Below, in pieces: positions 1-64,000 of a stretch of 64,000 nt of DNA; within the stretch, counting starts at the first letter, position 1, and each line of letters begins with the position of its first letter. The stretch lies in contig NZ_JAJQQZ010000002.1 in NCBI RefSeq assembly GCF_021729015.1, forward strand, positions 62,001-126,000, read 5' to 3'. Both the position numbers and the translations under genes were made by a program. This DNA is from Halobacterium rubrum. Its GTDB lineage: Archaea > Halobacteriota > Halobacteria > Halobacteriales > Halobacteriaceae. The notes under the pieces are model-generated. The model had not been told where the DNA came from, did not search any database, and saw nothing but the letters and a program-made list of their open reading frames with translations.

Positions 1-1
1 C

Positions 2-361
2 CTCCTGAAGAGCCGGCCCGGGGACTGGGAGTTCCCGAAGGGCGGCGTGGAGGGGGACGAGGAGCTCCAGCAGACGGCGATTCGAGAGGTACAGGAAGAA
101 GCCGGCATCGAGGACTTTCGCCTCGTTGACGGGTTCAGAGACGAGTACGACTACGTGTTCGAGGCGAACGGCGACCGCATCCACAAGACGGTCCACCTGT
201 TCATCGCGAAGTCCTTCGAGGCGAGTGCCGAGCTGTCCAGCGAGCACTCAGACCTCCAGTGGCGGGACTACGAGCAGGCGGTCAACACCATCACGCAGGA
301 CGGCCCCCGGGAGATTCTCGAGGACGCCCACAAGTTCATCGACGAGAAGGCGGAGATCTGA
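2..361 (+). CDS. NUDIX hydrolase, 5' end cut off by the window
   Basis: This is the C-terminal part of a NUDIX hydrolase, a family that cleaves nucleoside diphosphates linked to another group. The reading frame is open from base 2, and the true start lies upstream of the window. The NUDIX box is complete: GG at codons 41-46, then GDEE and REVQEEAGI (pattern G-x5-E-x7-RE-x2-EE-x-G). The preceding WEFPKGG is typical of the diadenosine-tetraphosphatase-like branch, but the substrate cannot be read from sequence. An internal GTG at 47 falls inside the NUDIX box, so it is not the start. It stops at 361, 127 bases before the next gene. Confidence 0.85.
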   Translation, partial: LLKSRPGDWEFPKGGVEGDEELQQTAIREVQEEAGIEDFRLVDGFRDEYDYVFEANGDRIHKTVHLFIAKSFEASAELSSEHSDLQWRDYEQAVNTITQDGPREILEDAHKFIDEKAEI

Positions 362-488
362 CCGGCGCCCCGCCGGTCAGCCTCGCTGGCGGCAGTAGCA
401 GCAGCGGCTGTGCTGGCTTCTCCGTACAGGCAGTCGATGCCGGTGGTGCGCCGAAAGAGGTAGGTGGGTCGACGGCCCCAGTCCGGCC

Positions 489-1547
489 GTGAGCGTCGGC
501 CACGAGTTCGGGTTCGAGCTCCGGGTGTGCGCGTGGGTCGAGCAGTGCTGGCGTCCCGGGAGCGACGGCGACGACGTCTCCCGGCTCGTCGCCCGCCAGC
601 TCGGCACGAAGCGGCGGCGCTGGGACACGGTGGTCCTGGAAGTCGACCCGGCGGGCCTGCGACAGCGCGCGAAGTTCGGCGCGCAGCGGCTGGACTCGGA
701 CCTCCTGCACGTCGTCCGGCACGCGCCCCCGGAGTGGGCGTTCTACCGGGACGCGCTCCCGCACCCGGGCTACCCGTGGCGGTACGTCCGGGAGGCGATC
801 CACCGGGCGAGCGACCGCGGCATCGTAGAGACCCGGCGTGACGGCAACAGAATCGAGCTCCGGCGGAGGTGGGAGTACCCGGCGGACTGGGTGCAGCGGG
901 TCGTCGCAATCGAGAACAAGCCCGACCTCGACGCGTCGGCGGCGGACGCGCTCGCGGACCAGCTCCAGCGGGACGTGGCGCTCGGGCTCGCCGACGAGGT
1001 GTGGCTCGCGACGGCCGCCGACGAGGAAGGGGGCGTGGAGCGCGCGCTGCTCGCCGAACTCCCGGTCGAGGCCGGGATTCTGGCCTTCGACAGCAGCGGC
1101 GGCAACGACGAGTGGACGGCCTCCGTCGAGTGGCTGCCGCGGACGCTGGCCGCCGACGCGACTGGCACCAGAATCACCGACCGGCCCTCGGGGAGCGCGT
1201 TCGACCAGTCGGCCGCCGAGTTCGAGTACGTCGACGCCGACTGGAAGACCGAGAAACGCCTCGAAATCGCCGAGCGCGCGTTCGAGCGCGGCTGGCGGTC
1301 GTACGTCGACACGATGCGGCCGGACTGCCGGCACTTCCGGCTGACGCGCGCCGACCACGGCTACGTACCGGTCTGCGCGGCCAAACAGCGAGAACAGTCG
1401 GCGGCAGAGTGCTCGGGGTCGTGTCCGGAGTACGAGCCCGAGCCGCCGGCGTGGCGCCAGCGCGGGTGGCCCATCGAGGGCGGTCCCGGCAGTGCGATTC
1501 GGGACGTGCTCGCGGAACGACGGCAGCGACAGCGCGACGGCGGGTGA
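489..1547 (+). CDS. DUF5787-type protein with PD-(D/E)XK nuclease-like core and six cysteines
   Basis: A 352-residue soluble protein that I recognise as the haloarchaeal DUF5787 family; its function is not established. Residues 131-175 read PAD(133), then E142-N-K144, then a helix with Q158 and Q160. This resembles the D...E-x-K...Q core of PD-(D/E)XK nucleases. Six cysteines lie in two groups, C14 and C20 near the start and C280, C296, C308 and C312 near the end. That arrangement recalls the split cysteine ligands of Fe-S nucleases such as Cas4 and AddB. The N-terminal half (residues 70-130) looks like a small helical, possibly winged-helix, region. The start is GTG at 489. It converges on the next gene with a 10-base gap. 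Nuclease activity is my inference. Confidence 0.8.
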   Translation: MSVGHEFGFELRVCAWVEQCWRPGSDGDDVSRLVARQLGTKRRRWDTVVLEVDPAGLRQRAKFGAQRLDSDLLHVVRHAPPEWAFYRDALPHPGYPWRYVREAIHRASDRGIVETRRDGNRIELRRRWEYPADWVQRVVAIENKPDLDASAADALADQLQRDVALGLADEVWLATAADEEGGVERALLAELPVEAGILAFDSSGGNDEWTASVEWLPRTLAADATGTRITDRPSGSAFDQSAAEFEYVDADWKTEKRLEIAERAFERGWRSYVDTMRPDCRHFRLTRADHGYVPVCAAKQREQSAAECSGSCPEYEPEPPAWRQRGWPIEGGPGSAIRDVLAERRQRQRDGG

Positions 1548-1557
1548 GACGGCGCCG

Positions 1558-2046
1558 TCAGTCGTCGGCGACGGTGACGTCGTCGCGGGGGACGGCGAGC
1601 CGGTAGGTCGGCACGGTTCGGTTCTCGACTGCGACGATGCCCTTGCGCTTGAGCGTCTGGAGCGCGCGCCGCACGTCCCCGGACTCGAGGGCGGCGTCGT
1701 CGCCGCCGTACTCGTCGCGGACGGCGTGCAGGACGGAGACGACGCTCTCGGAACGCTCGTCGGGGCCGGCGATGACCGCGAAGACCCTCCGTTCGGTGTC
1801 GGACATGTGAACGGCGGGCGCCTCGCCGTCCTCGTCGACGTCGCCGACGAGTTCGGACGCTTCGGCGGTCGCGCGAATCATCGAGTCCTCGTCGCGGTAG
1901 TAGTAGTCGCGGAGGTGGTCCTCGAGGTACTGGTGGACGTCGCTCCCGGAGTCCAGGCCCCAGCGGTCCTGGAGTTCGCTGTTCTTGGTCGGCTGGAGGG
2001 CCACGAGGTCCGCCAGGCGCTCGCGGGCCTCCTCGGAGAGGGTCAT
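1558..2046 (-). CDS. DUF5797-type winged-helix protein
   Basis: A 162-residue acidic protein, recognised as a haloarchaeal conserved family (DUF5797). Residues 1-65 and 95-160 each look like helix-rich DNA-binding-type modules: the first has ERLADLVALQPTKNSELQ followed by a helix with YLEDHLRDYYYRD, and the second ends RRALQTLKRKGIVAVENR, a typical winged-helix recognition helix plus wing. A regulatory role is inferred from fold-like features only. Its start ATG at 2046 is 83 bases from the divergently read enoyl-CoA hydratase gene. The two genes could therefore share a control region. Confidence 0.75.
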   Translation of the reverse strand: MTLSEEARERLADLVALQPTKNSELQDRWGLDSGSDVHQYLEDHLRDYYYRDEDSMIRATAEASELVGDVDEDGEAPAVHMSDTERRVFAVIAGPDERSESVVSVLHAVRDEYGGDDAALESGDVRRALQTLKRKGIVAVENRTVPTYRLAVPRDDVTVADD

Positions 2047-2129
2047 GTGGCGTCGTTCGGGAAGCCGGTATTTCGGATTTGCGAAGGAGACCCCGGAGTC
2101 TTTTGCCCGCCGGCGTCCTCCACCCCGGT

Positions 2130-2903
2130 ATGGCAGACACCGTCGACCTCGACGTGACGGACGAAGGCGTCGCGACCATCACCATCGACCGCCCGGACCG
2201 CCTGAACGCCCTGAACGTCCCGACGCTGCACGGCATCGAGGCGGCCCTGGAGGACGCCGAGGACGCCGACGCGCGAGTCCTCGTCCTGACGGGCGCGGGC
2301 GACGACGCGTTCGTCGCGGGCGCGGACATCTCCTACATGGTGGACATGGACACCGCCGAGGCGCAGGCGTACGCCGAACTCGGGCACGGCGTCGCGAACG
2401 CCATCGAGTCGTTCCCGGCGCCCGTCATCGCGGCCATCAACGGCTACGCGTTCGGCGGCGGGATGGAGCTCGCGCTCGCCTGCGACCTCCGGGTCGCCAG
2501 CGAGCGGGCGGTGCTCGGCCAGACAGAGATCGACCTCGGCATCGTCCCCGGCTGGGGCGGTACCCAGCGCCTGCCCCGACTCGTCGGCGACGAGACCGCG
2601 CGCCGGCTCGTCTACTTCGGGGATCGGATGGACGCGACCGACGCCCACGAGGCGGGCCTCGTCGGTGAGGTCGTCGCGCACGACGAACTCGACGACCACG
2701 TCGCGGCCCTCGCCGGCGACCTCGCGGCGCAGCCCGCGACGGCGCTGCGCGCCGCGAAGGAAGCGATCAATCAGAGCCACGAGACCGGTCTGGCCGCCGG
2801 TCTGGACTTCGAGGCGCGGACGTGGGCGGGGCTGTTCGGCAGCCACGACCAGCGCGAGGGCATGCAGGCGTTCCTCGACGACCGCGACCCCGACTTCGAG
2901 TAA
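2130..2903 (+). CDS. enoyl-CoA hydratase/isomerase family protein
   Basis: Crotonase-fold enzyme of 257 residues, the normal length for a single-domain enoyl-CoA hydratase, which adds water to 2-enoyl-CoA in fatty-acid or amino-acid breakdown. Both catalytic glutamates of the hydratase type are present: one in GGGMELALACD and one in GQTEIDLGIVPG. The oxyanion-hole regions GADISYM and AFGGG are also intact. The ATG at 2130 is chosen because homologues begin directly with the first beta-strand; an in-frame upstream codon at 2079 would add 17 residues of low-quality sequence. Substrate chain length is unknown. An acyl-CoA dehydrogenase lies far away at 62.6 kb, so no local beta-oxidation operon is seen. 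Confidence 0.9.
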   Translation: MADTVDLDVTDEGVATITIDRPDRLNALNVPTLHGIEAALEDAEDADARVLVLTGAGDDAFVAGADISYMVDMDTAEAQAYAELGHGVANAIESFPAPVIAAINGYAFGGGMELALACDLRVASERAVLGQTEIDLGIVPGWGGTQRLPRLVGDETARRLVYFGDRMDATDAHEAGLVGEVVAHDELDDHVAALAGDLAAQPATALRAAKEAINQSHETGLAAGLDFEARTWAGLFGSHDQREGMQAFLDDRDPDFE

Positions 2904-4169
2904 TCAGTCGCCGGGCGTCGCTCGCACGGACTTCGCGTTCTCGACTGTCTCCCTGACCTGTGTGTAGACGAGGGCGAGCGCGAGCGCCGCGAGCGCGCTC
3001 CCCACGGCGAACGGAACCGGGAACCCGAACCGCACGAGGAACCCGGACGCGAGCGGGCCGATGGCCGTCCCGAGCCCGAACCCCATCGTGAGCACCGACA
3101 GTGTGCTACCGGAAGCGCCGGCTCGCGCGAGGTCGCCGGCGACGGCCAGCGACGGCGCGAACACGGCAGCGACGGCGACGCCCTGCACGAACCGCGCGAG
3201 CACCATCGTCGCGGGCGTCGGGGCGTACCCCTGAGCGAGCGTCGCCGGAATCAGGAGCACGAACCCGGCGACGATGAACGGCCGGCGGCCGTAGGTGTCG
3301 CTGGCGTCCCCGATGGGGACCTGGAAGACGACGTTCGCCAGCGTCACCGCGCCGAACTGCGCGCCGAACAGGACCGAGGACTGCCCGAGGCGGTCGTTGA
3401 TGGTGGCTTCGAGGGTCGCGAACATCGCGATGCAGATTCCCATGCAGACAGTCGCGACGCCGAGCGCGAACACGGGGTCGAACAGGCCCCGGTCGCCGAG
3501 CACGGCGATGGAGAGGTCCTCGCCCGCGTCGGCCTCGGCCCGTGACGGCTCCTCGACGAGCCACTCGACGAGCACGAAGGACACGAGCGCCCCGACGACG
3601 GCGACGGCGAACGCGGCGTCGAACCCGAACCGCGTCAACACCACGCCCGCGACGATGGGACCGAACCCGAACCCGATGAGGCGGAACGTGTTGAACACGC
3701 CGAAGTTGTTCCCTCGGGTGTCGGTGGTACCGAGTTCGTTGACGAGCGCGACCGTCGCCGGAACCGTGAGCGCGGCACCGATGCCCTGGAGCGCGCGCAA
3801 GACGAGCACGATTCGGTAGTCGGAGACCAGCGAGTAGGCGCCGGAGGCGGCCGCGAGCAGCGCGAGTCCGCCGAGGATGAACGGCTTCCGGACGCCGGCG
3901 CGGTCGGAGAGCCGGCCGGTGAACGGCTGCAGGAAGCTGTTCAGGAACCCGAACATCGAGAGCACGAGGCCGATGAGCAACGCGGGCGTGACCACCAGCA
4001 CGTCGACCCCTGCGACGGCCAGCTGGCCCGTGAGCGACTCGACGGCGACGCGACCCTCGGCGCCGATGTACGCGGGGAGTACGACGATGAGAAAGGAGTT
4101 GCCGACCGCGTCGGCCATCCGTGCCATCGCCAGCACGAGGACGCGCCGGTCGGTGTCGAGGATACCCAT
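2904..4169 (-). CDS. MFS transporter, drug/metabolite type
   Basis: Major facilitator superfamily carrier of 421 residues with about 12 predicted membrane helices. The loop between helices 2 and 3 carries the MFS signature: GRLSDRAGVRKPF. The second-half equivalent is GDASDTYGRRPFIV. GIGAALTVPATVALVNEL is like the helix-5 motif of 12-helix exporters. The start is set at the ATG at 4169 (MGILDTDRR), 16 codons inside the longest frame, because the extra N-terminus is proline-rich and not membrane-like. It stops immediately next to the enoyl-CoA hydratase stop codon. The substrate is not predictable. Confidence 0.88.
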   Translation of the reverse strand: MGILDTDRRVLVLAMARMADAVGNSFLIVVLPAYIGAEGRVAVESLTGQLAVAGVDVLVVTPALLIGLVLSMFGFLNSFLQPFTGRLSDRAGVRKPFILGGLALLAAASGAYSLVSDYRIVLVLRALQGIGAALTVPATVALVNELGTTDTRGNNFGVFNTFRLIGFGFGPIVAGVVLTRFGFDAAFAVAVVGALVSFVLVEWLVEEPSRAEADAGEDLSIAVLGDRGLFDPVFALGVATVCMGICIAMFATLEATINDRLGQSSVLFGAQFGAVTLANVVFQVPIGDASDTYGRRPFIVAGFVLLIPATLAQGYAPTPATMVLARFVQGVAVAAVFAPSLAVAGDLARAGASGSTLSVLTMGFGLGTAIGPLASGFLVRFGFPVPFAVGSALAALALALVYTQVRETVENAKSVRATPGD

Positions 4170-4262
4170 CACGGCAACCGTCGGTCTCGCGGGGCTTGAC
4201 GGTTCGGGAGTGGGCACGACACACGGGAAACACGTAACTCGCGTGAAACGGTAGCACGAACT

Positions 4263-4520
4263 ATGGGTCGCCGTCTCACTCTCAACCGACTGAGTGACGA
4301 GCTACAGTCCCACGAGTACCCGATGACGATCGACGACGCCGCCGTCGAACTGCAGGACGTCGTCCTCGAGTACGCCGACGGCGAGGAACCTCTCACCGAC
4401 GTCCTCGACCGCTCGAACGCCGACGTCTTCGTCAGCCCCGACGACCTCGAGTCCGAGCTCTACGGCCTGCTGCCGACGGACGCCGTCGGCGAACCCGGCC
4501 AGTCGGAGGGCGACGGGTGA
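4263..4520 (+). CDS. DUF5789-type small acidic protein
   Basis: An 85-residue acidic protein beginning MGRRLTLNRLSDEL and recognised as the haloarchaeal DUF5789 family; function unknown. The family shows a short helical module with the pattern YP(M)TIDDAAVELQDVVLEY, then a second helix (PDDLESELYGLLP). The same pattern is visible in the larger protein encoded at 39851, where it reads LSYPVTADEVAETVGDYEVAV. It lies 94 bases from the divergent MFS gene start and 40 bases upstream of tfs, so it could be cotranscribed with tfs. Confidence 0.75.
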   Translation: MGRRLTLNRLSDELQSHEYPMTIDDAAVELQDVVLEYADGEEPLTDVLDRSNADVFVSPDDLESELYGLLPTDAVGEPGQSEGDG

Positions 4521-4560
4521 AACGCGGCGCTTAACTGCCGGGCCGCGCTAGGCGCTGGAC

Positions 4561-4875
4561 ATGGAATTCTGCGACGACTGCGGTTCGATGATGAAAGCCG
4601 ACGACGAACTCTGGGTGTGTGGCAGCTGCGGGAACAAACAGCCCAAAGACCCCGACGCCAGCTTCGTCGTCACCGAAGGCCAGGAGGAGACCGAGATCGT
4701 CGACGTCAGCGACGCTCAGGACCGCGGGCTCCCCACCACCGAAGTCGTCTGCCCGAACTGCGAGCACGACCGCGCCCACTGGTACATGCAGCAGATCCGG
4801 TCCGCCGACGAGTCCGAGACGCGCTTTTTCATCTGCGTGGAGTGCGAACACCGCTGGCGCGAAGACGACAACTAG
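4561..4875 (+). CDS. tfs: transcription factor S (TFIIS/RPB9-like)
   Basis: Archaeal TFS, 104 residues, rescues backtracked RNA polymerase by stimulating transcript cleavage. The N-terminal Zn ribbon has C4, C7, C20 and C23. The C-terminal ribbon has C64, C67, C92 and C95. The tip of the second ribbon keeps the essential acidic pair D83-E84 in RSADESETRFF, so this is an active cleavage factor and not one of the inactive paralogues that lack the DE pair. The ATG at 4561 fits the family start MEFCDDCG. It converges with trmI across a 203-base gap. Confidence 0.96.
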   Translation: MEFCDDCGSMMKADDELWVCGSCGNKQPKDPDASFVVTEGQEETEIVDVSDAQDRGLPTTEVVCPNCEHDRAHWYMQQIRSADESETRFFICVECEHRWREDDN

Positions 4876-5078
4876 CTGGCTCTGTACTGCGGGGTGTTTC
4901 CTCGCTCGCGTCTTCGGCGCTCGCGGATGCTCGACAGCGGCCCGAATCTGGCCCCGTCTCTTCGGCCAGAGGTTCAAGTACGGTGACGGGACCAGCGGCG
5001 GCTATGGAGTGATCGATTGCGGGGCGGTCACGGCAGCGAGGCGGCGAGCCGCCCCCCAGACGGAGCCGCCGGACAGCC
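4876..5078. other. convergent intergenic gap between tfs and trmI
   Basis: A 203-base tail-to-tail gap. It holds a perfect 7-bp inverted repeat (4947-4953 with 4964-4970, loop of 10) and a 5-bp GC hairpin near 5041-5055. I see no T-run terminator, no tRNA and no convincing coding frame. The hairpins may end transcripts from either side, but this is weak. Confidence 0.4.
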
Positions 5079-5795
5079 CTACTCGTTGCGCGCGATCGTC
5101 AGGTAGCCGGTGTGGCCGACGCCCGCCGTCGACGGCCGCGACCCCCGGTCGTCGAAGTCCATCTCGCGCTGGATGGTCTCGGTCGTCTCGACGCTCGACA
5201 GCCCCGCCTCCCGGGCCGCGTCCGCCGTCGCCTTCGCGCTCTCCACGAACGGCGAGTACACCGCCACGTAGCCGCCGCCCACCAGCAGGTCGTCGGCCTC
5301 CGCGACGACCTCCGGCGCGTTCTCGGTGTCCAGCGTGAGCACGTCGAACCCCGACAGTTCGTCCAGGTGCTCGGTCAGGTCGCCCGTCCGCACCTCGACG
5401 GTGTCCGCGACCTCTGCGAGCTCCATGTTCTCGCGGGCGACGTCGGCGAACTCCTCGTCGCGCTCGTAGGTCACCACCTCCGCGCCCATCCGGCCGAGGT
5501 GGGCCGCCAGCACGCCGGTTCCCGTGCCGGCGTCCAGCACGCGGTCCGACCGACTGACGCCCGTGAACCCGGCCACCAGCCCGACGTCTTTGGGCATCAT
5601 CGGCGCACCCGTCCGCTCGAGGTGGTTGAACAGGTCGGGGCCGCGCAGCTCCCGGACCGTGAACGGTTCGCCGAGGTGTGTCTCGACGGTCTCGCCGGGC
5701 TCGGGGTCCTCGGGCGCTTCGACGACGCCGAGGTCCGTGTGGAGCTCCTCACCGGGCGCCACGAGGAACTCGCGGTCGCCCCGCACCAGCAGCAT
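5079..5795 (-). CDS. trmI: tRNA (adenine-N1)-methyltransferase TrmI
   Basis: Class I SAM-dependent methyltransferase of 238 residues that makes m1A in tRNA (position 57/58 in archaea). SAM motif I is VLDAGTGTGVLAAHLG. The acidic motif is YERDEEF. FDVLTLDTENAPEVV corresponds to motif IV, and the C-terminus keeps GHTGYL as in TrmI. The N-terminal beta-domain is short but present. An upstream GTG (5798) overlaps the NAC stop; the ATG at 5795 is preferred. The gene follows nac with essentially no gap, so both are probably on one transcript, an arrangement seen in other archaea. Confidence 0.92.
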   Translation of the reverse strand: MLLVRGDREFLVAPGEELHTDLGVVEAPEDPEPGETVETHLGEPFTVRELRGPDLFNHLERTGAPMMPKDVGLVAGFTGVSRSDRVLDAGTGTGVLAAHLGRMGAEVVTYERDEEFADVARENMELAEVADTVEVRTGDLTEHLDELSGFDVLTLDTENAPEVVAEADDLLVGGGYVAVYSPFVESAKATADAAREAGLSSVETTETIQREMDFDDRGSRPSTAGVGHTGYLTIARNE

Positions 5796-5797
5796 CA

Positions 5798-6202
5798 CTA
5801 CTCGAGGTGCTCGATGGCCGCCGCGAGGTCGCCGTCCACCGCTTCGAGCGCGTCGCGGGCCTCGTCCTCGGGGACGCCCGCCCGCTGCACGACGATGTCG
5901 ACGTCGCCCTGCGGGATGCCCTCGTCGCCGCCGTCGTCGGCAGCGTCCTCCTCGTCGTCGTCGTCGTCACCGCTCTCGACGGCACCGGCCGCGCCCTCGC
6001 GCTCGCTGGGGTCGCCGAGAACCTGGTAGGTCTCCTGGCCGCGGGCGTCCATCTTCGTGACGTCCGGGTCCGAGAACACGAGCTCGCTGCCGTCCTCCAG
6101 CGAGATGACGACCTCGGTGGCGTCGAGTTCGTCGACGTCGATACCCATCTGTTCCATCATCTGCTGCATCTTCCGGGGGTTCATGCCGCCGCCTCCAAAC
6201 AT
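5798..6202 (-). CDS. nac: nascent polypeptide-associated complex protein (archaeal NAC)
   Basis: Archaeal NAC homologue of 134 residues, which binds nascent chains at the ribosome exit as a homodimer. It starts [20 protein letters not shown], the usual archaeal NAC leader. The NAC barrel spans residues 20-75 ([19 protein letters not shown]...). A highly acidic [12 protein letters not shown] linker follows, then a C-terminal UBA domain (residues 95-134, [19 protein letters not shown]). The frame is open far upstream, but the homologous N-terminus begins at this ATG. The gene is read away from the P450 gene across 129 bases and overlaps or abuts trmI. Confidence 0.94.
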
Positions 6203-6331
6203 GGGTAGAGGCTCGCGGTGCGGGAAGAAAAACCCCACGCAGTTGCCGCGGCGGCCCACAGCCGGCCCCAGTCGCGTCTGGCCCTCCAGTTGGGCCGTGT
6301 GGCTTTGGTGGTGCAGTCCGAACCGTCGGGC

Positions 6332-7675
6332 ATGGAGGACGCACCGCCCGGTCCGCGCGGAGAGCCCCTCTTCGGGAGCAGCCGCCAGTACGCCGACGAC
6401 CCGATGTCGTTCCTCGAGGCCGTCGAGCGCGCCTACGACGGCGTCGCTGTCTTCGACATGGGCCCGATGGAGACCTACGTGGTGACCGACCCCGACCTCG
6501 TCGAGCGCTTGCTCGTGAGCGACGCCGACCGGTTCCGGAAGCCGGACTTCCAGGCCGACGCCATCGGGGACTTGCTCGGGGACGGCTTGCTGTTGAACGA
6601 GGGCGAGACGTGGCGCGAACAGCGGCGGCTCGCGAACCCCGCGTTCTCGATGGCGCGCGTCGCCGGGTTCGGCGGGGGCATCGTCGACCACGCCACCGAC
6701 CGGGTCAGTGACTGGCCGGTGGGCGGCACCGTCGACGTTGAGGGGGAGATGACGCACGTGACACTGGACGTGATTCTGGACGTGATGCTCGGCGTGTCGC
6801 TGCCCGACGAGCGCGTGGACGCCGTCGGCGACGCGCTGGAGCCAGTGGGCGCGCGCTTCGAACCGGACCCCGTGCGGTTCGCGGCGCCCGAGTGGCTGCC
6901 GATGCCCGACGACCGGGAGTTCGCCGCCGCCGTCGCCGAGCTCGAGGACCTCGTGGACGACATCGTCGCGGCACGCGAGGGGACAGTGGGGAACAGCGAC
7001 GAGGAGGGGCCGATGGACTTCCTGTCTGTGCTGCTGCGCGCTCGCGACCGCGGCGAGCAGCCGCCGGACCGGCTCCGCGACGAAGTGATGACGACGCTGC
7101 TGGCGGGCCACGACACGACGGCGCTGACGCTGACGTACACGTGGTTCCTGCTGTCCGAACACCCCGAAGTGGAGGCGCGGCTCCACGAGGAACTGGACGA
7201 CGCCCTCGATGAGGGGTCGGAGCCGACCATCGACGACGTGCAGGAGCTCGACTACCTCGACTGGGTGATCCACGAGTCCATGCGGCTGTACCCGCCAGTG
7301 TACAACATCTTCCGGACGCCCGAGGAGCCAGTCGAGCTAGACGGGTACAGGGTGCCGCCGGACGCCCCCATCATGCTCCCGCAGTGGGCAGTCCACCGCT
7401 CCGCGGACCACTGGGACGACCCCGAGACGTTCGACCCCGAGCGCTGGCGGCCGGAGCGGCGCGCCGACCGCCACCGGTTCGCGTACTTCCCGTTCGGGGC
7501 CGGTCCCCGCCACTGCATCGGCAAACACCTTGCGCTGCTGGAGGCGAAACTCATCGTGGCCACTGTCGCCAGCGACTACCGGCTCCGCTACGAGGGGGAG
7601 ACGCCGCTGTCGTTCGTGCCGTCGCTGACGATGCACCCCGAACAGGAGATGCGGATGCGCGTCGAGCCGCGCTAG
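6332..7675 (+). CDS. cytochrome P450
   Basis: A 447-residue heme monooxygenase that hydroxylates an unknown lipophilic substrate. All P450 marks are intact: I-helix AGHDTT at 258-263, K-helix E315-x-x-R318 (ESMRLYPP), and the heme loop [10 protein letters not shown] with thiolate C395. There is no N-terminal membrane anchor, so it is a soluble type. It resembles the haloarchaeal CYP174 group as I remember it; I could not check this. The ATG at 6332 is taken over upstream frame extensions because the sequence before it is not P450-like. Its stop overlaps the convergent PUA gene by 4 bases. No ferredoxin partner is adjacent. Confidence 0.93.
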
Positions 7676-8148
7676 TCGGCCGCTTCGACGCCGGACCGCA
7701 CCATCACCGCCATCCCCGCCTCGAAGTCCCGCATCGACTCGGCGTCCAGTTCGGCGCGCCCGACGGCCAGCAGGTCGCCGTTCTCGTGGACGACCGCGAG
7801 TTCGTCGCCCTGCCGGACGCCGCCGTCGACGGTCTGGACGAACTTCGCGAAGACGTTCTTGCCGTCGCGGACGAACGGCTCGCTCTCGTCGCCGACCACC
7901 ACTCGCGCCCGGGGGAACTCGAGGGCGTCGACGAGCCGCTGGCCGCCCGCGGGGCCGAGCGTGACCCGGCCGTCGAGGCCCACCGACACCAGTCGCTTCC
8001 CGTCCTCGCGGAGGACCTGCTGGGGGCGGCCGGTGTTCGACCGCTCCACTCGATAGGCCTCGTCCTCGGGGAACAGCGCCCGGCCGGCGCCCGCGCCGTA
8101 CTGGTAGGCGGCGACGGTGCGCAGCGCCGGAATGCCCGCGTCCTGCAT
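7672..8148 (-). CDS. PUA-domain RNA-binding protein
   Basis: A 158-residue protein whose C-terminal half (about 75-150) is a PUA domain: residues PRARVVVGDESEPFVRDGKNV, then FAKFV and GDELAVVHENGDLLAVGRAEL. This fold binds RNA and occurs in archaeosine/pseudouridine enzymes and their partners. The N-terminal half is a small alpha/beta region of the type found in stand-alone archaeal PUA proteins (COG1370-like). No catalytic motif is seen, so an RNA-binding role is the safest call. It converges on the P450 gene with a 4-base overlap. Confidence 0.85.
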   Translation of the reverse strand: MQDAGIPALRTVAAYQYGAGAGRALFPEDEAYRVERSNTGRPQQVLREDGKRLVSVGLDGRVTLGPAGGQRLVDALEFPRARVVVGDESEPFVRDGKNVFAKFVQTVDGGVRQGDELAVVHENGDLLAVGRAELDAESMRDFEAGMAVMVRSGVEAAD

Positions 8149-8231
8149 GCATCGCCGTCGGCGGGCCGCGCGTAAAGCCGCTTCGAGACCGAGTGGATGC
8201 GCTTATGTGGAGGGGGTCGCAAGGGAGCGGT

Positions 8232-8420
8232 ATGAACGACACCACCAAGATCGGCGTCGCGGGCGTGCTGTTGCTCGCGAGCGCCGCGTTGCTGCTGTGG
8301 TCGAGCCTGACACCGACGGCGACGACGACGCTGCTGGTCGCCGCTGGGCTCGCCACGACGGGCCTCGCCGCCGGCTCCCTCATCATGGGGAGCACCGGCG
8401 TCGACGGCCGGATGGTCTAG
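8232..8420 (+). CDS. small membrane protein with two predicted helices
   Basis: A 62-residue hydrophobic protein, MNDTTKIG followed by two likely membrane helices (about residues 7-26 and 33-52) separated by a short SLTPTAT turn. The C-terminus is GSTGVDGRMV. I do not recognise a function; proteins of this size and layout are common in haloarchaeal genomes. The ATG at 8232 is supported by the charge pattern; an upstream in-frame ATG would put Trp and Arg residues ahead of the first helix. The stop overlaps the convergent NYN gene by 4 bases. Confidence 0.6.
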   Translation: MNDTTKIGVAGVLLLASAALLLWSSLTPTATTTLLVAAGLATTGLAAGSLIMGSTGVDGRMV

Positions 8421-8914
8421 AGCAGGAACGTCTCTTCTCGCTCGCTGAGGTCGACGAACGCGTCCGCAGCCTCGACCAGCTCGTCGGCCGTCGACTCCTC
8501 GAAGGCCATCACTTCGACGCGCACGCCCTCGTGGCGGAGGTGGTGGCAGAGCCGGGAGAAGTCGCCGTCGCCCGTGCAGAGCACGACCGTGTCGACGTGG
8601 TCGGCCAGCGAGACGGCGTCCAGACTCATGCCGACGTCCCAGTCGGCCTTCTTCGAGCCGTCGCCGAACGTCTTGATGGCCTTGATTTTCGTCTCGAAGC
8701 CGATGTCGCGCAGCGCGTCGAAGAAGGAGTCCTCGTCTTCTGCTTCTGCGCGGATGACGTAGGCGATGGCGCGCGTGAGCTTGCGGTCCTGCACGCCCTT
8801 CTCAAGTAGCGACGAGTAGTCGATGTTCCGGGAGTAGACGCTCTGTGCGGAGTGATAGAGGTTCTGCGAGTCGGCGAGAACGGCGACCCGCTGGTCGGAC
8901 TGGATAGGAGGCAT
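8417..8914 (-). CDS. NYN-domain (LabA/DUF88-like) predicted ribonuclease
   Basis: A 165-residue NYN-domain protein related to PIN-type nucleases. The conserved acidic residues of the active site are all visible: D in VLADSQNLYHS near the N-terminus, D in KADWDVGMSLDAV at mid-length, and two in CTGDGDFSRL. These would hold divalent metal for RNA cleavage. The start is placed at the ATG at 8914 (MPPIQSDQR), 7 codons inside the longest frame, because homologues start close to the first beta-strand. It overlaps the preceding convergent gene by 4 bases. Its RNA substrate is unknown. Confidence 0.87.
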   Translation of the reverse strand: MPPIQSDQRVAVLADSQNLYHSAQSVYSRNIDYSSLLEKGVQDRKLTRAIAYVIRAEAEDEDSFFDALRDIGFETKIKAIKTFGDGSKKADWDVGMSLDAVSLADHVDTVVLCTGDGDFSRLCHHLRHEGVRVEVMAFEESTADELVEAADAFVDLSEREETFLL

Positions 8915-8950
8915 ACCCCGTCTTCGTACGTGCACCGCCTTGAATGTACG

Positions 8951-9592
8951 TCAGGCGGGTGGTGTGTCGTAGCGGTCGACGGCGAGCGTGTCGGGGTCGA
9001 GGGTGTAGTAGGACTCCCACGCCGGTTCGAGACCGACGACGTGGGTGTCGCCGTACTCGCTCTCGGCGTGCTGGTGGTGGTGGCCGACCAGACAGACGTC
9101 GGGGTCGAGGGCGTCCAGAATCTCGTCGATGTACTGGCAGCCGACCTCGTAGTCCTCCTCGACAGGGAGGCCGTTCGGTGCTTCGTGCGCGACGAAGACG
9201 TCGACGTCCTCGAGCTGTTTCGCTTCCTCGACGTCGTCGCGGACGAAGTGCCGGCGGCGGTCGCCACGCAGGACTGCCCGGGGTTTGTCGAACTGGGTGG
9301 GCGCGTAGTTCCCGGAGAGCCCGGCGACCCGGAGGCCTTCGACGGTCTCGGCCGTGCTGTGGAGGAGGGTGACGTTCGAGACGGTCTCGCTCTCGACACG
9401 GCCGTTCCGGAGCGCCTCGATGGTGTCGAAGTCCTCGTTGTTGCCGCCGATGAAGTACGTCTGGTAGGGCACGTCGTAGTACATGAGGTCGCCTGCCTGC
9501 ACCGCGACGGACTCGTCGGCCGCGCGGTAGGCGGCGAACAGCGACCGCCGTCGTCCGGCGGTGGTCGCGTGGGCGTCTCCGAGGACCAGCAT
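8951..9592 (-). CDS. calcineurin-like metallophosphoesterase
   Basis: A 213-residue phosphoesterase with the full two-metal site: GDAH at residues 5-8, GDLMYYD, GNNED in place of the usual GNH(D/E), HEAPNG, and GHHHQH near the C-terminus. The substrate could be a phosphodiester in nucleotides or RNA, but nothing specific is shown. It begins at the ATG at 9592, directly with the first motif strand (MLVLGDAH). An A/T-rich stretch at 9617-9626 lies about 27-33 bases upstream and may serve as its TATA box. Confidence 0.88.
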   Translation of the reverse strand: MLVLGDAHATTAGRRRSLFAAYRAADESVAVQAGDLMYYDVPYQTYFIGGNNEDFDTIEALRNGRVESETVSNVTLLHSTAETVEGLRVAGLSGNYAPTQFDKPRAVLRGDRRRHFVRDDVEEAKQLEDVDVFVAHEAPNGLPVEEDYEVGCQYIDEILDALDPDVCLVGHHHQHAESEYGDTHVVGLEPAWESYYTLDPDTLAVDRYDTPPA

Positions 9593-9891
9593 TCACGAGG
9601 TGGTACGCAATACGGCGCAAAAAACCCGTGGAACCCGCTGCGACAGTGGCAACGACCGACGGCGACGACAGACCTATCAGGGAGGCCCTGCCACTGGGAG
9701 GTATGCTCGGCGCTCCCGCCGTCGCCGTCGGCTCCGACGCTGCCGGGAGCGTCGCCTGCTGTTTCTCGTTCGGGAAACGCAAACGCACACCGTCCCAGTA
9801 GGCTCTCCGCGGGCGTAGCGTCCCCGTGGTGGGTTGGTTCGGCGTGCACCGCTGTGCGAACGACCTGCGACACCGCGTTTCCCGACACCAC
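9593..9891. other. 299-base divergent control region ahead of the lysine operon
   Basis: This gap separates the phosphoesterase (minus) from dapA (plus). On the plus strand it holds a 32-codon frame, 9703-9801, that begins ATG straight after GGGAGGT and encodes a Cys-Cys and a GKRKR segment; coding status is doubtful. An AAAAAA run at 9619-9624 could be the TATA region of the minus-strand gene. No clear TATA box for dapA is visible within 40 bases of its ATG. Confidence 0.4.
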
Positions 9892-10797
9892 ATGACGTAC
9901 ACACCATTCGACGGCGTCTATCCCGCGATGACGACGCCGCTGTTCGACGACGGCAGCATCGATTTCGACCGACTGCGAGAGCACGCCCGCCGGCTCGTCG
10001 ACCGGGGCGTCGACGGGGTGGTCCCCGTCGGCACCACCGGCGAGAGCGCCACCCTGACCCACGACGAGCACGTCGAGGTCGTGGAGGTCGTCGCCGACGA
10101 GGTCGGCGGCGAGGTGCCCGTGATTGCGGGTGCCGGCAGCAACTCCACGCACGAGGCGGTCGGGCTGGCTGGGCGCTCCGTGGACGCTGGCGCCGACGCC
10201 CTCCTGCTCATCTCGCCGTACTACAACCGCCCGGAGCCGGCGGGGATGGAAGCCCACTACCGGGAGGTCGCCGACCGCATCGACGCCCCGCAGATCGTCT
10301 ACAACGTCCCGTCCCGGACGGGCCGGAACGTCGACGTGGAGACGGTGGCGTCGCTGGCGAGCCACGACCGCATCGTCGGCTACAAGGCCGCCAGCGGCGA
10401 CGTCGGCCGCGTCAGCGAGGTCGTCGAACGCACCCGGGACGAGGCGTTCTCCGTGCTCTCCGGCGACGACGCGCTCACGCTGCCCGTCTGTTCGGTGGGC
10501 GGCCGGGGCGCCATCAGCGTCACCGCGAACGTCGAACCCGAGCGCGTCAGCGGGGTCGTCTGGAGCGCCGTCGAGGGCGACTACGAACGCGCTCGCGAAA
10601 TCCACCACGACCTCGCTCGCCTGAACCGCGCGCTGTTCCTGGAGTCGAACCCGATCCCCGTGAAGGCCGCACAGGAGATTCGCGGCCACGGCCCCGCCAA
10701 CTACCGGTCGCCGCTCTCCGAGCTCGGCGACGACGCCCGCGACGAACTCGAGGCGGCGCTGGACGAACTCGACGCGACGACGGAGGTGTCCGGATGA
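9892..10797 (+). CDS. dapA: 4-hydroxy-tetrahydrodipicolinate synthase
   Basis: First committed enzyme of diaminopimelate/lysine synthesis; it condenses pyruvate with aspartate semialdehyde. It has 301 residues, the family norm. The Schiff-base lysine is K165 in VGYKAASGD. Y137 (YNVPSRTGRN) and T48-T49 (GTTGES) complete the catalytic triad. The ATG at 9892 matches the usual start MTYTPFDGVYPAMTTPL. The stop overlaps the dapB start as ATGA, so it heads the six-gene lysine operon. The absence of an obvious Lys-inhibition signature means feedback control cannot be judged. Confidence 0.96.
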   Translation: MTYTPFDGVYPAMTTPLFDDGSIDFDRLREHARRLVDRGVDGVVPVGTTGESATLTHDEHVEVVEVVADEVGGEVPVIAGAGSNSTHEAVGLAGRSVDAGADALLLISPYYNRPEPAGMEAHYREVADRIDAPQIVYNVPSRTGRNVDVETVASLASHDRIVGYKAASGDVGRVSEVVERTRDEAFSVLSGDDALTLPVCSVGGRGAISVTANVEPERVSGVVWSAVEGDYERAREIHHDLARLNRALFLESNPIPVKAAQEIRGHGPANYRSPLSELGDDARDELEAALDELDATTEVSG

Positions 10798-11543
10798 GAG
10801 TTGGCGTGACCGGCGCCGACGGACGCATGGGACGAGTCGTCCGGAACGTGCTCGAGTCCCGGGGCGACGAGGTGTCGTTCGCCGCCGCCCGCGACCCCGA
10901 GGAGTTCGGCGCGCTCGACGACGAGGCCGAGTTCGCGGCCCTGCTCGACCGCCGGAACCCGGACGTCGTCGTGGACTTCACTGTGCCCGAGGCGACCGTG
11001 CGGTACGCCGAGGCCTGTGCCGACGCCGGCGTTCCGTTCGTGACTGGGACGACCGGACTGGGCGAGGACGACCGGGTGGCGCTCCGGGAGGCCGGCGACG
11101 CGGTGCCGGTGCTCGCCGGGGCGAACTTCTCCCGCGGCGTGCAGGCGCTGCTGTCGGCCGTCGAGGAAGCGGCCGGCGCACTCCCCGAGTACGACGTGGA
11201 GGTCACGGAGACTCACCACAGCGGGAAGGTGGACGCGCCGAGCGGGACGGCCAACCTCCTGCTGGACCGCATCGACGACGCCCGGGGCGAAGGCGAGCGC
11301 GTCCACGGCCGCGAGGGCGACCAGCCCCGGAGCGAGGGCGAGGTCGGCGTGCACGCACGCCGTGCCGGAGACGTGACCGGCGAGCACGAGGTGTTGCTCG
11401 CCGGCAACAGCGAGGTGCTGGAACTGACCCACCGCGCCGGCGACCGGCGCGTGTTCGCCGAAGGTGCGGTGGACGCCGCGGCGTGGCTGGTCGACCAGCC
11501 GGCCGGCTACTGCGAGTTCTCGGAGGTGGCTGCCGACGTATGA
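10794..11543 (+). CDS. dapB: 4-hydroxy-tetrahydrodipicolinate reductase
   Basis: Second enzyme of the pathway, NAD(P)H-dependent, 249 residues. The nucleotide-binding loop is GVTGADGRMGRV at the N-terminus. The catalytic signature E-x-H-H-x-x-K is present as ETHHSGKVDAPSGTA. FVTGTTGL and the ANFSRGV strand are also typical. It starts with ATG overlapping the dapA stop and ends overlapping the dapD start (ATGA both times), which indicates translational coupling. Confidence 0.96.
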   Translation: MRVGVTGADGRMGRVVRNVLESRGDEVSFAAARDPEEFGALDDEAEFAALLDRRNPDVVVDFTVPEATVRYAEACADAGVPFVTGTTGLGEDDRVALREAGDAVPVLAGANFSRGVQALLSAVEEAAGALPEYDVEVTETHHSGKVDAPSGTANLLLDRIDDARGEGERVHGREGDQPRSEGEVGVHARRAGDVTGEHEVLLAGNSEVLELTHRAGDRRVFAEGAVDAAAWLVDQPAGYCEFSEVAADV

Positions 11544-12373
11544 GTCTGGAAACCGAGATTCTGGACCTCTGGCACCGACACGAAGACGCCGACCTGTCCG
11601 TGGAGACGGCGACGGCCGACGACGCCGACACGCTGGACGCGTTCCTCGACGCCCTCGAAACGGGCGAGGTCCGGGCGGCCGAGCAGCGAGACGGCGACTG
11701 GGAAGCCGTCGAGTGGGTGAAGCGCGGCGTCCTGTTGAACTTCGCGCTCCGGGGGACCGAGCGCCGCGAGTACGGCGGCGTCGCCTACCACGACGTGTTG
11801 CCGCTGCGGGACACCGCCGACCTGCTGGAGCGCGGCACCCGGAACACGCCGGACGGCACCGTGCTTCGTCGTGGCGCCCACGTCGGCGAGGACTGCATCC
11901 TGATGTCGCCGGCGTTCGTGAACGTCGGCGCGCACGTCGGCGACGGCACGCTCGTCGACTCCTGTGACACCGTCGGGTCCTGTGCGCAGATCGGCGCGGA
12001 CGTGAAGCTCGGCGCGAACACTCTGGTCGGCGGCGTGCTCGAACCGGTCGAGGACGCCCCGGTCGTCGTCGAGGACGGCGTGTCGCTGGGCGCGGGCTGC
12101 CGGGTCACCTCGGGGTTCGTCGTCGGCGAGGACGCCGTCGTCGGGGAGAACACCCTGTTGACGCCCCGGATTCCCGTCTACGACCTCGTCGAGGACGAGG
12201 TGCTGTACGGCGAGTTGCCGCCGGAGCGCCGGGCGTTCACGCGCTACGTGGAGTCCTCGGTCGGCGACCACGACCTCTTCGACGGCGGCGCGTACAAGCC
12301 CGCCGTCGTCGCGATGGACCTCGAGGCCGAGACACTGGACGCGACCCAGCGCGAGGAGGTGCTGCGGTCGTGA
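11540..12373 (+). CDS. dapD: 2,3,4,5-tetrahydropyridine-2,6-dicarboxylate N-succinyltransferase
   Basis: Transfers succinyl from succinyl-CoA to tetrahydrodipicolinate; it fixes this operon to the succinylase branch. It has 277 residues. The left-handed beta-helix of hexapeptide repeats spans roughly residues 105-215 (RRGAHVGEDCILMSPAFVNV, GAHVGDGTLVDS, GSCAQIGADVKLGANTLVGG). The family motif VVEDGVSLGAGCRV follows, and the C-terminal PVYDLVEDEVLYGELPP is also family-like. Overlaps dapB by 4 bases and lysA by 4 bases (GTGA). Confidence 0.95.
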   Translation: MSLETEILDLWHRHEDADLSVETATADDADTLDAFLDALETGEVRAAEQRDGDWEAVEWVKRGVLLNFALRGTERREYGGVAYHDVLPLRDTADLLERGTRNTPDGTVLRRGAHVGEDCILMSPAFVNVGAHVGDGTLVDSCDTVGSCAQIGADVKLGANTLVGGVLEPVEDAPVVVEDGVSLGAGCRVTSGFVVGEDAVVGENTLLTPRIPVYDLVEDEVLYGELPPERRAFTRYVESSVGDHDLFDGGAYKPAVVAMDLEAETLDATQREEVLRS

Positions 12374-13617
12374 CGACGCCGGCGGACGCGGCCGACAGCG
12401 GGGACGTACGACGGCTCGCCGACTGGGACGCCGACCGGCTGCGCTCGCTGGCTGGCGAGTACGGCTCGCCGCTGTACGTCCAGGACCTCGACCGCGTCCG
12501 CGCGAACTACGAGCGCGTCGCCGCTGCGTTCCCGGACGCAGACGTGCTGTACGCCGTGAAGGCCAACGCCGGCGGCTCGGTGCTCGACGCGCTGCGGGAC
12601 GTGGGCGCGGGCGCCGAGTGCGCCTCCGCCGGCGAGGTCTCCCGGGCGCTTGCCGCCGGCTTCCAGCCGGGCGAGATCCACTACACCGCCGTCAATCCGC
12701 CCGCTCGCGACCTCGACTACGTCCTCGACGCCGCGCCCGGGGCGACGGTCGTCGTCGGCGCCCGCGACACCCTCGACCGCCTCGAAGAGCGCGGGTTCGA
12801 CGGCCGGCTGGCGCTGCGCGTCCATCCGGGTGTCGGCGCCGGCCACAGCGACGAGGTGGCGACGGGCGCCGACGCGAAGTTCGGCGTCCCCCACGACGAC
12901 GCGCCCGGCGTACTGGCGGGCGCCGCCGAGCGGGGTTTCGACGTCGTCGGCGTGCACGCGCACGCCGGCTCCGGCATCCTCGACGCCGCCGACCTCGACT
13001 CGCACCGCGAGGTGCTGGACCGAATCGCCACGGTCGCCCGCAGCGCGCCCGTGGACCTCGAATTCGTGGACGTCGGCGGCGGCCTCGGCGTCCCCTACCG
13101 GCCCGACGAACGTCCACTCGACCTCGGTGCGGTCGCCAACGCGGTCCGGACGGCGCTCGCCGACGTCGACGCCGACCTCGTGCTCGAACCCGGCCGCTAC
13201 CTCGTGGCGGACGCGGGCGTCCTCCTGGCCGAGGTGAACACCGTGAAGCCGACCGGCGGCGCGACGCTCGCGGGCGTCGACGCCGGGATGACGGACCTGC
13301 TGCGGCCCGCGCTCTACGACGCCCACCACGAGGTCCGCTCGCTCGCGCCCGATGCCAGCGACCGAGACACCGAGCGCGTCTCGGTCGTCGGCCCAATCTG
13401 CGAGAGTACGGACGTCCTCGCCGCCGACCGCAGCCTCCCGGCGCCCGCGCGCGGCGACCTGTTCGCCGTCGGGAACGCCGGCGCGTACGGCGTCGAGATG
13501 GCGTCGAACTACAACTCGCGGCCGCGGCCCGCGGTCGTCGCCCTCGACGGCGGCGGTGACGACCGGCTCGCCCGCGAACGCGAACCCCTCGAATCCCTCA
13601 CCAGACTCGAACGATGA
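12370..13617 (+). CDS. lysA: diaminopimelate decarboxylase
   Basis: PLP enzyme of the alanine-racemase fold that decarboxylates meso-diaminopimelate to lysine. It has 415 residues. The PLP lysine is K64 in LYAVKANAGG. HAHAGSGI and the glycine-rich phosphate loop VDVGGGLGVPY are present, as is the second-subunit cysteine motif GPICESTDVLA. The GTG start at 12370 overlaps the dapD stop as GTGA; the first 15-20 residues are a weakly conserved extension. Its place in mid-operon means final-step product is made together with the pathway enzymes. Confidence 0.95.
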   Translation: MTTPADAADSGDVRRLADWDADRLRSLAGEYGSPLYVQDLDRVRANYERVAAAFPDADVLYAVKANAGGSVLDALRDVGAGAECASAGEVSRALAAGFQPGEIHYTAVNPPARDLDYVLDAAPGATVVVGARDTLDRLEERGFDGRLALRVHPGVGAGHSDEVATGADAKFGVPHDDAPGVLAGAAERGFDVVGVHAHAGSGILDAADLDSHREVLDRIATVARSAPVDLEFVDVGGGLGVPYRPDERPLDLGAVANAVRTALADVDADLVLEPGRYLVADAGVLLAEVNTVKPTGGATLAGVDAGMTDLLRPALYDAHHEVRSLAPDASDRDTERVSVVGPICESTDVLAADRSLPAPARGDLFAVGNAGAYGVEMASNYNSRPRPAVVALDGGGDDRLAREREPLESLTRLER

Positions 13618-14441
13618 TACGCTACGACCAGTACCACGGCACCGGCAACGACTTCGCGATTGTAGACGCGGCCCACTACGTCCCCGACCGGGCGGCGTTC
13701 GCCGAGCACGCGTGCGCCGAACTCGGTGTGGACGGCGTGCTGTTCCTGGCCGTCGAGGCACAGTACACGCCGCCCCGTGCCGTGATGACACTCGTGCAGC
13801 CGGACGGCTCCACGGCGGCAATGTGCGGGAACGGCGCGCGCTGTGCCGCCCGCTGGGTCGCCGAGCGCGAGGACGCCGACACCGTGATGCTGGACACGCA
13901 GGCCGGCACGCGGCGCGCCGAGGTGGACGACGAGACGGTCACCGTCGAGATGGGCGCCCCCGAGTTCGACCCCGGGTCGGTGCCGGTCGACAGCGAAGCG
14001 CCCGTCGTCGGCGCGTCGCTCGCGGGCTTCGAGGACGTGACGGCCGTGAACACGGGCGTCCCGCACGCCGTCGCGTTCGTCGACGACGTGGACAGCGTGG
14101 CCCTCGACGCCGACGCGCCGGCGCTCCGGCACCACGACGCGTTCCCGGAGGGCGCGAACGTCACGGTGGCGTCCCGGGACGGCAGTGGTGGCTTCCGACA
14201 GCGGACGTTCGAGCGCGGCGTCGAGGGCGAGACCCAGTCGTGTGGCACCGGCGCCGTCGCGGTCGCGGCCGCGGCGGCGCGACGGGGACTGCTGGACGGC
14301 GAGACCGCAGTCACCGTCGAGCCGCCGGGCGGCGCGCTCCGCGTCGACCCCAGCGGTGGCCGCACCCGCCTGACCGGGCCGACCGTCCACGAGTCCAGCG
14401 GCGAGCTACCGGCGCGGCCCCGACGAGCGCCCGATGCCTGA
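13614..14441 (+). CDS. dapF: diaminopimelate epimerase
   Basis: Cofactor-free epimerase converting LL- to meso-diaminopimelate, 275 residues. The two catalytic cysteines are C71 (MCGNGARC) and C210 (QSCGTGA). HGTGNDF near the start and NTGVPHAV in the middle are also diagnostic. It overlaps lysA by 4 bases (ATGA), and its last 8 bases overlap the dapE start. The C-terminal RPRRAPDA tail beyond the fold is unremarkable. Confidence 0.96.
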   Translation: MIRYDQYHGTGNDFAIVDAAHYVPDRAAFAEHACAELGVDGVLFLAVEAQYTPPRAVMTLVQPDGSTAAMCGNGARCAARWVAEREDADTVMLDTQAGTRRAEVDDETVTVEMGAPEFDPGSVPVDSEAPVVGASLAGFEDVTAVNTGVPHAVAFVDDVDSVALDADAPALRHHDAFPEGANVTVASRDGSGGFRQRTFERGVEGETQSCGTGAVAVAAAAARRGLLDGETAVTVEPPGGALRVDPSGGRTRLTGPTVHESSGELPARPRRAPDA

Positions 14442-15507
14442 GGCGTTCGACCCGCTGTCGTTCCACGCCGACGCCGTGCGGACGCCGAGCCACGAGGCCG
14501 TCGACGCGATGCGGGAACTGCTCGTCGAGACGCTGCGCGAGCACGGTGCCGACCCGAGCGTGGACGACGCCGGGAACGTCCTCGCGACCCAGGGGGCGGG
14601 ACGCCCACACGTCGTCCTGAACACGCACGTCGACACGGTGCCGCCACACGTCCCGTTCGAGCGGGACGGCGACGTGGTCCAGGGGCGTGGTGCCTGTGAC
14701 GCGAAGGGGCCGCTGGCGGCGCTCCTCGCCGCCTTCCTCGCCGTGGAGCCAGACTCCGGGTCGGTGACGCTGGCGGTGACGCCCGACGAGGAGACCGAGT
14801 CGACGGGCGGCGCTGCCCTCGACCTCGACGCGGACGGCTACGTCGTCGGCGAGCCGACCGACCTCGCGGCGTGCACGAGCGCCCGCGGCCGCTTCCAGTT
14901 CACCGTGGAACTGTCGGGGGTCGGCGCGCACGCCGCCGACCCGGGCTCGGGCGTGAACGCCGTCACCGCCGTCGAGTCGGCGCTCGGGGCGCTCCGGTCG
15001 TTCGACGCCGAGCGCGGCCCCGACGAGCACCCCGAGCTGGGGCCGCCGACGCTGACGCCGACCCGAATCGCCGGCGGCGGGGACGCCGCGAACCGGATTC
15101 CCGACGAGTGCTCGATCACCGTGGACCGCCGGACGGTGCCGCCGGAGACCCAGGAAGTGTTCTTCGACGCCCTCTCGACGCACCTCCGGGAGACGGTGCC
15201 CGGCGACGTGGGCGTCGACGTGGTGCCGGCCGAGCGGGAGACGCCGTTCCTCGAAGCGTTCGACACGCCCGCCGACGCCGACGTGGTCGACGCGCTCGTC
15301 GGCGCCGGAGCCGGGTCGCCGCGGCCGTTCGGCGCGGCGACGGAGGCGTCGTACTTCGCCGCCGACGCGCCGACGGTCGTGTTCGGGCCGGGCGTGCTCG
15401 CCGACGACGACGGCCCGGTCGCGCACGCCAGCCGCGAGTACGTCCACCGCTCGGACGTCCAGCGCGCGGCGGACGTGGTGACCGACGCGCTGTCGTCGCT
15501 GGTCTGA
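14434..15507 (+). CDS. dapE: succinyl-diaminopimelate desuccinylase (M20 family)
   Basis: Zn-dependent M20 amidohydrolase of 357 residues that removes succinate from N-succinyl-LL-diaminopimelate. The metal-site motifs are VVLNTHVDTVPPH, GRGACDAKGPLAALL and TPDEETESTGG; the C-terminal His motif lies near GATEASYFAADAPTV. M20 enzymes are functionally mixed, but the location at the end of a dap operon that lacks another desuccinylase supports DapE. No dapC aminotransferase is present, so another enzyme such as ArgD may fill that step. Its stop touches the stop of the next, convergent gene with no gap. Confidence 0.9.
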   Translation: MPEAFDPLSFHADAVRTPSHEAVDAMRELLVETLREHGADPSVDDAGNVLATQGAGRPHVVLNTHVDTVPPHVPFERDGDVVQGRGACDAKGPLAALLAAFLAVEPDSGSVTLAVTPDEETESTGGAALDLDADGYVVGEPTDLAACTSARGRFQFTVELSGVGAHAADPGSGVNAVTAVESALGALRSFDAERGPDEHPELGPPTLTPTRIAGGGDAANRIPDECSITVDRRTVPPETQEVFFDALSTHLRETVPGDVGVDVVPAERETPFLEAFDTPADADVVDALVGAGAGSPRPFGAATEASYFAADAPTVVFGPGVLADDDGPVAHASREYVHRSDVQRAADVVTDALSSLV

Positions 15508-15711
15508 TTACCCGAAGAAGATGTCCGCGAGGTCCGCCCCGCGGGACTCCACGTCCGCGTACAGTTCCGTGTACCCGCAGGACGTGCACGTCACCGTCTG
15601 GAAGTTGTTCGTCTGGATGTCGAACATCTTCGAGAGGCCGGAGCCGGTCGTCGAGATGTTGCCGACGTCGACCTCGTCGTGGCCGCACTTGGGACAGCCG
15701 TCTTCTTGCAT
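15508..15711 (-). CDS. small zinc-ribbon protein
   Basis: A 67-residue protein with one Zn ribbon: CPKCG near the N-terminus and CTSCGY about 33 residues later, separated by DIQTNNFQTVT. This pattern is that of the predicted nucleic-acid-binding Zn-ribbon family in archaea (COG3478-like). The ATG at 15711 (MQEDGCPKCG) is chosen because it sits immediately before the first Cys pair; a start at 15738 would add nine alanine-rich residues. It lies 54 bases from the 3' end of purB side, on the same strand downstream of nothing obvious. Function unknown. Confidence 0.8.
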   Translation of the reverse strand: MQEDGCPKCGHDEVDVGNISTTGSGLSKMFDIQTNNFQTVTCTSCGYTELYADVESRGADLADIFFG

Positions 15712-15765
15712 ATCCGGCAGTGCCGCCGCTGCCCGCATAGGCCTTCTGGAGGGTGAAACGGCGAC

Positions 15766-17142
15766 TTATGCGTCTCGGGCGACGTCGGCGCCGACGCCGA
15801 CGTACGTCTCGGGCGTCAGCGAGAGGAGTTCGTCGCGCGTGTTCTCGTCGACGTCGAGGTTCGCGAACAGCTCCCGGAAGTCGTCCAGCGAGACGCGCTC
15901 GCCGCGCGTCAGCTCCTTTACGCGCTCGTAGGCGTCGTCGTGGCCCTCCCGGCGGAGGATGGTCTGGACGGCCTCGCCGATGACCTCGGGGTTCGCACGC
16001 AGGTCCTCGCGCAGCACCGCCTCGTTCGGCGTGACGGCGTCCAGGCCGTCGCCGAGCTTGCGGTACGCCAGCAGACAGTGCGCGAACGCCGCGCCGACGT
16101 TGCGCTTCACCGTCGAGTCCGAGAGGTCGCGCTGGAGCCGGCTCGACGTGAGGTACTCACCGAGGAAGTCGAGGTCGCTGTCGGCCTTCGCGAGGTTCCC
16201 CTCGGCGTTCTCGAAGTCGATGGGGTTGACCTTGTGGGGCATCGTCGAGGAGCCGGTCTCGCCGGCGGCGGCCTCCTGCCCGAGGTAGCGCTGGGAGACG
16301 TACAGCCACGCGTCGACGGCGAGGTCCTCGAGCACGCCGTTGGCGCCCGAGACGGCGTCGAACAGCGCGGCGAGGTCGTCGCTGGGGTTGACCTGCGTGG
16401 TCGGCTCGACGTACGCGATGCCCAGCGACTCGACGAACGACCGGGAGAAGCCCCGCCAGTCCACGTCGGGGAAGGCGGCGTGGTGGGCGGCCCACGTGCC
16501 CGAGGCGCCGGCGAGCTTCCCGGCGAGGTCGTCGCTTGCGGCCTCGACGCGCCCGATTGCGCGGCCGACCCGGGCGGCGTACACCGCCATCTCCTTGCCG
16601 AACGTCGTCGGCGTCGCTGGCTGGCCGTGGGTGCGCGCGAGCATCGGGAGGTCGGCGTGCTCGTGGGCGAAGTCGACGAGTTCGTCCCGGACCGCGCGGA
16701 GCTCGGGGACCAGAACGTCCTCGACGGCGCCGGCGACGAGCAGCCGGTACGCGAGGTTGTTGACGTCCTCGCTCGTGAGCCCGAAGTGGATCCAGGCGTG
16801 GGCGCGCTGCGGCGCGTGCTCGCGGAGGAAGTACTCGACGGCCTTCACGTCGTGGTTGGTGGCGTCGTAGCCCCGGGCGCCCTCCGTCTCGATGCGCTTG
16901 ACGAGGGCGGCGTCCTCGCTGTCGAACTCCTCGTAGGCGGCCCGCAGCGCCGCCGCCTCGTCGTCGGCGAGCGTGAGCGGAATCGCGTCGAGGTCGGTGA
17001 GCGCGAGCAGGTACTCGACTTCGACTTCGACTCGCGCGCGCATCAGCGCGGCCTCGCTCGCGTAGGGCGCGAGCGCCTCGGTGCGGCCGCTGTACCGGCC
17101 GTCCAGCGGCGACACCGCGTAGAGGGCGTTCTCGTCGGTCAT
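15766..17142 (-). CDS. purB: adenylosuccinate lyase
   Basis: Fumarase/aspartase-superfamily enzyme acting twice in purine synthesis (SAICAR to AICAR, adenylosuccinate to AMP). It has 458 residues. The superfamily signature is GSSTMPHKVNPIDFEN with the catalytic Ser loop intact. The catalytic His regions are TSEDVNNLAYR and ARTHGQPATPTTFGKEM. The start is the ATG at 17142 (MTDENALYAVSPLDGRY), which matches homologues. It is read divergently from purNH across 169 bases, so the two purine genes may share control signals. Confidence 0.96.
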   Translation of the reverse strand: MTDENALYAVSPLDGRYSGRTEALAPYASEAALMRARVEVEVEYLLALTDLDAIPLTLADDEAAALRAAYEEFDSEDAALVKRIETEGARGYDATNHDVKAVEYFLREHAPQRAHAWIHFGLTSEDVNNLAYRLLVAGAVEDVLVPELRAVRDELVDFAHEHADLPMLARTHGQPATPTTFGKEMAVYAARVGRAIGRVEAASDDLAGKLAGASGTWAAHHAAFPDVDWRGFSRSFVESLGIAYVEPTTQVNPSDDLAALFDAVSGANGVLEDLAVDAWLYVSQRYLGQEAAAGETGSSTMPHKVNPIDFENAEGNLAKADSDLDFLGEYLTSSRLQRDLSDSTVKRNVGAAFAHCLLAYRKLGDGLDAVTPNEAVLREDLRANPEVIGEAVQTILRREGHDDAYERVKELTRGERVSLDDFRELFANLDVDENTRDELLSLTPETYVGVGADVARDA

Positions 17143-17311
17143 GGCAGCGACTGGCGGCGCCCCGAGCAAAAGCCTGCCGGTCCACACGACACACGGTCGT
17201 GGGTACAGAGAGGGTTAAATCCGCCATAACGCCACGATTATGTGCTCGTTCGTGCATACGTTCCGATCTGGAACCGCAACGGCTTTGCGGGAGGCGGTGC
17301 CTCCATTCGGT
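17143..17311. promoter_or_regulatory. divergent purB/purNH control region
   Basis: A 169-base gap between two purine genes read away from each other. It holds a GTTAAATC stretch near 17213-17220 that could act as a TATA box for either direction, a direct repeat CGTTC (17247-17251 and 17259-17263, period 12), and a GTTCC-N5-GGAAC inverted repeat (17260-17274). An in-frame ATG at 17240 upstream of purNH is judged not to be the start. Operator function is speculative. Confidence 0.4.
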
Positions 17312-18970
17312 ATGACGAACGTCGCTGGTCTCGCCAGCAACCGCGGCCGGAACCTCCTGCACGTAGCGGACCGACAGCCCGGCGGCGCCGACCTCGCCGT
17401 GGTGGTGTCGAACCACGCCGACGCGCCCGTCCTCGACGCTGCCGAGGAGCGCGGGATTCCGACAGAAGTGGTCGAGCGCGGCGACGACGAGTCCCGCCGC
17501 GAGCACGAGCGCCGCGTGGTCGACGCCCTCGACGGCTACGACGCCGACCTCGTCTGCCTCGACGGCTACATGCGAATCCTCTCGGAGGCGTTCCTCGATT
17601 CGGTGCCGGCGACGCTGAACGTCCACCCGAGCCTGCTGCCGGCGTTCCCCGGCAGCGACGCCCACGAGCAGGTGCTCGACGCCGGCGTCTCGGTCACCGG
17701 CTGCACCGTCCACGTCGTGACGAACGCCGTCGCCGACGACGGCTCCGTCCGCAGCGAGGACGTGGACGCCGGCCCCATCGTGACCCAGGAGGCCGTCCCG
17801 GTGTTCGACGACGACGACCGCGACTCCCTGAAAGAGCGCGTGCTGTACGACGCCGAGTTCCAGGCGTACCCCCGGGCGATTCGGTGGTTCGCCGAGGGCG
17901 ACCTCGAGGTCGACGGCAGCGACGTGACGGTCACGGCCGACGACGCCGACGGCTTCGGCGAGCGCCGCGTCACCGGCACGACTCGCGCGGACGGCCTCCG
18001 GTACGGCGAGAACCCCCACCAGGACGCCGCCGTCTACCGCGACGACACCTGCGAGGAGGCCAGCGTCGTCCACGCCGACCAGCACAACGAGGGCGCGAAG
18101 GCCCTCTCGTACAACAACTACAACGACGCCGACGCCGCGCTGAACCTGATCAAGGAGTTCGAGGAGCCGGCGGCGGCCGTCATCAAGCACACGAACCCCG
18201 CGGGCTGCGCGACCGCCGACACGCTGGCCGACGCCTACAGCGACGCGCTGTCGACGGACGCCAAGAGCGCGTTCGGGGGCATCGTCGCGCTCAATCGCGA
18301 GTGCGACGCCGAGACGGCCGAGCGCGTCGCCGACTCGTTCAAGGAGGTCGTCGTCGCGCCCGACTACACCGACGACGCCCTCGACGTGCTCACCGAGAAG
18401 TCGAATCTGCGGGTGCTCTCGGTCGGGCGCGAGGCGCGAAGCGTCTCGGAACAAGCGAGCGGCGACGAGCCGCGAGCACTCGGCGAGGTGACCGAGACCG
18501 TCACCGAGAAGCCGCTCGTCGGCGGCCGGCTCGTCCAGGAGCGCGACACGTGGGCGCCGGAAGCCGACGACCTCGAGGTCGTCACCGAGCGCGAGCCCAC
18601 GGACGACGAGCTGGAGACGATGCTGTTCGCGTGGCGCACGCTCAAGCACGTGAAGTCCAACGGCATCCTGTTCGCCGACGGCACGGAGACCGTCGGCCTC
18701 GGCGTCGGGCAGGTCTCCCGCGTGGACGCCGTCGAACTCGCGGCGAAGAAGGCCGATCGGGACGCCGAAGGGAAAGACGCCGACGGCGCCGTGATGGCGT
18801 CTGACGCCTTCTTCCCGTTCCCGGACGGCATCGAGGCCGCCGCCGAGGCCGGCGTCGAGGCCGTGATTCAGCCCGGCGGTTCGAAGAACGACGACGAGGT
18901 CGTCGAGGCGGCCGACGAGCACGGAATGGCGATGGTGTTCACCGGCCACCGCAGTTTCCGGCACGACTGA
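17312..18970 (+). CDS. purNH: PurN-PurH fusion: GAR formyltransferase-like plus AICAR transformylase
   Basis: A 552-residue bifunctional enzyme. Residues 1-200 are a PurN-type formyltransferase (LNVHPSLLPAFPGSDAHEQVL, GCTVHVV, DVDAGPIV), which uses 10-formyl-THF on glycinamide ribonucleotide. Residues about 228-552 are the AICAR transformylase half of PurH (LRYGENPHQDAAVYR, KALSYNNYNDADAALNL, AAVIKHTNPAGCA, KSAFGGIVALN, GVGQVSRVDAVELA, VIQPGGSKND, MVFTGHRSFRH). The IMP cyclohydrolase half of bacterial PurH is absent, so IMP closure must be done by another enzyme (PurO type in archaea). The ATG at 17312 matches the PurN start. Confidence 0.94.
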   Translation: MTNVAGLASNRGRNLLHVADRQPGGADLAVVVSNHADAPVLDAAEERGIPTEVVERGDDESRREHERRVVDALDGYDADLVCLDGYMRILSEAFLDSVPATLNVHPSLLPAFPGSDAHEQVLDAGVSVTGCTVHVVTNAVADDGSVRSEDVDAGPIVTQEAVPVFDDDDRDSLKERVLYDAEFQAYPRAIRWFAEGDLEVDGSDVTVTADDADGFGERRVTGTTRADGLRYGENPHQDAAVYRDDTCEEASVVHADQHNEGAKALSYNNYNDADAALNLIKEFEEPAAAVIKHTNPAGCATADTLADAYSDALSTDAKSAFGGIVALNRECDAETAERVADSFKEVVVAPDYTDDALDVLTEKSNLRVLSVGREARSVSEQASGDEPRALGEVTETVTEKPLVGGRLVQERDTWAPEADDLEVVTEREPTDDELETMLFAWRTLKHVKSNGILFADGTETVGLGVGQVSRVDAVELAAKKADRDAEGKDADGAVMASDAFFPFPDGIEAAAEAGVEAVIQPGGSKNDDEVVEAADEHGMAMVFTGHRSFRHD

Positions 18971-19239
18971 GCGACAGCGAGGGAGAGAGCCGGTGGCTAT
19001 CCGGTGCCTAATTCTGTGAGAATGGGGTGCGGGTCGGGGGACCCGCGAGATACTGACAACGTCTCGTCGGTGGGGGCCGACGGAGAGGGGTGGAGCGCCA
19101 GCGGGGGTCGGCGGCGGGCCGGGGGAGCCCGCCACAGGGGGCCGGGGTGGGAGAGAGGGCTGGTGCGCTCCACCTCGTCGTAGTGGAGGGGATATCAAAG
19201 GCCCTCGGTAGGGACAAATCGGCGTTTGAACTACTGCGA
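18971..19239. ncRNA. candidate structured RNA in a tail-to-tail gap
   Basis: A 269-base gap where purNH (plus) and the lipoprotein gene (minus) both end, so no promoter is needed, yet it is full of hairpins. Stems: 19029-19034/19041-19046 (loop CGGGGG); 19065-19070/19077-19082 (loop TGGGGG, extendable by 3 bp across a bulge); 19113-19119/19127-19133 (loop CGGGGGA); and a perfect 10-bp outer stem 19089-19098/19165-19174 enclosing the third hairpin. All three small loops contain five G on the plus strand (five C on the minus). On the minus strand CTTTGATATC (19191-19200) sits 20-27 bases upstream of the outer stem and could be a TATA box. Strand and function are unknown. Confidence 0.35.
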
Positions 19240-20085
19240 CTACTCCGAGGACGCCGTCGTCGTCGTCGTGGACTCTTCGTAGAGGACGAGTTCGGTGACG
19301 CCTCGAGCCCCCCACTCCAGGGTGACGCCGAAGCCGTCGTCGCCTCCGGGGTCGCTTGGCGCCGTGAGGTCGAGTTCGAGCGTACTCTCTTCTCCCGCGG
19401 GCACGTCGAGGGTCTCGCGGCCCGTGTTCCCGCCGCCTCGATACTGGACGACGAACTCCATCGCGTCGCCGTTGTTCGAGACGGTGAGTTCGGCAGTGAA
19501 CTCGGCGCCCGGCTCGACGGCGTCGGGCAGCGAGACGTCGGCGACGGCGTAGTCGACCGTCTGGGTGATGCTCTCGATGCCGCGCGCGTCGATCTCCCAG
19601 GACGCGGTCTCGCCGTCGCCAGTGTCGACCTCGACGCTGGCCGTGTACGGCGTCACGTCTGTCGGGACGGGGTAGGCGGCGACGAACTGGCTGGGGCCGC
19701 CGCCGAGCGGGAAGACCGGGTCGCCGAACTCCTCGTCGTTGACGACGAGCGTGACGTTGTCGGCGGCGAAGGCCTCGCGGTCGTCGATTCCGTCGGGCTT
19801 GAGCGCGACGTGGACGTACCGGGTGGTCTTCCCGGAGTGGACGGTGCGGTCGGCGCCGTCCCGGGAGACGACGAACGCGGAGGCGTCGAAGTCGGCGACC
19901 GTCAGCGCGCGGTCGTCGCCGAGGCCGACCTCGTCGCCGACCGCGAACGGGCCGTCGCCGGGGCTGTGTTCCGGTGTCTGGGTCTGTGTCGGGTCGTCGT
20001 CGCCGCCGCTGCCGGTGCCGAGGCAGCCGGCGAGCGCGAGCGGGAGGGACGCTGCCGTTCCGGCGAGAAAGTCGCGTCGGTTCAT
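19240..20085 (-). CDS. Tat-exported lipoprotein
   Basis: A 281-residue secreted lipoprotein. It begins MNRRDFLAGTAASLPLALAGC: twin-arginine motif, hydrophobic core, and lipobox LAGC at about residue 20, so it should be exported folded and lipid-anchored outside the cell. An acidic/threonine-rich linker (GDDDPTQTQTPEHSP) follows. The remainder is beta-rich, and residues 170-260 look like an Ig-like/CARDB-type module (PGAEFTAELTVSNNGDAMEFV, VPAGEESTLELDL). No enzymatic motif is seen. The ATG at 20085 is fixed by the signal peptide. It ends at the structured gap beside purNH. Confidence 0.85.
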   Translation of the reverse strand: MNRRDFLAGTAASLPLALAGCLGTGSGGDDDPTQTQTPEHSPGDGPFAVGDEVGLGDDRALTVADFDASAFVVSRDGADRTVHSGKTTRYVHVALKPDGIDDREAFAADNVTLVVNDEEFGDPVFPLGGGPSQFVAAYPVPTDVTPYTASVEVDTGDGETASWEIDARGIESITQTVDYAVADVSLPDAVEPGAEFTAELTVSNNGDAMEFVVQYRGGGNTGRETLDVPAGEESTLELDLTAPSDPGGDDGFGVTLEWGARGVTELVLYEESTTTTTASSE

Positions 20086-20230
20086 GCGGAACGTCGTAGA
20101 CGGCTCGGGGAAAAGTCGGTTCGGATGGGTCAAACAGCCGTTTCACGATTCCCGCTGGCACGCGTCGCGGTACCACGTCGCTGGTGCCGGCTCCGACAGC
20201 CTGATACTGGCAGCGTGGCTCGGCTCGTGT

Positions 20231-22687
20231 ATGCGCTACGACGAGGCGGCGAACTTCCTGCTCGACCTCCGGCGGTACCGGCCGAAGCCGGGGACCGAGT
20301 CGACGGCGGACCTGCTCGCCCACCTCGGCGACCCCCACGAGGGGGCGGGCGGGCCGCAGTACGTGCAGGTCGCGGGGTCGAACGGGAAGGGGTCGACCGC
20401 GCGGCTGCTGGAGGCGACGCTCCGGGAGGCCGGGCTGGACGTCGGCCTGTACACGTCGCCGCACTTCGACGACGTGCGCGAGCGCGTGACCGTGAACGGC
20501 CGACAGCTGTCGAAGGCGGCGCTGTCGGAGTTCGTCGAGGCCGTCCAGCCGCGGGTGAACGAGCGCGCGGCGGACGGGGAGGCGCCGACGTACTTCGAGG
20601 TGGTGACGGCGATGGCGCTGTGGCAGTTCGGCCGCGAGGACGTCGACGTCGCCGTCCTCGAGGTCGGCATCGGCGGCCGGCTGGACGCGACCAGCGTGGT
20701 CGACCCGGTGGCAAGCGCGGTCACGTCGGTGACGCTGGAGCACACGGGCGTGCTCGGTGACACGATTCCCGAAATCGCGCGGGACAAGGCGCACGTCGCG
20801 CCCGACGGCGGCAATCTGCTCGTGACGGCGACCACGGGAGAGGCTCTCGACGCCGTCCGCGAACAGGCCGGCGACGTGCTCACAGTCGGTGAGCGCGACG
20901 AGGCGGACCTGACGGCGACCTACGGCGGCCGCACGAACCACACGGAGGCCGCCGTCTCGCTGGCGGGCGACGACTGGTCGGTCGACGCCGAGATTCCCCT
21001 GCTCGGCGAGTACCAGGCGCAGAACGCGGGCGTGGCGGCGGCGCTCGCGCGACAGGTCGCCGACGTGGACGCGGAGACGCTCTCGCGGGGGCTGCGGAAG
21101 GCCCACTGGCCGGGACGCTTCGAGGTGATGGGCGCCGACCCGGTGGTAGTGCTGGACGGCGCGCACAACGTCGGCGCCTGCGAGGCGCTGGCGGAGACGG
21201 TCGGCGAGTTCGACTACGACCGGCTGCTGACGGTGTTCGGCGCGATGCACGACAAGGACCACCGGGGGATGGCGGACGCGCTCCCGGCCGCCGACCGGGC
21301 GTGGGTGAGCGAGCCGGACACCGACCGCGCGGAGGACGCCGACGTGCTCGCGACCGTCTTCGAGGAGGCGGGCGCAGGCGAGGTGACGGTCAAGCGCGCC
21401 GTCGAGTCGGCGGTCGCTGCTGCCGTCGAGGAAGCCAGCGAGGACGACCTCGTGCTCGTCGCCGGGTCGCTGTTCGCCGTCGCGGAGGCCCGAGCGCGGT
21501 GGACCCGGTCGTTCGTCGAGACCGACATCGACGACCTCGACGACGCCCGGGACGCGCTGGAGCGCGCGCACGTGACGCCCCCGGGTGTCTGGCGGATGCG
21601 CGGGAAGGGCGTCCACCGCGTCGTGAAGACCCGTGTGCAGAAGCGGCAGGCCCAGTACCTCAAAGAGGAGCTGTTGAGCCTCGGCGGCGAGTGCTCGCTG
21701 TCGGGGCTGAACGCCCAGCCGCGAGGGACGCTGGACGCCGTCTTGATGGGGACGATGGCGCAGTTCAAGCGCCTCTGCGAGAAGCTGGACGGACAACCCT
21801 ACGGCCTCAGCGCGTTCGGCGACGACCTCCGCGAGGCGCTGGACATCCAGACCGAGCCGGCCACGCACGGCTACCCGTGGGAGGGCGACCGCACCGCCGT
21901 GATGGGTATCCTGAACGTCACGCCGGACAGCTTCCACGACGGCGGCGAGTACGACGCCGTCGAGGACGCCGTCGCGCGAGCCGAAGCCATGGTGGAGGTC
22001 GGCGTCGACGTCGTCGACATCGGCGGCGAGTCCACGCGGCCGGGCGCCGACCCCGTCTCCGTCGAGGAAGAACTGGACCGCGTGCTCCCCGTCGTCGAGC
22101 GCATCAGCGACCTCGACGCGATGGTGTCCATCGACACCCGGAAGGCCGAGGTCGCCCGGCAAGCGCTGGAAGCCGGCGCCGACATCCTCAACGACGTGAC
22201 GGGACTGGAGGACCCCGAGATGCGGTTCGTCGCCGCCGAGTACGACGCCCCCATCGTCGTGATGCACTCCATCGACACGCCCGTCGACCCCGACAACGAC
22301 CCCCACTACGACGACGTGGTCGACGACGTGCTCGCCGAGCTCACCGAGCGCGTGCTGCTCGCGGAGAAAGCCGGCGTGCCTCGCGAGCACGTCATCGTCG
22401 ACCCCGGACTTGGCTTCGGGAAGGACGCCGCCGAGAGCTTCGAGTTACTGGACCGCGTCGACGAGTTCCACGCGCTCGGCTGCCCGGTGCTCGTCGGCCA
22501 CAGCCACAAGTCGATGTTCGGCGAGGTCGACTGCTACCCCGACGAGGGCGGCTACGCCACGACGGCTGCCACGGCGCTCGCGGCCGACCGCGGCGCCGAC
22601 ATCGTGCGCGTCCACGACGTCGAAGAGAACGTCGCCGCCGTCCGCGTCGCCGACGCGACCGACACCGGAACAGACGACGGCGAGTGA
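20231..22687 (+). CDS. folCP: fused dihydrofolate synthase and dihydropteroate synthase (FolC-FolP)
   Basis: An 818-residue bifunctional folate enzyme. Residues 1-423 are a Mur-ligase-type FolC (P-loop AGSNGKGST at 48-56, LEVGIGGRLDATSVV, LDGAHNVGACEAL, FGAMHDKDHRGM). Residues 424-550 resemble the N-terminal extension carried by some DHPS enzymes (AQYLKEELLSLGGECSLSG and VLMGTMAQFKRLCEKLDGQP). From 551 on comes the DHPS barrel: MGILNVTPDSFHDGG, DIGGESTRPGA, ADILNDVTG, DPGLGFGK and GHSHKSMFG. The order of domains is the reverse of the reaction order. The ATG at 20231 is the FolC start; long upstream frame is not coding. It is divergent to the lipoprotein gene by 145 bases. Confidence 0.95.
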   Translation: MRYDEAANFLLDLRRYRPKPGTESTADLLAHLGDPHEGAGGPQYVQVAGSNGKGSTARLLEATLREAGLDVGLYTSPHFDDVRERVTVNGRQLSKAALSEFVEAVQPRVNERAADGEAPTYFEVVTAMALWQFGREDVDVAVLEVGIGGRLDATSVVDPVASAVTSVTLEHTGVLGDTIPEIARDKAHVAPDGGNLLVTATTGEALDAVREQAGDVLTVGERDEADLTATYGGRTNHTEAAVSLAGDDWSVDAEIPLLGEYQAQNAGVAAALARQVADVDAETLSRGLRKAHWPGRFEVMGADPVVVLDGAHNVGACEALAETVGEFDYDRLLTVFGAMHDKDHRGMADALPAADRAWVSEPDTDRAEDADVLATVFEEAGAGEVTVKRAVESAVAAAVEEASEDDLVLVAGSLFAVAEARARWTRSFVETDIDDLDDARDALERAHVTPPGVWRMRGKGVHRVVKTRVQKRQAQYLKEELLSLGGECSLSGLNAQPRGTLDAVLMGTMAQFKRLCEKLDGQPYGLSAFGDDLREALDIQTEPATHGYPWEGDRTAVMGILNVTPDSFHDGGEYDAVEDAVARAEAMVEVGVDVVDIGGESTRPGADPVSVEEELDRVLPVVERISDLDAMVSIDTRKAEVARQALEAGADILNDVTGLEDPEMRFVAAEYDAPIVVMHSIDTPVDPDNDPHYDDVVDDVLAELTERVLLAEKAGVPREHVIVDPGLGFGKDAAESFELLDRVDEFHALGCPVLVGHSHKSMFGEVDCYPDEGGYATTAATALAADRGADIVRVHDVEENVAAVRVADATDTGTDDGE

Positions 22688-22720
22688 GAGGACTGGCGCA
22701 GCAGCGACTGTGAGAGCGCG

Positions 22721-23788
22721 TCAGAACAGGCCGGCCGACGCCTGGGCGTCCTCGTAGGCGTCGAGGTAGGCGTCGAGGAACTGGTCGTGGTCGTAGTCGG
22801 CGAACGACTCGTCGACGGCCTTCCGCTCGAGGTCGCCCGCCCGCACGAGACACTCCGTGATCTCCTCGTCGCTGGTCGCGCGGAACCCCCGCTCGTAGGT
22901 CTCCACGAGCTCGTGGGCGGAGGACTGGGCGTGGTACTCGACGATGCCGACGCAGCCACACGCCAGCGCCCGCAGCAGGTCGAGCGCGAACGGCGTGCGT
23001 TCGGCGGTGTGGACGTAGACGTGGGCGTTCTTGAAGATCTCGACGCGCTCCTCGACCGAGCAGTCGCCGACGAAGTCGATGCGGTCGGCGATGCGGAGGT
23101 CGCGGGCCTGCCGCTCGTAGCTCGCGCGCTCGGGGCCGTCGCCGACGATGGTGCAGTTCCAGTCGTACTCGCGGAACTCCGCGAGCGCGAGGAACAGCGA
23201 CTCGACGTTGGCGTCCTCGTCGAGGCGGCGGCTGCAGACGATGTCGCCGCCGTCGCCGGGGACGGCCCGCCGGATGCCCTCCATGTCGATGCCGGTCGGG
23301 ACGACGCGGACGTCCTCGCCGTTCCCGCCGTGCTCCCGCACGGTGGTCTTCACCGTCCGGGACGGCGTGACGACGACGCCGGGTTTCCGGGCGGCGTACT
23401 GGTACGCCCGTCCGGTGAGGCCGTCGGTCGTGGTGCGGGTGTCGTACCAGTCGAGGACGACCGGCGCGCCCGCGAGCAGAGCGCCCCAGCGGGCGCCGTA
23501 GACGTGGCCGGGCGTCCGGCTCGTCGCGTGCACCACGTCCGGGTCGAGACCGGACAGCGTAGTGGCGACTTTCGGCGCGAACCAGCGCTGGCCGCGGTCT
23601 GCCGTCACCGCGTGGTAGGTGACCCCTTCGTGGTCGAAGGCGTCGGGCTGGCCGTCCCACCACTGCGCACAGCAGACGTGGACGTCGTGGCCGCGCTCCG
23701 TCAGGAGGTCCGCGAGCAACGCGAGCCGGTCCAGATCGTCGCCGCGCGCGTGCTGGGCGGTCGTCTCGGAGACGAACGCCACGCGCAT
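22721..23788 (-). CDS. family 4-like glycosyltransferase
   Basis: A 355-residue GT-B-fold glycosyltransferase. The first half has MRVAFVSETTAQHARGDDLDR and a DVVHATSRTPGH region. The second half has VVPTGIDMEGI and IVGDGPERASYERQARDL, the standard nucleotide-sugar binding signature. The usual E-x7-E is replaced by a variant in AERTPFALDLLRALACGCVGIVEY, where E is retained before the LDLLRALACG helix. The donor and acceptor are unknown. It is divergent from the deacetylase/formyltransferase pair across 110 bases and probably belongs to the same glycan function. A TATA-like element sits 23-32 bases upstream. Confidence 0.87.
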   Translation of the reverse strand: MRVAFVSETTAQHARGDDLDRLALLADLLTERGHDVHVCCAQWWDGQPDAFDHEGVTYHAVTADRGQRWFAPKVATTLSGLDPDVVHATSRTPGHVYGARWGALLAGAPVVLDWYDTRTTTDGLTGRAYQYAARKPGVVVTPSRTVKTTVREHGGNGEDVRVVPTGIDMEGIRRAVPGDGGDIVCSRRLDEDANVESLFLALAEFREYDWNCTIVGDGPERASYERQARDLRIADRIDFVGDCSVEERVEIFKNAHVYVHTAERTPFALDLLRALACGCVGIVEYHAQSSAHELVETYERGFRATSDEEITECLVRAGDLERKAVDESFADYDHDQFLDAYLDAYEDAQASAGLF

Positions 23789-23810
23789 ACTCCCGGAGAC
23801 GAAACACTCC

Positions 23811-23820
23811 GATAAAAACC
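23811..23820 (-). promoter_or_regulatory. TATA-like element of the glycosyltransferase gene
   Basis: On the minus strand this reads GGTTTTTATC, 23-32 bases upstream of the ATG at 23788, the spacing expected of a leaderless haloarchaeal transcript. The divergent deacetylase gene lies on the other side, so the 110-base gap should carry both promoters. Confidence 0.45.
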
Positions 23821-23898
23821 GTTCCGTTCCGGGCCGCCGCTTCGGGACCGCGAGTAGCCGCCGACTACTTTTCCCGGTGGTCGGGGACGGTTCTGGGG

Positions 23899-24849
23899 AT
23901 GGCGGTCACCATCAGCATCGAAGTGGAACTGGGCTGGGGCGTCCACGACCTCGAGGGGAGCGAGCACCTGAGCGAGAACGGCGAAGCCGAGCGGAACGCG
24001 CTCGGGCGGCTGCTGGACCACTGCGACCGCGTCGACGTGCCGGTGTCGTTCGACGTCGTCGGCCACCTCCTGGAGGACGAGTGCGACGGCACCCACGACG
24101 GCCCGCACGGGAACGGCTGGTTCGAGGCGGACCCGGGGACGGACGCCGAGGCGAATCCCCTGTTCTATGCGCCGGCGGTCGGGCACGAGATACTCGGCCG
24201 ACAGACGGACCACGAGCTCTGCACGCACACGTACTCGCACGTCATCTGCGGGGACGCCTCCCCGGAGACGGTCGCCTGGGAGCTCAGGCGGGCTCAGTCC
24301 CAGCTCGAGACACTGACAGGGTCGGCTGCCCACTCGGTCGTCCCGCCCCGGCACAGCCCGCCGGAGCGGGCGACGCTTCGGGGCGCCGGCATCGAGACCG
24401 TTCGCGTGAGCCGAGACACGAGCGACCGGGGGCGGTTGGCTCGCGCCGGCGAACTCGTGGTCGGCCCGCATCCGACCTTCGAGCCGCGGCTCGTGGACGG
24501 TGTGGTGGAGACGTACTGCACGTCGTACCCGTCCCTGACGGCGTCGACGCTGCCGTCCGGCCAGCGGCCGCCGCCGCCGCCGTTCCGCGCACTCCCCGTG
24601 GGGCTGCGCCAGCGGCTGCACCGCCGTTACCTCTCCCGGGCGGTCGACGCCGCGGTCGAGTCCGACGGCGACTGCCACCTCTGGTGTCACCTCTACGACC
24701 TCGCGAACGACGCGCAGTGGCCGCCGGTCCGCGAGTTCCTGACCGAACTCGGCGCGCGAAGGGACCGCGGCGAGGTCGACGTGGTGACGATGGCGTCGCT
24801 GAACGAGCGCGTGCGGTCGACTCGCGAAGTGGCGGCCACGGATGACTGA
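23899..24849 (+). CDS. polysaccharide deacetylase family protein
   Basis: A 316-residue NodB-homology protein, which removes acetyl groups from amino sugars or a related amide. The N-terminal strand MAVTISIEVELGWGVHD carries the acidic metal/catalytic position. The zinc H-x3-H motif is CTHTYSHVICGD, and SVVPPRHSPPERATLRGAGI matches the later PPR...H/F region of the family. There is no signal peptide, so it acts in the cytoplasm, presumably on lipid- or nucleotide-linked sugars. It overlaps the formyltransferase gene by 8 bases (ATGACTGA), implying coupling. Proteins of this type in archaeal glycan loci are varied in specificity. Confidence 0.85.
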   Translation: MAVTISIEVELGWGVHDLEGSEHLSENGEAERNALGRLLDHCDRVDVPVSFDVVGHLLEDECDGTHDGPHGNGWFEADPGTDAEANPLFYAPAVGHEILGRQTDHELCTHTYSHVICGDASPETVAWELRRAQSQLETLTGSAAHSVVPPRHSPPERATLRGAGIETVRVSRDTSDRGRLARAGELVVGPHPTFEPRLVDGVVETYCTSYPSLTASTLPSGQRPPPPPFRALPVGLRQRLHRRYLSRAVDAAVESDGDCHLWCHLYDLANDAQWPPVREFLTELGARRDRGEVDVVTMASLNERVRSTREVAATDD

Positions 24850-25669
24850 CGGCGCGTCGACCCGGGTGGCGCTGCTGACACACGGGGAGACGCTGCCGCA
24901 GTGGGCGGCCGCAGCCGTCGAGCAACTGACTGCGGTGGACGGCGTCGAGATTCCGCTCGTGGTCGCGGACGCGTCCGGCAGCGAGCGGTCGGCGGTCGAG
25001 GTGCTGCAGCGACTGGTGGAGTTGCGCGAGTGGGGCGTCCTCGCGGGCGTCCAGGAGGTATTCGGGCCCGACCTGCCCGCGCTGGAGCCGCTCCGGATCC
25101 GGGATCTCGACGGGCTGGCGGCGCCGGACTGGCTGGCCTGCGAGCCCGAGTCCGTCGACGGCTGGAAGCACCGGCTGCCGGAGCGCGTGGTCGACCGGCT
25201 GCGGGCGGTCGACGTGGCCGTCCGGTTCGGGTTCGGGTTCCTCGTCGGGGACGCCCTGACGGCGCCGGACCGGGGCGTGCTGAGCTTCCACCACGGCGAC
25301 ATCCGGGAGTACCGGGGGCAGCCGATGGGGTTCTGGGAGTACGTCCACGGCGAGGAGACCGCGGGCGTGACCCTCCAGCGCATCAACGAGACGCTGGACG
25401 GCGGGGAGCTCGTCGTCACCCGCGAGGTCGCCATCGGGGACGCGCCGACGTGGGGGGCGGTCCGGCAGCGCCTGTTCGACGCCTCGGAGGGGATGCTCGC
25501 CGAGGCCGTCCGCCGGCTCCGGTCGCCGGGCTTCGAGCCCGAGTCGCCGTCAGCGGCCGACCTCGGCGACCACTACACGCTCCCGGAGGGACAGCCGGTC
25601 GCGACCTACGTCCGGAAGACGGCGGCCGGCCTCCTGCTGGACGGCGGCTTCCGGGACCCGAACCGATAA
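24842..25669 (+). CDS. formyltransferase-fold protein, probably acting on a glycan precursor
   Basis: A 275-residue protein with the formyltransferase core. The central signature is GVLSFHHGDIREYRG (residues 145-159), then HGEETAGVTL and ETLDGGELVV with D186. This matches the N-x-H...YRG...G-T-x-G-V...D-x-G pattern of 10-formyl-THF enzymes. H150 and D186 are conserved, but the catalytic Asn position is Ser148. The N-terminal cofactor region is divergent. Coupling to a deacetylase suggests N-formylation of a freed amino sugar; that is inference. It overlaps the deacetylase by 8 bases and ends 24 bases before the S9 peptidase gene. Confidence 0.8.
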   Translation: MTDGASTRVALLTHGETLPQWAAAAVEQLTAVDGVEIPLVVADASGSERSAVEVLQRLVELREWGVLAGVQEVFGPDLPALEPLRIRDLDGLAAPDWLACEPESVDGWKHRLPERVVDRLRAVDVAVRFGFGFLVGDALTAPDRGVLSFHHGDIREYRGQPMGFWEYVHGEETAGVTLQRINETLDGGELVVTREVAIGDAPTWGAVRQRLFDASEGMLAEAVRRLRSPGFEPESPSAADLGDHYTLPEGQPVATYVRKTAAGLLLDGGFRDPNR

Positions 25670-25693
25670 CCGGGCCAGCGACCACGTGACTGT

Positions 25694-27487
25694 ATGGCGT
25701 ACGACATCGAGCGGTACCTCAACATCCGGGGGGCCGGCGGGCCGACGCTCGGGCCGAACGGCGAACTGGCGTTCACGCTGGACACCACAGGCACCAACCA
25801 GGTCTGGCGCGTCGACGAACCCGAGTCGTGGCCCGACCAGCTGACGTTCCACGACGAGCGCGTGCTGTGGGCGTCGTTCTCGCCGACCCGCGAGGAGCTC
25901 GTCTACGGGATGGACGAGGGCGGCGACGAGTTCACGCAGCTGTATCGGCTGTCCGCCGACGGCAGCGAGGACGTCCAGCTCACCGACGCCCCGGACGCGA
26001 AGCACAACTGGGGCGGCTGGAGCCACGACGGCGACCGGTTCGCGTACGCGGCGAACCGCCGCGACCAGGGGCGCTTCGACGTCTACGTACAGGGCCGCGA
26101 CGAGACCGGGGAAGACGCCGAGCTGGTGCTTTCGGGCGACGAGTTCGACTGGCCGTCGGTGGCCGGCTGGAGCCCCGGCGACGACCGCCTGCTGGTCGTG
26201 GACGGCCACTCGAACTTCGACGAGGACGTCTACGTGCTGGACGTCGAGTCGGGCGAGCTGACGCACGCGACGCCGTTCGAGGCGGACACGCGGTTCTCGT
26301 CGGTGGCGTGGGAGCCCGACGGCGACGGCGTCTACGTCTCCACCGACCACGAGGCCGACACCCGCTACCTCGGTCTGCTCGACCCCGAGACGGGCACCAT
26401 CGAGCGGGTCGCCGACGGCGACGGCTGGCCCATCGAGGCCGTCTCCGTCGACCACGACGCCGGCCGACTGGCGTACGTCCGGAACCGCGACGGCTACAGC
26501 GAACTCACCGTCGCCGAGCCTGACGGGACGAGTCTCGACGAGTACCCGTCCCCGGACCTCCCTGAGGGCGTCGTCTTCGGGCTCTCGTGGGGGCCCGACG
26601 GCGACGAGCTGGCCGTCGCCGTCTCCGGGGCCACCGAGAACACGAACGTCCACGTCCTCGACGTCGAGTCGGGCGAGAGCCAGCGGTGGACCCGGGCGTC
26701 GACGGCGGGCATCCCGAAGTCGACGTTCCGCGAGCCCGAACTCGTCCACTACGAGACCTTTGACGGGCGCGACATCCCCGCGTTCCTCACGCTCCCGGAC
26801 GGCGACGGCCCCCACCCGGTCGTCGTCGACTTCCACGGCGGCCCGGAGGCCCAGCGCCGCCCCTTCTTCATGTCCCTGCGCCAGTACTTCGTGGACAACG
26901 GCTACGCCGTCTTCGAGCCGAACGTCCGCGGCTCCTCGGGCTACGGGAAGGAGTACCTCAACCTCGACAACGTCCGCAACCGCATGGACTCGGTCGCCGA
27001 CGGGAAGGCGGGCGTCGAGTGGCTCGCCGCCCGGGACGACGTCGACGAGAACCGCGTCGTCGCCTACGGCGGCTCCTACGGCGGCTTCATGGTGCTGGCG
27101 TCGCTCACCGAGTACCCCGACCTGTGGGCGGCCGGCGTCGACATCGTCGGCATCGCGAACTTCGTCACCTTCCTCGAGAACACGGGCGACTGGCGCCGCG
27201 AACACCGCGAAGCCGAGTACGGCAGCCTCGACGAGGACCGCGAGTTCCTCGAGTCCATCAGCCCGACGAACAACGCCGACCAGATCCGGTCGCCGCTGCT
27301 CGTGCTGCACGGGGCCAACGACCCCCGGGTGCCGGTTGGCGAGGCCGAACGCATCGTCGAGCAGGCCAGCGAACACGTCCCCGTCGAACAGCTCGTCTTC
27401 GAGGACGAGGGCCACGGCTTCTCGAAGCTGGAGAACCAGGTCACGGCGTACTCGAAGGTCGTCGAGTTCCTCGACGACCACGTGTAG
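25694..27487 (+). CDS. S9 family serine peptidase (prolyl oligopeptidase/acylaminoacyl peptidase type)
   Basis: A 597-residue cytoplasmic peptidase. Residues 1-340 form WD-like beta-propeller repeats (LTFHDERVLWASFSPTREEL, NWGGWSHDGDRFAYAANR, VSVDHDAGRLAYVRNRDG). The alpha/beta-hydrolase domain carries S461 in GGSYGGF, D543 in GANDPRVP and H574 in EGHGFSK, a complete triad. HGGPEAQ forms the oxyanion hole. No signal peptide is present. It likely degrades oligopeptides or acylated peptides. Unlike many S9 proteins it has no odd insertions. Confidence 0.93.
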   Translation: MAYDIERYLNIRGAGGPTLGPNGELAFTLDTTGTNQVWRVDEPESWPDQLTFHDERVLWASFSPTREELVYGMDEGGDEFTQLYRLSADGSEDVQLTDAPDAKHNWGGWSHDGDRFAYAANRRDQGRFDVYVQGRDETGEDAELVLSGDEFDWPSVAGWSPGDDRLLVVDGHSNFDEDVYVLDVESGELTHATPFEADTRFSSVAWEPDGDGVYVSTDHEADTRYLGLLDPETGTIERVADGDGWPIEAVSVDHDAGRLAYVRNRDGYSELTVAEPDGTSLDEYPSPDLPEGVVFGLSWGPDGDELAVAVSGATENTNVHVLDVESGESQRWTRASTAGIPKSTFREPELVHYETFDGRDIPAFLTLPDGDGPHPVVVDFHGGPEAQRRPFFMSLRQYFVDNGYAVFEPNVRGSSGYGKEYLNLDNVRNRMDSVADGKAGVEWLAARDDVDENRVVAYGGSYGGFMVLASLTEYPDLWAAGVDIVGIANFVTFLENTGDWRREHREAEYGSLDEDREFLESISPTNNADQIRSPLLVLHGANDPRVPVGEAERIVEQASEHVPVEQLVFEDEGHGFSKLENQVTAYSKVVEFLDDHV

Positions 27488-27517
27488 CTTAGTGGCACGA
27501 CGCCCTAGGTACGGGTG

Positions 27518-28585
27518 ATGCACGCGGCCGCTCTCGGCACCCTCCCAGCCGTCGCGTACGCCGCGAGCCGGCTGACCGCGAGGCTCGCCACCCGCGCGTC
27601 CGACCGGACGACCGCAGCGACGCGGCTGCGGCGCGCGAACCGCGTCCTGCAGGTCGCCGTGGCGGTGGCGGGCGTCGCGCTCGCCACGGACTCCATCCTC
27701 GACGACGCCGTCGTCGCCGCCGTCCCCGGGCCGACAGCCGTCGGCGTGCTCGCCGGACTGGCGGGCACTGTGGCCGTCGGCGGCGTCGCGCCCGCGCTCG
27801 CCGTCCACCTGGGCTCCCGGCCGGCGTGGGCCGCCGTCACGCGCGCACCCCCGGACTACCGCCGAATCGTGGCGCGCTACCTGCGGTTCGCGGCGCTGCT
27901 CACCGCGCCGGCGTTCGCGGTGGTCGCCGTCTGGCTGGCCGCCCCCTCTGGGCTGCCCGGCCTGGGCGCCGTCGCCGCCGCGGCGTTCGCGCTCGCCGCC
28001 GGCCTCCCCGCAGTCGCTGCCCGCCACGGCGCCGTCCGCGACCTCACCGAGCGCGAGCGCGCCTGCGTCCCCGAGTGCGCCCGCAACCTCCGCGTTCGCG
28101 TCGTCGAGACGCCGCGGTCGCCCGTCGCGAACGCGCTCGCTGCCGGCGCGCTCCCCGGCTACCGGTACGTCTTCGTCACGGAGGCGCTGTTCGAGACGCT
28201 GGACGACGGCGCGGTCGCGGCGGTCGTCGCCCACGAGGCCGGCCACCACCGCCGCGCCCACGTCGCGGTCCGCTTCGTCGCCGTCGGCGCCGCGCTCGCA
28301 CCGCTGTTCCTCGCAGCCAGCGGCGTCCTCGCCGGGCTCGCCGTCCCGGCTGTGGCCTCGGTCGGCTTGCTCCTCGCCGCCGGGCCGGTCGTCCGCTGGA
28401 CGGAGTTCGACGCCGACGCGTACGCCGCCCGACACACCACCTCGTCGGCGATGGACCGCGCGCTCGCGACGCTCGCGGCCCGCGGGCTGCTGGCGACCGA
28501 GCGCGGCCGGCTCGCCGGCGCGTTCGCGCTGCACCCGTCGGTCGGCGCGCGCCGCGGCCGCCTCGGCGACCACAACGCTCATTGA
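27518..28585 (+). CDS. M48-family membrane metalloprotease
   Basis: A 355-residue membrane protease of the HtpX/Ste24-like group. The zinc site H239-E-x-x-H243 lies in VVAHEAGHHRRAH, and the third ligand is likely the Glu in WTEFDADAYAA. About six hydrophobic segments are visible: near 45-60, 72-95, 125-143, 148-168, 248-270 and 275-295. It may clear misfolded membrane proteins; the substrate is not known. An overlapping GTG precedes the ATG at 27518; ATG is preferred. The gene is followed after 21 bases by the flippase-like gene, so they may form one operon. Confidence 0.86.
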   Translation: MHAAALGTLPAVAYAASRLTARLATRASDRTTAATRLRRANRVLQVAVAVAGVALATDSILDDAVVAAVPGPTAVGVLAGLAGTVAVGGVAPALAVHLGSRPAWAAVTRAPPDYRRIVARYLRFAALLTAPAFAVVAVWLAAPSGLPGLGAVAAAAFALAAGLPAVAARHGAVRDLTERERACVPECARNLRVRVVETPRSPVANALAAGALPGYRYVFVTEALFETLDDGAVAAVVAHEAGHHRRAHVAVRFVAVGAALAPLFLAASGVLAGLAVPAVASVGLLLAAGPVVRWTEFDADAYAARHTTSSAMDRALATLAARGLLATERGRLAGAFALHPSVGARRGRLGDHNAH

Positions 28586-28606
28586 CCGGACCCGCGACCC
28601 GTCCGT

Positions 28607-29632
28607 GTGGACGTCCTCCGTCGCCACCACAGCCCGCGCCTCCGCCGAGCAGTCGTGCGGTTCGGCGTCGCCGCCGCGGTCGTGGCCGCGCTCGTCTACG
28701 GCGTCGGCTGGGAGCGCGTCACCGAGCACCTCGCAGCAACGGATGCCTCCCTGTTCCTGCCGGCAGTCGCGGCGTCGCTGGTCGGCATGGTCGTCGGCGC
28801 CGAAGGGCTCCGGGTCGCCATCGGCGTCTCCCGGGGGTCGCCGGACGTCTGGCTCGCGCGCTACGCCGCCCTCGCCGGAACGTTCCTCCGGTCCGTGCTA
28901 CCCGCGGGCGGCGTCGGGAAGGGCGCGTTCGTGGCGTACACGGTCGGCCGCGGCGGGACGACGAGCGCCAGTCGGGCCGTCGCGGGCGTCGCGAGCTGGG
29001 AAGCGCTGAACGTGCTCGCGTCTGCGACGGTCGCAGCTGCCGGACTGGTCGGGGTGCTCGCGGCCGGCAGGGACGCCGGGACTGCACCGGTGGTCGTCGG
29101 AGCGTTCGGGGGCGTGCTTGTGGCGGCCGTCGTCGCCGGCGGCCTCGTCGCTCGACACAGGACCGTCGTCGTCGACCTCGTGCTGTGGGCGGCGCGCGTC
29201 GACCGGCTGCTTCCCGGCGTCGACTCCTCGCTGGACCGCGAGCGCGTCCGCGCCGCGCTCGACGCCTTTCTCGGGAACGTTGGCGCGCTCGCGCGAGACC
29301 AGCGGCGGCTCGCTGTCGCGGTGGCCGCCGCCCACGCCAGCTGGCTGCTCGCCGTTCTGGCGCTGTACCTCTGCCTGCACGCGGTCGACCTCCCGGTCGC
29401 CCCCTCGGTCGCGCTGGTGGCGCTGCCGCTGGCCGGGTTCGCACGAGCCGTCCCCGTTCCGGGCGGCCTCGGGCCGATGGACGCCGCCCTCGGCGGCATC
29501 GTCGCCGTGCTCACCGGACACTCCCTGGGCGCGCTGGCGTCGGCGCTGGTGCTGTTCCGGGTGGCGACCTACGGCACGCGCGTGGTCGTCGGCGGCGCGG
29601 CGCTCTGGCGGCTGGACGTCGCGCTCAGATGA
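28607..29632 (+). CDS. flippase-like/lysylphosphatidylglycerol-synthase-type membrane protein
   Basis: A 341-residue integral membrane protein with about eight hydrophobic helices. The family signature is visible in LRSVLPAGGVGKGAFVAYTVGR and again in FARAVPVPGGLGPMDAALGGI, both typical of UPF0104/AglD-C-terminal-like proteins that move or modify lipids. The GTG start at 28607 is the first in-frame start before the first helix. It ends overlapping egsA (convergent) by 8 bases. In archaea this family is linked to glycolipid transfer, but no specific partner is shown here. Confidence 0.82.
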   Translation: MDVLRRHHSPRLRRAVVRFGVAAAVVAALVYGVGWERVTEHLAATDASLFLPAVAASLVGMVVGAEGLRVAIGVSRGSPDVWLARYAALAGTFLRSVLPAGGVGKGAFVAYTVGRGGTTSASRAVAGVASWEALNVLASATVAAAGLVGVLAAGRDAGTAPVVVGAFGGVLVAAVVAGGLVARHRTVVVDLVLWAARVDRLLPGVDSSLDRERVRAALDAFLGNVGALARDQRRLAVAVAAAHASWLLAVLALYLCLHAVDLPVAPSVALVALPLAGFARAVPVPGGLGPMDAALGGIVAVLTGHSLGALASALVLFRVATYGTRVVVGGAALWRLDVALR

Positions 29633-30683
29633 CGCCTGTGCGCGTGGCGGCCTCGCGGGCGGCCGCCTCGCTGATGCCGGAGCCGAGAATCGTGTAGCGG
29701 TCCCGAATCTCGTGGGCCGAGGTGAGCGCCTCCAGCACTTCCTCGTCCGAGATGCCGAGCCCCTCGGCCGTCGTCGGCGCGTCGAGGCTCGCCAGCGCGT
29801 CCCGGACCGCCATCCACTGGCCCTCCTGGCCGGAGTGGAGGTACTCCGCGAGGATGGAACCGACGCCGACCTGGTGGCCGTGCAGCGCCTTCCCGGGCGC
29901 GATGCGGTCGAGCTGGTGGCTGAACAGGTGCTCGCTGCCCGACGCGGGCCGCGACGACCCCGCGATGGACATCGCGACGCCCGAGGAGACCAGCGCCTTC
30001 ACGACGACCCACGCGGACTCCTCCAGTTCGGGCTTGATGTTCGCGGCGTTGTCCACGAGCATCTCCGCGGTCATCTGGGAGAGCGAGCCGGCGTACTCGC
30101 TGTACGGGACGTTCTGGAGGCGGTTCGCCAGCCGCCAGTCCTTCACGGCGGTGTAGTTGGAGATGATGTCCGCGCAGCCCGCCGTCGTCAGCTCCCACGG
30201 CGCGTCCGCGATGACGCCCGTGTCGGCGATGACCGCCAGCGGCGGCGCCGCCGACACCGAGTGGCGGGTGTCGCCCTCCGGGACAGACCCACGGCCGGAG
30301 ACGATGCCGTCGTGGCTCGCCGCCGTCGGCACGCTCACGAACCCGACGCCGAGGTGGTCGCTTGCCATCTTCGCGATGTCGATGGCCTTCCCGCCGCCGA
30401 CCCCGACGAGGTAGCCGGGGTCGACGGCCTCGGCCTCGCCGAGCACGCGCTCGACGGAGTCGAAGGTCGCCTCCTCGACGACCACGACCGCCGGGTCGTC
30501 GCCGACGGCCTCGAACTGCGCGACGATGTCGTCGGCGGCCACCGTCTTCGGCGTCGGGCTCGTCACCACGAGCGGCCGCCCCGTCAGGTGGGTGTCGCGG
30601 ACGACCTCCACGGTGTCGTCGAGCACGTCGTGGCCCACGACGACGTTCCGCGGGAGCCGGATCCACGTCGACTTCTCGAACAT
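29625..30683 (-). CDS. egsA: sn-glycerol-1-phosphate dehydrogenase
   Basis: Makes sn-glycerol-1-phosphate from dihydroxyacetone phosphate, the backbone of archaeal ether lipids; its presence confirms an archaeal host. It has 352 residues. GVGGGKAIDIAK (93-104) binds NAD(P). The zinc ligands are D172 (CADIISN), H252 (SEHLFSH) and H268 (ALHGHQVG). The ATG at 30683 is typical (MFEKSTWIRLPRNV). Its promoter region contains a perfect inverted repeat (described separately), and the GNAT gene lies just upstream on the same strand. Confidence 0.97.
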   Translation of the reverse strand: MFEKSTWIRLPRNVVVGHDVLDDTVEVVRDTHLTGRPLVVTSPTPKTVAADDIVAQFEAVGDDPAVVVVEEATFDSVERVLGEAEAVDPGYLVGVGGGKAIDIAKMASDHLGVGFVSVPTAASHDGIVSGRGSVPEGDTRHSVSAAPPLAVIADTGVIADAPWELTTAGCADIISNYTAVKDWRLANRLQNVPYSEYAGSLSQMTAEMLVDNAANIKPELEESAWVVVKALVSSGVAMSIAGSSRPASGSEHLFSHQLDRIAPGKALHGHQVGVGSILAEYLHSGQEGQWMAVRDALASLDAPTTAEGLGISDEEVLEALTSAHEIRDRYTILGSGISEAAAREAATRTGVI

Positions 30684-30700
30684 ACCGGGACTCCCTCGGG

Positions 30701-30722
30701 GACGAGTAAAAACCTACTCGTC
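30701..30722 (-). promoter_or_regulatory. 8-bp inverted repeat over the egsA promoter
   Basis: GACGAGTA (30701-30708) and TACTCGTC (30715-30722) form a perfect palindrome around AAAACC. On the minus strand the spacer GGTTTT lies 26-32 bases upstream of the egsA ATG at 30683, where a TATA box would be in a leaderless transcript. It also lies 30 bases downstream of the GNAT stop, so it could instead be a terminator hairpin for that gene. Confidence 0.45.
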
Positions 30723-30751
30723 GCCGGCCAGCCTGCCGGGCGCCGCTCGCC

Positions 30752-31225
30752 TCACTCCTCGCCGACCCGGCCCCGGTAGGAGACGTACTTGCGTTCGAAG
30801 CGTTCGTCGTACATCTCGACGGCGGCGTCGTTGTCGACGTGCGCGGACACGCCGACGTGCTCGCAACCGCGGTCGGCGGCCCAGTCCTCGATTCGGTCGA
30901 ACAGCCGGGATGCCAGCCCCTCCCGCCTGTACTCCGGTTTCACGTAGAGGCCGTCGACGCTCGCGTACGCGCCCCGGGCGTAGATGGGGACGCTGTCGTG
31001 GCGGCACCCGGAGATGTGCGCTGCCAGTTCCCCGTCGTCTGTTTCGGCGACGAAGAGGACGCGAGTCTCGTCGTCCAGCCACCGGTCGATTTCGGCGTCG
31101 GCGACCCCGTCCTCGTCGAGTTCGTTGAACGCGGGGTCGAGAGCTGCACTCTCGCGGAATCCGGGAACGAGGAGGTCCTGTTTGACTGCCTGTGCGTCGT
31201 CTGGTGTGGCTTCACGAATTCGCAT
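30752..31225 (-). CDS. GNAT-family acetyltransferase
   Basis: A 157-residue single-domain GNAT protein that transfers an acetyl group from acetyl-CoA to an unknown amine. The acetyl-CoA loop is YRREGLASRLFDRI (R/Q-x-x-G-x-A type), preceded by YASVDGLYVKPEY. The C-terminal VDNDAAVEMYDERFERKYVSY is the common GNAT end. It begins at the ATG at 31225 with MRIREATPDDAQAV, a typical family start. No partner gene indicates the substrate. It is 68 bases upstream of egsA on the same strand. Confidence 0.88.
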   Translation of the reverse strand: MRIREATPDDAQAVKQDLLVPGFRESAALDPAFNELDEDGVADAEIDRWLDDETRVLFVAETDDGELAAHISGCRHDSVPIYARGAYASVDGLYVKPEYRREGLASRLFDRIEDWAADRGCEHVGVSAHVDNDAAVEMYDERFERKYVSYRGRVGEE

Positions 31226-31379
31226 CTGTGGGCGTGTGTCGGCGGTCGAGCGCGGTGCAAGCGGAGCGACGAAACCCCTCGAGGGGCGCCGTCACGTGAC
31301 GAGAAGCCAGGTCATCGGTCACTCGGATTCGGGTTCGACGACCCAGTGCAAAAGCGTTCGGTCTGCGTGGGTTGCGGTT

Positions 31380-32369
31380 TCAGACCGTGTCCAGCACGTC
31401 CAGCAGCCGCTCCTCTACCTCCCTGTCCGGGCCGTTGTCCCGACCCGTCAGGCCGTGCTCGCGGTGGGCGTCGACTGTGCGCTGCATCGCCTCGGCAAGC
31501 GGCGTCGACTCGTAGCCGAGTTCGGCGACCTTCGACGTGTCCAGCACGTGGGGGTAGTCGCGGTACAGCGGGAAGTCGCCGAGCTCGAGGTCGACGATGG
31601 AGAGCTCCCGGGGGCTGGTGTACGAGCGCTCGACGCTGGTGTCGAGGGCGTCGGCAATCAGGTCGAGCAGGCGGTCGAGCGTGACGGCGTTGCGGTCGCC
31701 GACGTTGTACGCCTCGCCCGGCGTACCCTCCTCGGCGACGAGGCGGAGGCCCTGCGCGACGTCCTCGACGTAGACGCGCTGCCAGAGGTTCGTGCCGTCC
31801 CCGGGCACGACGACCTCGTCGTGCTCGGCGACGCGGTCGACCCAGTACGCGAGGCGCTCGGTGTAGTCGTGGGGGCCGTAAACGACCGGCGGGCGCACCG
31901 CCATCGCCGGCACCCCGCGGTCGGCGGCCTCGAAGACGATACGGTCGCCGGCGGCCTTCCGCGCGCCGTAGGTCTCCGGCGAGTCGTCGGTCGCTTCCTC
32001 GGCGGAGCACGACTCCAGTTCGGTCTCGTCCTCGCGTTTGGGCACGTCCTCGTCGGCGTACGCCGCGCCGCTGGAGACGTAGACGTACGCCTCGACGTCG
32101 CTGAAGATCTCGGTGGCTGACTCGACGTCCCGGGGCTTGTACGCCACGCAGTCGAAGACGGCGTCCGGCTCGACCGCTCGCCTGGCCTGCAAGAGGTCCC
32201 GTCGGTCGGTGCGGTCGCCCTCCACGCGGGAGACGCGGTCGTCGTCCGCGAACGGGTCGTCGTGGTTCCCGCGGTTGAACGTCGTCACGTCGTAGTCGTG
32301 GGCGAGCAGTTCCGCGACGAGGTGGCGGCCGATGAACCGCGTGCCGCCGACGACGAGTGCCGTGTCCAT
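31380..32369 (-). CDS. NAD-dependent epimerase/dehydratase (extended SDR)
   Basis: A 329-residue extended short-chain dehydrogenase. The dinucleotide loop GGTRFIGRHLV sits at the N-terminus. In place of the classical Tyr-x3-Lys, YGARKAAGDRI supplies Y and K. VYVSSGAAY gives the catalytic Ser/Thr strand, and RPPVVYGPHDY follows. Acts on a nucleotide sugar or another NAD-linked alcohol; the substrate cannot be named. The ATG at 32369 (MDTALVVGG) is the natural start. It lies 35 bases downstream of a Tat lipoprotein gene on the same strand. Confidence 0.88.
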   Translation of the reverse strand: MDTALVVGGTRFIGRHLVAELLAHDYDVTTFNRGNHDDPFADDDRVSRVEGDRTDRRDLLQARRAVEPDAVFDCVAYKPRDVESATEIFSDVEAYVYVSSGAAYADEDVPKREDETELESCSAEEATDDSPETYGARKAAGDRIVFEAADRGVPAMAVRPPVVYGPHDYTERLAYWVDRVAEHDEVVVPGDGTNLWQRVYVEDVAQGLRLVAEEGTPGEAYNVGDRNAVTLDRLLDLIADALDTSVERSYTSPRELSIVDLELGDFPLYRDYPHVLDTSKVAELGYESTPLAEAMQRTVDAHREHGLTGRDNGPDREVEERLLDVLDTV

Positions 32370-32404
32370 GCCCGGACGGTCGGCCCCCGACCCAAAAGCC
32401 GTGG

Positions 32405-32941
32405 CTATTCGACACTGAACGGCGCGACGAACACCACGCGGTCCTCGTCGACGTCGACGGACACCGAGAACGCGTACCGCTGGCCCGACTCGAGCGCGAG
32501 CGTTCCGCCGTAGACGTCCTCGGGGCCGGTGTCGGTGTCGGCGGTCTCGCCAACGCCGACCCGCCAGCGCACGCGCTCGCCGGCCTCGAGGACGACCCAC
32601 GGCTCGATGACGGCGCCGCGGTCGACGGGCTCCCAGCCGTCCTCGGTCTCGCGGTGGACGCGCCAGTCGTAGGGGTTCAGCCCGACCTCGTCGGCCGAGT
32701 CGTTGGCGAGGGTGACCTCCAGCGTCTCGCCGACCGCAACCCGGTCTGCGCTCTGGCCGAACGACGCCGGCTGGTTCTCCGCTGTGCCCGAACACACCGT
32801 CGCGTCGGTGCCGTCGGAGACGTCCGGACAGTCGTCGTCGACGCTCGTCGGTGTCGAGTCGTCGCCCCCCGTGCCGGCGCGGCCGAGGCAGCCGGCCGTG
32901 GCGAGCACCGCACCGGTCGCGAGGAACGCTCGGCGTTTCAT
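32405..32941 (-). CDS. Tat lipoprotein of unknown function
   Basis: A 178-residue exported lipoprotein. MKRRAFLATGAVLATAGC gives a twin-arginine start, hydrophobic core and lipobox TAGC near residue 18. A Thr/Asp-rich linker follows. The mature part is a beta-sandwich-like domain (RVAVGETLEVTLANDSADEV, GYFSVSVDV-like strands), suggesting an Ig-like fold. Three further Cys (CPDVSD... TVCSG) near the linker may form a disulfide. It is followed by the SDR gene and preceded by another Tat-exported protein, which may form a small export cluster. Confidence 0.8.
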   Translation of the reverse strand: MKRRAFLATGAVLATAGCLGRAGTGGDDSTPTSVDDDCPDVSDGTDATVCSGTAENQPASFGQSADRVAVGETLEVTLANDSADEVGLNPYDWRVHRETEDGWEPVDRGAVIEPWVVLEAGERVRWRVGVGETADTDTGPEDVYGGTLALESGQRYAFSVSVDVDEDRVVFVAPFSVE

Positions 32942-32996
32942 GGATGTACGGATTTCGGCCACGGAAGAAACCTTTGTGGGCAGTGAAACACCGATT

Positions 32997-33563
32997 TCAC
33001 TCCACGACGGCGAACTCGAGGACCGACTCGACAGGGGTGCCGTCGCGGCGGCCCCGCGCGACGAACGCGTGGTCACCGGGCTCGAGCGCCACCGGGCCGA
33101 CGTACCGCGTCTGCGTGGAGAACGCTCCGATGCCGCCGCCACCGCCGTCCTCGTCGCTTCCCCCGCCGTCACCGGCCAGCAGGAGCACCCACGCAGTCTC
33201 CTCGCCCGGTGCGAGCGTGACGCTGCCGCCACCCGGTCCAGCAGCCACCCGCTCCCAGCCGTTCGACCGCCTGAAGACCGCCCACGCACCCGCCGCCACG
33301 TCGACCGCACCGCCGCCGTCACCGCCGCCATCACCGCTGTCGGCGCCGCTGTGCTGGGCGTCGTTGGCGGCGACGAACTTCGGGTTCGGGCCGCCGGTAG
33401 CGACCTCTCCGGGACCGGACAGCGCGAGGGCGTCGCCGCAGGTCGCGTCCCCCCGGCCGGTCACCGTCGCACAGCGCGAGCGCCGCGAGGACGCGCCAGT
33501 GAACGCCGCCAGCCCCACGCCGAGGACGCCGATGGCTCCCCGGCGAGTAACCTTCCGAGACAC
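32997..33563 (-). CDS. exported protein with twin-arginine signal
   Basis: A 188-residue protein beginning MSRKVTRRGAIGVLGVGLAAFTG: the RR-x-x-x hydrophobic layout of a Tat signal, without a lipobox Cys. The mature part has Gly/Asp-rich repeats (GDGGGDGGG, DGGGSDEDGGGGG) and short beta stretches (SVTLAPGEETAWVLLLAG, VGPVALEPGDHAFVARG). The gene at 32405 encodes the same kind of Ig-like layout, so the two may be distant paralogues. No enzyme motif is seen; I do not recognise a family. Confidence 0.65.
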   Translation of the reverse strand: MSRKVTRRGAIGVLGVGLAAFTGASSRRSRCATVTGRGDATCGDALALSGPGEVATGGPNPKFVAANDAQHSGADSGDGGGDGGGAVDVAAGAWAVFRRSNGWERVAAGPGGGSVTLAPGEETAWVLLLAGDGGGSDEDGGGGGIGAFSTQTRYVGPVALEPGDHAFVARGRRDGTPVESVLEFAVVE

Positions 33564-33679
33564 GACAGCGGCTACGCAGTACCGGACAAAAGACGTGTCG
33601 CGGACTCAAATCGGCGTTTGAGTGAGCGACCCGGCGGTCAGTCAGTGGATTCGGCGGCCGGTCGAACCGACTGAGCGGG

Positions 33680-38167
<4,488 letters not shown>

Positions 38168-38252
38168 ATGGCATGGAGTAGCACACGCAAACAAGACGCT
38201 ACCCCTGAATGACTAGATACGGCAGAGGAGAAACTAAGGACGTATAAGGAAG

Positions 38253-39758
38253 TCAGTAGGACTTCGCGAAGTACGCCGTCTCCTCGGCGGCCTCGCCGCA
38301 GACCGCGCAGTCCTCGCCCTCGTGGTCGGGCTCGGGCACCCGCTCGCCCTCGAACTCGGAGGCCGCGCGCGCTGCGGAGTCCTCGCCCAGCGGCACCATC
38401 ACGATCTCGGCGGCGATCTGGTCTTTGATCTCGGCCTCGCAGTCCTCGTCGCCACACCACGGCGCCTTCACGTAGCCGCCGTGCTGGCCGATGGTGCCCA
38501 GGATCTCCGCGCGGTCGCTGGCCTCGCGGACGTTCTCGTCGAGGCGCTCGGCGGCCGCGTCGTAGAGCTTCTCGTAGACCTCATCGAGGTGGTCGTGGAC
38601 GCGAGCAGTGATGTCCGCACGGTCCTCGACTGTGCTCTCGCCGTCGGGCCGGTGGACGACCGTGACCTCCTCGTCCTCGACCTCGTTGGGCCCGACCTCG
38701 AACCGGACGGGGACGCCCTTGAGCTCCCACTCGTTGTACTTGAAGCCGGGATTCCGGCCGTCGCGGTCGTCGAAGTGCACGCGCACGCCCTGCGCCTCCA
38801 GCTCGGCGGCGATTTCGGCGCTGTACTGCTCGACTTCCTCTTTCGTGTCTTCCTGCCAGATCGGGACGATGACGACCTGTTTGGGCGCGACGGTCGGCGG
38901 CAGCACCAGCCCCTGGTCGTCGCTGTGGCTCATCACGAGCGCGCCGATGGCACGCCACGACAGCCCCCACGACGTCGTGTACGCCGTCTTCTCGGCTTCG
39001 TCCTCGTCGCTGAACGTGATGTCGAACGCGTCGGCGAACGACTGCCCGAGGTGGTGGCTCGTGCCGCCCTGCACGGACTTCCCATCGGGCATCAGCGCCT
39101 CGACCGTGGTGGTGGTGTCCGCGCCCGGGAACTTGTCGTGGTCGGGCTTCTGCCCGCGCAGCACCGGGATGCCGAGCACGTCCTCGTAGAGTCGCTGGTA
39201 CTGGTCGAGCCGCAGCGTCGTCTCCGCCCACGCGCCCTCGTCGCTGGCGTGGGCCGTGTGGCCCTCCTGCCAGAGGAACTCCTTCGTGCGGAAGAACGGC
39301 TTCGTCTCCGTCGCCTCCCAGCGCACCACGGAGTTCCACTGGTTCACGCGCAGCGGCAGGTCGCGGTGGGACCGCACCCACTGGGACATGTACGGCGCGA
39401 TGATGGACTCCGAGGTCGGCCGGACGGCGAGGCGCTCCTCGAGCTCGTCGTGGCCGCCGTGGGTCACCCACGCGACCTCGGGGTCGAAGCCCTCCACGAT
39501 GTCCTTCTCCCGTTCGAGGTAACTCTCGGGGATGAACATCGGGAAGTAGGCGTTGTCCACGCCCGTCTCCTTGAACCAGCCGTCGAGGTTGTCCTGGATG
39601 GCCTCCCAGAGCGCGTAGCCGCGCGGCCGGGTGACGATGAATCCACCCATCGGCGCGTAGTCGGCGAGGCCGGCCTTCTGGACGACCTCGGCGTACCAGT
39701 CGCCGGGGCTGTGCTCCTTGGACTCGGTGATGCCGAGTTCCTGGTCGTCGTCGCTCAT
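38253..39758 (-). CDS. proS: prolyl-tRNA synthetase (archaeal/eukaryotic type)
   Basis: Class II synthetase of 501 residues charging tRNAPro. Motif 2 appears as LPLRVNQWNSVVRWE and FFRTKEFLWQEGHTAH; GGTSHHLGQSF and TTSWGLSWRAIGALVMSHSDDQGL give motif 3 surroundings. The anticodon-binding domain begins near KQVVIVPIWQED. The C-terminal zinc-type domain has CGDEDC and CAVCG, which marks the archaeal/eukaryotic form. It starts ATG at 39758, 92 bases from a divergent gene, and has a TATA box at about -30. Confidence 0.97.
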   Translation of the reverse strand: MSDDDQELGITESKEHSPGDWYAEVVQKAGLADYAPMGGFIVTRPRGYALWEAIQDNLDGWFKETGVDNAYFPMFIPESYLEREKDIVEGFDPEVAWVTHGGHDELEERLAVRPTSESIIAPYMSQWVRSHRDLPLRVNQWNSVVRWEATETKPFFRTKEFLWQEGHTAHASDEGAWAETTLRLDQYQRLYEDVLGIPVLRGQKPDHDKFPGADTTTTVEALMPDGKSVQGGTSHHLGQSFADAFDITFSDEDEAEKTAYTTSWGLSWRAIGALVMSHSDDQGLVLPPTVAPKQVVIVPIWQEDTKEEVEQYSAEIAAELEAQGVRVHFDDRDGRNPGFKYNEWELKGVPVRFEVGPNEVEDEEVTVVHRPDGESTVEDRADITARVHDHLDEVYEKLYDAAAERLDENVREASDRAEILGTIGQHGGYVKAPWCGDEDCEAEIKDQIAAEIVMVPLGEDSAARAASEFEGERVPEPDHEGEDCAVCGEAAEETAYFAKSY

Positions 39759-39784
39759 TGCTGGAACACTCGCCTGACGCGCTC

Positions 39785-39790
39785 TTAAAT
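39785..39790 (-). promoter_or_regulatory. TATA box of proS
   Basis: On the minus strand GGATTTAAGAG, with the core ATTTAA at 39785-39790, lies 27-32 bases upstream of the proS ATG. This is the expected distance for a leaderless transcript. Confidence 0.5.
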
Positions 39791-39850
39791 CCCGTGAAGC
39801 GACCGCGAGTCGCCCGCAGGGTTATCCGGCCGGACAGTGTACGTGTTATC

Positions 39851-40435
39851 ATGGGTGACACGAGAAAGGGCCGCGAGGACCAGGCACAGGAGGAACTCGA
39901 ACGACAGCAACAGCGCGCCGTCCAGGAGGAGCTGGACCGCTGGCACGAGACCGAGCCGCCCCGGGAGCTCGAGGACGCACTCGAGTCACTGTCGTACCCC
40001 GTGACTGCCGACGAGGTCGCCGAGACGGTCGGCGACTACGAGGTCGCGGTCAGCGACGACGAGGCGATTCCGGTCGCCGAGATCGTGGAGCGCTCGACTG
40101 TCGAGGCCTTCGACTCCCCGGACGAGGCCCGCGAGCGCATCCAGAAGCCGTCGGTCGCCGCGTCGCTGCGGCGGCTGCGGGCGGCCAGCGACGACGGCGG
40201 CCTCGGGTCGGAGTACCGCGCGAAAGCGGAGACCTTCGAGAAGACGCTGCGCGCGCTGGAGAACATCGACGCGGACGACGACGACGAGGGCGTCGCCGCC
40301 GTGACGGCGTGGGTCGTCGAGCACCTCGAGGAGACGGGGTCGCTACCGAAGTCCCGGCGCGTCCGGAACTTCGCGGCGGAGTTCTGCCGGGAGCACGGCT
40401 ACGAGGTTCGGGACGACGACTGGCTGGGCGCCTGA
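39851..40435 (+). CDS. acidic DUF5789-related protein, MGDTRKGRE type
   Basis: A 194-residue acidic, mainly helical protein with no known activity. Residues 1-20 (MGDTRKGREDQAQEELERQ) match the N-terminus of the next gene, at 40503. Residues 40-65 (LEDALESLSYPVTADEVAET) match the DUF5789 helical pattern also present at 4263. A central coiled region and a C-terminal helical part (PKSRRVRNFAAEFCREHGYE) follow. The ATG at 39851 is supported by that shared start. It is divergent from proS and lies 67 bases upstream of the paired small gene. Confidence 0.7.
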   Translation: MGDTRKGREDQAQEELERQQQRAVQEELDRWHETEPPRELEDALESLSYPVTADEVAETVGDYEVAVSDDEAIPVAEIVERSTVEAFDSPDEARERIQKPSVAASLRRLRAASDDGGLGSEYRAKAETFEKTLRALENIDADDDDEGVAAVTAWVVEHLEETGSLPKSRRVRNFAAEFCREHGYEVRDDDWLGA

Positions 40436-40502
40436 GCCGGCGGTGTGAGAGAGAACCACTACCGCCGGGAAGATTAAGTGGTGTGGAGGCATTTCACAGG
40501 GT

Positions 40503-40697
40503 ATGGGTGACACGAAGCGTGGCCGCGAGCGCAACGGCAAGAAGAAGCGCGAACAACTCCGCGAGCGCGAGGTAGAGCGCACCCTCGAGGCCACGAACGA
40601 GCCGGCGGAGCCGCCCGAGTTCCCCGACGACGAAGCGGTCGACCTCGACGAGGTCGACCTCGACCACATCAGCCTCGACGAGAACGTCTCCAGCTGA
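40503..40697 (+). CDS. small highly charged protein, MGDTKRGRE type
   Basis: A 64-residue charged protein beginning MGDTKRGRERNGKKKREQLR and ending with an acidic half (DDEAVDLDEVDLDHIS). Its first residues copy the N-terminus of the gene just upstream, so the two arose by duplication or share an N-terminal binding tag. The K/R-rich first half and the D/E-rich second half give strong charge separation, a layout found in nucleic-acid or ribosome-associated small proteins; that is only a suggestion. A TATA-like GATTAAGT lies about 30 bases upstream of its start. Confidence 0.7.
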   Translation: MGDTKRGRERNGKKKREQLREREVERTLEATNEPAEPPEFPDDEAVDLDEVDLDHISLDENVSS

Positions 40698-40796
40698 GGC
40701 GCAGCACCCCACCGTTTCTTTCGACGACCGCGACACCGACCAGCCGCGCGTCCGTCGCGTTCCCCGTCGTCGGCCGGCGCGGACCGGGCGACGCCT

Positions 40797-41279
40797 TCAG
40801 AACATCTCGGTACCACACTCCCGACACACTAGCTGCATCACGCCGTCCTCGTCGGGCGGCCGGACGTCGTGGCTGGTCTCCTCGCCGCACTCGCCGCAGG
40901 GCGCCAGCGACTCGATGTCCGACCAGTTGTGGCGTGCGCCCGGCGCGCCAACCGCAAGCGCGCGGACCGGCTCGTCGGAGTGGTTGTGGCCGTTCTGGAA
41001 CTCGCCCGGCGGGAACCGGATGACCTGCCCGGCCTCGACGGTGACGTGCTCGCGGTCCTCGCCCACCTCGAAGGTCGCCGTGCCCTCCTGGACGTAGAAG
41101 ATCTCCTCCTGGTCGTGGTGGGTGTGGAGGCCGCCGGAGAACTCCTCGCCGGGCTCGAGTTCGTACTCGACGAGCGCGACGTGCTCGGCGCCGAGTGCGC
41201 GCGAGACCGGCCTGCGGGTGCTGTGGACGCCCATCGGGTTCGGTCGGTTCGACACGTCTTCGACGGTGACTTTCTCCAT
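40797..41279 (-). CDS. cupin with C-terminal zinc ribbon
   Basis: A 160-residue protein. Residues 35-115 form a cupin barrel with metal-binding H52, H54 and E58 (LHTHHDQEE) and a later H98 (FQNGHNH). The C-terminus adds a Zn ribbon: C128-x2-C131 and C152-x2-C155. The metal cupin may act on a small molecule or a redox signal; the ribbon suggests nucleic acid or protein binding. ATG at 41279 is used; an earlier in-frame start at 41363 would add a low-complexity stretch. It is divergent to the aCPSF1 leader region. Confidence 0.85.
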   Translation of the reverse strand: MEKVTVEDVSNRPNPMGVHSTRRPVSRALGAEHVALVEYELEPGEEFSGGLHTHHDQEEIFYVQEGTATFEVGEDREHVTVEAGQVIRFPPGEFQNGHNHSDEPVRALAVGAPGARHNWSDIESLAPCGECGEETSHDVRPPDEDGVMQLVCRECGTEMF

Positions 41280-41380
41280 GCGGGCACGGCGGCCGCTGGC
41301 TGCATAAGTGTGGGCGGCCGCCGACAGCCCCACGACGGGACCGGCGAGCGTGTCGGCTGACACACAGGCTTTGCGAAGGC

Positions 41381-41388
41381 TTTTATAA
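41381..41388 (+). promoter_or_regulatory. TATA box upstream of the aCPSF1 leader
   Basis: TTTTATAA is the clearest TATA box in the window. It is 212 bases upstream of the aCPSF1 ATG, so the predicted transcript starts near 41410 and has a long leader. Confidence 0.6.
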
Positions 41389-41429
41389 CCGGCCCTGTTT
41401 AGCTGGTTGTAAGCGGGTTCTCACGCACC

Positions 41430-41463
41430 GTTCCCGCGGCCCGGCCGTCGGCCGGCCGGGAAC
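41430..41463 (+). promoter_or_regulatory. GC-rich hairpin in the aCPSF1 leader
   Basis: Fourteen base pairs in three segments (7, 3 and 4 bp) with a 2-base and a 1-base bulge, closing on a 3-base GTC loop. It lies in the middle of the predicted leader and ends 18 bases before the short upstream reading frame. Confidence 0.5.
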
Positions 41464-41480
41464 AGCATCTCCCTACTGCC

Positions 41481-41603
41481 ATGACGAAGCTGTGGTCGTC
41501 ACCACGTTCTCCGGGCTCCACTCGTCCCGGCTCGCGCCGGCGCAGAGCCACCCCCGTCGGTGACGCCACGACCCAGGGACCCCGCACTCACCGACTACTA
41601 TGA
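41481..41603 (+). CDS. short upstream reading frame ahead of aCPSF1 (coding status doubtful)
   Basis: Forty codons from ATG to a TGA that overlaps the aCPSF1 ATG as ATGA. The product would be very basic (a run of SRRRR near the middle) and contain almost no acidic residues, unlike the rest of this proteome, so it may not be a stable protein. If translated it would act as a leader peptide that couples or gates aCPSF1 translation. I cannot test conservation here. Confidence 0.25.
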
Positions 41604-43525
41604 GTACTGTAGACCGACAACTCGAGGAGTTACAGGACGAAATTGTCAGCGAAATTCCGCCGGACATCTCGGTCACCGATGTCAAGTACGAGGGCCCCGA
41701 GCTCGTCGTCTACACCCGCGACCCCAAGCAGTTCGCGCAGGACGGCGACCTCGTGCGCCGGCTCGCGTCGAAGCTCCGGAAGCGCATCACCGTCCGTCCG
41801 GACCCCGACGTGCTCTCGAAGCCCGACCGGGCCCGCGAGAAGGTCATGGACGTCGTGCCCGACGACGCCGGCGTCACCAACCTCGACTTCCACGAGGACA
41901 CCGGCGAGGTCGTCATCGAGGCCGAGAAGCCCGGGATGGTCATCGGCCGCCACGGTTCCACGCTCCGCGAGATCACCCAGGAGGCGGGCTGGACGCCAGA
42001 GGTCGTTCGCACGCCGCCCATCGAGTCTTCCACGGTGTCGAACGTCCGGAACTTCCTCAAACAGGAGCGCGACGAGCGCCGCGACATCCTCGAGAAGGTC
42101 GGCCGCCAGATCCACCGCGAGGAGATGCAGGACGACGAGTACGTCCGCGTCACCACGCTGGGCTGCTGCCGGGAGGTCGGCCGTGCGAGCTTCATCCTCT
42201 CGACGCCCGAGACGCGCATCCTCGTGGACTGCGGCGACAAGCCCGGCAGCGAGGACGAGGTGCCCTACCTCCAGGTTCAAGAGGCGCTTGCGGGCGGCGC
42301 CAACACCATCGACGCCGTGGTGCTGACGCACGCGCACCTCGACCACTCGGCGTTCATCCCGCTGCTGTTCAAGTACGGCTACGACGGCCCCATCTACTGC
42401 ACTGAACCGACCCGCGACCTGATGGGCCTGCTGACGCTGGACTACCTCGACGTCGCGGCGAAGGAAGGCCGCACGCCGCCGTACGACTCCGAGATGGTGC
42501 GGGAGGCCATCAAGCACTGCATCCCGCTGGAGTACGGCGACGTCACGGACATCGCACCCGACGTCAAGCTCACGCTCCACAACGCCGGCCACATCCTCGG
42601 TTCGGCCGTCTCGCACTTCCACATCGGCGACGGCCTCTACAACGTCGCGTTCTCCGGCGACATCCACTACGAGGACACGCGGCTGTTCAACGGCGCCGTC
42701 AACGACTTCCCGCGCGTGGAGACACTCATCCTCGAGTCGACGTACGGCGGTCGGAACGACTACCAGACCGACCAGGAGGACTCCGAGCGCAAGCTCACGG
42801 AAGTCATCAACGAGACCTACGAGGACGGCGGAAAAGTCCTCATCCCGGCGTTCGCCGTCGGCCGCTCTCAGGAGATGATGCTCGTCCTCGAGGAGGCGAT
42901 GCGGGAGGGCGACATCCCCGAGATGCCCATCCACCTCGACGGCATGATCTGGGAGGCCACCGCCATCCACACCACGTACCCCGAGTACCTCCGTGACGAC
43001 CTCCGCGACCGCATCTTCCACGGCGACTCCAACCCCTTCCTGGCGCCCCAGTTCAACCACATCGACGGCGGCGAGGAGGAACGCCAGGAAGTCGCCGACG
43101 GCGACCAGTGCATCATCCTCTCGACGTCCGGCATGGTCTCCGGCGGCCCCATCATGTCGTGGCTCGAGCACATCGCGCCCGACCCGGACTCGACGCTGAC
43201 GTTCGTCGGCTACCAGGCGCAGGGCACGCTCGGCCGCCGCATCCAGTCCGGCCGCGACGAGATTCCGATGCCGGACGCCCGCGACGGCGGCCGCACCGAG
43301 CACCTGACGATGAACATGGACGTCGAGACCGTCGACGGCTTCTCCGGGCACGCCGACCGCCAGGGCCTCGAGGACTTCGTGCGCACGATGAACCCCCGGC
43401 CCGAGAAGGTGCTGTGCGTGCACGGCGACGAGTCGTCCGCCCAGGACCTCTCCTCGGCGCTCTACCACGAGTTCAACATGCGGACGTTCGCGCCGAAGAA
43501 CCTCGAGACCTTCCGCTTCATCTGA
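41600..43525 (+). CDS. fttA: beta-CASP ribonuclease aCPSF1 (transcription termination factor FttA)
   Basis: A 641-residue KH-beta-CASP nuclease that cleaves the 3' ends of nascent RNA and terminates archaeal transcription. The two N-terminal KH domains span 1-150 (the second carries [17 protein letters not shown]). The metallo-beta-lactamase motifs start with HAHLDHS near residue 245 ([11 protein letters not shown]), followed by [17 protein letters not shown] and a beta-CASP domain ([30 protein letters not shown]). The C-terminal FSGHADR and VCVHGDE-like motifs close the site. The ATG at 41600 is the canonical start. The long leader suggests self-control. Confidence 0.96.
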
Positions 43526-43651
43526 GGCTACCGGACCACTCCACTGCCCGAGACCTGCCAGCCCCTGCCGCCACCGGGTACTGGCCAGTTCCACCCCTGT
43601 CGTCGACCACTCGCCGACAGACCTATTGTCGCGGTTTCGCTACTGGCGAAC

Positions 43652-44128
43652 GTGTCCCGTCCGTCGCTTCGCGCCGCCGCAGTCGCCCTCGTCGTGCTCG
43701 TCGCGTTGGTCGGCGGCGCCGCCGCCCAGACGGCGCCGAACGGGCCGAACGTCGACCGCGACGGCGGCCACCGCTTCGACGTCGGCGGCGACAGCCCCCA
43801 CATCACGTTCTGGCTGCACCTCGACCTCCTCACGAACCTCGGCGCCGCCGGCGACCTCGGGTTCAGCGCGGTCGGCACAGCGATGGACACCCGGGTCGTC
43901 GCAATCGACGTCCAGCTGAACTTCGACGGTGTCGGGCCGCTCGGGGACTTCCTCGTGAACCCGTTCTCGCGGTTCTCGGTGACCGCCGAGTGGGAGCTCA
44001 ACCTCCCGTTCCTGTCGGCCGGCCCGGCCGCCGACGAGGACTTCACGTACCGCGACAACGAGACCATCGGCGGCGGCGACGGGAACGGCTCCATCGGGAA
44101 CGAGACCGCCGGGAACGGGTCGGCCTGA
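43652..44128 (+). CDS. secreted protein with Sec-type signal peptide
   Basis: A 158-residue exported protein. MSRPSLRAAAVALVVLVALVGGAAAQ is a signal peptide with a probable cleavage after AAA-Q around residue 25. The mature part is beta-rich (VGGDSPHITFWLHLDLL, VVAIDVQLNFDGVGP, FSVTAEWELNLPF) and ends in a Gly/Asn-rich tail. No lipobox, no Cys and no enzyme motif; I do not recognise a family. The start is GTG at 43652. It precedes the next gene by 44 bases on the same strand. Confidence 0.65.
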   Translation: MSRPSLRAAAVALVVLVALVGGAAAQTAPNGPNVDRDGGHRFDVGGDSPHITFWLHLDLLTNLGAAGDLGFSAVGTAMDTRVVAIDVQLNFDGVGPLGDFLVNPFSRFSVTAEWELNLPFLSAGPAADEDFTYRDNETIGGGDGNGSIGNETAGNGSA

Positions 44129-44172
44129 CGGCCAGCAGTGTTATCCGGCGCGAGTGGCTTCGCTTCCACGAG

Positions 44173-44547
44173 ATGGTCGACGTCCCGAACGGATTCACGG
44201 CCGCCCTGCGGGCGGAAACCGGTGACGCACTGCGGGCCGTCGCCACCTACGACATCGACGGCTACGAGACCGTGTACTGCCGGGACGACGTGGCCGGCCG
44301 GATGGCCGAGCGCGCACCGGACATCCACGACGACCTCGTCCTCCAGGGCGTCGGCCGCGAGCACCTCGAGTCGCTGTTCGACGCCGGTCGCCTGCACTGC
44401 TCCGTGCACCGCTTCGAGGACCTGACCGCGTTCCACTTCCTCGCCGACGAGTACACCGGTCTGTTCGTCTCCATCGACGCCGACGCGGACGTCCGGCTGG
44501 CGTCGTTCGCCGACACCTGCCGCGAGTACCTCGAGCCGTCGGAGTGA
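44173..44547 (+). CDS. conserved haloarchaeal protein of unknown function
   Basis: A 124-residue acidic protein, MVDVPNGFTAALRAETG at the start. It is mixed alpha/beta (LRAVATYDIDGYETVYCRDD, VLQGVGREHLESLFDAGRLH, FHFLADEYTGLFVSIDAD). It has three Cys but no metal-site spacing. No catalytic motif is recognised. The ATG at 44173 fits a start with no clear TATA box in the 44-base gap, so it may share a transcript with the exported protein upstream. Confidence 0.6.
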   Translation: MVDVPNGFTAALRAETGDALRAVATYDIDGYETVYCRDDVAGRMAERAPDIHDDLVLQGVGREHLESLFDAGRLHCSVHRFEDLTAFHFLADEYTGLFVSIDADADVRLASFADTCREYLEPSE

Positions 44548-44550
44548 GCG

Positions 44551-45411
44551 TCAGTCGGCGTCCGCCGGGTCCACGACCGTCTCCGTGACCTCGTCGACGC
44601 CGGCCCTGTCGCAGTAGTCGTACAGCGGACAGGCCTCCGGGCCGTCGAGACACGCCGGTTTCCGGGCCGTGCAGTAGTCGCGCCCGAACTGGATCATCGC
44701 CGTGTGCCCGAAGCCGCAGGCGTCGGCCGGCACCGACGCCTCCAGTGCTGCCCGGACGCCCTCGTGGTCGGCGTCTGGCGGCGCCAGCCCCATCCGCCGG
44801 GCGATGCGGTGGACGTGCGTGTCCACGGGGAAAACGCCGGGTTTGCCGCCCGCGAACAGCAACACGCAGTCGGCCGTCTTCGGGCCGACGCCTTTCATGT
44901 CCAGCAGCGCGTCCCGGACGGCGTCGGGGTCGGCGTCGCGGACGAACTCGTCGAAGCCGTCTTCGCCGTCGTACTCCTCGCAGATTCGGCCTGCGAGTCG
45001 GACGATGGTCTCGGACTTCTGGTTGTAGAGGCCGGCCGAGGAGATGGTCTCGGCGAGTTCGTCGCGGTGGGCGTCTGCGAGCGCTTCGGCGAGGTCACCG
45101 TCTCCGCGGCTGCCGGCGCCACTCTCGCGGTCGCCGTCCGACGCGGGGCGGTCCTCGGGGTCTGCTGGGTCGTATCGGTCCAACAAGGCGTCGTGAGCCG
45201 GCTGACTCGCCACGTCGCTCGTGTTCTGGCTGAGCACGGTCCGGACGAGGCACTCGAAGGCGTCCCGCCCGCCGTACGTCTTCTCCCAGTACACGTCCCC
45301 CAGGTCGGCGACGATGGCGGCGGCCCGCGTGTCGGCGTCCGCGTCGACATCCGCGAACTCCCCGCCGCCGGCGTCGCCGCCGGAGATGTTCACCGAGGGC
45401 TCGTCGTCCAT
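44551..45411 (-). CDS. nth: endonuclease III-like DNA glycosylase/AP lyase
   Basis: A 286-residue HhH-GPD base-excision glycosylase. K178 in MKGVGPKTADC is the Schiff-base lysine and D197 in VFPVDTHVHR the catalytic aspartate, so it should act on oxidised pyrimidines. The Fe-S cluster cysteines are C247, C254, C261 and C267, spacing C-x6-C-x6-C-x5-C instead of the usual C-x6-C-x2-C-x5-C. It also has an acidic insertion at about 80-108. The ATG at 45411 begins with an acidic stretch (MDDEPSVNI). It lies 45 bases downstream of the DUF371 gene on the same strand. Confidence 0.9.
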   Translation of the reverse strand: MDDEPSVNISGGDAGGGEFADVDADADTRAAAIVADLGDVYWEKTYGGRDAFECLVRTVLSQNTSDVASQPAHDALLDRYDPADPEDRPASDGDRESGAGSRGDGDLAEALADAHRDELAETISSAGLYNQKSETIVRLAGRICEEYDGEDGFDEFVRDADPDAVRDALLDMKGVGPKTADCVLLFAGGKPGVFPVDTHVHRIARRMGLAPPDADHEGVRAALEASVPADACGFGHTAMIQFGRDYCTARKPACLDGPEACPLYDYCDRAGVDEVTETVVDPADAD

Positions 45412-45456
45412 GTCCGCCGGTGGGGGCGCCGCGAGGAAAAGCGTGGCTCCGAACGG

Positions 45457-45870
45457 CTACTCGACGCGCAGGGTCGCGGTGAGGTCGGCGCCGTCGGCGA
45501 GCGCGGCGACGAGGTCGCGGTCCACGTCGGCGGCTGCCGTGTCGGCGTCGACGAGAATCGTGCGGTCGTCGACGTACGTGCTGGTGCGAGCGACCATGCT
45601 GCGGTCGTTCTCGAAGGCGAGGTCCGGGTGGCCGGAGCCGGTGACCGTCTCGCGGTGGCCGTCGGCCTCGAGGACGAGCGTGATGGTGGCGTCGGCGTCC
45701 CGGCAGGCGTCGGCGAAGTCGTCGGCGAAGTCGGTGGGCGCGCGGTCGGCCTCGATGCCGAGGATGCAGTCGCCCGCGGGCGTGAGGTAGTCGTCGGTGG
45801 TGAGCTCGAGCGTGCTCTCGTGGGCGGCGGTGACGTGTTCGTGGCCGTGCGCGCGAACAGTCTCGTTCAT
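45457..45870 (-). CDS. DUF371 family protein
   Basis: A 137-residue acidic protein of the archaeal DUF371 family (COG2090-like), function unknown. It begins MNETVRAHGHEHVTAAHEST, with the family HGHENV-like motif, and contains GDCILGIEADRAP, GSGHPDLAFEND and a Ser/Thr-rich beta region. A small-molecule or nucleic-acid binding role has not been shown. It heads a pair with nth on the minus strand. A TATA-like TAACTTAAAA lies 51-60 bases upstream of its ATG. Confidence 0.85.
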   Translation of the reverse strand: MNETVRAHGHEHVTAAHESTLELTTDDYLTPAGDCILGIEADRAPTDFADDFADACRDADATITLVLEADGHRETVTGSGHPDLAFENDRSMVARTSTYVDDRTILVDADTAAADVDRDLVAALADGADLTATLRVE

Positions 45871-46171
45871 GGCAACGGGGAGCCGCCGGACGCACTTGTG
45901 GGCCTCGCTCGACGCCCTCGTTTTAAGTTACACACGGAGTGGTCTGTGAGGCGTTCCCACGGTCGTGAGCGGCCCTCTGGACTGATTGCGGCGGTGTGAC
46001 ACACGCAAATTTTAAGTGGCGGGCCGGAGTACTACCTGCCACCTGAACGCTGCGAGCGTTCGTGCACAGCCCGAGAGAATGACAGGACGTTCTCCCCACG
46101 ACCGGAACGGACTACCTCTCGAGCGACGGCTGTACCGGGCGCGCCAGCGGAATGGCATCGAGGTTTGAACA
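45871..46171. other. divergent 301-base region with two TTTTAAG elements
   Basis: It separates the DUF371 gene (minus) from the coiled-coil gene (plus). GTTTTAAGTTA at 45920-45930 can serve the minus strand as CTTAAAA. ATTTTAAGTGG at 46009-46019 is a plus-strand TATA box about 155 bases before the coiled-coil ATG, giving a long leader. A 29-codon frame at 46079-46168 ends three bases before that ATG. No other gene is visible. Confidence 0.5.
46010..46016 (+). promoter_or_regulatory. TATA box of the coiled-coil gene
   Basis: TTTTAAG preceded by AAA. The predicted transcript starts near 46038, so the leader of the coiled-coil gene would be roughly 130 bases and includes a 29-codon frame ending just before the real start. 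Confidence 0.5.
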
Positions 46172-47074
46172 ATGGCTGAGGAAGAAACAACAATCGAGGT
46201 ATCGACCGCCGACGAACTCATTACTGACGACGAACTCCAGAACAAGTCCAAGGGCCAGCTCATCAAGAACGCCGGCCAGTTCCGCGACCGGCGTAACGAG
46301 CTGAACCAGCTCGCGAGCTCCCGCGCGTCCGAGCGAGACGACCTGAACGCCAAGACCCGAGAGAAGGTCGACGAGGCACAGGAGCACCGCGAGAAGCGAG
46401 ACGAGCTCAACGAGCGCGTCCAGGAACACAAGGAAGTCCGCAACGAGCTGAACGCGGACGCCAACGAGCTGTTCGACGAGGTCGAACAGCGCAAACAGGA
46501 CCTCGAGCTCGACGAGGGCAAAGACCTCGAACAGCTCAAAGAGGAGATCGAGGAGCTCGAGTTCAAGCAGCAGACCGAAGTCCTGTCTACCGAGGACGAG
46601 CGCGAACTCATCGAGAAGATCGAGAACAAGCGCGAGGAGTACCAGGACCGCAAGGAGAAGCTCGACCAGTCCGGGAACCTCGAGGAGCTCGTCGAGGAGG
46701 CCGAGTCCGTTCGCGCGGAAGCCTCCAAGCACCACGAGAAGGTCACCGAGCTCGCCGACGAGGCCCAGGAACACCACAACCAGATGATCGAGGCCTACCG
46801 GGAGGCCGACGACATCCGCGACGAGGCCGACGAGATGCACGAGGCCTTCGTCGAGGCCCAGGAAGCCGCCGACGCCCACCACGAGGCGTTCGTTCTGGTC
46901 CAGAAGCGCCTGCGCGAACTGGACAAGCAGGAAGAGGAAGAGGAGAAAGACCAGCGGCAGGCCGAGCAGGAAGAGGCCCGCGAGGAGGCCGAGGAGATCT
47001 ACGAGCGCTTCAAGGAGGGCGAGACCCTCGACACCGAGGACCTCCGGAAGCTCCAGAAGTCCGGCCACCTGTAA
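46172..47074 (+). CDS. 300-residue coiled-coil protein (COG1340-like)
   Basis: An almost entirely helical, highly charged protein. The middle 230 residues (about 30-270) are continuous heptad-like coiled coil (RDRRNELNQLASSRASERDD, EHREKRDELNERVQEHKEVR, KIENKREEYQDRKEKLDQSG) with a short break near SGNLEEL. It resembles the archaeal COG1340 coiled-coil family, whose function is unsettled. The end (TLDTEDLRKLQKSGHL) is a small conserved tail, which may be a docking segment. No membrane helix. The ATG at 46172 follows a long leader. Confidence 0.85.
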   Translation: MAEEETTIEVSTADELITDDELQNKSKGQLIKNAGQFRDRRNELNQLASSRASERDDLNAKTREKVDEAQEHREKRDELNERVQEHKEVRNELNADANELFDEVEQRKQDLELDEGKDLEQLKEEIEELEFKQQTEVLSTEDERELIEKIENKREEYQDRKEKLDQSGNLEELVEEAESVRAEASKHHEKVTELADEAQEHHNQMIEAYREADDIRDEADEMHEAFVEAQEAADAHHEAFVLVQKRLRELDKQEEEEEKDQRQAEQEEAREEAEEIYERFKEGETLDTEDLRKLQKSGHL

Positions 47075-47256
47075 GCCGGCACGCGACGACTGCGACCCCC
47101 GACGACGCCGGCCACCGTCACACGGGCCGGCAGTATCTCCGGAAGCGCCGGGCTCCCCGTCTGGCGCTCCGTTCTCCCGTTCTTCACGTCGCCCGACAGC
47201 GGCGGCCGCGTCCCCGCGAAGCTTTTGTGGTGGCGGCGTGACCGTCGAGGTGATAG

Positions 47257-48408
47257 ATGCGTACGCTGGTGGTGTGCGTCGACCGGACGGGCGACGTCTC
47301 CCGGAAGACCGGGCTGCGGACGCCAGTCGCCGGCTGGGAGGCGGTGCAGTCGCTGGTCACCGACATGGGCGTCGCAGACCCGGAGGACTCCGGCGTGAAC
47401 TGCCTGCTGGAGGCACTGCGGGTGACACGAGACCTCCGGGACGGCGAGGACGACGCGGTCGTCGCGGCCGTCTCCGCGGAGGGCGACGGTGTGAACGCCG
47501 ACCGCTCCATCGCGAGCCAGTTCGACGACCTCGTGGATCGCTACGAGCCCGACTCCTGCGTGCTCGTCGTCGACAGCGCCGAGGACGAGCGCGTCGTCCC
47601 CATCGTGGAGAGCCGCGTCCAGGTCGACGCCGTCGACCGCGTGGTCGTCCGGCAGGCCCGGGACCTGGAGTCGACGTACTACCTCCTGAAGCAGTTCCTC
47701 GGCGACGAGGAGATGCGCCAGACGATTCTGGTCCCCATCGGCATCGTCCTGCTGGTGTTCCCGGCGCTGATGATGCTGACCGGGAGTCTCGCGGTCGCCG
47801 CCGCCAGCATCACGACCGTCATCGGGCTGTTCCTCCTGTACAAGGGGATGGGCGTCGACGACTACGTCGCTTCGCTCCCCGGGCAGGCCCGGGACGCGCT
47901 GTACTCGGGTCGCGTCTCCATCGTCACCTACGTGGTCGCCGTCGGCCTCGCGCTCGTCGGCGTGTTCGCGGGCGCGCTCGGGCTCTCCGACCAGCCGGCG
48001 AACACCCCGGAGCTGTTGCTCGTGATGACGTTCACGTACTACAGCATCCCGTGGGTGGCGCTGGGCGCGCTCGCCGCGAGCGCCGGCCGGCTGTTCGACG
48101 AGCTCATCCGCCGCGACGAGGTGCGGACGTCGTTCCTGAATCTGCCGTTCGGCGTGCTCGCGGTGGCGCTGGTCGTCCGCGGGTTCTCGGCGTACTTCGT
48201 CGAGCGTGCCGGCCGCGTCGGCCCCCTCGAGGTGCCGGCGGCCGAGATCGGTGCGCTCTCCATCGAGGGGTTCGCGCTGTCGCCCGAGCAGCGCCTGGCC
48301 GCGTTCGTCGTGCTCGGCGTGTTCGTGAGCGTCGTCGGCATCCGGGTGGCGACGCACTTCACCGGCGTCGACCTGGAGGACGTCGAGGACCCGGTCGAGC
48401 AGTCGTAA
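47257..48408 (+). CDS. DUF373 membrane protein
   Basis: A 383-residue protein. Residues 1-145 form a soluble Rossmann-like domain (MRTLVVCVDRTGDVSRKTG, VVAAVSAEGD, CVLVVDSAEDERVVPIVES). After a charged link, the C-terminal half has about seven membrane helices (from VPIGIVLLVFPALMMLTG onward). The family is archaeal (DUF373) and uncharacterised. The N-terminal domain could bind a nucleotide, but no P-loop is seen. It starts 182 bases after the coiled-coil gene, on the same strand; an A/T-rich CTTTTGTGG lies about 35 bases upstream. Confidence 0.88.
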   Translation: MRTLVVCVDRTGDVSRKTGLRTPVAGWEAVQSLVTDMGVADPEDSGVNCLLEALRVTRDLRDGEDDAVVAAVSAEGDGVNADRSIASQFDDLVDRYEPDSCVLVVDSAEDERVVPIVESRVQVDAVDRVVVRQARDLESTYYLLKQFLGDEEMRQTILVPIGIVLLVFPALMMLTGSLAVAAASITTVIGLFLLYKGMGVDDYVASLPGQARDALYSGRVSIVTYVVAVGLALVGVFAGALGLSDQPANTPELLLVMTFTYYSIPWVALGALAASAGRLFDELIRRDEVRTSFLNLPFGVLAVALVVRGFSAYFVERAGRVGPLEVPAAEIGALSIEGFALSPEQRLAAFVVLGVFVSVVGIRVATHFTGVDLEDVEDPVEQS

Positions 48409-48445
48409 GCGCGAGGCCTATGGCGCTGGCGTGCCACGCCCGGGT

Positions 48446-49177
48446 ATGACCACGGACGACGGCCAGTGGGTGAGTCTGTTCTCCGGCGGGAAGGACTCCT
48501 CGTGGGCGCTGTACCGCGCGCTCGAGGCGGGTCTGGACGTCGCCCGCCTCCTGACGGTGCACCCGGAGGGTGACTCGTACATGTACCACGTGCCGGCGAC
48601 CCGGCTCGCCGAGCTCGCCGCCGAGAGCACCGGCATCCCGCTCGTCGAGGTGGAGCCCGACGACTTCGAGGCGGCCACGGCGACGGACGCGAGCGCCCAG
48701 GGAGACAGCGAACTCGAGCCGATGGAGGCCGCGCTCGCAGACCTCGCCGACGACCTCGACGGCGGGCTGGCCGGTGTGACCGCCGGCGCCGTCGAGAGCG
48801 AGTTCCAGACGAACCGCATCCGGGGGATGTGCGACCGCCTCGGCTGCGAGCTGTTCGCGCCGCTCTGGCAGGAAGACCCCCGCGAGCTCGCGGACGCGAT
48901 GCTGGACGCCGGCTTCGAGATCCAGATCATCCAGGTCGCCGCCTACGGGCTCGACGAGTCCTGGCTCGGACGCACCCTGGACCGGGACGCCCTCGACGAA
49001 CTGGAAGCCCTGCACGACGAGTACGGCGTCCACGTGCTCGGGGAGGGCGGCGAGTTCGAGACGCTGGTCACCGACGCCCCGCACATGAGCCGCCCCATCG
49101 AACTGGCGTACGAGACGGTCTGGGAAGGCGACCGCGGCCACCTCGAGGTTACTGACGCGCGGCTCGGCGAGTCGTAG
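48446..49177 (+). CDS. diphthamide synthase-like ATP-pyrophosphatase (Dph6 family)
   Basis: A 243-residue N-type ATP pyrophosphatase. The PP-loop is SLFSGGKDSSWAL near residues 9-21. EGGEFETLVTDAP and GVTAGAVESEFQTNRIRGMC are diagnostic of the Dph6/diphthine-ammonia ligase family, which makes diphthamide on elongation factor 2. The start is the ATG at 48446; a GTG five codons earlier is less likely. It lies 37 bases after the DUF373 stop, and its own stop abuts that of the convergent nucleotidyltransferase. Confidence 0.88.
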   Translation: MTTDDGQWVSLFSGGKDSSWALYRALEAGLDVARLLTVHPEGDSYMYHVPATRLAELAAESTGIPLVEVEPDDFEAATATDASAQGDSELEPMEAALADLADDLDGGLAGVTAGAVESEFQTNRIRGMCDRLGCELFAPLWQEDPRELADAMLDAGFEIQIIQVAAYGLDESWLGRTLDRDALDELEALHDEYGVHVLGEGGEFETLVTDAPHMSRPIELAYETVWEGDRGHLEVTDARLGES

Positions 49178-50146
49178 CTACGACCCGTTCTCGATGGTGG
49201 TGTGGGCGCCGACGAGCGCGCCCGAGAAGTCGATGGACTCGAGGACGGTGTCCTCGTCGATGATGGAGTTGCGGACGTCGCAGTCCCGCAGCGTCGCGTT
49301 CGGGAAGATGACCGAGTTGTCGACGGTGGAGTTCACCAGCTCGGCGCCCGGGAGGACGTGGACGTTGTCGCCGATGGTCGTGTTCTCCACGACGGCGTCG
49401 TCAGCGACGATGCTGTCGCCGTCGAGCATCCACGCGACGGCGTCGAGGTACGACTCCGGCGTGCCGATGTCGAACCACGCGCCCTCGAACGTGTAGGCGC
49501 GGACGGACTGGCGCTCCTGGAGCCACTGCACGAACCAGCCGGGCTCGTCGGGGTTGCCGTCCTCGGCGAGGTAGGTGTCGATGTCGCCGACGACCTCCCG
49601 GGGGTAGGCGTAGCAGGCGATGGAGACGAGCGTGCTGTTCGGGTCCTCGGGTTTCTCCTGGAAGTCGATGACTTCGTCGCCCTCGAGTTCGACGAGCCCG
49701 TAGGACTTCGCTCGCTCGTAGCTGCCGACGTCGTAGGCGGCGATGGCGGGGTCGTCGCTCTCCGCGAAGAAGTCCACGAACTCGGAGACGTCGAAGGAGA
49801 TGAGGTTGTCGCCGGCGACGACGACGAGGTCGTCGTCGACGTCCTCGCGGTCGACGAGCTGGGCGAGCGCGCCCATCACGCCGAACTTCTCGTCTTCGCC
49901 GGTCGTGTCCTCGACGGAGAGCGTGGGCTTGTCGAACGGCGAGTCGGCGAGGTGCTCGCGGAAGTCGTCGGCGAACCGCTCGTTGGTGGAGACGTACACC
50001 TCCTCGATGCGGTCGTCGTCCTCGAGGTCCGCGAAGATGCGGTCGATGACGGTGGTGTCGCCGACGGGGAGGAACATCTTCGGCCGGTCCTTCGTGATGG
50101 GCCAGAGCCGGGTGGCGTATCCGCCGGCGAGCACGACGGCTTTCAT
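49178..50146 (-). CDS. sugar nucleotidyltransferase
   Basis: A 322-residue enzyme activating a sugar-1-phosphate with an NTP. The signature GGYATRLWPITKDRPKMFLP is at the N-terminus, and VVAGDNLISFD and GTPESYLDAV mark the active site. The C-terminal 90 residues form a left-handed beta-helix of hexapeptide repeats (VVENTTIGDNVHVLPGAELV, VIFPNATLRDC). Glucose-1-phosphate thymidylyl/uridylyltransferase is the closest type; the sugar is not decided. The start is at the ATG at 50146 (MKAVVLAGG); the upstream frame is not conserved. Likely supplies the S-layer or glycolipid glycan. Confidence 0.9.
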   Translation of the reverse strand: MKAVVLAGGYATRLWPITKDRPKMFLPVGDTTVIDRIFADLEDDDRIEEVYVSTNERFADDFREHLADSPFDKPTLSVEDTTGEDEKFGVMGALAQLVDREDVDDDLVVVAGDNLISFDVSEFVDFFAESDDPAIAAYDVGSYERAKSYGLVELEGDEVIDFQEKPEDPNSTLVSIACYAYPREVVGDIDTYLAEDGNPDEPGWFVQWLQERQSVRAYTFEGAWFDIGTPESYLDAVAWMLDGDSIVADDAVVENTTIGDNVHVLPGAELVNSTVDNSVIFPNATLRDCDVRNSIIDEDTVLESIDFSGALVGAHTTIENGS

Positions 50147-50204
50147 GACTCTGAGGTCCACGTCGTCCGGTAAGTCCTTTTTCATCCGCGAACACGGGAC
50201 GCGT

Positions 50205-50495
50205 ATGGACGATCAGACGACCCGGGAACGCGTCCTAGACGCCCTCCGCGAGAAGCCGCGCACGCCGAGCGCCGTCGCCGAGGAGTTCGAGGTGGCGCGT
50301 GGCACCGCACTGACGCACGTCCGGCACATCTCGGAGAGCCTCGACGGCACCGACGAGGAACTGCTCGTGCGGCCGCCCGAGTGCCGGAACTGCGGGTTCG
50401 ACGGCTTCGACGACCCCGTGAACGTGCCGTCGCGGTGCCCGGAGTGCAAGAGCGAGGCCATCGAGGAGCCGGCGTTCGTCGTGGAGTCGCCCTAG
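50205..50495 (+). CDS. HTH regulator fused to a zinc ribbon
   Basis: A 96-residue protein. Residues 1-50 form a winged helix (RERVLDALREKPRTPSAVAEEF, VARGTALTHVRHISE). The C-terminal half is a Zn ribbon: CRNCGFDGF and CPECKSEAI. This matches the archaeal COG3357 type, a transcriptional regulator. The targets are unknown. It starts at the ATG at 50205, 58 bases from the divergent nucleotidyltransferase start, and ends overlapping the convergent Rieske gene by 4 bases. Confidence 0.88.
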   Translation: MDDQTTRERVLDALREKPRTPSAVAEEFEVARGTALTHVRHISESLDGTDEELLVRPPECRNCGFDGFDDPVNVPSRCPECKSEAIEEPAFVVESP

Positions 50496-50932
50496 AAGCC
50501 GACCCTCGACCCGGGCGACGTGGAGAGGTCGACCGGGTCGGTGTCGACGCCTTGCTGGACGAACTCGTAGCCGGGGTCGACGAGGTAGACGGCGCCGTCC
50601 CGCACCTCGACACGAATCGGGTCGAGTTCGGCGCCCTCGCAGGGGCCGTGCGTGCACACCCCTGAGTCGGGTTCGAACGTGGCAGCGTGTTTGCGGCAGA
50701 CGAGCTCGCCGTTCCGTACGGCGCCGTCGCCGGAATCGAGCGTGACGTCCGTCCAGTGCATGCAGTAGTTCAGCCACCCCGCAATCGAGCCGTCCGACAG
50801 CTCGACCAGAATCGCCTCCTTCTCGTCGCCACCGTCGGTCTCTCGGACTGTGAACAGGAAGCTGTCGTCGGCCGGCACCTCGTCCACGCCCGCGATACGC
50901 GCTCCCTCGCCGTCGCCCTCGTCGTGTCCCAT
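50492..50932 (-). CDS. Rieske [2Fe-2S] protein
   Basis: A 146-residue soluble Rieske domain. The cluster ligands are C57-x-H59 (NYCMHW) and C79-x-x-H82 (CRKHAATF), correctly spaced. There is no membrane anchor and no signal peptide, so it is a cytoplasmic electron carrier or an oxygenase-ferredoxin type, not the bc1 subunit. The C-terminal part (GVCTHGPCEGAELDPIRVEV) is typical. The start is the ATG at 50932. It lies downstream of the pab operon on the same strand, after a 206-base gap. Confidence 0.9.
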   Translation of the reverse strand: MGHDEGDGEGARIAGVDEVPADDSFLFTVRETDGGDEKEAILVELSDGSIAGWLNYCMHWTDVTLDSGDGAVRNGELVCRKHAATFEPDSGVCTHGPCEGAELDPIRVEVRDGAVYLVDPGYEFVQQGVDTDPVDLSTSPGSRVGF

Positions 50933-51138
50933 CGCCGCCCGCTACCGACTCATGGCGCTTGAACGCACCGAAAGCCGCAGCCAGTGAGTGAAACCGACCG
51001 GGCTAGCATCCGCGGGCGAGCGGCGGGCGGTTCGGACCGAAGCGAGAACCGCCGAATATGCGAACGGGCGCGTAGCGCCCGTGAGCAGAGAGCGAGCGAA
51101 GCGAGCGACCGCAGCAAAAGCTACGAGCAAGAGGTCGC
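50933..51138 (-). other. 206-base gap with hairpins and tandem 9-mers
   Basis: Lies between pabC and the Rieske gene, both on the minus strand. Inverted repeats: GGCGGTTC/GAACCGCC (51026-51033/51046-51053, loop 12) and ACGGGCGC/GCGCCCGT (51064-51071/51075-51082, 3-base loop). A tandem repeat AGCGAGCGA occurs twice at 51091-51108. Similar GCGAGCGAAGCGAGC-like runs occur near 60640-60660 and 61380-61395. They may end pabC transcripts or form a leader for the Rieske gene. Confidence 0.45.
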
Positions 51139-51996
51139 CTAGTAGTGCCGGCGTTCGACTTCGCGGGCGTATTCGCGGGCGAGTGCGGCGCCGACTTTGC
51201 AGGTGTCGTAGGCCGCGCCGTCGACGCGGACGATGGGCCGGACTTCCCACGTAGTGTTGGTGAGGAAGGCTTCGTCGGCGGCGTAGAGGTCCTCGAGAGT
51301 GTAGTGGCCGGTCTCGACAGGGATGCCGAGGTCGGCGGCGAGTTCGGAGACGGCCCAGCGGGTGACGCCGGGGAGGAGGTCGAGGTCGCCGCTGGGGGTG
51401 TAGAGGACGCCGTCGTCGACGAAGAAGAGGTTGCTGGTGGCGCCCTCGGTGAGGTGGCCGTCGTCGTCGACGAAGAGGGCTTCGTCGGTGTCCTCGGAGA
51501 CGTCGAGGCGGGCGAGGATGCCGGGGAGGTAGTTGTGGGTCTTGGCCGTGCTGGGGACGGTGGCGTCGGCTGGCGGGCGGACGTCCGTGGATTCGACGAC
51601 TGCGGGGGCGTTCCAGACGCGTTCGCCGTCGACGCCGCCCCGTGGGAGCGGTTCGACGACGACGACGACAGTCGGGTCGAGGTCGCCGCTGGGGGTGAGC
51701 CGACCGCTCTGGACGCCGCGAGAGATGGAGAGGCGGACGTAGGCGTCCGTGAGGTCGTTGGCGGCGAGTGTCTCGTGGACGCGGCTGCGGAGGTCGGCGG
51801 CGTCGAGGCCGTGGTCGATGCCGAGCGCGTCAGACGTGGCGCCGAGGCGCCGGTAGTGGGCGGCCCAGGCGAACGTCTGACCGCCGTACGCGCGGAGGGT
51901 CTCGAAGACGGCGTCCCCGTACTGGAACCCGCGGTCTCGGACGTTGACTGTCGCGTCGTCGTCGGCGACGAGGTCGCCGTCTACGTGGTAGCGCAT
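51139..51996 (-). CDS. pabC: aminodeoxychorismate lyase-type class IV aminotransferase
   Basis: A 285-residue fold-type IV PLP enzyme. RDRGFQYGDAVFETLRAYGG and the lysine in STAKTHNYLPGILARLDV are family marks, with EALFVDDDGHLTEGATSNLF and NTTWEVRPIVRVDG. In sequence alone it could be a branched-chain or D-amino-acid aminotransferase. Position 16 bases into the end of pabA and after pabB points to 4-aminobenzoate synthesis. The ATG at 51996 is used. It supplies the aromatic piece of folate that folCP at 20.2 kb needs. Confidence 0.88.
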   Translation of the reverse strand: MRYHVDGDLVADDDATVNVRDRGFQYGDAVFETLRAYGGQTFAWAAHYRRLGATSDALGIDHGLDAADLRSRVHETLAANDLTDAYVRLSISRGVQSGRLTPSGDLDPTVVVVVEPLPRGGVDGERVWNAPAVVESTDVRPPADATVPSTAKTHNYLPGILARLDVSEDTDEALFVDDDGHLTEGATSNLFFVDDGVLYTPSGDLDLLPGVTRWAVSELAADLGIPVETGHYTLEDLYAADEAFLTNTTWEVRPIVRVDGAAYDTCKVGAALAREYAREVERRHY

Positions 51997-52556
51997 GTGT
52001 CGAGGAAGTTCGTGACGAGCTGGTTGCCTGCAGGTGTGAGGATGCTCTCGGGGTGGAACTGGACGCCGACGTGGGGACGGTCGCGGTGGCGGACGGCCAT
52101 GAGGACGCCCTCGGCCGTCCATGCGGCGGGTTCGAGGCTGTCGGGCAGCGAGTCTTCGGGGACGGACAGCGAGTGGTAGCGGCCGGTCTCGAAGCGCTCG
52201 GGGAGCCCGGCGAAGACTCCGGTGTCGTCGTGGCGCACCGTCGAGGGTTTGCCGTGGACGACGCTGGGGGCGTGTTCGACCGTGGCGCCGTTGGCGGCGC
52301 ACAGCGCCTGGTGGCCGAGACAGACACCGAGCGTCGGGTAGTCGAGGTCGCGGAACACCGGAACGGAGACGCCGGCCTCCCCGGGTGTGCCGGGGCCGGG
52401 GGAGACGACGATTGCGTCCGGGTCGAGGTCACGGACGTCGGTGAGGGTGACGGCGTCGTTCCGGCGGACAACCACGTCGTCGGCGAGCGCGCCGACGTAC
52501 TGGACGAGGTTGTACGCGAACGAGTCGTAGTTGTCGACGACGAGGACGCGGGTCAC
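51981..52556 (-). CDS. pabA: glutamine amidotransferase subunit of aminodeoxychorismate/anthranilate synthase
   Basis: A 191-residue class I glutamine amidotransferase. The catalytic Cys is in [11 protein letters not shown], and the His-Glu pair in [32 protein letters not shown] and [11 protein letters not shown] are usual. It hands ammonia to the neighbouring component. The start is GTG at 52556, overlapping the pabB stop as GTGA, and the 3' end overlaps pabC by 16 bases. The trio therefore is translated as one unit. Confidence 0.92.
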
Positions 52557-54058
52557 GAGTCGTCACCGTCCGGCCGGTCCGTGGGTGCTGCGTCGGCATC
52601 GACGGCGAGGTCGCCGTCCGCGTCCGCGGCGAGCGCGTCGTCGATTGCAGTGACGAGCGCGCGGGCCTTGTCCAGCGTCTCCTCGTACTCGCTGCCGGGG
52701 TCGGAGTCGTGGACGACGCCGGCGCCGACCCGGAGGTGATACTCGTCGGCGTGCCGGACGAGCGTCCGGATGACGATGTTCAGGGTGGCGTCGCCGTCGA
52801 AGCCGACCGCTGCGAGGCTGCCAGTGTAGGGGCCGCGGCGGGTGGCTTCGGCGTCGTCGACGAGCGCCATGGTGCGTGGCTTGGGAGCCCCAGTGATAGT
52901 TCCACCGGGGAACACCGCGGCTATCGCGTCGGATAGCGAACAGGATTGCCGGAGGCGTCCCCGGACTTCGCTGACGAGGTGCATCACCTCGCTGTACCGG
53001 TCGACGCGCCGGTAGTCCGGGACTTCCACGGAGCCGTACTCGCTGACCTTCCCGAGGTCGTTGCGTTCGAGGTCGACGAGCATCGCGTGCTCGGCGCGCT
53101 CCTTCTCGTCGGCGAGCAGTTCGGCCGCCAGCGCCTCGTCCTCGTCGGCCGTGTCGCCGCGCGGTCGCGTCCCCGCTATCGGTTCGGTGACGAGGTCGCG
53201 GCCGCGGCGCTCCAGCAGGAGCTCGGGGCTGGCCGACACGAGGTCGACGCCCGGGAACTCCACGAGCCCGGAGTACGGCGCCGGGTTGGCGTTGCGCAGT
53301 GCGGCGAACGCTCGCACGGGGTGGACGCTCGCGGGCGCCTCGAGCCGGTGGCTGACGTTCGCCTGGAACGTCTCGCCCTCGCGGATGGCGTCCTGAATCC
53401 GCCGGACGCGGTCCTCGAAGTCGTCGCGGCCCGTCGCGCTCTCGAACGGCGCCGGGTCGTCGGCGGGCGCTGGACCCACGCCCGGGTCGCCGTCCCGGAT
53501 GCGGTCGGCGAGCCCGAGGACGTGCGCTCGGCCGGTCTCGAAGGCGGCGTCGGGGTCTCGACCGTCGACCGGCACTGCGGCGACCAGTTTGAGGTCGTCG
53601 CCGGGCTCGAAGGGCTCGCGCCACGCCGCGACCGTCGGGTAGACGCCGAACTGGAGCCGGGGGAGCCCCCGGTCGTCGGTGGTCGAGTCGGGGATGTCCT
53701 CCAGTTCGCGGGCGACGTCGTAGGACAGCCAGCCGAACAGGCCACCGGGGTGGGGGACCTCGCAGCCCGCCCGAGCCAGCGGCGTCCCGACCTCGCGCTG
53801 AAGCGCGTCCAGTGCGCCGTCTTCGCCGGCCGCCACCCGGAGCATCGACTCTGGAGCGACGCCGAAGTACCCCCAGCCGTCGCTGCCGCCGGTCGTCTCG
53901 TAGTGGAACGACGGGTCGCTGCCGCGCGCCCGGCGGTAGGCGTCGAACGGGTCTTCGACCGACAGGCGGGCTTCGACGACTGCCCGCGCGTCGGCCGGCG
54001 CGTCCGCTACGGCGTCCCGGAACGACGCGCGGTCGGTCCCCACCGTCGGCTCAGGCAT
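52553..54058 (-). CDS. pabB: chorismate-using synthase component I (PabB or TrpE type)
   Basis: A 501-residue chorismate enzyme. The C-terminal catalytic half has [10 protein letters not shown] (293-300), [34 protein letters not shown] and [18 protein letters not shown]. Genes on both sides (pabA, pabC) suggest aminodeoxychorismate synthase. Yet A295 occupies the place where the classical PabB has the nucleophilic lysine (PIKGT), the residue seen in anthranilate synthase. The choice is therefore not final. The start is the ATG at 54058. Confidence 0.88.
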
Positions 54059-54073
54059 CCGTCGGCCGCACGC

Positions 54074-54670
54074 TCAGTGGTCTCCGGCGCGGTCGATCCA
54101 GCGACCGACGCGCTTCGGGGAGAGGTCGGTGGCCGCAGCGAGTTCGTCCGCGTCGGCGTCGGCGAGCGCCTCGAAGGTCGTGACGCCGGCGCCCTCGAGC
54201 CGTTCGGCGTAGGCCGGGCCGACACCCTTGATCTCCGTGAGGTCGTCCGGTTCGGCGGCCGTATCGTCACCGCCGGCCTCGTCGGATTCGGTCGTCGCCG
54301 CCGCTGCGCTGTCCGCAGTGTCGTCGTCGGTGACCGGCGCCGCTTCGTCCCCTTCCTCCCCAGCGGCGGTTCCGGCTGCTTCGGCGGGTTCGGCGGCCCG
54401 GTCGGAGTCGCCGCTGGCGTCCTCGTCGACGAGTGACTCCGTGGACGCCGCGGCGTCCGTGCCGGCGGCGATCGGCTCCTCCTCTTTCTCCGCTTCGTCG
54501 CCGTCGCTGGTCGGCGCTGCGTCGCCGTCTTCGTCCTCGACGGACTCCTTGACCGCGCGCTCGCTGTCGGCGTCGGGTTCGTGTTCGACGGTCACGTCGA
54601 CGCCGCTGCCCGGCGCGCGCTCCGTCTCCTCCAGCCCGAGCATCGATTTGAGTTTCGAGAGCAGTCCCAT
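54074..54670 (-). CDS. helix-hairpin-helix protein with acidic linker
   Basis: A 198-residue protein in three parts. Residues 1-15 (MGLLSKLKSMLGLEE) look like an amphipathic helix that could touch a membrane. Residues 20-140 are a long D/E/A-rich disordered region. The C-terminal 60 residues form an HhH-type module (LTEIKGVGPAYAERLEGAGV, LSPKRVGRWIDRAG). This type of HhH mostly binds DNA. A helicase or nuclease partner is possible; nothing is proved. Fifteen bases separate it from pabB on the same strand. Confidence 0.75.
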   Translation of the reverse strand: MGLLSKLKSMLGLEETERAPGSGVDVTVEHEPDADSERAVKESVEDEDGDAAPTSDGDEAEKEEEPIAAGTDAAASTESLVDEDASGDSDRAAEPAEAAGTAAGEEGDEAAPVTDDDTADSAAAATTESDEAGGDDTAAEPDDLTEIKGVGPAYAERLEGAGVTTFEALADADADELAAATDLSPKRVGRWIDRAGDH

Positions 54671-54696
54671 CACCCGGGTATATACCGTTCCCCTAC

Positions 54697-55497
54697 TTAA
54701 AGCCGTGCCCGGAGCGCGGCGTTCATCGCCTCGACCGGCGCGTCCCGGCCCGTCCAGCGCTCGAACGCCGCGACACCCTGGAACAGGAGCATCCACGCTC
54801 CGTCCACGGTGGTCGCTCCGACGGCGCCGGCGTCCCGCAGTAATCGCGTCTCCAGGGGCGTGTAGACAGCGTCTAACACCGCGAGGTCGCCGTGGAGCGC
54901 GTCCGCCGGGACCGGCGACTGGTCGGGGGCGTCCATCCCGACCGTCGTCGCGTTCACGAGCACGTCGGCGTCGCCGACCAGCGCCGGCAGTTCGTCGAGC
55001 GCGTGCGCCGTCGCCCCGACGTCCGCAGCGAGCGACTCGGCCGTCTCGACGGTCCTGTTGGCGACGTGGACCCTCGCATCGGCGTCGGCGAGCGCGAACG
55101 CGACCGCTCGGCCAGCGCCCCCCGCGCCGACCACGACCGCCCTCTCGCCCGCGAGCGGCACGTCGTGGTGGGCGAACGCGCGCCGCACACCCTCGACGTC
55201 CGTGTTGTGCCCGGTCGGCTCGCTCCCGGAGAAGTCGACGGTGTTCACGGCGCCGACGCGCGCCGCGAGGTCGTCGACCGCTACGAGGTCCCGGACGGCC
55301 TCCTTGAACGGCACCGTGACGTTCAGGCCCGCCACGCCCAGGGCTCGCGCCCCATCGATGGCTGCCTCGAGGTCGGTCGCCGCCGGTTCGAACGTGACGT
55401 ACCGCGCGTCGATGCCGAGGTGGTCGTAGGCCGCCTCGTGCATCGGCGGCGACAGCGAGTGCCCGACCGGATTTCCGACGAGTCCGTAGACGTCCAT
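54697..55497 (-). CDS. aroE: shikimate dehydrogenase
   Basis: A 266-residue NADPH-dependent enzyme that reduces 3-dehydroshikimate. [21 protein letters not shown] is the shikimate-binding start. K-containing [10 protein letters not shown] and the D of GHNTDVEGV complete the active site. [16 protein letters not shown] is the nucleotide loop. It lies upstream of the HhH-pabB-pabA-pabC block on the same strand; both serve the chorismate family. Start at the ATG at 55497. Confidence 0.95.
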
Positions 55498-55575
55498 ACC
55501 GGCCGTCGTGGCTGCGCGCCCATAACTGGCACCCACACCGAACCGCTTTTTACTCGCAGGCCGATTCCGGTCGGT

Positions 55576-56532
55576 ATGGCCGAATCGCTGCTCGTCGACG
55601 GCGTCGTCCTCGTCGCCGGCATCCTCCTCCTGTACGTCGGCGCGGAGCTGCTGGTCTCCGCCGCCTCCGCGCTCGCGCTCTCCCACGGCATCAAAGCTGC
55701 CACCGTCGGTGTCACCGTGGTCGCGTTCGCCACCACCGCACCCGAACTGTTCGTCAGCACAGTCGGCGGCATCACCGCCGACGACAGCATCGCCCTCGGG
55801 AACATCGTCGGGTCGAACATCGCCAACATCGGTCTCGTGCTCGGCACCGCCGCCGTGCTCCGGCCGATGGAGGTCGACAAAACCCTCCTCTACCAGCACG
55901 GCCCGTTCATGCTCGCTGCCGCGCTCGCCCTCGTCGGGCTCTCGCTTGACGGCGAACTCGCGGCAGTCGACGGAACGATTCTCCTCCTGATGCTCGCCGG
56001 GTTCACCGGCTACCTCTACTACCAGTCTCAGCAGGAGGGCGACGTGAAACTCCCCGAAGACGTCGAGATGGACGACGACGACACGACGACCGGCCTCCGG
56101 GAGTACGCGGTGCTCGTCGGCGCCATCGTCCTGTTGCTCGCGGGCTCCCGGAGCCTCATCTCCGGCGGCCGCGGCGTGCTCTCGGCGTTCGGCTTCAGCG
56201 ACCTCTTCATCGGGCTCACCATCATCGCGTTCGGCACCTCCGTCCCCGAGCTCGCTACCTCGGTCGTGAGCGCCCTCCGGGACGAGGCCGACTTCTCCAT
56301 CGGGAACGTCGTCGGGTCGAACATCTACAACGTCCTCGCAGTCATCGGGTTCGTCGCCATCCTCGTTCCCATCACCGTCCAGCCCGGCACCATCGGGTTC
56401 GAGCTCCCGGTGATGCTGGGATTCACGTTCGTCGCGCTCGGTCTGATGGCGCTCGGCGACAGCATCACTCGAATCGAGGGCGTCGGTCTGATCGGCGGCT
56501 ACGTCGGCTTCGTCTACTTCCTGCTCCCCTGA
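55576..56532 (+). CDS. CaCA-family sodium/calcium antiporter
   Basis: A 318-residue carrier with about ten membrane helices. Both alpha-repeats of the CaCA family are present: [13 protein letters not shown] with [16 protein letters not shown], and [13 protein letters not shown] with [16 protein letters not shown]. These supply the ion-binding Glu of APEL and PEL. It probably exports calcium against a sodium gradient. The ATG at 55576 is 78 bases from the divergent aroE start. It is followed after 74 bases by a second, different exchanger. Confidence 0.93.
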
Positions 56533-56606
56533 GCGCGGACGCCACGCCGCCCGCCGGGCGCCCCCCAACCACAAGCGTTAGGGAGTGGTTGACAGACTAG
56601 GCCGGT

Positions 56607-57962
56607 ATGTTGAGAGAGCGAGTGAAGCACCCGCTGGCAGCGCTCGTGGTGGCGGTCCTCGTCACGGCGCCGTGGGTCGGTGTCGAACTCGCAGGCGGCC
56701 CGGATACACTCGGGCTCTCGGAGCCCGTGACCGTCGCCGTCAGTGGCGTCGCCGTGCTCGGCGCGTCCTTCCTCCTCGCGTGGGGCGCCGAGACCGCGGA
56801 GAAGGACGTGCCGCGGGCGTTCGCCATCGCCGTCCTCGCCGTGCTCGCGGTCGCCCCCGAGTACGCCGTCGACGCGCTCTACGCGTGGACCGCGGGCACG
56901 AACGCCGGCACGGCCCGCGGCATCGAAGCCGGGAACCTCGCGGTGGCGAACATGACCGGCGCGAACCGCATCCTCATCGGCCTCGGGTGGTCCGGCATCG
57001 CGATGTTCACCGTCTACCGGTCTCGCACCACCGCCGACGCCGCCGTCGAACACCGCTCCGGGTTCCTCACGAGCGCCGTCCAGCTCGACCGCAACATCAG
57101 CACCGAGATCGCGTTCCTGCTGGCGGCCACCGCCTACGCCTTCTTCGTCCCGCTGGGCGAGGGCATCGGCATCCTCGACACGGTCGTGCTGGTCGGGCTG
57201 TACGTCGCCTACATCGGCATCGTCATCCGCGGCGACGTCGAGGCGCCGGACCACCAGGTGGGCGTCCCGAAGTACCTCCAGGGACTCAGGCAACTGGTCC
57301 GGGTCGCCGCCGTGCTGGTGTTGTTCGCGTACTCCGGGGCGATGATCTTCACCGCCGTCCACCCGTTCGCTCACGGGCTCGAAGCCATCGGCGAACAGGC
57401 CGGCGTACCACCGTTCTTCATGATCCAGTGGATTGCGCCACTGGCCTCCGAGAGCCCCGAACTCATCGTCGTCGCCTACCTCGTGAACAAGGCGCGGTCG
57501 ACGGCCGGGTTCAACGCGCTCATCTCCTCGAAGCTGAACCAGTGGACGCTGCTCATCGGTACGCTCGCTGTCGTCTACAGCATCGGCCTCGGGGAGGTCG
57601 GTTCGCTGCCGTTCGACGAGAAGCAGACCGCCGAGATCTGGATCACGGCCGCCCAGAGCGCGTTCGCGCTGGCCATCCTCGCGAACTTCTCGATCAGCCT
57701 GCGGGAGGCAACGGCACTGCTGGTGCTGTTCGTCAGTCAGGTCGTCGTCGAGTTCGCCATCATCCAGACGGTCGCCGACGCCGCCGTCGAGACCGAACTG
57801 AGCATCTTCGTCCTCCACGCCTACACGGTTGTCTACCTCGTGCTGGCCGCCGGCCTGTTCTGGCGGCGGCGGGAGTCGCTGGTCCGCCTGCTCCAGCGAA
57901 CCAATCGGAGCATCCAGTCAGCCTACGGCTCGGGCCGGCCGGAGCCCGAGGCGGGCGACTAA
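56607..57962 (+). CDS. divergent CaCA-like cation exchanger
   Basis: A 451-residue membrane protein with about 11 helices. It has degenerate alpha-repeat motifs: VLAVAPEYAVDALYAWTAG followed by ANMTGANRILIGLG, and LASESPELIVVAYLVNKARS followed by LISSKLNQWTLLIG. The acidic residue is kept in both halves (PEY and PEL). The protein is longer than the neighbour at 55576 and belongs to a different subfamily, so substrate and stoichiometry may differ. Start at the ATG at 56607; it ends 37 bases before dtdA. Confidence 0.85.
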   Translation: MLRERVKHPLAALVVAVLVTAPWVGVELAGGPDTLGLSEPVTVAVSGVAVLGASFLLAWGAETAEKDVPRAFAIAVLAVLAVAPEYAVDALYAWTAGTNAGTARGIEAGNLAVANMTGANRILIGLGWSGIAMFTVYRSRTTADAAVEHRSGFLTSAVQLDRNISTEIAFLLAATAYAFFVPLGEGIGILDTVVLVGLYVAYIGIVIRGDVEAPDHQVGVPKYLQGLRQLVRVAAVLVLFAYSGAMIFTAVHPFAHGLEAIGEQAGVPPFFMIQWIAPLASESPELIVVAYLVNKARSTAGFNALISSKLNQWTLLIGTLAVVYSIGLGEVGSLPFDEKQTAEIWITAAQSAFALAILANFSISLREATALLVLFVSQVVVEFAIIQTVADAAVETELSIFVLHAYTVVYLVLAAGLFWRRRESLVRLLQRTNRSIQSAYGSGRPEPEAGD

Positions 57963-57999
57963 CGGCAGTCGTTTCACGCCCGACCACGTACCCCGGGGC

Positions 58000-59361
58000 G
58001 TGATTGGCATCGTCGTGAGTCGCGCTGACGAGGCGTCCGAACACATCGGCGAACACCTCCTCGACGTCGGGGACTTCGAGCGGGTCGCCGACGACGCCTA
58101 CCGGGCCGACGGCTTCGTCCTCCGGGCGGTCGAGGACCTCCACATCTACGCCGACGACGCCGCCGACGCGTTCGACGAGGACCCCGACCTCGTGGTGTTC
58201 GTCTCCCGGCACAGTGGCGAGACCGGGCCGCTGCTGTCCGCGCACTACACCGGGAATTTCGGCGCGGCGGAGTTCGGCGGCGACGACCGGTCGCTGGCCC
58301 CGGCGTGCCCGAACGCCCACCACGCCGTCCTCGACTCGCTGCGAGAGTACGCGCCCGAGGAGTACGAGGTCGCCATGGAGTGCACGCACCACGGCCCGAC
58401 GAGCGTCGGCTCGCCGTCGATGTTCGTGGAACTGGGCAGCGCGGAAGCCGAGTGGCGGGACCCCGATGGCGCCCGAGCAGTGGCACGAGCGGTGCTCGAC
58501 CTCGAAGGGACTTGGCCGCACGGGGACCGGGCTCTGGTGGCGTTCGGCGGCGGCCACTACGCGCCCCGCCCCACGCGGATTCTCGCGGAGACGGACTGGC
58601 CCGTCGGGCACGTCGCCGCAGACTGGAGCCTCGACGACCTCGGCGACCCCCTCGAGAACCGGGACGTCCTCGACGCGATGTTCGAGGCCAGTGGGGCCGA
58701 GCACGCCGTGGTCGACGGCGAGAAGCCGCGCGTCAGGGAGGCCGTCGCTGACCTCGGGTACGACGTCGTCTCGGAGACGTGGGTCCGGGAGACCGACGGC
58801 GTCCCGCTGGACCTCGCGACCGACCTCGAAGCCGACCTCGTCGGCGTCGACGACGGCCTCCGGTTCGGCGCGCCGGCCAGCGACCACGACGGCGACTACC
58901 TCGTCGTCGACCTCCCACCGGCGCTGCTGGACGCCGCCCACGCTGTCGACCCCGGGGCGACGGTTGCTGCGGGCCGCCAGCGTGCACTCGCCGTCGTCAC
59001 CGAGGAGAACGGGAATCGGCTCGCCGGCGCCGCCGCGTTCGCCAGCGGCAACGACTACGACGCCCTGGTCGACGACCTCGTCGACGTGCTCGCCACCGAC
59101 TACGACGACGTCACCCGGGAGCAGGCGGAACTCACCGCCGTCCGGGAGACGTTCGACCCGGCAGCCGCAGCAGACCTCGGCGTCCCGGAAGGTCCGGCCT
59201 ACGGGAAGCTCACGAACGGGCAGGCTGTCGAGTACGACGGGGTTACTGTCACCCCCGACGAGGTGGCCCGCGAGGAGTCGGTGACGGTTTCGGTTGCCCT
59301 CCGCGAGCGGGCGCGAGAGCGCGTGCGACGCCCGTCCGACGCGGAGGGGAAAGGTAATTAA
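58000..59361 (+). CDS. dtdA: D-aminoacyl-tRNA deacylase (archaeal type)
   Basis: A 453-residue enzyme that hydrolyses D-amino acids wrongly attached to tRNA. Family motifs are FVSRHSGETGPLLSAHYTGN, MECTHHGPTSVGSPSMFVE and VAFGGGHYAPRPT; the His and Glu residues in these hold zinc. It has a C-terminal extension after residue 260 with an additional acidic domain, seen in haloarchaeal members. The GTG at 58000 (VIGIVVSRADEASEHI) is the only start fitting the family. Its last codons overlap the ftsZ1 TATA element. Confidence 0.92.
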   Translation: MIGIVVSRADEASEHIGEHLLDVGDFERVADDAYRADGFVLRAVEDLHIYADDAADAFDEDPDLVVFVSRHSGETGPLLSAHYTGNFGAAEFGGDDRSLAPACPNAHHAVLDSLREYAPEEYEVAMECTHHGPTSVGSPSMFVELGSAEAEWRDPDGARAVARAVLDLEGTWPHGDRALVAFGGGHYAPRPTRILAETDWPVGHVAADWSLDDLGDPLENRDVLDAMFEASGAEHAVVDGEKPRVREAVADLGYDVVSETWVRETDGVPLDLATDLEADLVGVDDGLRFGAPASDHDGDYLVVDLPPALLDAAHAVDPGATVAAGRQRALAVVTEENGNRLAGAAAFASGNDYDALVDDLVDVLATDYDDVTREQAELTAVRETFDPAAAADLGVPEGPAYGKLTNGQAVEYDGVTVTPDEVAREESVTVSVALRERARERVRRPSDAEGKGN

Positions 59362-59362
59362 G
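59355..59362 (+). promoter_or_regulatory. TATA box of ftsZ1, inside the dtdA stop
   Basis: TAATTAAG includes the dtdA stop codon TAA (59359-59361). It lies 27-34 bases upstream of the ftsZ1 ATG at 59389, so ftsZ1 should be able to start its own leaderless transcript. Confidence 0.5.
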
Positions 59363-59388
59363 CCTCACACGCTACCCGTTAGGCAACA

Positions 59389-60570
59389 ATGGACTCGATC
59401 GTACAGGACGCCATCGACGAGGCAGAGGAGTCCGGAGAGGACTCCCCTGCCTCGGACGCGGGTGACGTCGCGGACGGCGGGGGCGGTGAGGCAGTCCCTA
59501 CCGGCACGATGACCGACGACGAACTCGAGGACGTCCTCCAGGAACTCAAGACGAACATCACGGTAGTCGGGTGCGGTGGCGCCGGCTCGAACACGGTCAA
59601 CCGGATGGCCGAAGAGGGCATCCACGGCGCCGACCTGGTCGCGGCCAACACGGACGTCCAGCACCTCGTCGACGTCGACGCGGACACGAAGATTCTGATG
59701 GGCCAGCAGAAGACCCAAGGCCGGGGCGCCGGCTCGCTCCCGCAGGTCGGCGAGGAGGCAGCTATCGAATCTCAGGACGAAATCCGGGAGGCCATCGCCG
59801 GCTCCGACATGGTGTTCGTCACGGCCGGACTCGGCGGCGGCACGGGCACGGGCTCCGCCCCCGTCGTCGCGAAGGCCGCCCGCGAACAGGGTGCGCTCAC
59901 CATCGCCATCGTCACCACACCGTTCACGGCCGAGGGCGAGGTCCGACGCACGAACGCCGAAGCCGGCCTCGAGCGCCTCCGCGACGTCGCCGACACCGTC
60001 ATCGTCGTGCCGAACGACCGCCTCCTCGATTCGGTCGGCAAGCTCCCCGTCCGCGAGGCGTTCAAGGTCTCCGACGAAGTCCTGATGCGCTCCGTGAAGG
60101 GCATCACGGAGCTCATCACGAAGCCCGGTCTCGTCAACCTCGACTTCGCCGACGTCCGCACGGTGATGGAGAAGGGTGGCGTCGCCATGATCGGCCTCGG
60201 CGAAGCCGACTCCGACGCCAAAGCAGCCGACTCCGTCCAGTCCGCGCTGCGCTCCCCGCTGCTCGACGTCGACATCTCCTCGGCGAACTCCGCGCTCATC
60301 AACGTGACTGGTGGACCGGACATGAGCATCGAGGAGGCCGAGGGCGTCGTCGAACAGCTCTACGACCGCATCGACCCCGACGCCCGCATCATCTGGGGCA
60401 CCAGCGTCGACGAGGACATCGAAGAGGAGATGCGCACCATGGTCGTCGTCACCGGCGTCGACTCCCCCCAGATCTACGGCCGCAACGAAGCCCCCGAGGC
60501 CGAACCAGAGCCGGAACCCGAACCCCAGCAGCCCACCAGCGAGATCGAGGACATCGACTACGTCGAATAG
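59389..60570 (+). CDS. ftsZ1: tubulin-like cell division protein FtsZ1
   Basis: A 393-residue FtsZ that forms the division ring. The GTP-binding tubulin signature GGGTGTG is at 149-155, [18 protein letters not shown] at 56-73, and the T7 loop [11 protein letters not shown] gives the catalytic aspartates. It has a 50-residue acidic N-terminal extension and an acidic/Pro-Gln-rich C-terminal linker with a DIDYVE end that could bind membrane anchors. The position before secE-spt5 is the one FtsZ1 has in haloarchaea. The T-run after the stop may end its transcript. Confidence 0.96.
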
Positions 60571-60575
60571 GTCCC

Positions 60576-60580
60576 TTTTT
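60576..60580 (+). terminator. T-run directly after ftsZ1
   Basis: TTTTT begins 6 bases after the ftsZ1 stop codon and is typical of the poly-T terminators of archaea. It is short, so some read-through into secE is likely. Confidence 0.4.
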
Positions 60581-60712
60581 GCTTCGAAGGGTCGCCGCAG
60601 ACGACCCCGCCCGCAACGAGCGACGCTAAAAATGTCCCGCTCAGTCGCTTCGCTCGCGCAGGGAAACGCGCGGCGACGCCGCGCGTATGCTCTGTGAGCC
60701 GGCGGCCAGCAT

Positions 60713-60722
60713 CAATAGATAG
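60713..60722 (+). promoter_or_regulatory. AT-rich promoter element of secE
   Basis: CAATAGATAG followed by AAAA lies 28-37 bases upstream of the secE ATG at 60750, so the secE-spt5 pair may start a leaderless transcript here. Confidence 0.4.
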
Positions 60723-60749
60723 AAAAGCCAGCGTCGTGTGCACTCCGGT

Positions 60750-60923
60750 ATGGACGTTCCCCTAGAGCTTTCCGCGTACACCCGGGTGCTCCGGCTGGCG
60801 AGCACGCCGTCCTGGGAGGAGTTCTCCCAGATTGCGAAGATCGCCGGCGCAGGCATCCTGCTCATCGGCCTCATCGGGTTCGTGATCTTCCTCATCATGG
60901 GCGGCGTCGTCTCGGTGATCTGA
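60750..60923 (+). CDS. secE: protein translocase subunit SecE (Sec61 gamma)
   Basis: A 57-residue subunit of the translocation channel. The amphipathic helix (YTRVLRLASTPSWEEFSQIAKI) is followed by one membrane helix (GAGILLIGLIGFVIFLIMGG), the expected SecE layout. The ATG at 60750 is used; an upstream ATG at 60738 adds four residues. One base separates its stop from the spt5 start, so they are coupled. Confidence 0.93.
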   Translation: MDVPLELSAYTRVLRLASTPSWEEFSQIAKIAGAGILLIGLIGFVIFLIMGGVVSVI

Positions 60924-60924
60924 G

Positions 60925-61365
60925 ATGAGTGTGTTCGCCGTGAAGACGACCGCGAGCCAGGAACAGACCGTCGCGAGCATGATCGCGAACCGCGAGGAGG
61001 ACACCATCCACGCGGTGCTCGCGCCCGACGCGCTCACCAGCTACGTGATGGTCGAAGCCGAGGGCACGGCCGCCATCGAGCGCGTCATGGAAGAGATTCC
61101 CCACGCGCGCAGCCTCGTGCCCGGCGAGTCCGGCATCTCGGAGGTCGAGCACTTCCTCTCCCCGAAGCCGGACGTCGAGGGTATCGCGGAGAACGACATC
61201 GTCGAGCTCATCGCCGGCCCGTTCAAGGGCGAGAAGGCGCAGGTGCAGCGCATCGACGAAGGCAAAGACCAGGTCACAGTCGAACTCTACGAGGCGACGG
61301 TCCCGATTCCGGTGACGGTCCGCGGCGACCAGATTCGCGTTCTCGACTCCGAAGAACGCCAGTAG
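60925..61365 (+). CDS. spt5: transcription elongation factor Spt5 (NusG-type)
   Basis: A 146-residue elongation factor that clamps RNA polymerase on DNA. The N-terminal NGN domain is 1-85 (FAVKTTASQEQTVASMIANR, VMVEAEGTAAIERVMEEIPH). The KOW domain follows (IVELIAGPFKGEKAQVQRID). It lacks the eukaryotic repeats, as expected. The pairing with secE is conserved across archaea. Starts with ATG at 60925, one base after the secE stop. Confidence 0.96.
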   Translation: MSVFAVKTTASQEQTVASMIANREEDTIHAVLAPDALTSYVMVEAEGTAAIERVMEEIPHARSLVPGESGISEVEHFLSPKPDVEGIAENDIVELIAGPFKGEKAQVQRIDEGKDQVTVELYEATVPIPVTVRGDQIRVLDSEERQ

Positions 61366-61612
61366 CGCGTTCTTCGACGTCTCGTTCGCTATCGCTCGCG
61401 AGACCAGCGAAGCGCGCTAAGCGCGGCGTACGGCTCGGTTCTCACAGTTCGTCCGTCGTCCGGGAGCTCGCGACACGACCCAGTCAGTCAAGAATATGAC
61501 GGTACTGGGCACGTTCCCGAGCGGCGTTCCGCCGGCAGCCGGAGAGCATCCGGCGCGCAGTCGAACCTACGGTGCGTAGAGAGTTTTCCCGCTGGTCGCC
61601 GAAACCCGCCAC
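61366..61612. other. 247-base gap after spt5
   Basis: A hairpin GTCTCG/CGAGAC lies near 61379-61404, followed by GCGC-rich runs; it could end the secE-spt5 transcript. I see no clear gene or RNA. An AGTTTTCCC stretch near 61581-61589 lies 24-32 bases before the next start and may act as a weak promoter. Confidence 0.35.
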
Positions 61613-61882
61613 ATGGGCGACTCGAAGGAGAACCGTATCGTCCGGCGCGAGCTGGACCCGGACGGACCGGCCCCCGGTGAGCAGGTCGGCGAAATCGTCG
61701 CGTCACTGGCCGAGGGGGACGTCGAGAACGCTCCGGTCGCCGACCACCAGATCGACGACGTCCTCTCGCCCGTCTTCTCGGACCCGCCGGCGCCCGACGC
61801 GCAGGTCGAGATCTCGTTCACGTACGGCCCGTACAGGGTGACCGTCGAACAGAACGGACGAGCGCGTTTCGTGGAAGTGTAG
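61613..61882 (+). CDS. small HalOD1-like protein
   Basis: An 89-residue acidic protein. The C-terminal ISFTYGPYRVTVEQNGRARF matches the beta-hairpin of the haloarchaeal HalOD1 output domain, preceded by a helix and a LSPVFSDPP link. Such domains are found alone or fused to sensors in haloarchaea. The N-terminal part is poorly ordered. No DNA-binding motif is seen. Starts at the ATG at 61613. Confidence 0.6.
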   Translation: MGDSKENRIVRRELDPDGPAPGEQVGEIVASLAEGDVENAPVADHQIDDVLSPVFSDPPAPDAQVEISFTYGPYRVTVEQNGRARFVEV

Positions 61883-61935
61883 GCAGGAGAGAATCGAAGG
61901 TCGCTCCGTGTGGGTGGGGCGGGTCCGGTGGCCCG

Positions 61936-62277
61936 TCAGCTCGTGGTGACGGGGGTCGGGTCGGTGGTGTCGAGGGCGTCGGCGCGCTCGTCGCTGAGGA
62001 GGTCTTCGAGGACGCCGGGGTCGAGGGCGTCGCCGACCGCTTCGAGAACCCCTTCGCGCTCGCGGATTGCGGCCGCGTCGCCGTCGTAGAACCGGACGTA
62101 CTCGGCGCGCGTGTGTTCCTCGAGGCCGTGTTTGATGGCGAAGTAGCCCTCGGGGACGGGCTCGCCGCACACCTCGCACTCGTGGTCGGTGTGGTCGGTC
62201 ACCTGGTGTGCCAGCAGCGCTTCCACTGTCTCGAACGTCGACCCACAGCCGACGATTGCGCACTCCCACCCGGGCAT
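61936..62277 (-). CDS. zinc-finger protein with two C/H clusters
   Basis: A 113-residue protein. A first C2H2-like finger reads CAIVGC then H-x4-H (LAHQVTDH), and a second reads CEVCG then H-x4-H (IKHGLEEH). The C-terminal part is acidic and helical (ERADALDTTDPTP). Such fingers in haloarchaea are thought to bind RNA or protein; nothing specific is shown. The ATG at 62277 (MPGWECAIVG) is fixed by the first Cys. A TATA-like element lies 27-34 bases upstream. Confidence 0.8.
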   Translation of the reverse strand: MPGWECAIVGCGSTFETVEALLAHQVTDHTDHECEVCGEPVPEGYFAIKHGLEEHTRAEYVRFYDGDAAAIREREGVLEAVGDALDPGVLEDLLSDERADALDTTDPTPVTTS

Positions 62278-62600
62278 ACCCCGTGGTAGCCCGAGCGCGC
62301 GCATAAACTTTGTGTCGCCGGCTAGAGAACTGAACCCCACGAGTCTGCCGAATGTCGGCCACCTGTCAGACGCAGTCTCGCACGTGATAACGAGTCTGTT
62401 CAGTGTTAACAACCCATTTGCAGTGCTCTCGCCCGACGGTAGACGCGACCTCCCCACTGTTCTCGGTTCGCGACGGCTTCAGGGTCAGCTAGCAGCCCAG
62501 TCGTGTTCGGTGCGCTCCCGAGACCCATCGAGTCTCCTCGAATGCCTCCCTACTCCTCGCCGGACTGCCGGGAACCGAAGAGTTCCCAACGTCCGTCTCC
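62278..62600. other. 323-base gap with a 26-bp repeat and a hairpin
   Basis: Between the zinc-finger gene and the acyl-CoA dehydrogenase end, both minus strand. TATA-like CATAAACT (62304-62311) serves the zinc-finger gene. A 26-base segment at 62546-62571 is repeated at 62597-62622, the second copy covering the end of the dehydrogenase gene. Between them is GGGAAC/GTTCCC (62570-62575/62582-62587), a 6-bp hairpin. The middle (62312-62540) has lower G+C and no visible gene. Confidence 0.5.
62304..62311 (-). promoter_or_regulatory. TATA box of the zinc-finger gene
   Basis: On the minus strand AGTTTATG lies 27-34 bases before the ATG at 62277, the leaderless spacing. Confidence 0.5.
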
Positions 62601-62622
62601 CTACTCCTCGCCGGACTGCCGG
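62546..62622. repeat. 26-bp direct repeat at the 3' end of the dehydrogenase gene
   Basis: The two copies are 62546-62571 and 62597-62622, exactly 51 bases apart, identical over 26 bases. The second copy contains the stop codon and last codons (RQSGEE) of the acyl-CoA dehydrogenase; the first is downstream of the gene. A 6-bp hairpin lies between. This looks like a short local duplication. Confidence 0.7.
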
Positions 62623-63782
62623 TAGACGAGGTTGCGCTGGATCTCGTTGGCGCCCTCGTAGATGACCGGGATGCGGACGTCGCGGTAGACGCGGGCGATG
62701 CGGCGGTCGGTGAGGTTCGAGCGGCCGCCGTGGAACTGCATCCCCTGCTCGGCGTTCGCGGTCGCGACCTCCGTCGCCTTCGTCTTCGCCATCGCCGCCC
62801 ACAGGCCCGGGTTCTCGTAGGCCTCGACCTTCTCGGCGGCGCGGTACGCGAGCGCCCGCGCCGACTCGAACTCGATACGCATGTCGGCGAGCCCGTGCTG
62901 GACCGCCTGGAAGTCCGAGATGTTCCGGCCGAACTCCTCACGACCGTGCGTGAACTCCCAGGCCTCCTCGAAGGCGGCCGCGGCCAGTCCGAGGCCGTGG
63001 CCGGAGACGACGACGCGGCCGTGGTTGAAGAAGTCCGCGAGCATCATGAACCCGGCTCCCTCGCTCCCGATGAGGTTGGCCTCGGGAATCCGGCAGTCGT
63101 CGAAGACGATGTGGGCCTGCTTCGACGCGCGCATCCCCATCTTCTCGGGGATGTGTTCGGCCTCGTAGCCATCGGTGTCGGTCGGCACGGCGAACAGCGA
63201 GTAGTTCATGTAGCGGTCGTCGGTGTCGGCGGTCTTCGCGTAGACGGTGACCCAGTCCGCCTCGACGCCGTTGCCGATCCAGTACTTCTCGCCGTTCAGG
63301 ACGTACTCGTCGCCCGCGTCCCCACCGGGACGTTCGACTCTCTCGGCGGTCGTCTGCATGCCGGCGAGGTCGGAGCCGACCTCCGGCTCGGAGACCGCCA
63401 GCCCCGTGAGCTGCTCGTTCTCCGCGACCGGACGGAGGAACCGCTCTTTCTGTTCCTCGCTGCCGTACTCCTGCATCAGCTCGGCGCCGAAGCTCGCCAG
63501 CTGGAGCGTCAGCGCGATGCCGGCGTCAGCCCGGAAGAACTCTTCGGCGATGGCCAGCACCTGCGTCAGGTCGAGGCCGCGGCCGCCGTACTCCTCGCTG
63601 ATGTCCTGGGCGACCAGCCCGGCGTCCATCCCGGCTTCGAGTATCTCCCAGGGGTACTCGCCCGTCCGGTAGTACTCCTCGGCGTTCGGCGCGACGTGCT
63701 CGGCGGCGAACTCGCGGGCGTCGCGTTTCACGTCGCGGGCGTGCTCGGGGACCACGTCCTCGGAGAGCAACTCGAAGCTCAT
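62601..63782 (-). CDS. acyl-CoA dehydrogenase
   Basis: A 393-residue FAD enzyme that makes the first double bond in acyl-CoA breakdown. LAVSEPEVGSDLAGM and YWIGNGVEADWVTVYAKT are the FAD/substrate signatures. The C-terminal QGMQFHGGRSNLTDRRIARVYRD and VIYEGANEIQRNLVYRQ match the family; the E in YEGANEIQ is the catalytic-base position. The ATG at 63782 starts MSFELLSEDVVP. No ETF genes are nearby. Substrate chain length is unknown. Confidence 0.92.
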   Translation of the reverse strand: MSFELLSEDVVPEHARDVKRDAREFAAEHVAPNAEEYYRTGEYPWEILEAGMDAGLVAQDISEEYGGRGLDLTQVLAIAEEFFRADAGIALTLQLASFGAELMQEYGSEEQKERFLRPVAENEQLTGLAVSEPEVGSDLAGMQTTAERVERPGGDAGDEYVLNGEKYWIGNGVEADWVTVYAKTADTDDRYMNYSLFAVPTDTDGYEAEHIPEKMGMRASKQAHIVFDDCRIPEANLIGSEGAGFMMLADFFNHGRVVVSGHGLGLAAAAFEEAWEFTHGREEFGRNISDFQAVQHGLADMRIEFESARALAYRAAEKVEAYENPGLWAAMAKTKATEVATANAEQGMQFHGGRSNLTDRRIARVYRDVRIPVIYEGANEIQRNLVYRQSGEE

Positions 63783-63890
63783 ACCCTCTCTTGGGACGCC
63801 ACTCCCATAAGCCCGCTCGAACGGCGAACGGCGGGCGAAGCGTTCACCGAGACCGAAAGCGGCTAACTGCCGCCACGCGAACCCCGGGGC

Positions 63891-64000
63891 GTGCCGACGA
63901 CTCGTGTCGACCTCCACGTGAAGGTACTCGACGAAACCGTCGTTCGTCGCGCGAAGGCCGCCGGCGTCGACGTGCTCGTGTACGCGCCGCACTTCACGCG
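63891..64000 (+). CDS. PHP-domain protein, 3' end cut off by the window
   Basis: Only 36 codons are seen, from a GTG at 63891: MPTTRVDLHVKVLDETVVRR, then AKAAGVDVLVYAPHFT. DLHVK and VLVYAPHF correspond to the N-terminal metal-binding strand (DxH-x-H region) of haloarchaeal PHP-domain phosphoesterases. The start is tentative because the family can begin a few residues earlier. It is divergent from the acyl-CoA dehydrogenase by 108 bases. Confidence 0.6.
   Translation, partial: MPTTRVDLHVKVLDETVVRRAKAAGVDVLVYAPHFT

Follow-up and report, generated by a model that had tools for sequence, protein, structure and literature searches.

In the 64-kb stretch of the Halobacterium rubrum genome analysed here (hereafter the window), the gap between the stop codons of purNH and of a lipoprotein gene on the minus strand (coding 20085 to 19240) holds three short GC-rich hairpins with runs of five G, as the earlier note had described them. 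Read on the plus strand, these are H3 (19029-19046; gcgggtc/GGGG/gacccgc, 7 bp, with a G5 run), H2 (19065-19082; cgtcgg/TGGGGG/ccgacg, 6 bp) and the inner hairpin H1 (19113-19133; ggcgggc/CGGGGGA/gcccgcc, 7 bp). A perfect 10-bp outer stem encloses H1 alone, as had also been claimed, and on the minus strand its 5' arm is GGTGGAGCGC (19165-19174) and its 3' arm GCGCTCCACC (19089-19098). H1 on the same strand (19113-19133) reads GGCGGGC-TCCCCCG-GCCCGCC, while H2 and H3 become C5-loop hairpins that lie downstream of the closed core and may each belong to a 3' extension of it. The clustering is unusual, as the note had held: a scan of the whole window for stems of at least 5 bp with loops of 4-9 nt containing G5 or C5 found only seven such hairpins, three of them within 105 bp (19029-19133). 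The other four lie at 11744-11764, 12884-12902, 22242-22260 and 32378-32392. The absence of a T-run after the hairpins was borne out, and searches against Rfam returned no family, including 6C RNA (RF01066), for positions 18700-19500 up to an E-value of 5 and for the window at gathering score.

The folding signal belongs to the minus strand, which gave a z-score of -3.99 with none of 200 dinucleotide shuffles equally good, and the plus strand was not better than its shuffles (z -1.51). Upstream of the outer stem on the minus strand, the TATA-like sequence noticed earlier is indeed present as CTTTGATATC (19190-19199), and a TTGAT/TTGGT box recurs in all 12 orthologous elements described below. 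It is preceded by a palindromic, activator-like site, CAAACGCCGATTTG (19215-19228, minus strand; consensus CAAA-N6-TTTG), found in the same 12 of 12 elements and in the promoters of a second gene, sRNA-B. The stretch between the palindrome's first base and the end of TTGAT measures 35 bases in 12 of 12 promoters at this locus and in all 16 sRNA-B promoters measured. From the usual spacing of haloarchaeal promoters, transcription is predicted to start at 19166-19174 on the minus strand, ~25 nt past the box, and this predicted start is also where the closing stem has its 5' end, in the window as in other genera.

The gap downstream of purNH was compared in all 13 Halobacterium genomes, and the minus-strand element was found at the locus in 12 of them, one genome (G006) alone lacking it. 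The parts kept are, in order, the CAAA-N6-TTTG palindrome, a TTTGATA or CTTGATA box, GGAGCG, a C-rich interior and CGCTCC, with the box ~20-25 nt ahead of the closing stem. The closing arms GGAGCG and CGCTCC are invariant in the 12 genomes, the distance between them ranges from 63 to 95 nt, and the lengths of the core vary without regard to codons. A covariance model of the core (R1; 19086-19174, minus strand, the closing stem around the C-rich interior) returned a single match per genome at this locus in the same 12 of 13 genomes, with E-values from 3e-15 to 3e-6 (3.1e-6 for the copy in the window, G000:C2:81087-81179). Matches of R1 outside the genus (E > 6e-4) appear to be coding or to lack the promoter and were taken as chance. 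BLAST of the whole region past the closest relative gave short GC-rich matches only.

The conservation lies in the frame and not in the loops. H2 and H3 were found only in the window and in the closest relative (G004), where the loop of H2 is no longer C5; H1 has a C-rich counterpart in that relative and is variable in the other genomes. Nearly all members have a C-rich interior, with no fixed sequence. The G5/C5 loops represent a local version of an interior that is generally rich in C, and the five-base loops highlighted in the earlier note give way across the genus to variable C-rich segments. Covariation at the orthologous gap, proposed in the note as a check, was absent: 6 of the 11 pairs of the sRNA-A stem are invariant and only one shows a double change. 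There are no compensatory changes because the stem hardly varies, and pair counts in so nearly invariant a stem neither support nor refute it as RNA. The proposal of a small RNA on the minus strand thus kept one part and lost another, as the box, the palindrome at fixed distance and the outer stem recur in 12 of the 13 congeneric genomes, in place of the lack of conservation in close relatives that would have spoken against the proposal, but the loops do not. The element is accordingly treated here as a putative, previously undescribed small RNA gene, sRNA-A.

Two other explanations bear on these observations. As it lies shortly after the stop codon of the lipoprotein gene, and on its strand, the element could be the end of the lipoprotein mRNA opposite purNH, as a structured 3' untranslated region or a terminator, with no separate RNA gene, since transcript ends between convergent genes are often marked by hairpins. 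The flanking genes differ between genomes, however, with several hundred bases intervening in some, and the element is retained at three loci where the lipoprotein gene was not found (L029, L031 and L032). It also has its own promoter of fixed spacing after the stop codon, a promoter seen again at an unrelated locus, and there is no T-run after the hairpins. Given that the element occurs without the lipoprotein gene and carries its own promoter, this explanation is considered quite improbable. The element could also act as DNA, as an inverted repeat or a G-quadruplex or protein site between two genes, which would suit arms as nearly invariant as those of a protein site and the five G5 runs on the plus strand. 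Against this, the arm spacing (63-95 bp) varies in a way unlike that of a dimer site, the promoter is conserved on one side only and at a fixed distance, and the folding signal lies on the C-rich RNA strand. With folding specific to one strand and promoter conservation one-sided, a DNA-level role is very improbable.

A promoter-only model (R2), built from the sRNA-A and sRNA-B loci, detected two strong loci, sRNA-A and sRNA-B, in each genome of the genus except G006, and matched 80 of the 293 genomes of the order, in seven families, at E ≤ 1e-3. The promoter pattern alone was sufficient to find copies in other genera, between yfcE, which encodes a phosphoesterase, and the gene of an HVO_1552-type regulator. 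The same arrangement is present in Halobacterium, including the genome of the window (G000:C1:51245), and three named Halobacterium genomes carry sRNA-B sequences identical to those of G003, G005 and G008. Among other named genera, sRNA-B is present in Halorussus, Haladaptatus, Halorientalis, Natronomonas and Haloferax, in the last of which it was detected by a promoter search of the genomes; in H. volcanii the predicted box is TTTGATACC, downstream of the HVO_1552-type gene beside yfcE. The neighbouring regulator is a winged-helix protein (Pfam HVO_1552_C and HTH_20) with hydrophobic segments near its C-terminus, which suggest that it is membrane-anchored.

What sRNA-A and the sRNA-B set have in common is the palindrome and TTGAT promoter with the 35-base spacing. 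In many genomes outside the genus, UUCGGCCCUCC stands in sRNA-B at a constant distance from the promoter, ~10 bases past the predicted start. Ahead of it is a 5' arm that varies in sequence, and the complement of this arm follows 20-140 nt further downstream. In a set of 57 sequences, cognate arms paired better than non-cognate ones (p 0.0006), and there are clear exchanges, for example UGGAACCGC/GCGGUUCCA against UGGAGCCGC/GCGGCUCCA in Haladaptatus; since significance is lost with 14 representative arms (p 0.36), the covariation is moderate evidence for the stem. Within Halobacterium, the seed of sRNA-B overlaps the antisense of the YfcE C-terminus, so its conservation at genus level may be partly coding.

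Related palindromes also occur away from the two RNA genes. One of them, TGAAACGGCTGTTTGA (20130-20145, minus strand), lies upstream of the lipoprotein gene of the window and was matched by R2 (G000:C2:82113-82143, E 0.026), with orthologous matches in G001, G004, G005 and G010. Some R2 matches correspond to no sRNA and directly precede frames that look like lipoproteins or exported proteins (L240, L243, L254, L265, L267 and L269), and weaker copies precede paralogues of the regulator in six genomes of the genus (one of them at locus L193). A perfect palindrome, TCAAATCGGCGTTTGA, was observed in the window at 33606-33621, upstream of a minus-strand frame that starts like an exported protein, and it is kept in G004 (C1:1088810); in three genomes of the genus (L184, L197 and L203) the same palindrome stands between a secreted-protein gene, SIMPL-like by appearance, and a gene for an EngB-like GTPase. 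Taken singly, the sites that lie outside the sRNA promoters score weakly (E 0.016-0.7), and the case for a regulon is made because such weak sites recur before the same kinds of gene. That palindromes stand ahead of genes for lipoproteins, secreted proteins and regulator paralogues suggests, as a pattern of sequence, a candidate envelope regulon. We infer an HVO_1552-type protein as the activator, because its gene adjoins sRNA-B and similar palindromes lie in front of its paralogues and of the lipoprotein and secreted-protein genes; it would bind the palindrome and activate the weak TATA boxes upon envelope disturbance, and sRNA-A and sRNA-B would then form the post-transcriptional arm of an envelope-responsive regulon. 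The sigma-E regulon of Enterobacteria also includes sRNAs, and the working principle would be alike, one envelope-linked promoter signature serving lipoprotein or secreted-protein genes and sRNAs, with a predicted membrane-anchored winged-helix protein in place of the sigma factor.

The 13-mer GCTTCGGCCCTCC was found in 284 of 293 genomes, far more often than its reversed control, and at the loci read it belonged to sRNA-B or to the complement of an extremely conserved sequence, designated U, that sits between the gene of a PadR-type regulator and a DUF1028-like gene. U belongs to no Rfam family, is near-universal in haloarchaea and resembles an RNA gene of ~90-107 nt (further loci L369, L371-L374, L377 and L378). 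In the genome of the window it lies at G000:C1:1,098,795-1,098,884 (L433:18795-18884) on the G-rich strand; a TTTATTA box precedes it and a T-run closes it. An initial candidate, that U is a third sRNA on the C-rich strand sharing the seed, was dropped, as in this genome the box and the 3' T-run lie on the other strand; their position suggests that the G-rich strand is read, which led to the idea of complementarity. The 5' hairpin of U displays GGAGGG around its loop, and the sRNA-B motifs CCCCGCUGACGCU and CGGCCCUCCA are complementary to this hairpin and the bases after it. When 29,880 windows from 1.2 Mb of the genome's largest contig were ranked as targets, U was the best trans partner of sRNA-B (z -5.8), outscored only by sRNA-B's own antisense strand. 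Cofolding of the two gave z-scores of -6.1 and -4.9 against shuffled sRNA, and for an sRNA-B of another family U was the single best ungapped site. U is thus the most likely partner of sRNA-B, which would sequester or block it.

For sRNA-A the relation is looser. The first module, CCCCGCUGACGCU, is found in sRNA-A of most species and the second, CGGCCCUCCA, in 5 of 12; GGCCCTCC is likewise intact in 5 of the 12 sRNA-A of the genus. In the window, sRNA-A lacks the intact U-complementary seed CGGCCCUCC and has CAGCCCTCTC instead, and CGGCCCTCC occurs nowhere in the window. U is not claimed as a partner of this copy, because the cofolding energy of the pair was no better than with shuffled sequence. 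This result, together with a C-rich interior of no fixed sequence in nearly all members, would suit a decoy RNA that captures an RNA-binding protein specific for C-rich loops, in place of a base-pairing RNA. The precise U-complementary 13-mer repeated in sRNA-B and in tandem arrays fits pairing better, and no candidate protein is known, so that a protein decoy is judged unlikely. The arrays consist of 4 to ~10 units of the CGCTTCGGCCCTCC type, 18-35 bp apart, downstream of genes (L439, G154:C1:1876957-1877154; L440, G135:C1; L441, G078:C9). By their sequence they look like multi-site sponges for U, and their position beside other genes suggests a wider use of the sequence.

Conservation, a fixed promoter architecture, the stem, core lengths indifferent to codons and a second gene, sRNA-B, are what the compared genomes contain. 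On these grounds the minus strand at ~19.02-19.23 kb is probably the gene of sRNA-A, with its own promoter and a stem-closed, C-rich RNA that most likely pairs with a G-rich RNA. The core would measure ~85-90 nt, and up to ~150 nt in the window. Transcription would start from the weak TATA-like TTTGATA box with the activator-like palindrome at a fixed distance upstream, the transcript would fold so that its C-rich interior is partly exposed, and it would most likely act via base pairing to the G-rich RNA. A haloarchaeal RNA network centred on the GGAGGG-loop RNA U, which envelope-regulated sRNA-B, perhaps also sRNA-A, and the seed arrays antagonise or sponge, is possible and is put forward tentatively.

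6C RNA (RF01066) of Actinobacteria is a small RNA whose hairpins expose C runs, and sRNA-A is like it in working principle. The two differ in domain of life, promoter and layout, no Rfam match was obtained up to an E-value of 5, and the C runs of sRNA-A are not a fixed conserved loop. The cuckoo (anti-Shine-Dalgarno) sRNAs of Alphaproteobacteria and the C-rich-loop sRNAs of Staphylococcus carry CCUCC-like segments able to pair with GGAGG, and the exposure of such segments is again a shared working principle. In contrast to both, sRNA-A of the window has no intact CGGCCCTCC, and the cuckoo motif CCUCCUCCC is absent from the minus strand of 19020-19240; unlike in cuckoo RNAs (mentioned in PMC10746234), the segment of sRNA-B is part of a longer, specific 13-mer whose complement lies in a single RNA, U.

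Haloarchaeal sRNAs described so far, including sRNA132 (PMC6560208), s479 (PMC8155600) and the H. volcanii deletion set (PMC3956466), resemble the genes reported here in being monocistronic and intergenic with their own BRE/TATA promoter, but their neighbouring genes are different. sRNA132 is confined to Haloferax (PMC6560208) and 22 of the 27 sRNAs in the deletion set are restricted to H. volcanii (PMC3956466), a narrow range compared with sRNA-B, which spans several families. In the literature compared (PMC3956466, PMC6560208, PMC8155600 and PMC12482152), no described haloarchaeal sRNA shares this gene context. The conserved H225.2R, hts10 and htsf_359 may be relatives. Literature searches on HVO_1552, the seed sequence and an sRNA beside RosR yielded nothing decisive. 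An unexplained 111-nt intergenic RNA of H. volcanii is more abundant than any mRNA (STRG.2577.4, TPM 905,191; PMC5892119), and two intergenic sRNAs, relatives of HVO_2908s and H3.2, are common to the vesicles of Hbt. salinarum and H. volcanii (PMC10927574). As a lead, U could be the 111-nt RNA or one of the RNAs related to HVO_2908s or H3.2.

Of the haloarchaeal sRNAs examined, most are limited to a single species or genus (PMC3956466, PMC6560208), and targets or regulators are known for few archaeal sRNAs. The promoter signature described here links a widely conserved pair of candidate sRNAs, a probably membrane-anchored regulator and lipoprotein genes into a putative envelope-response circuit that is directly testable. 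For sRNA-B there is a specific predicted RNA partner, present in nearly every haloarchaeon, and the gene occurs in the genetically tractable Haloferax. If true, the network of antagonists and sponges around U would be, to our knowledge, the first such circuit in archaea.
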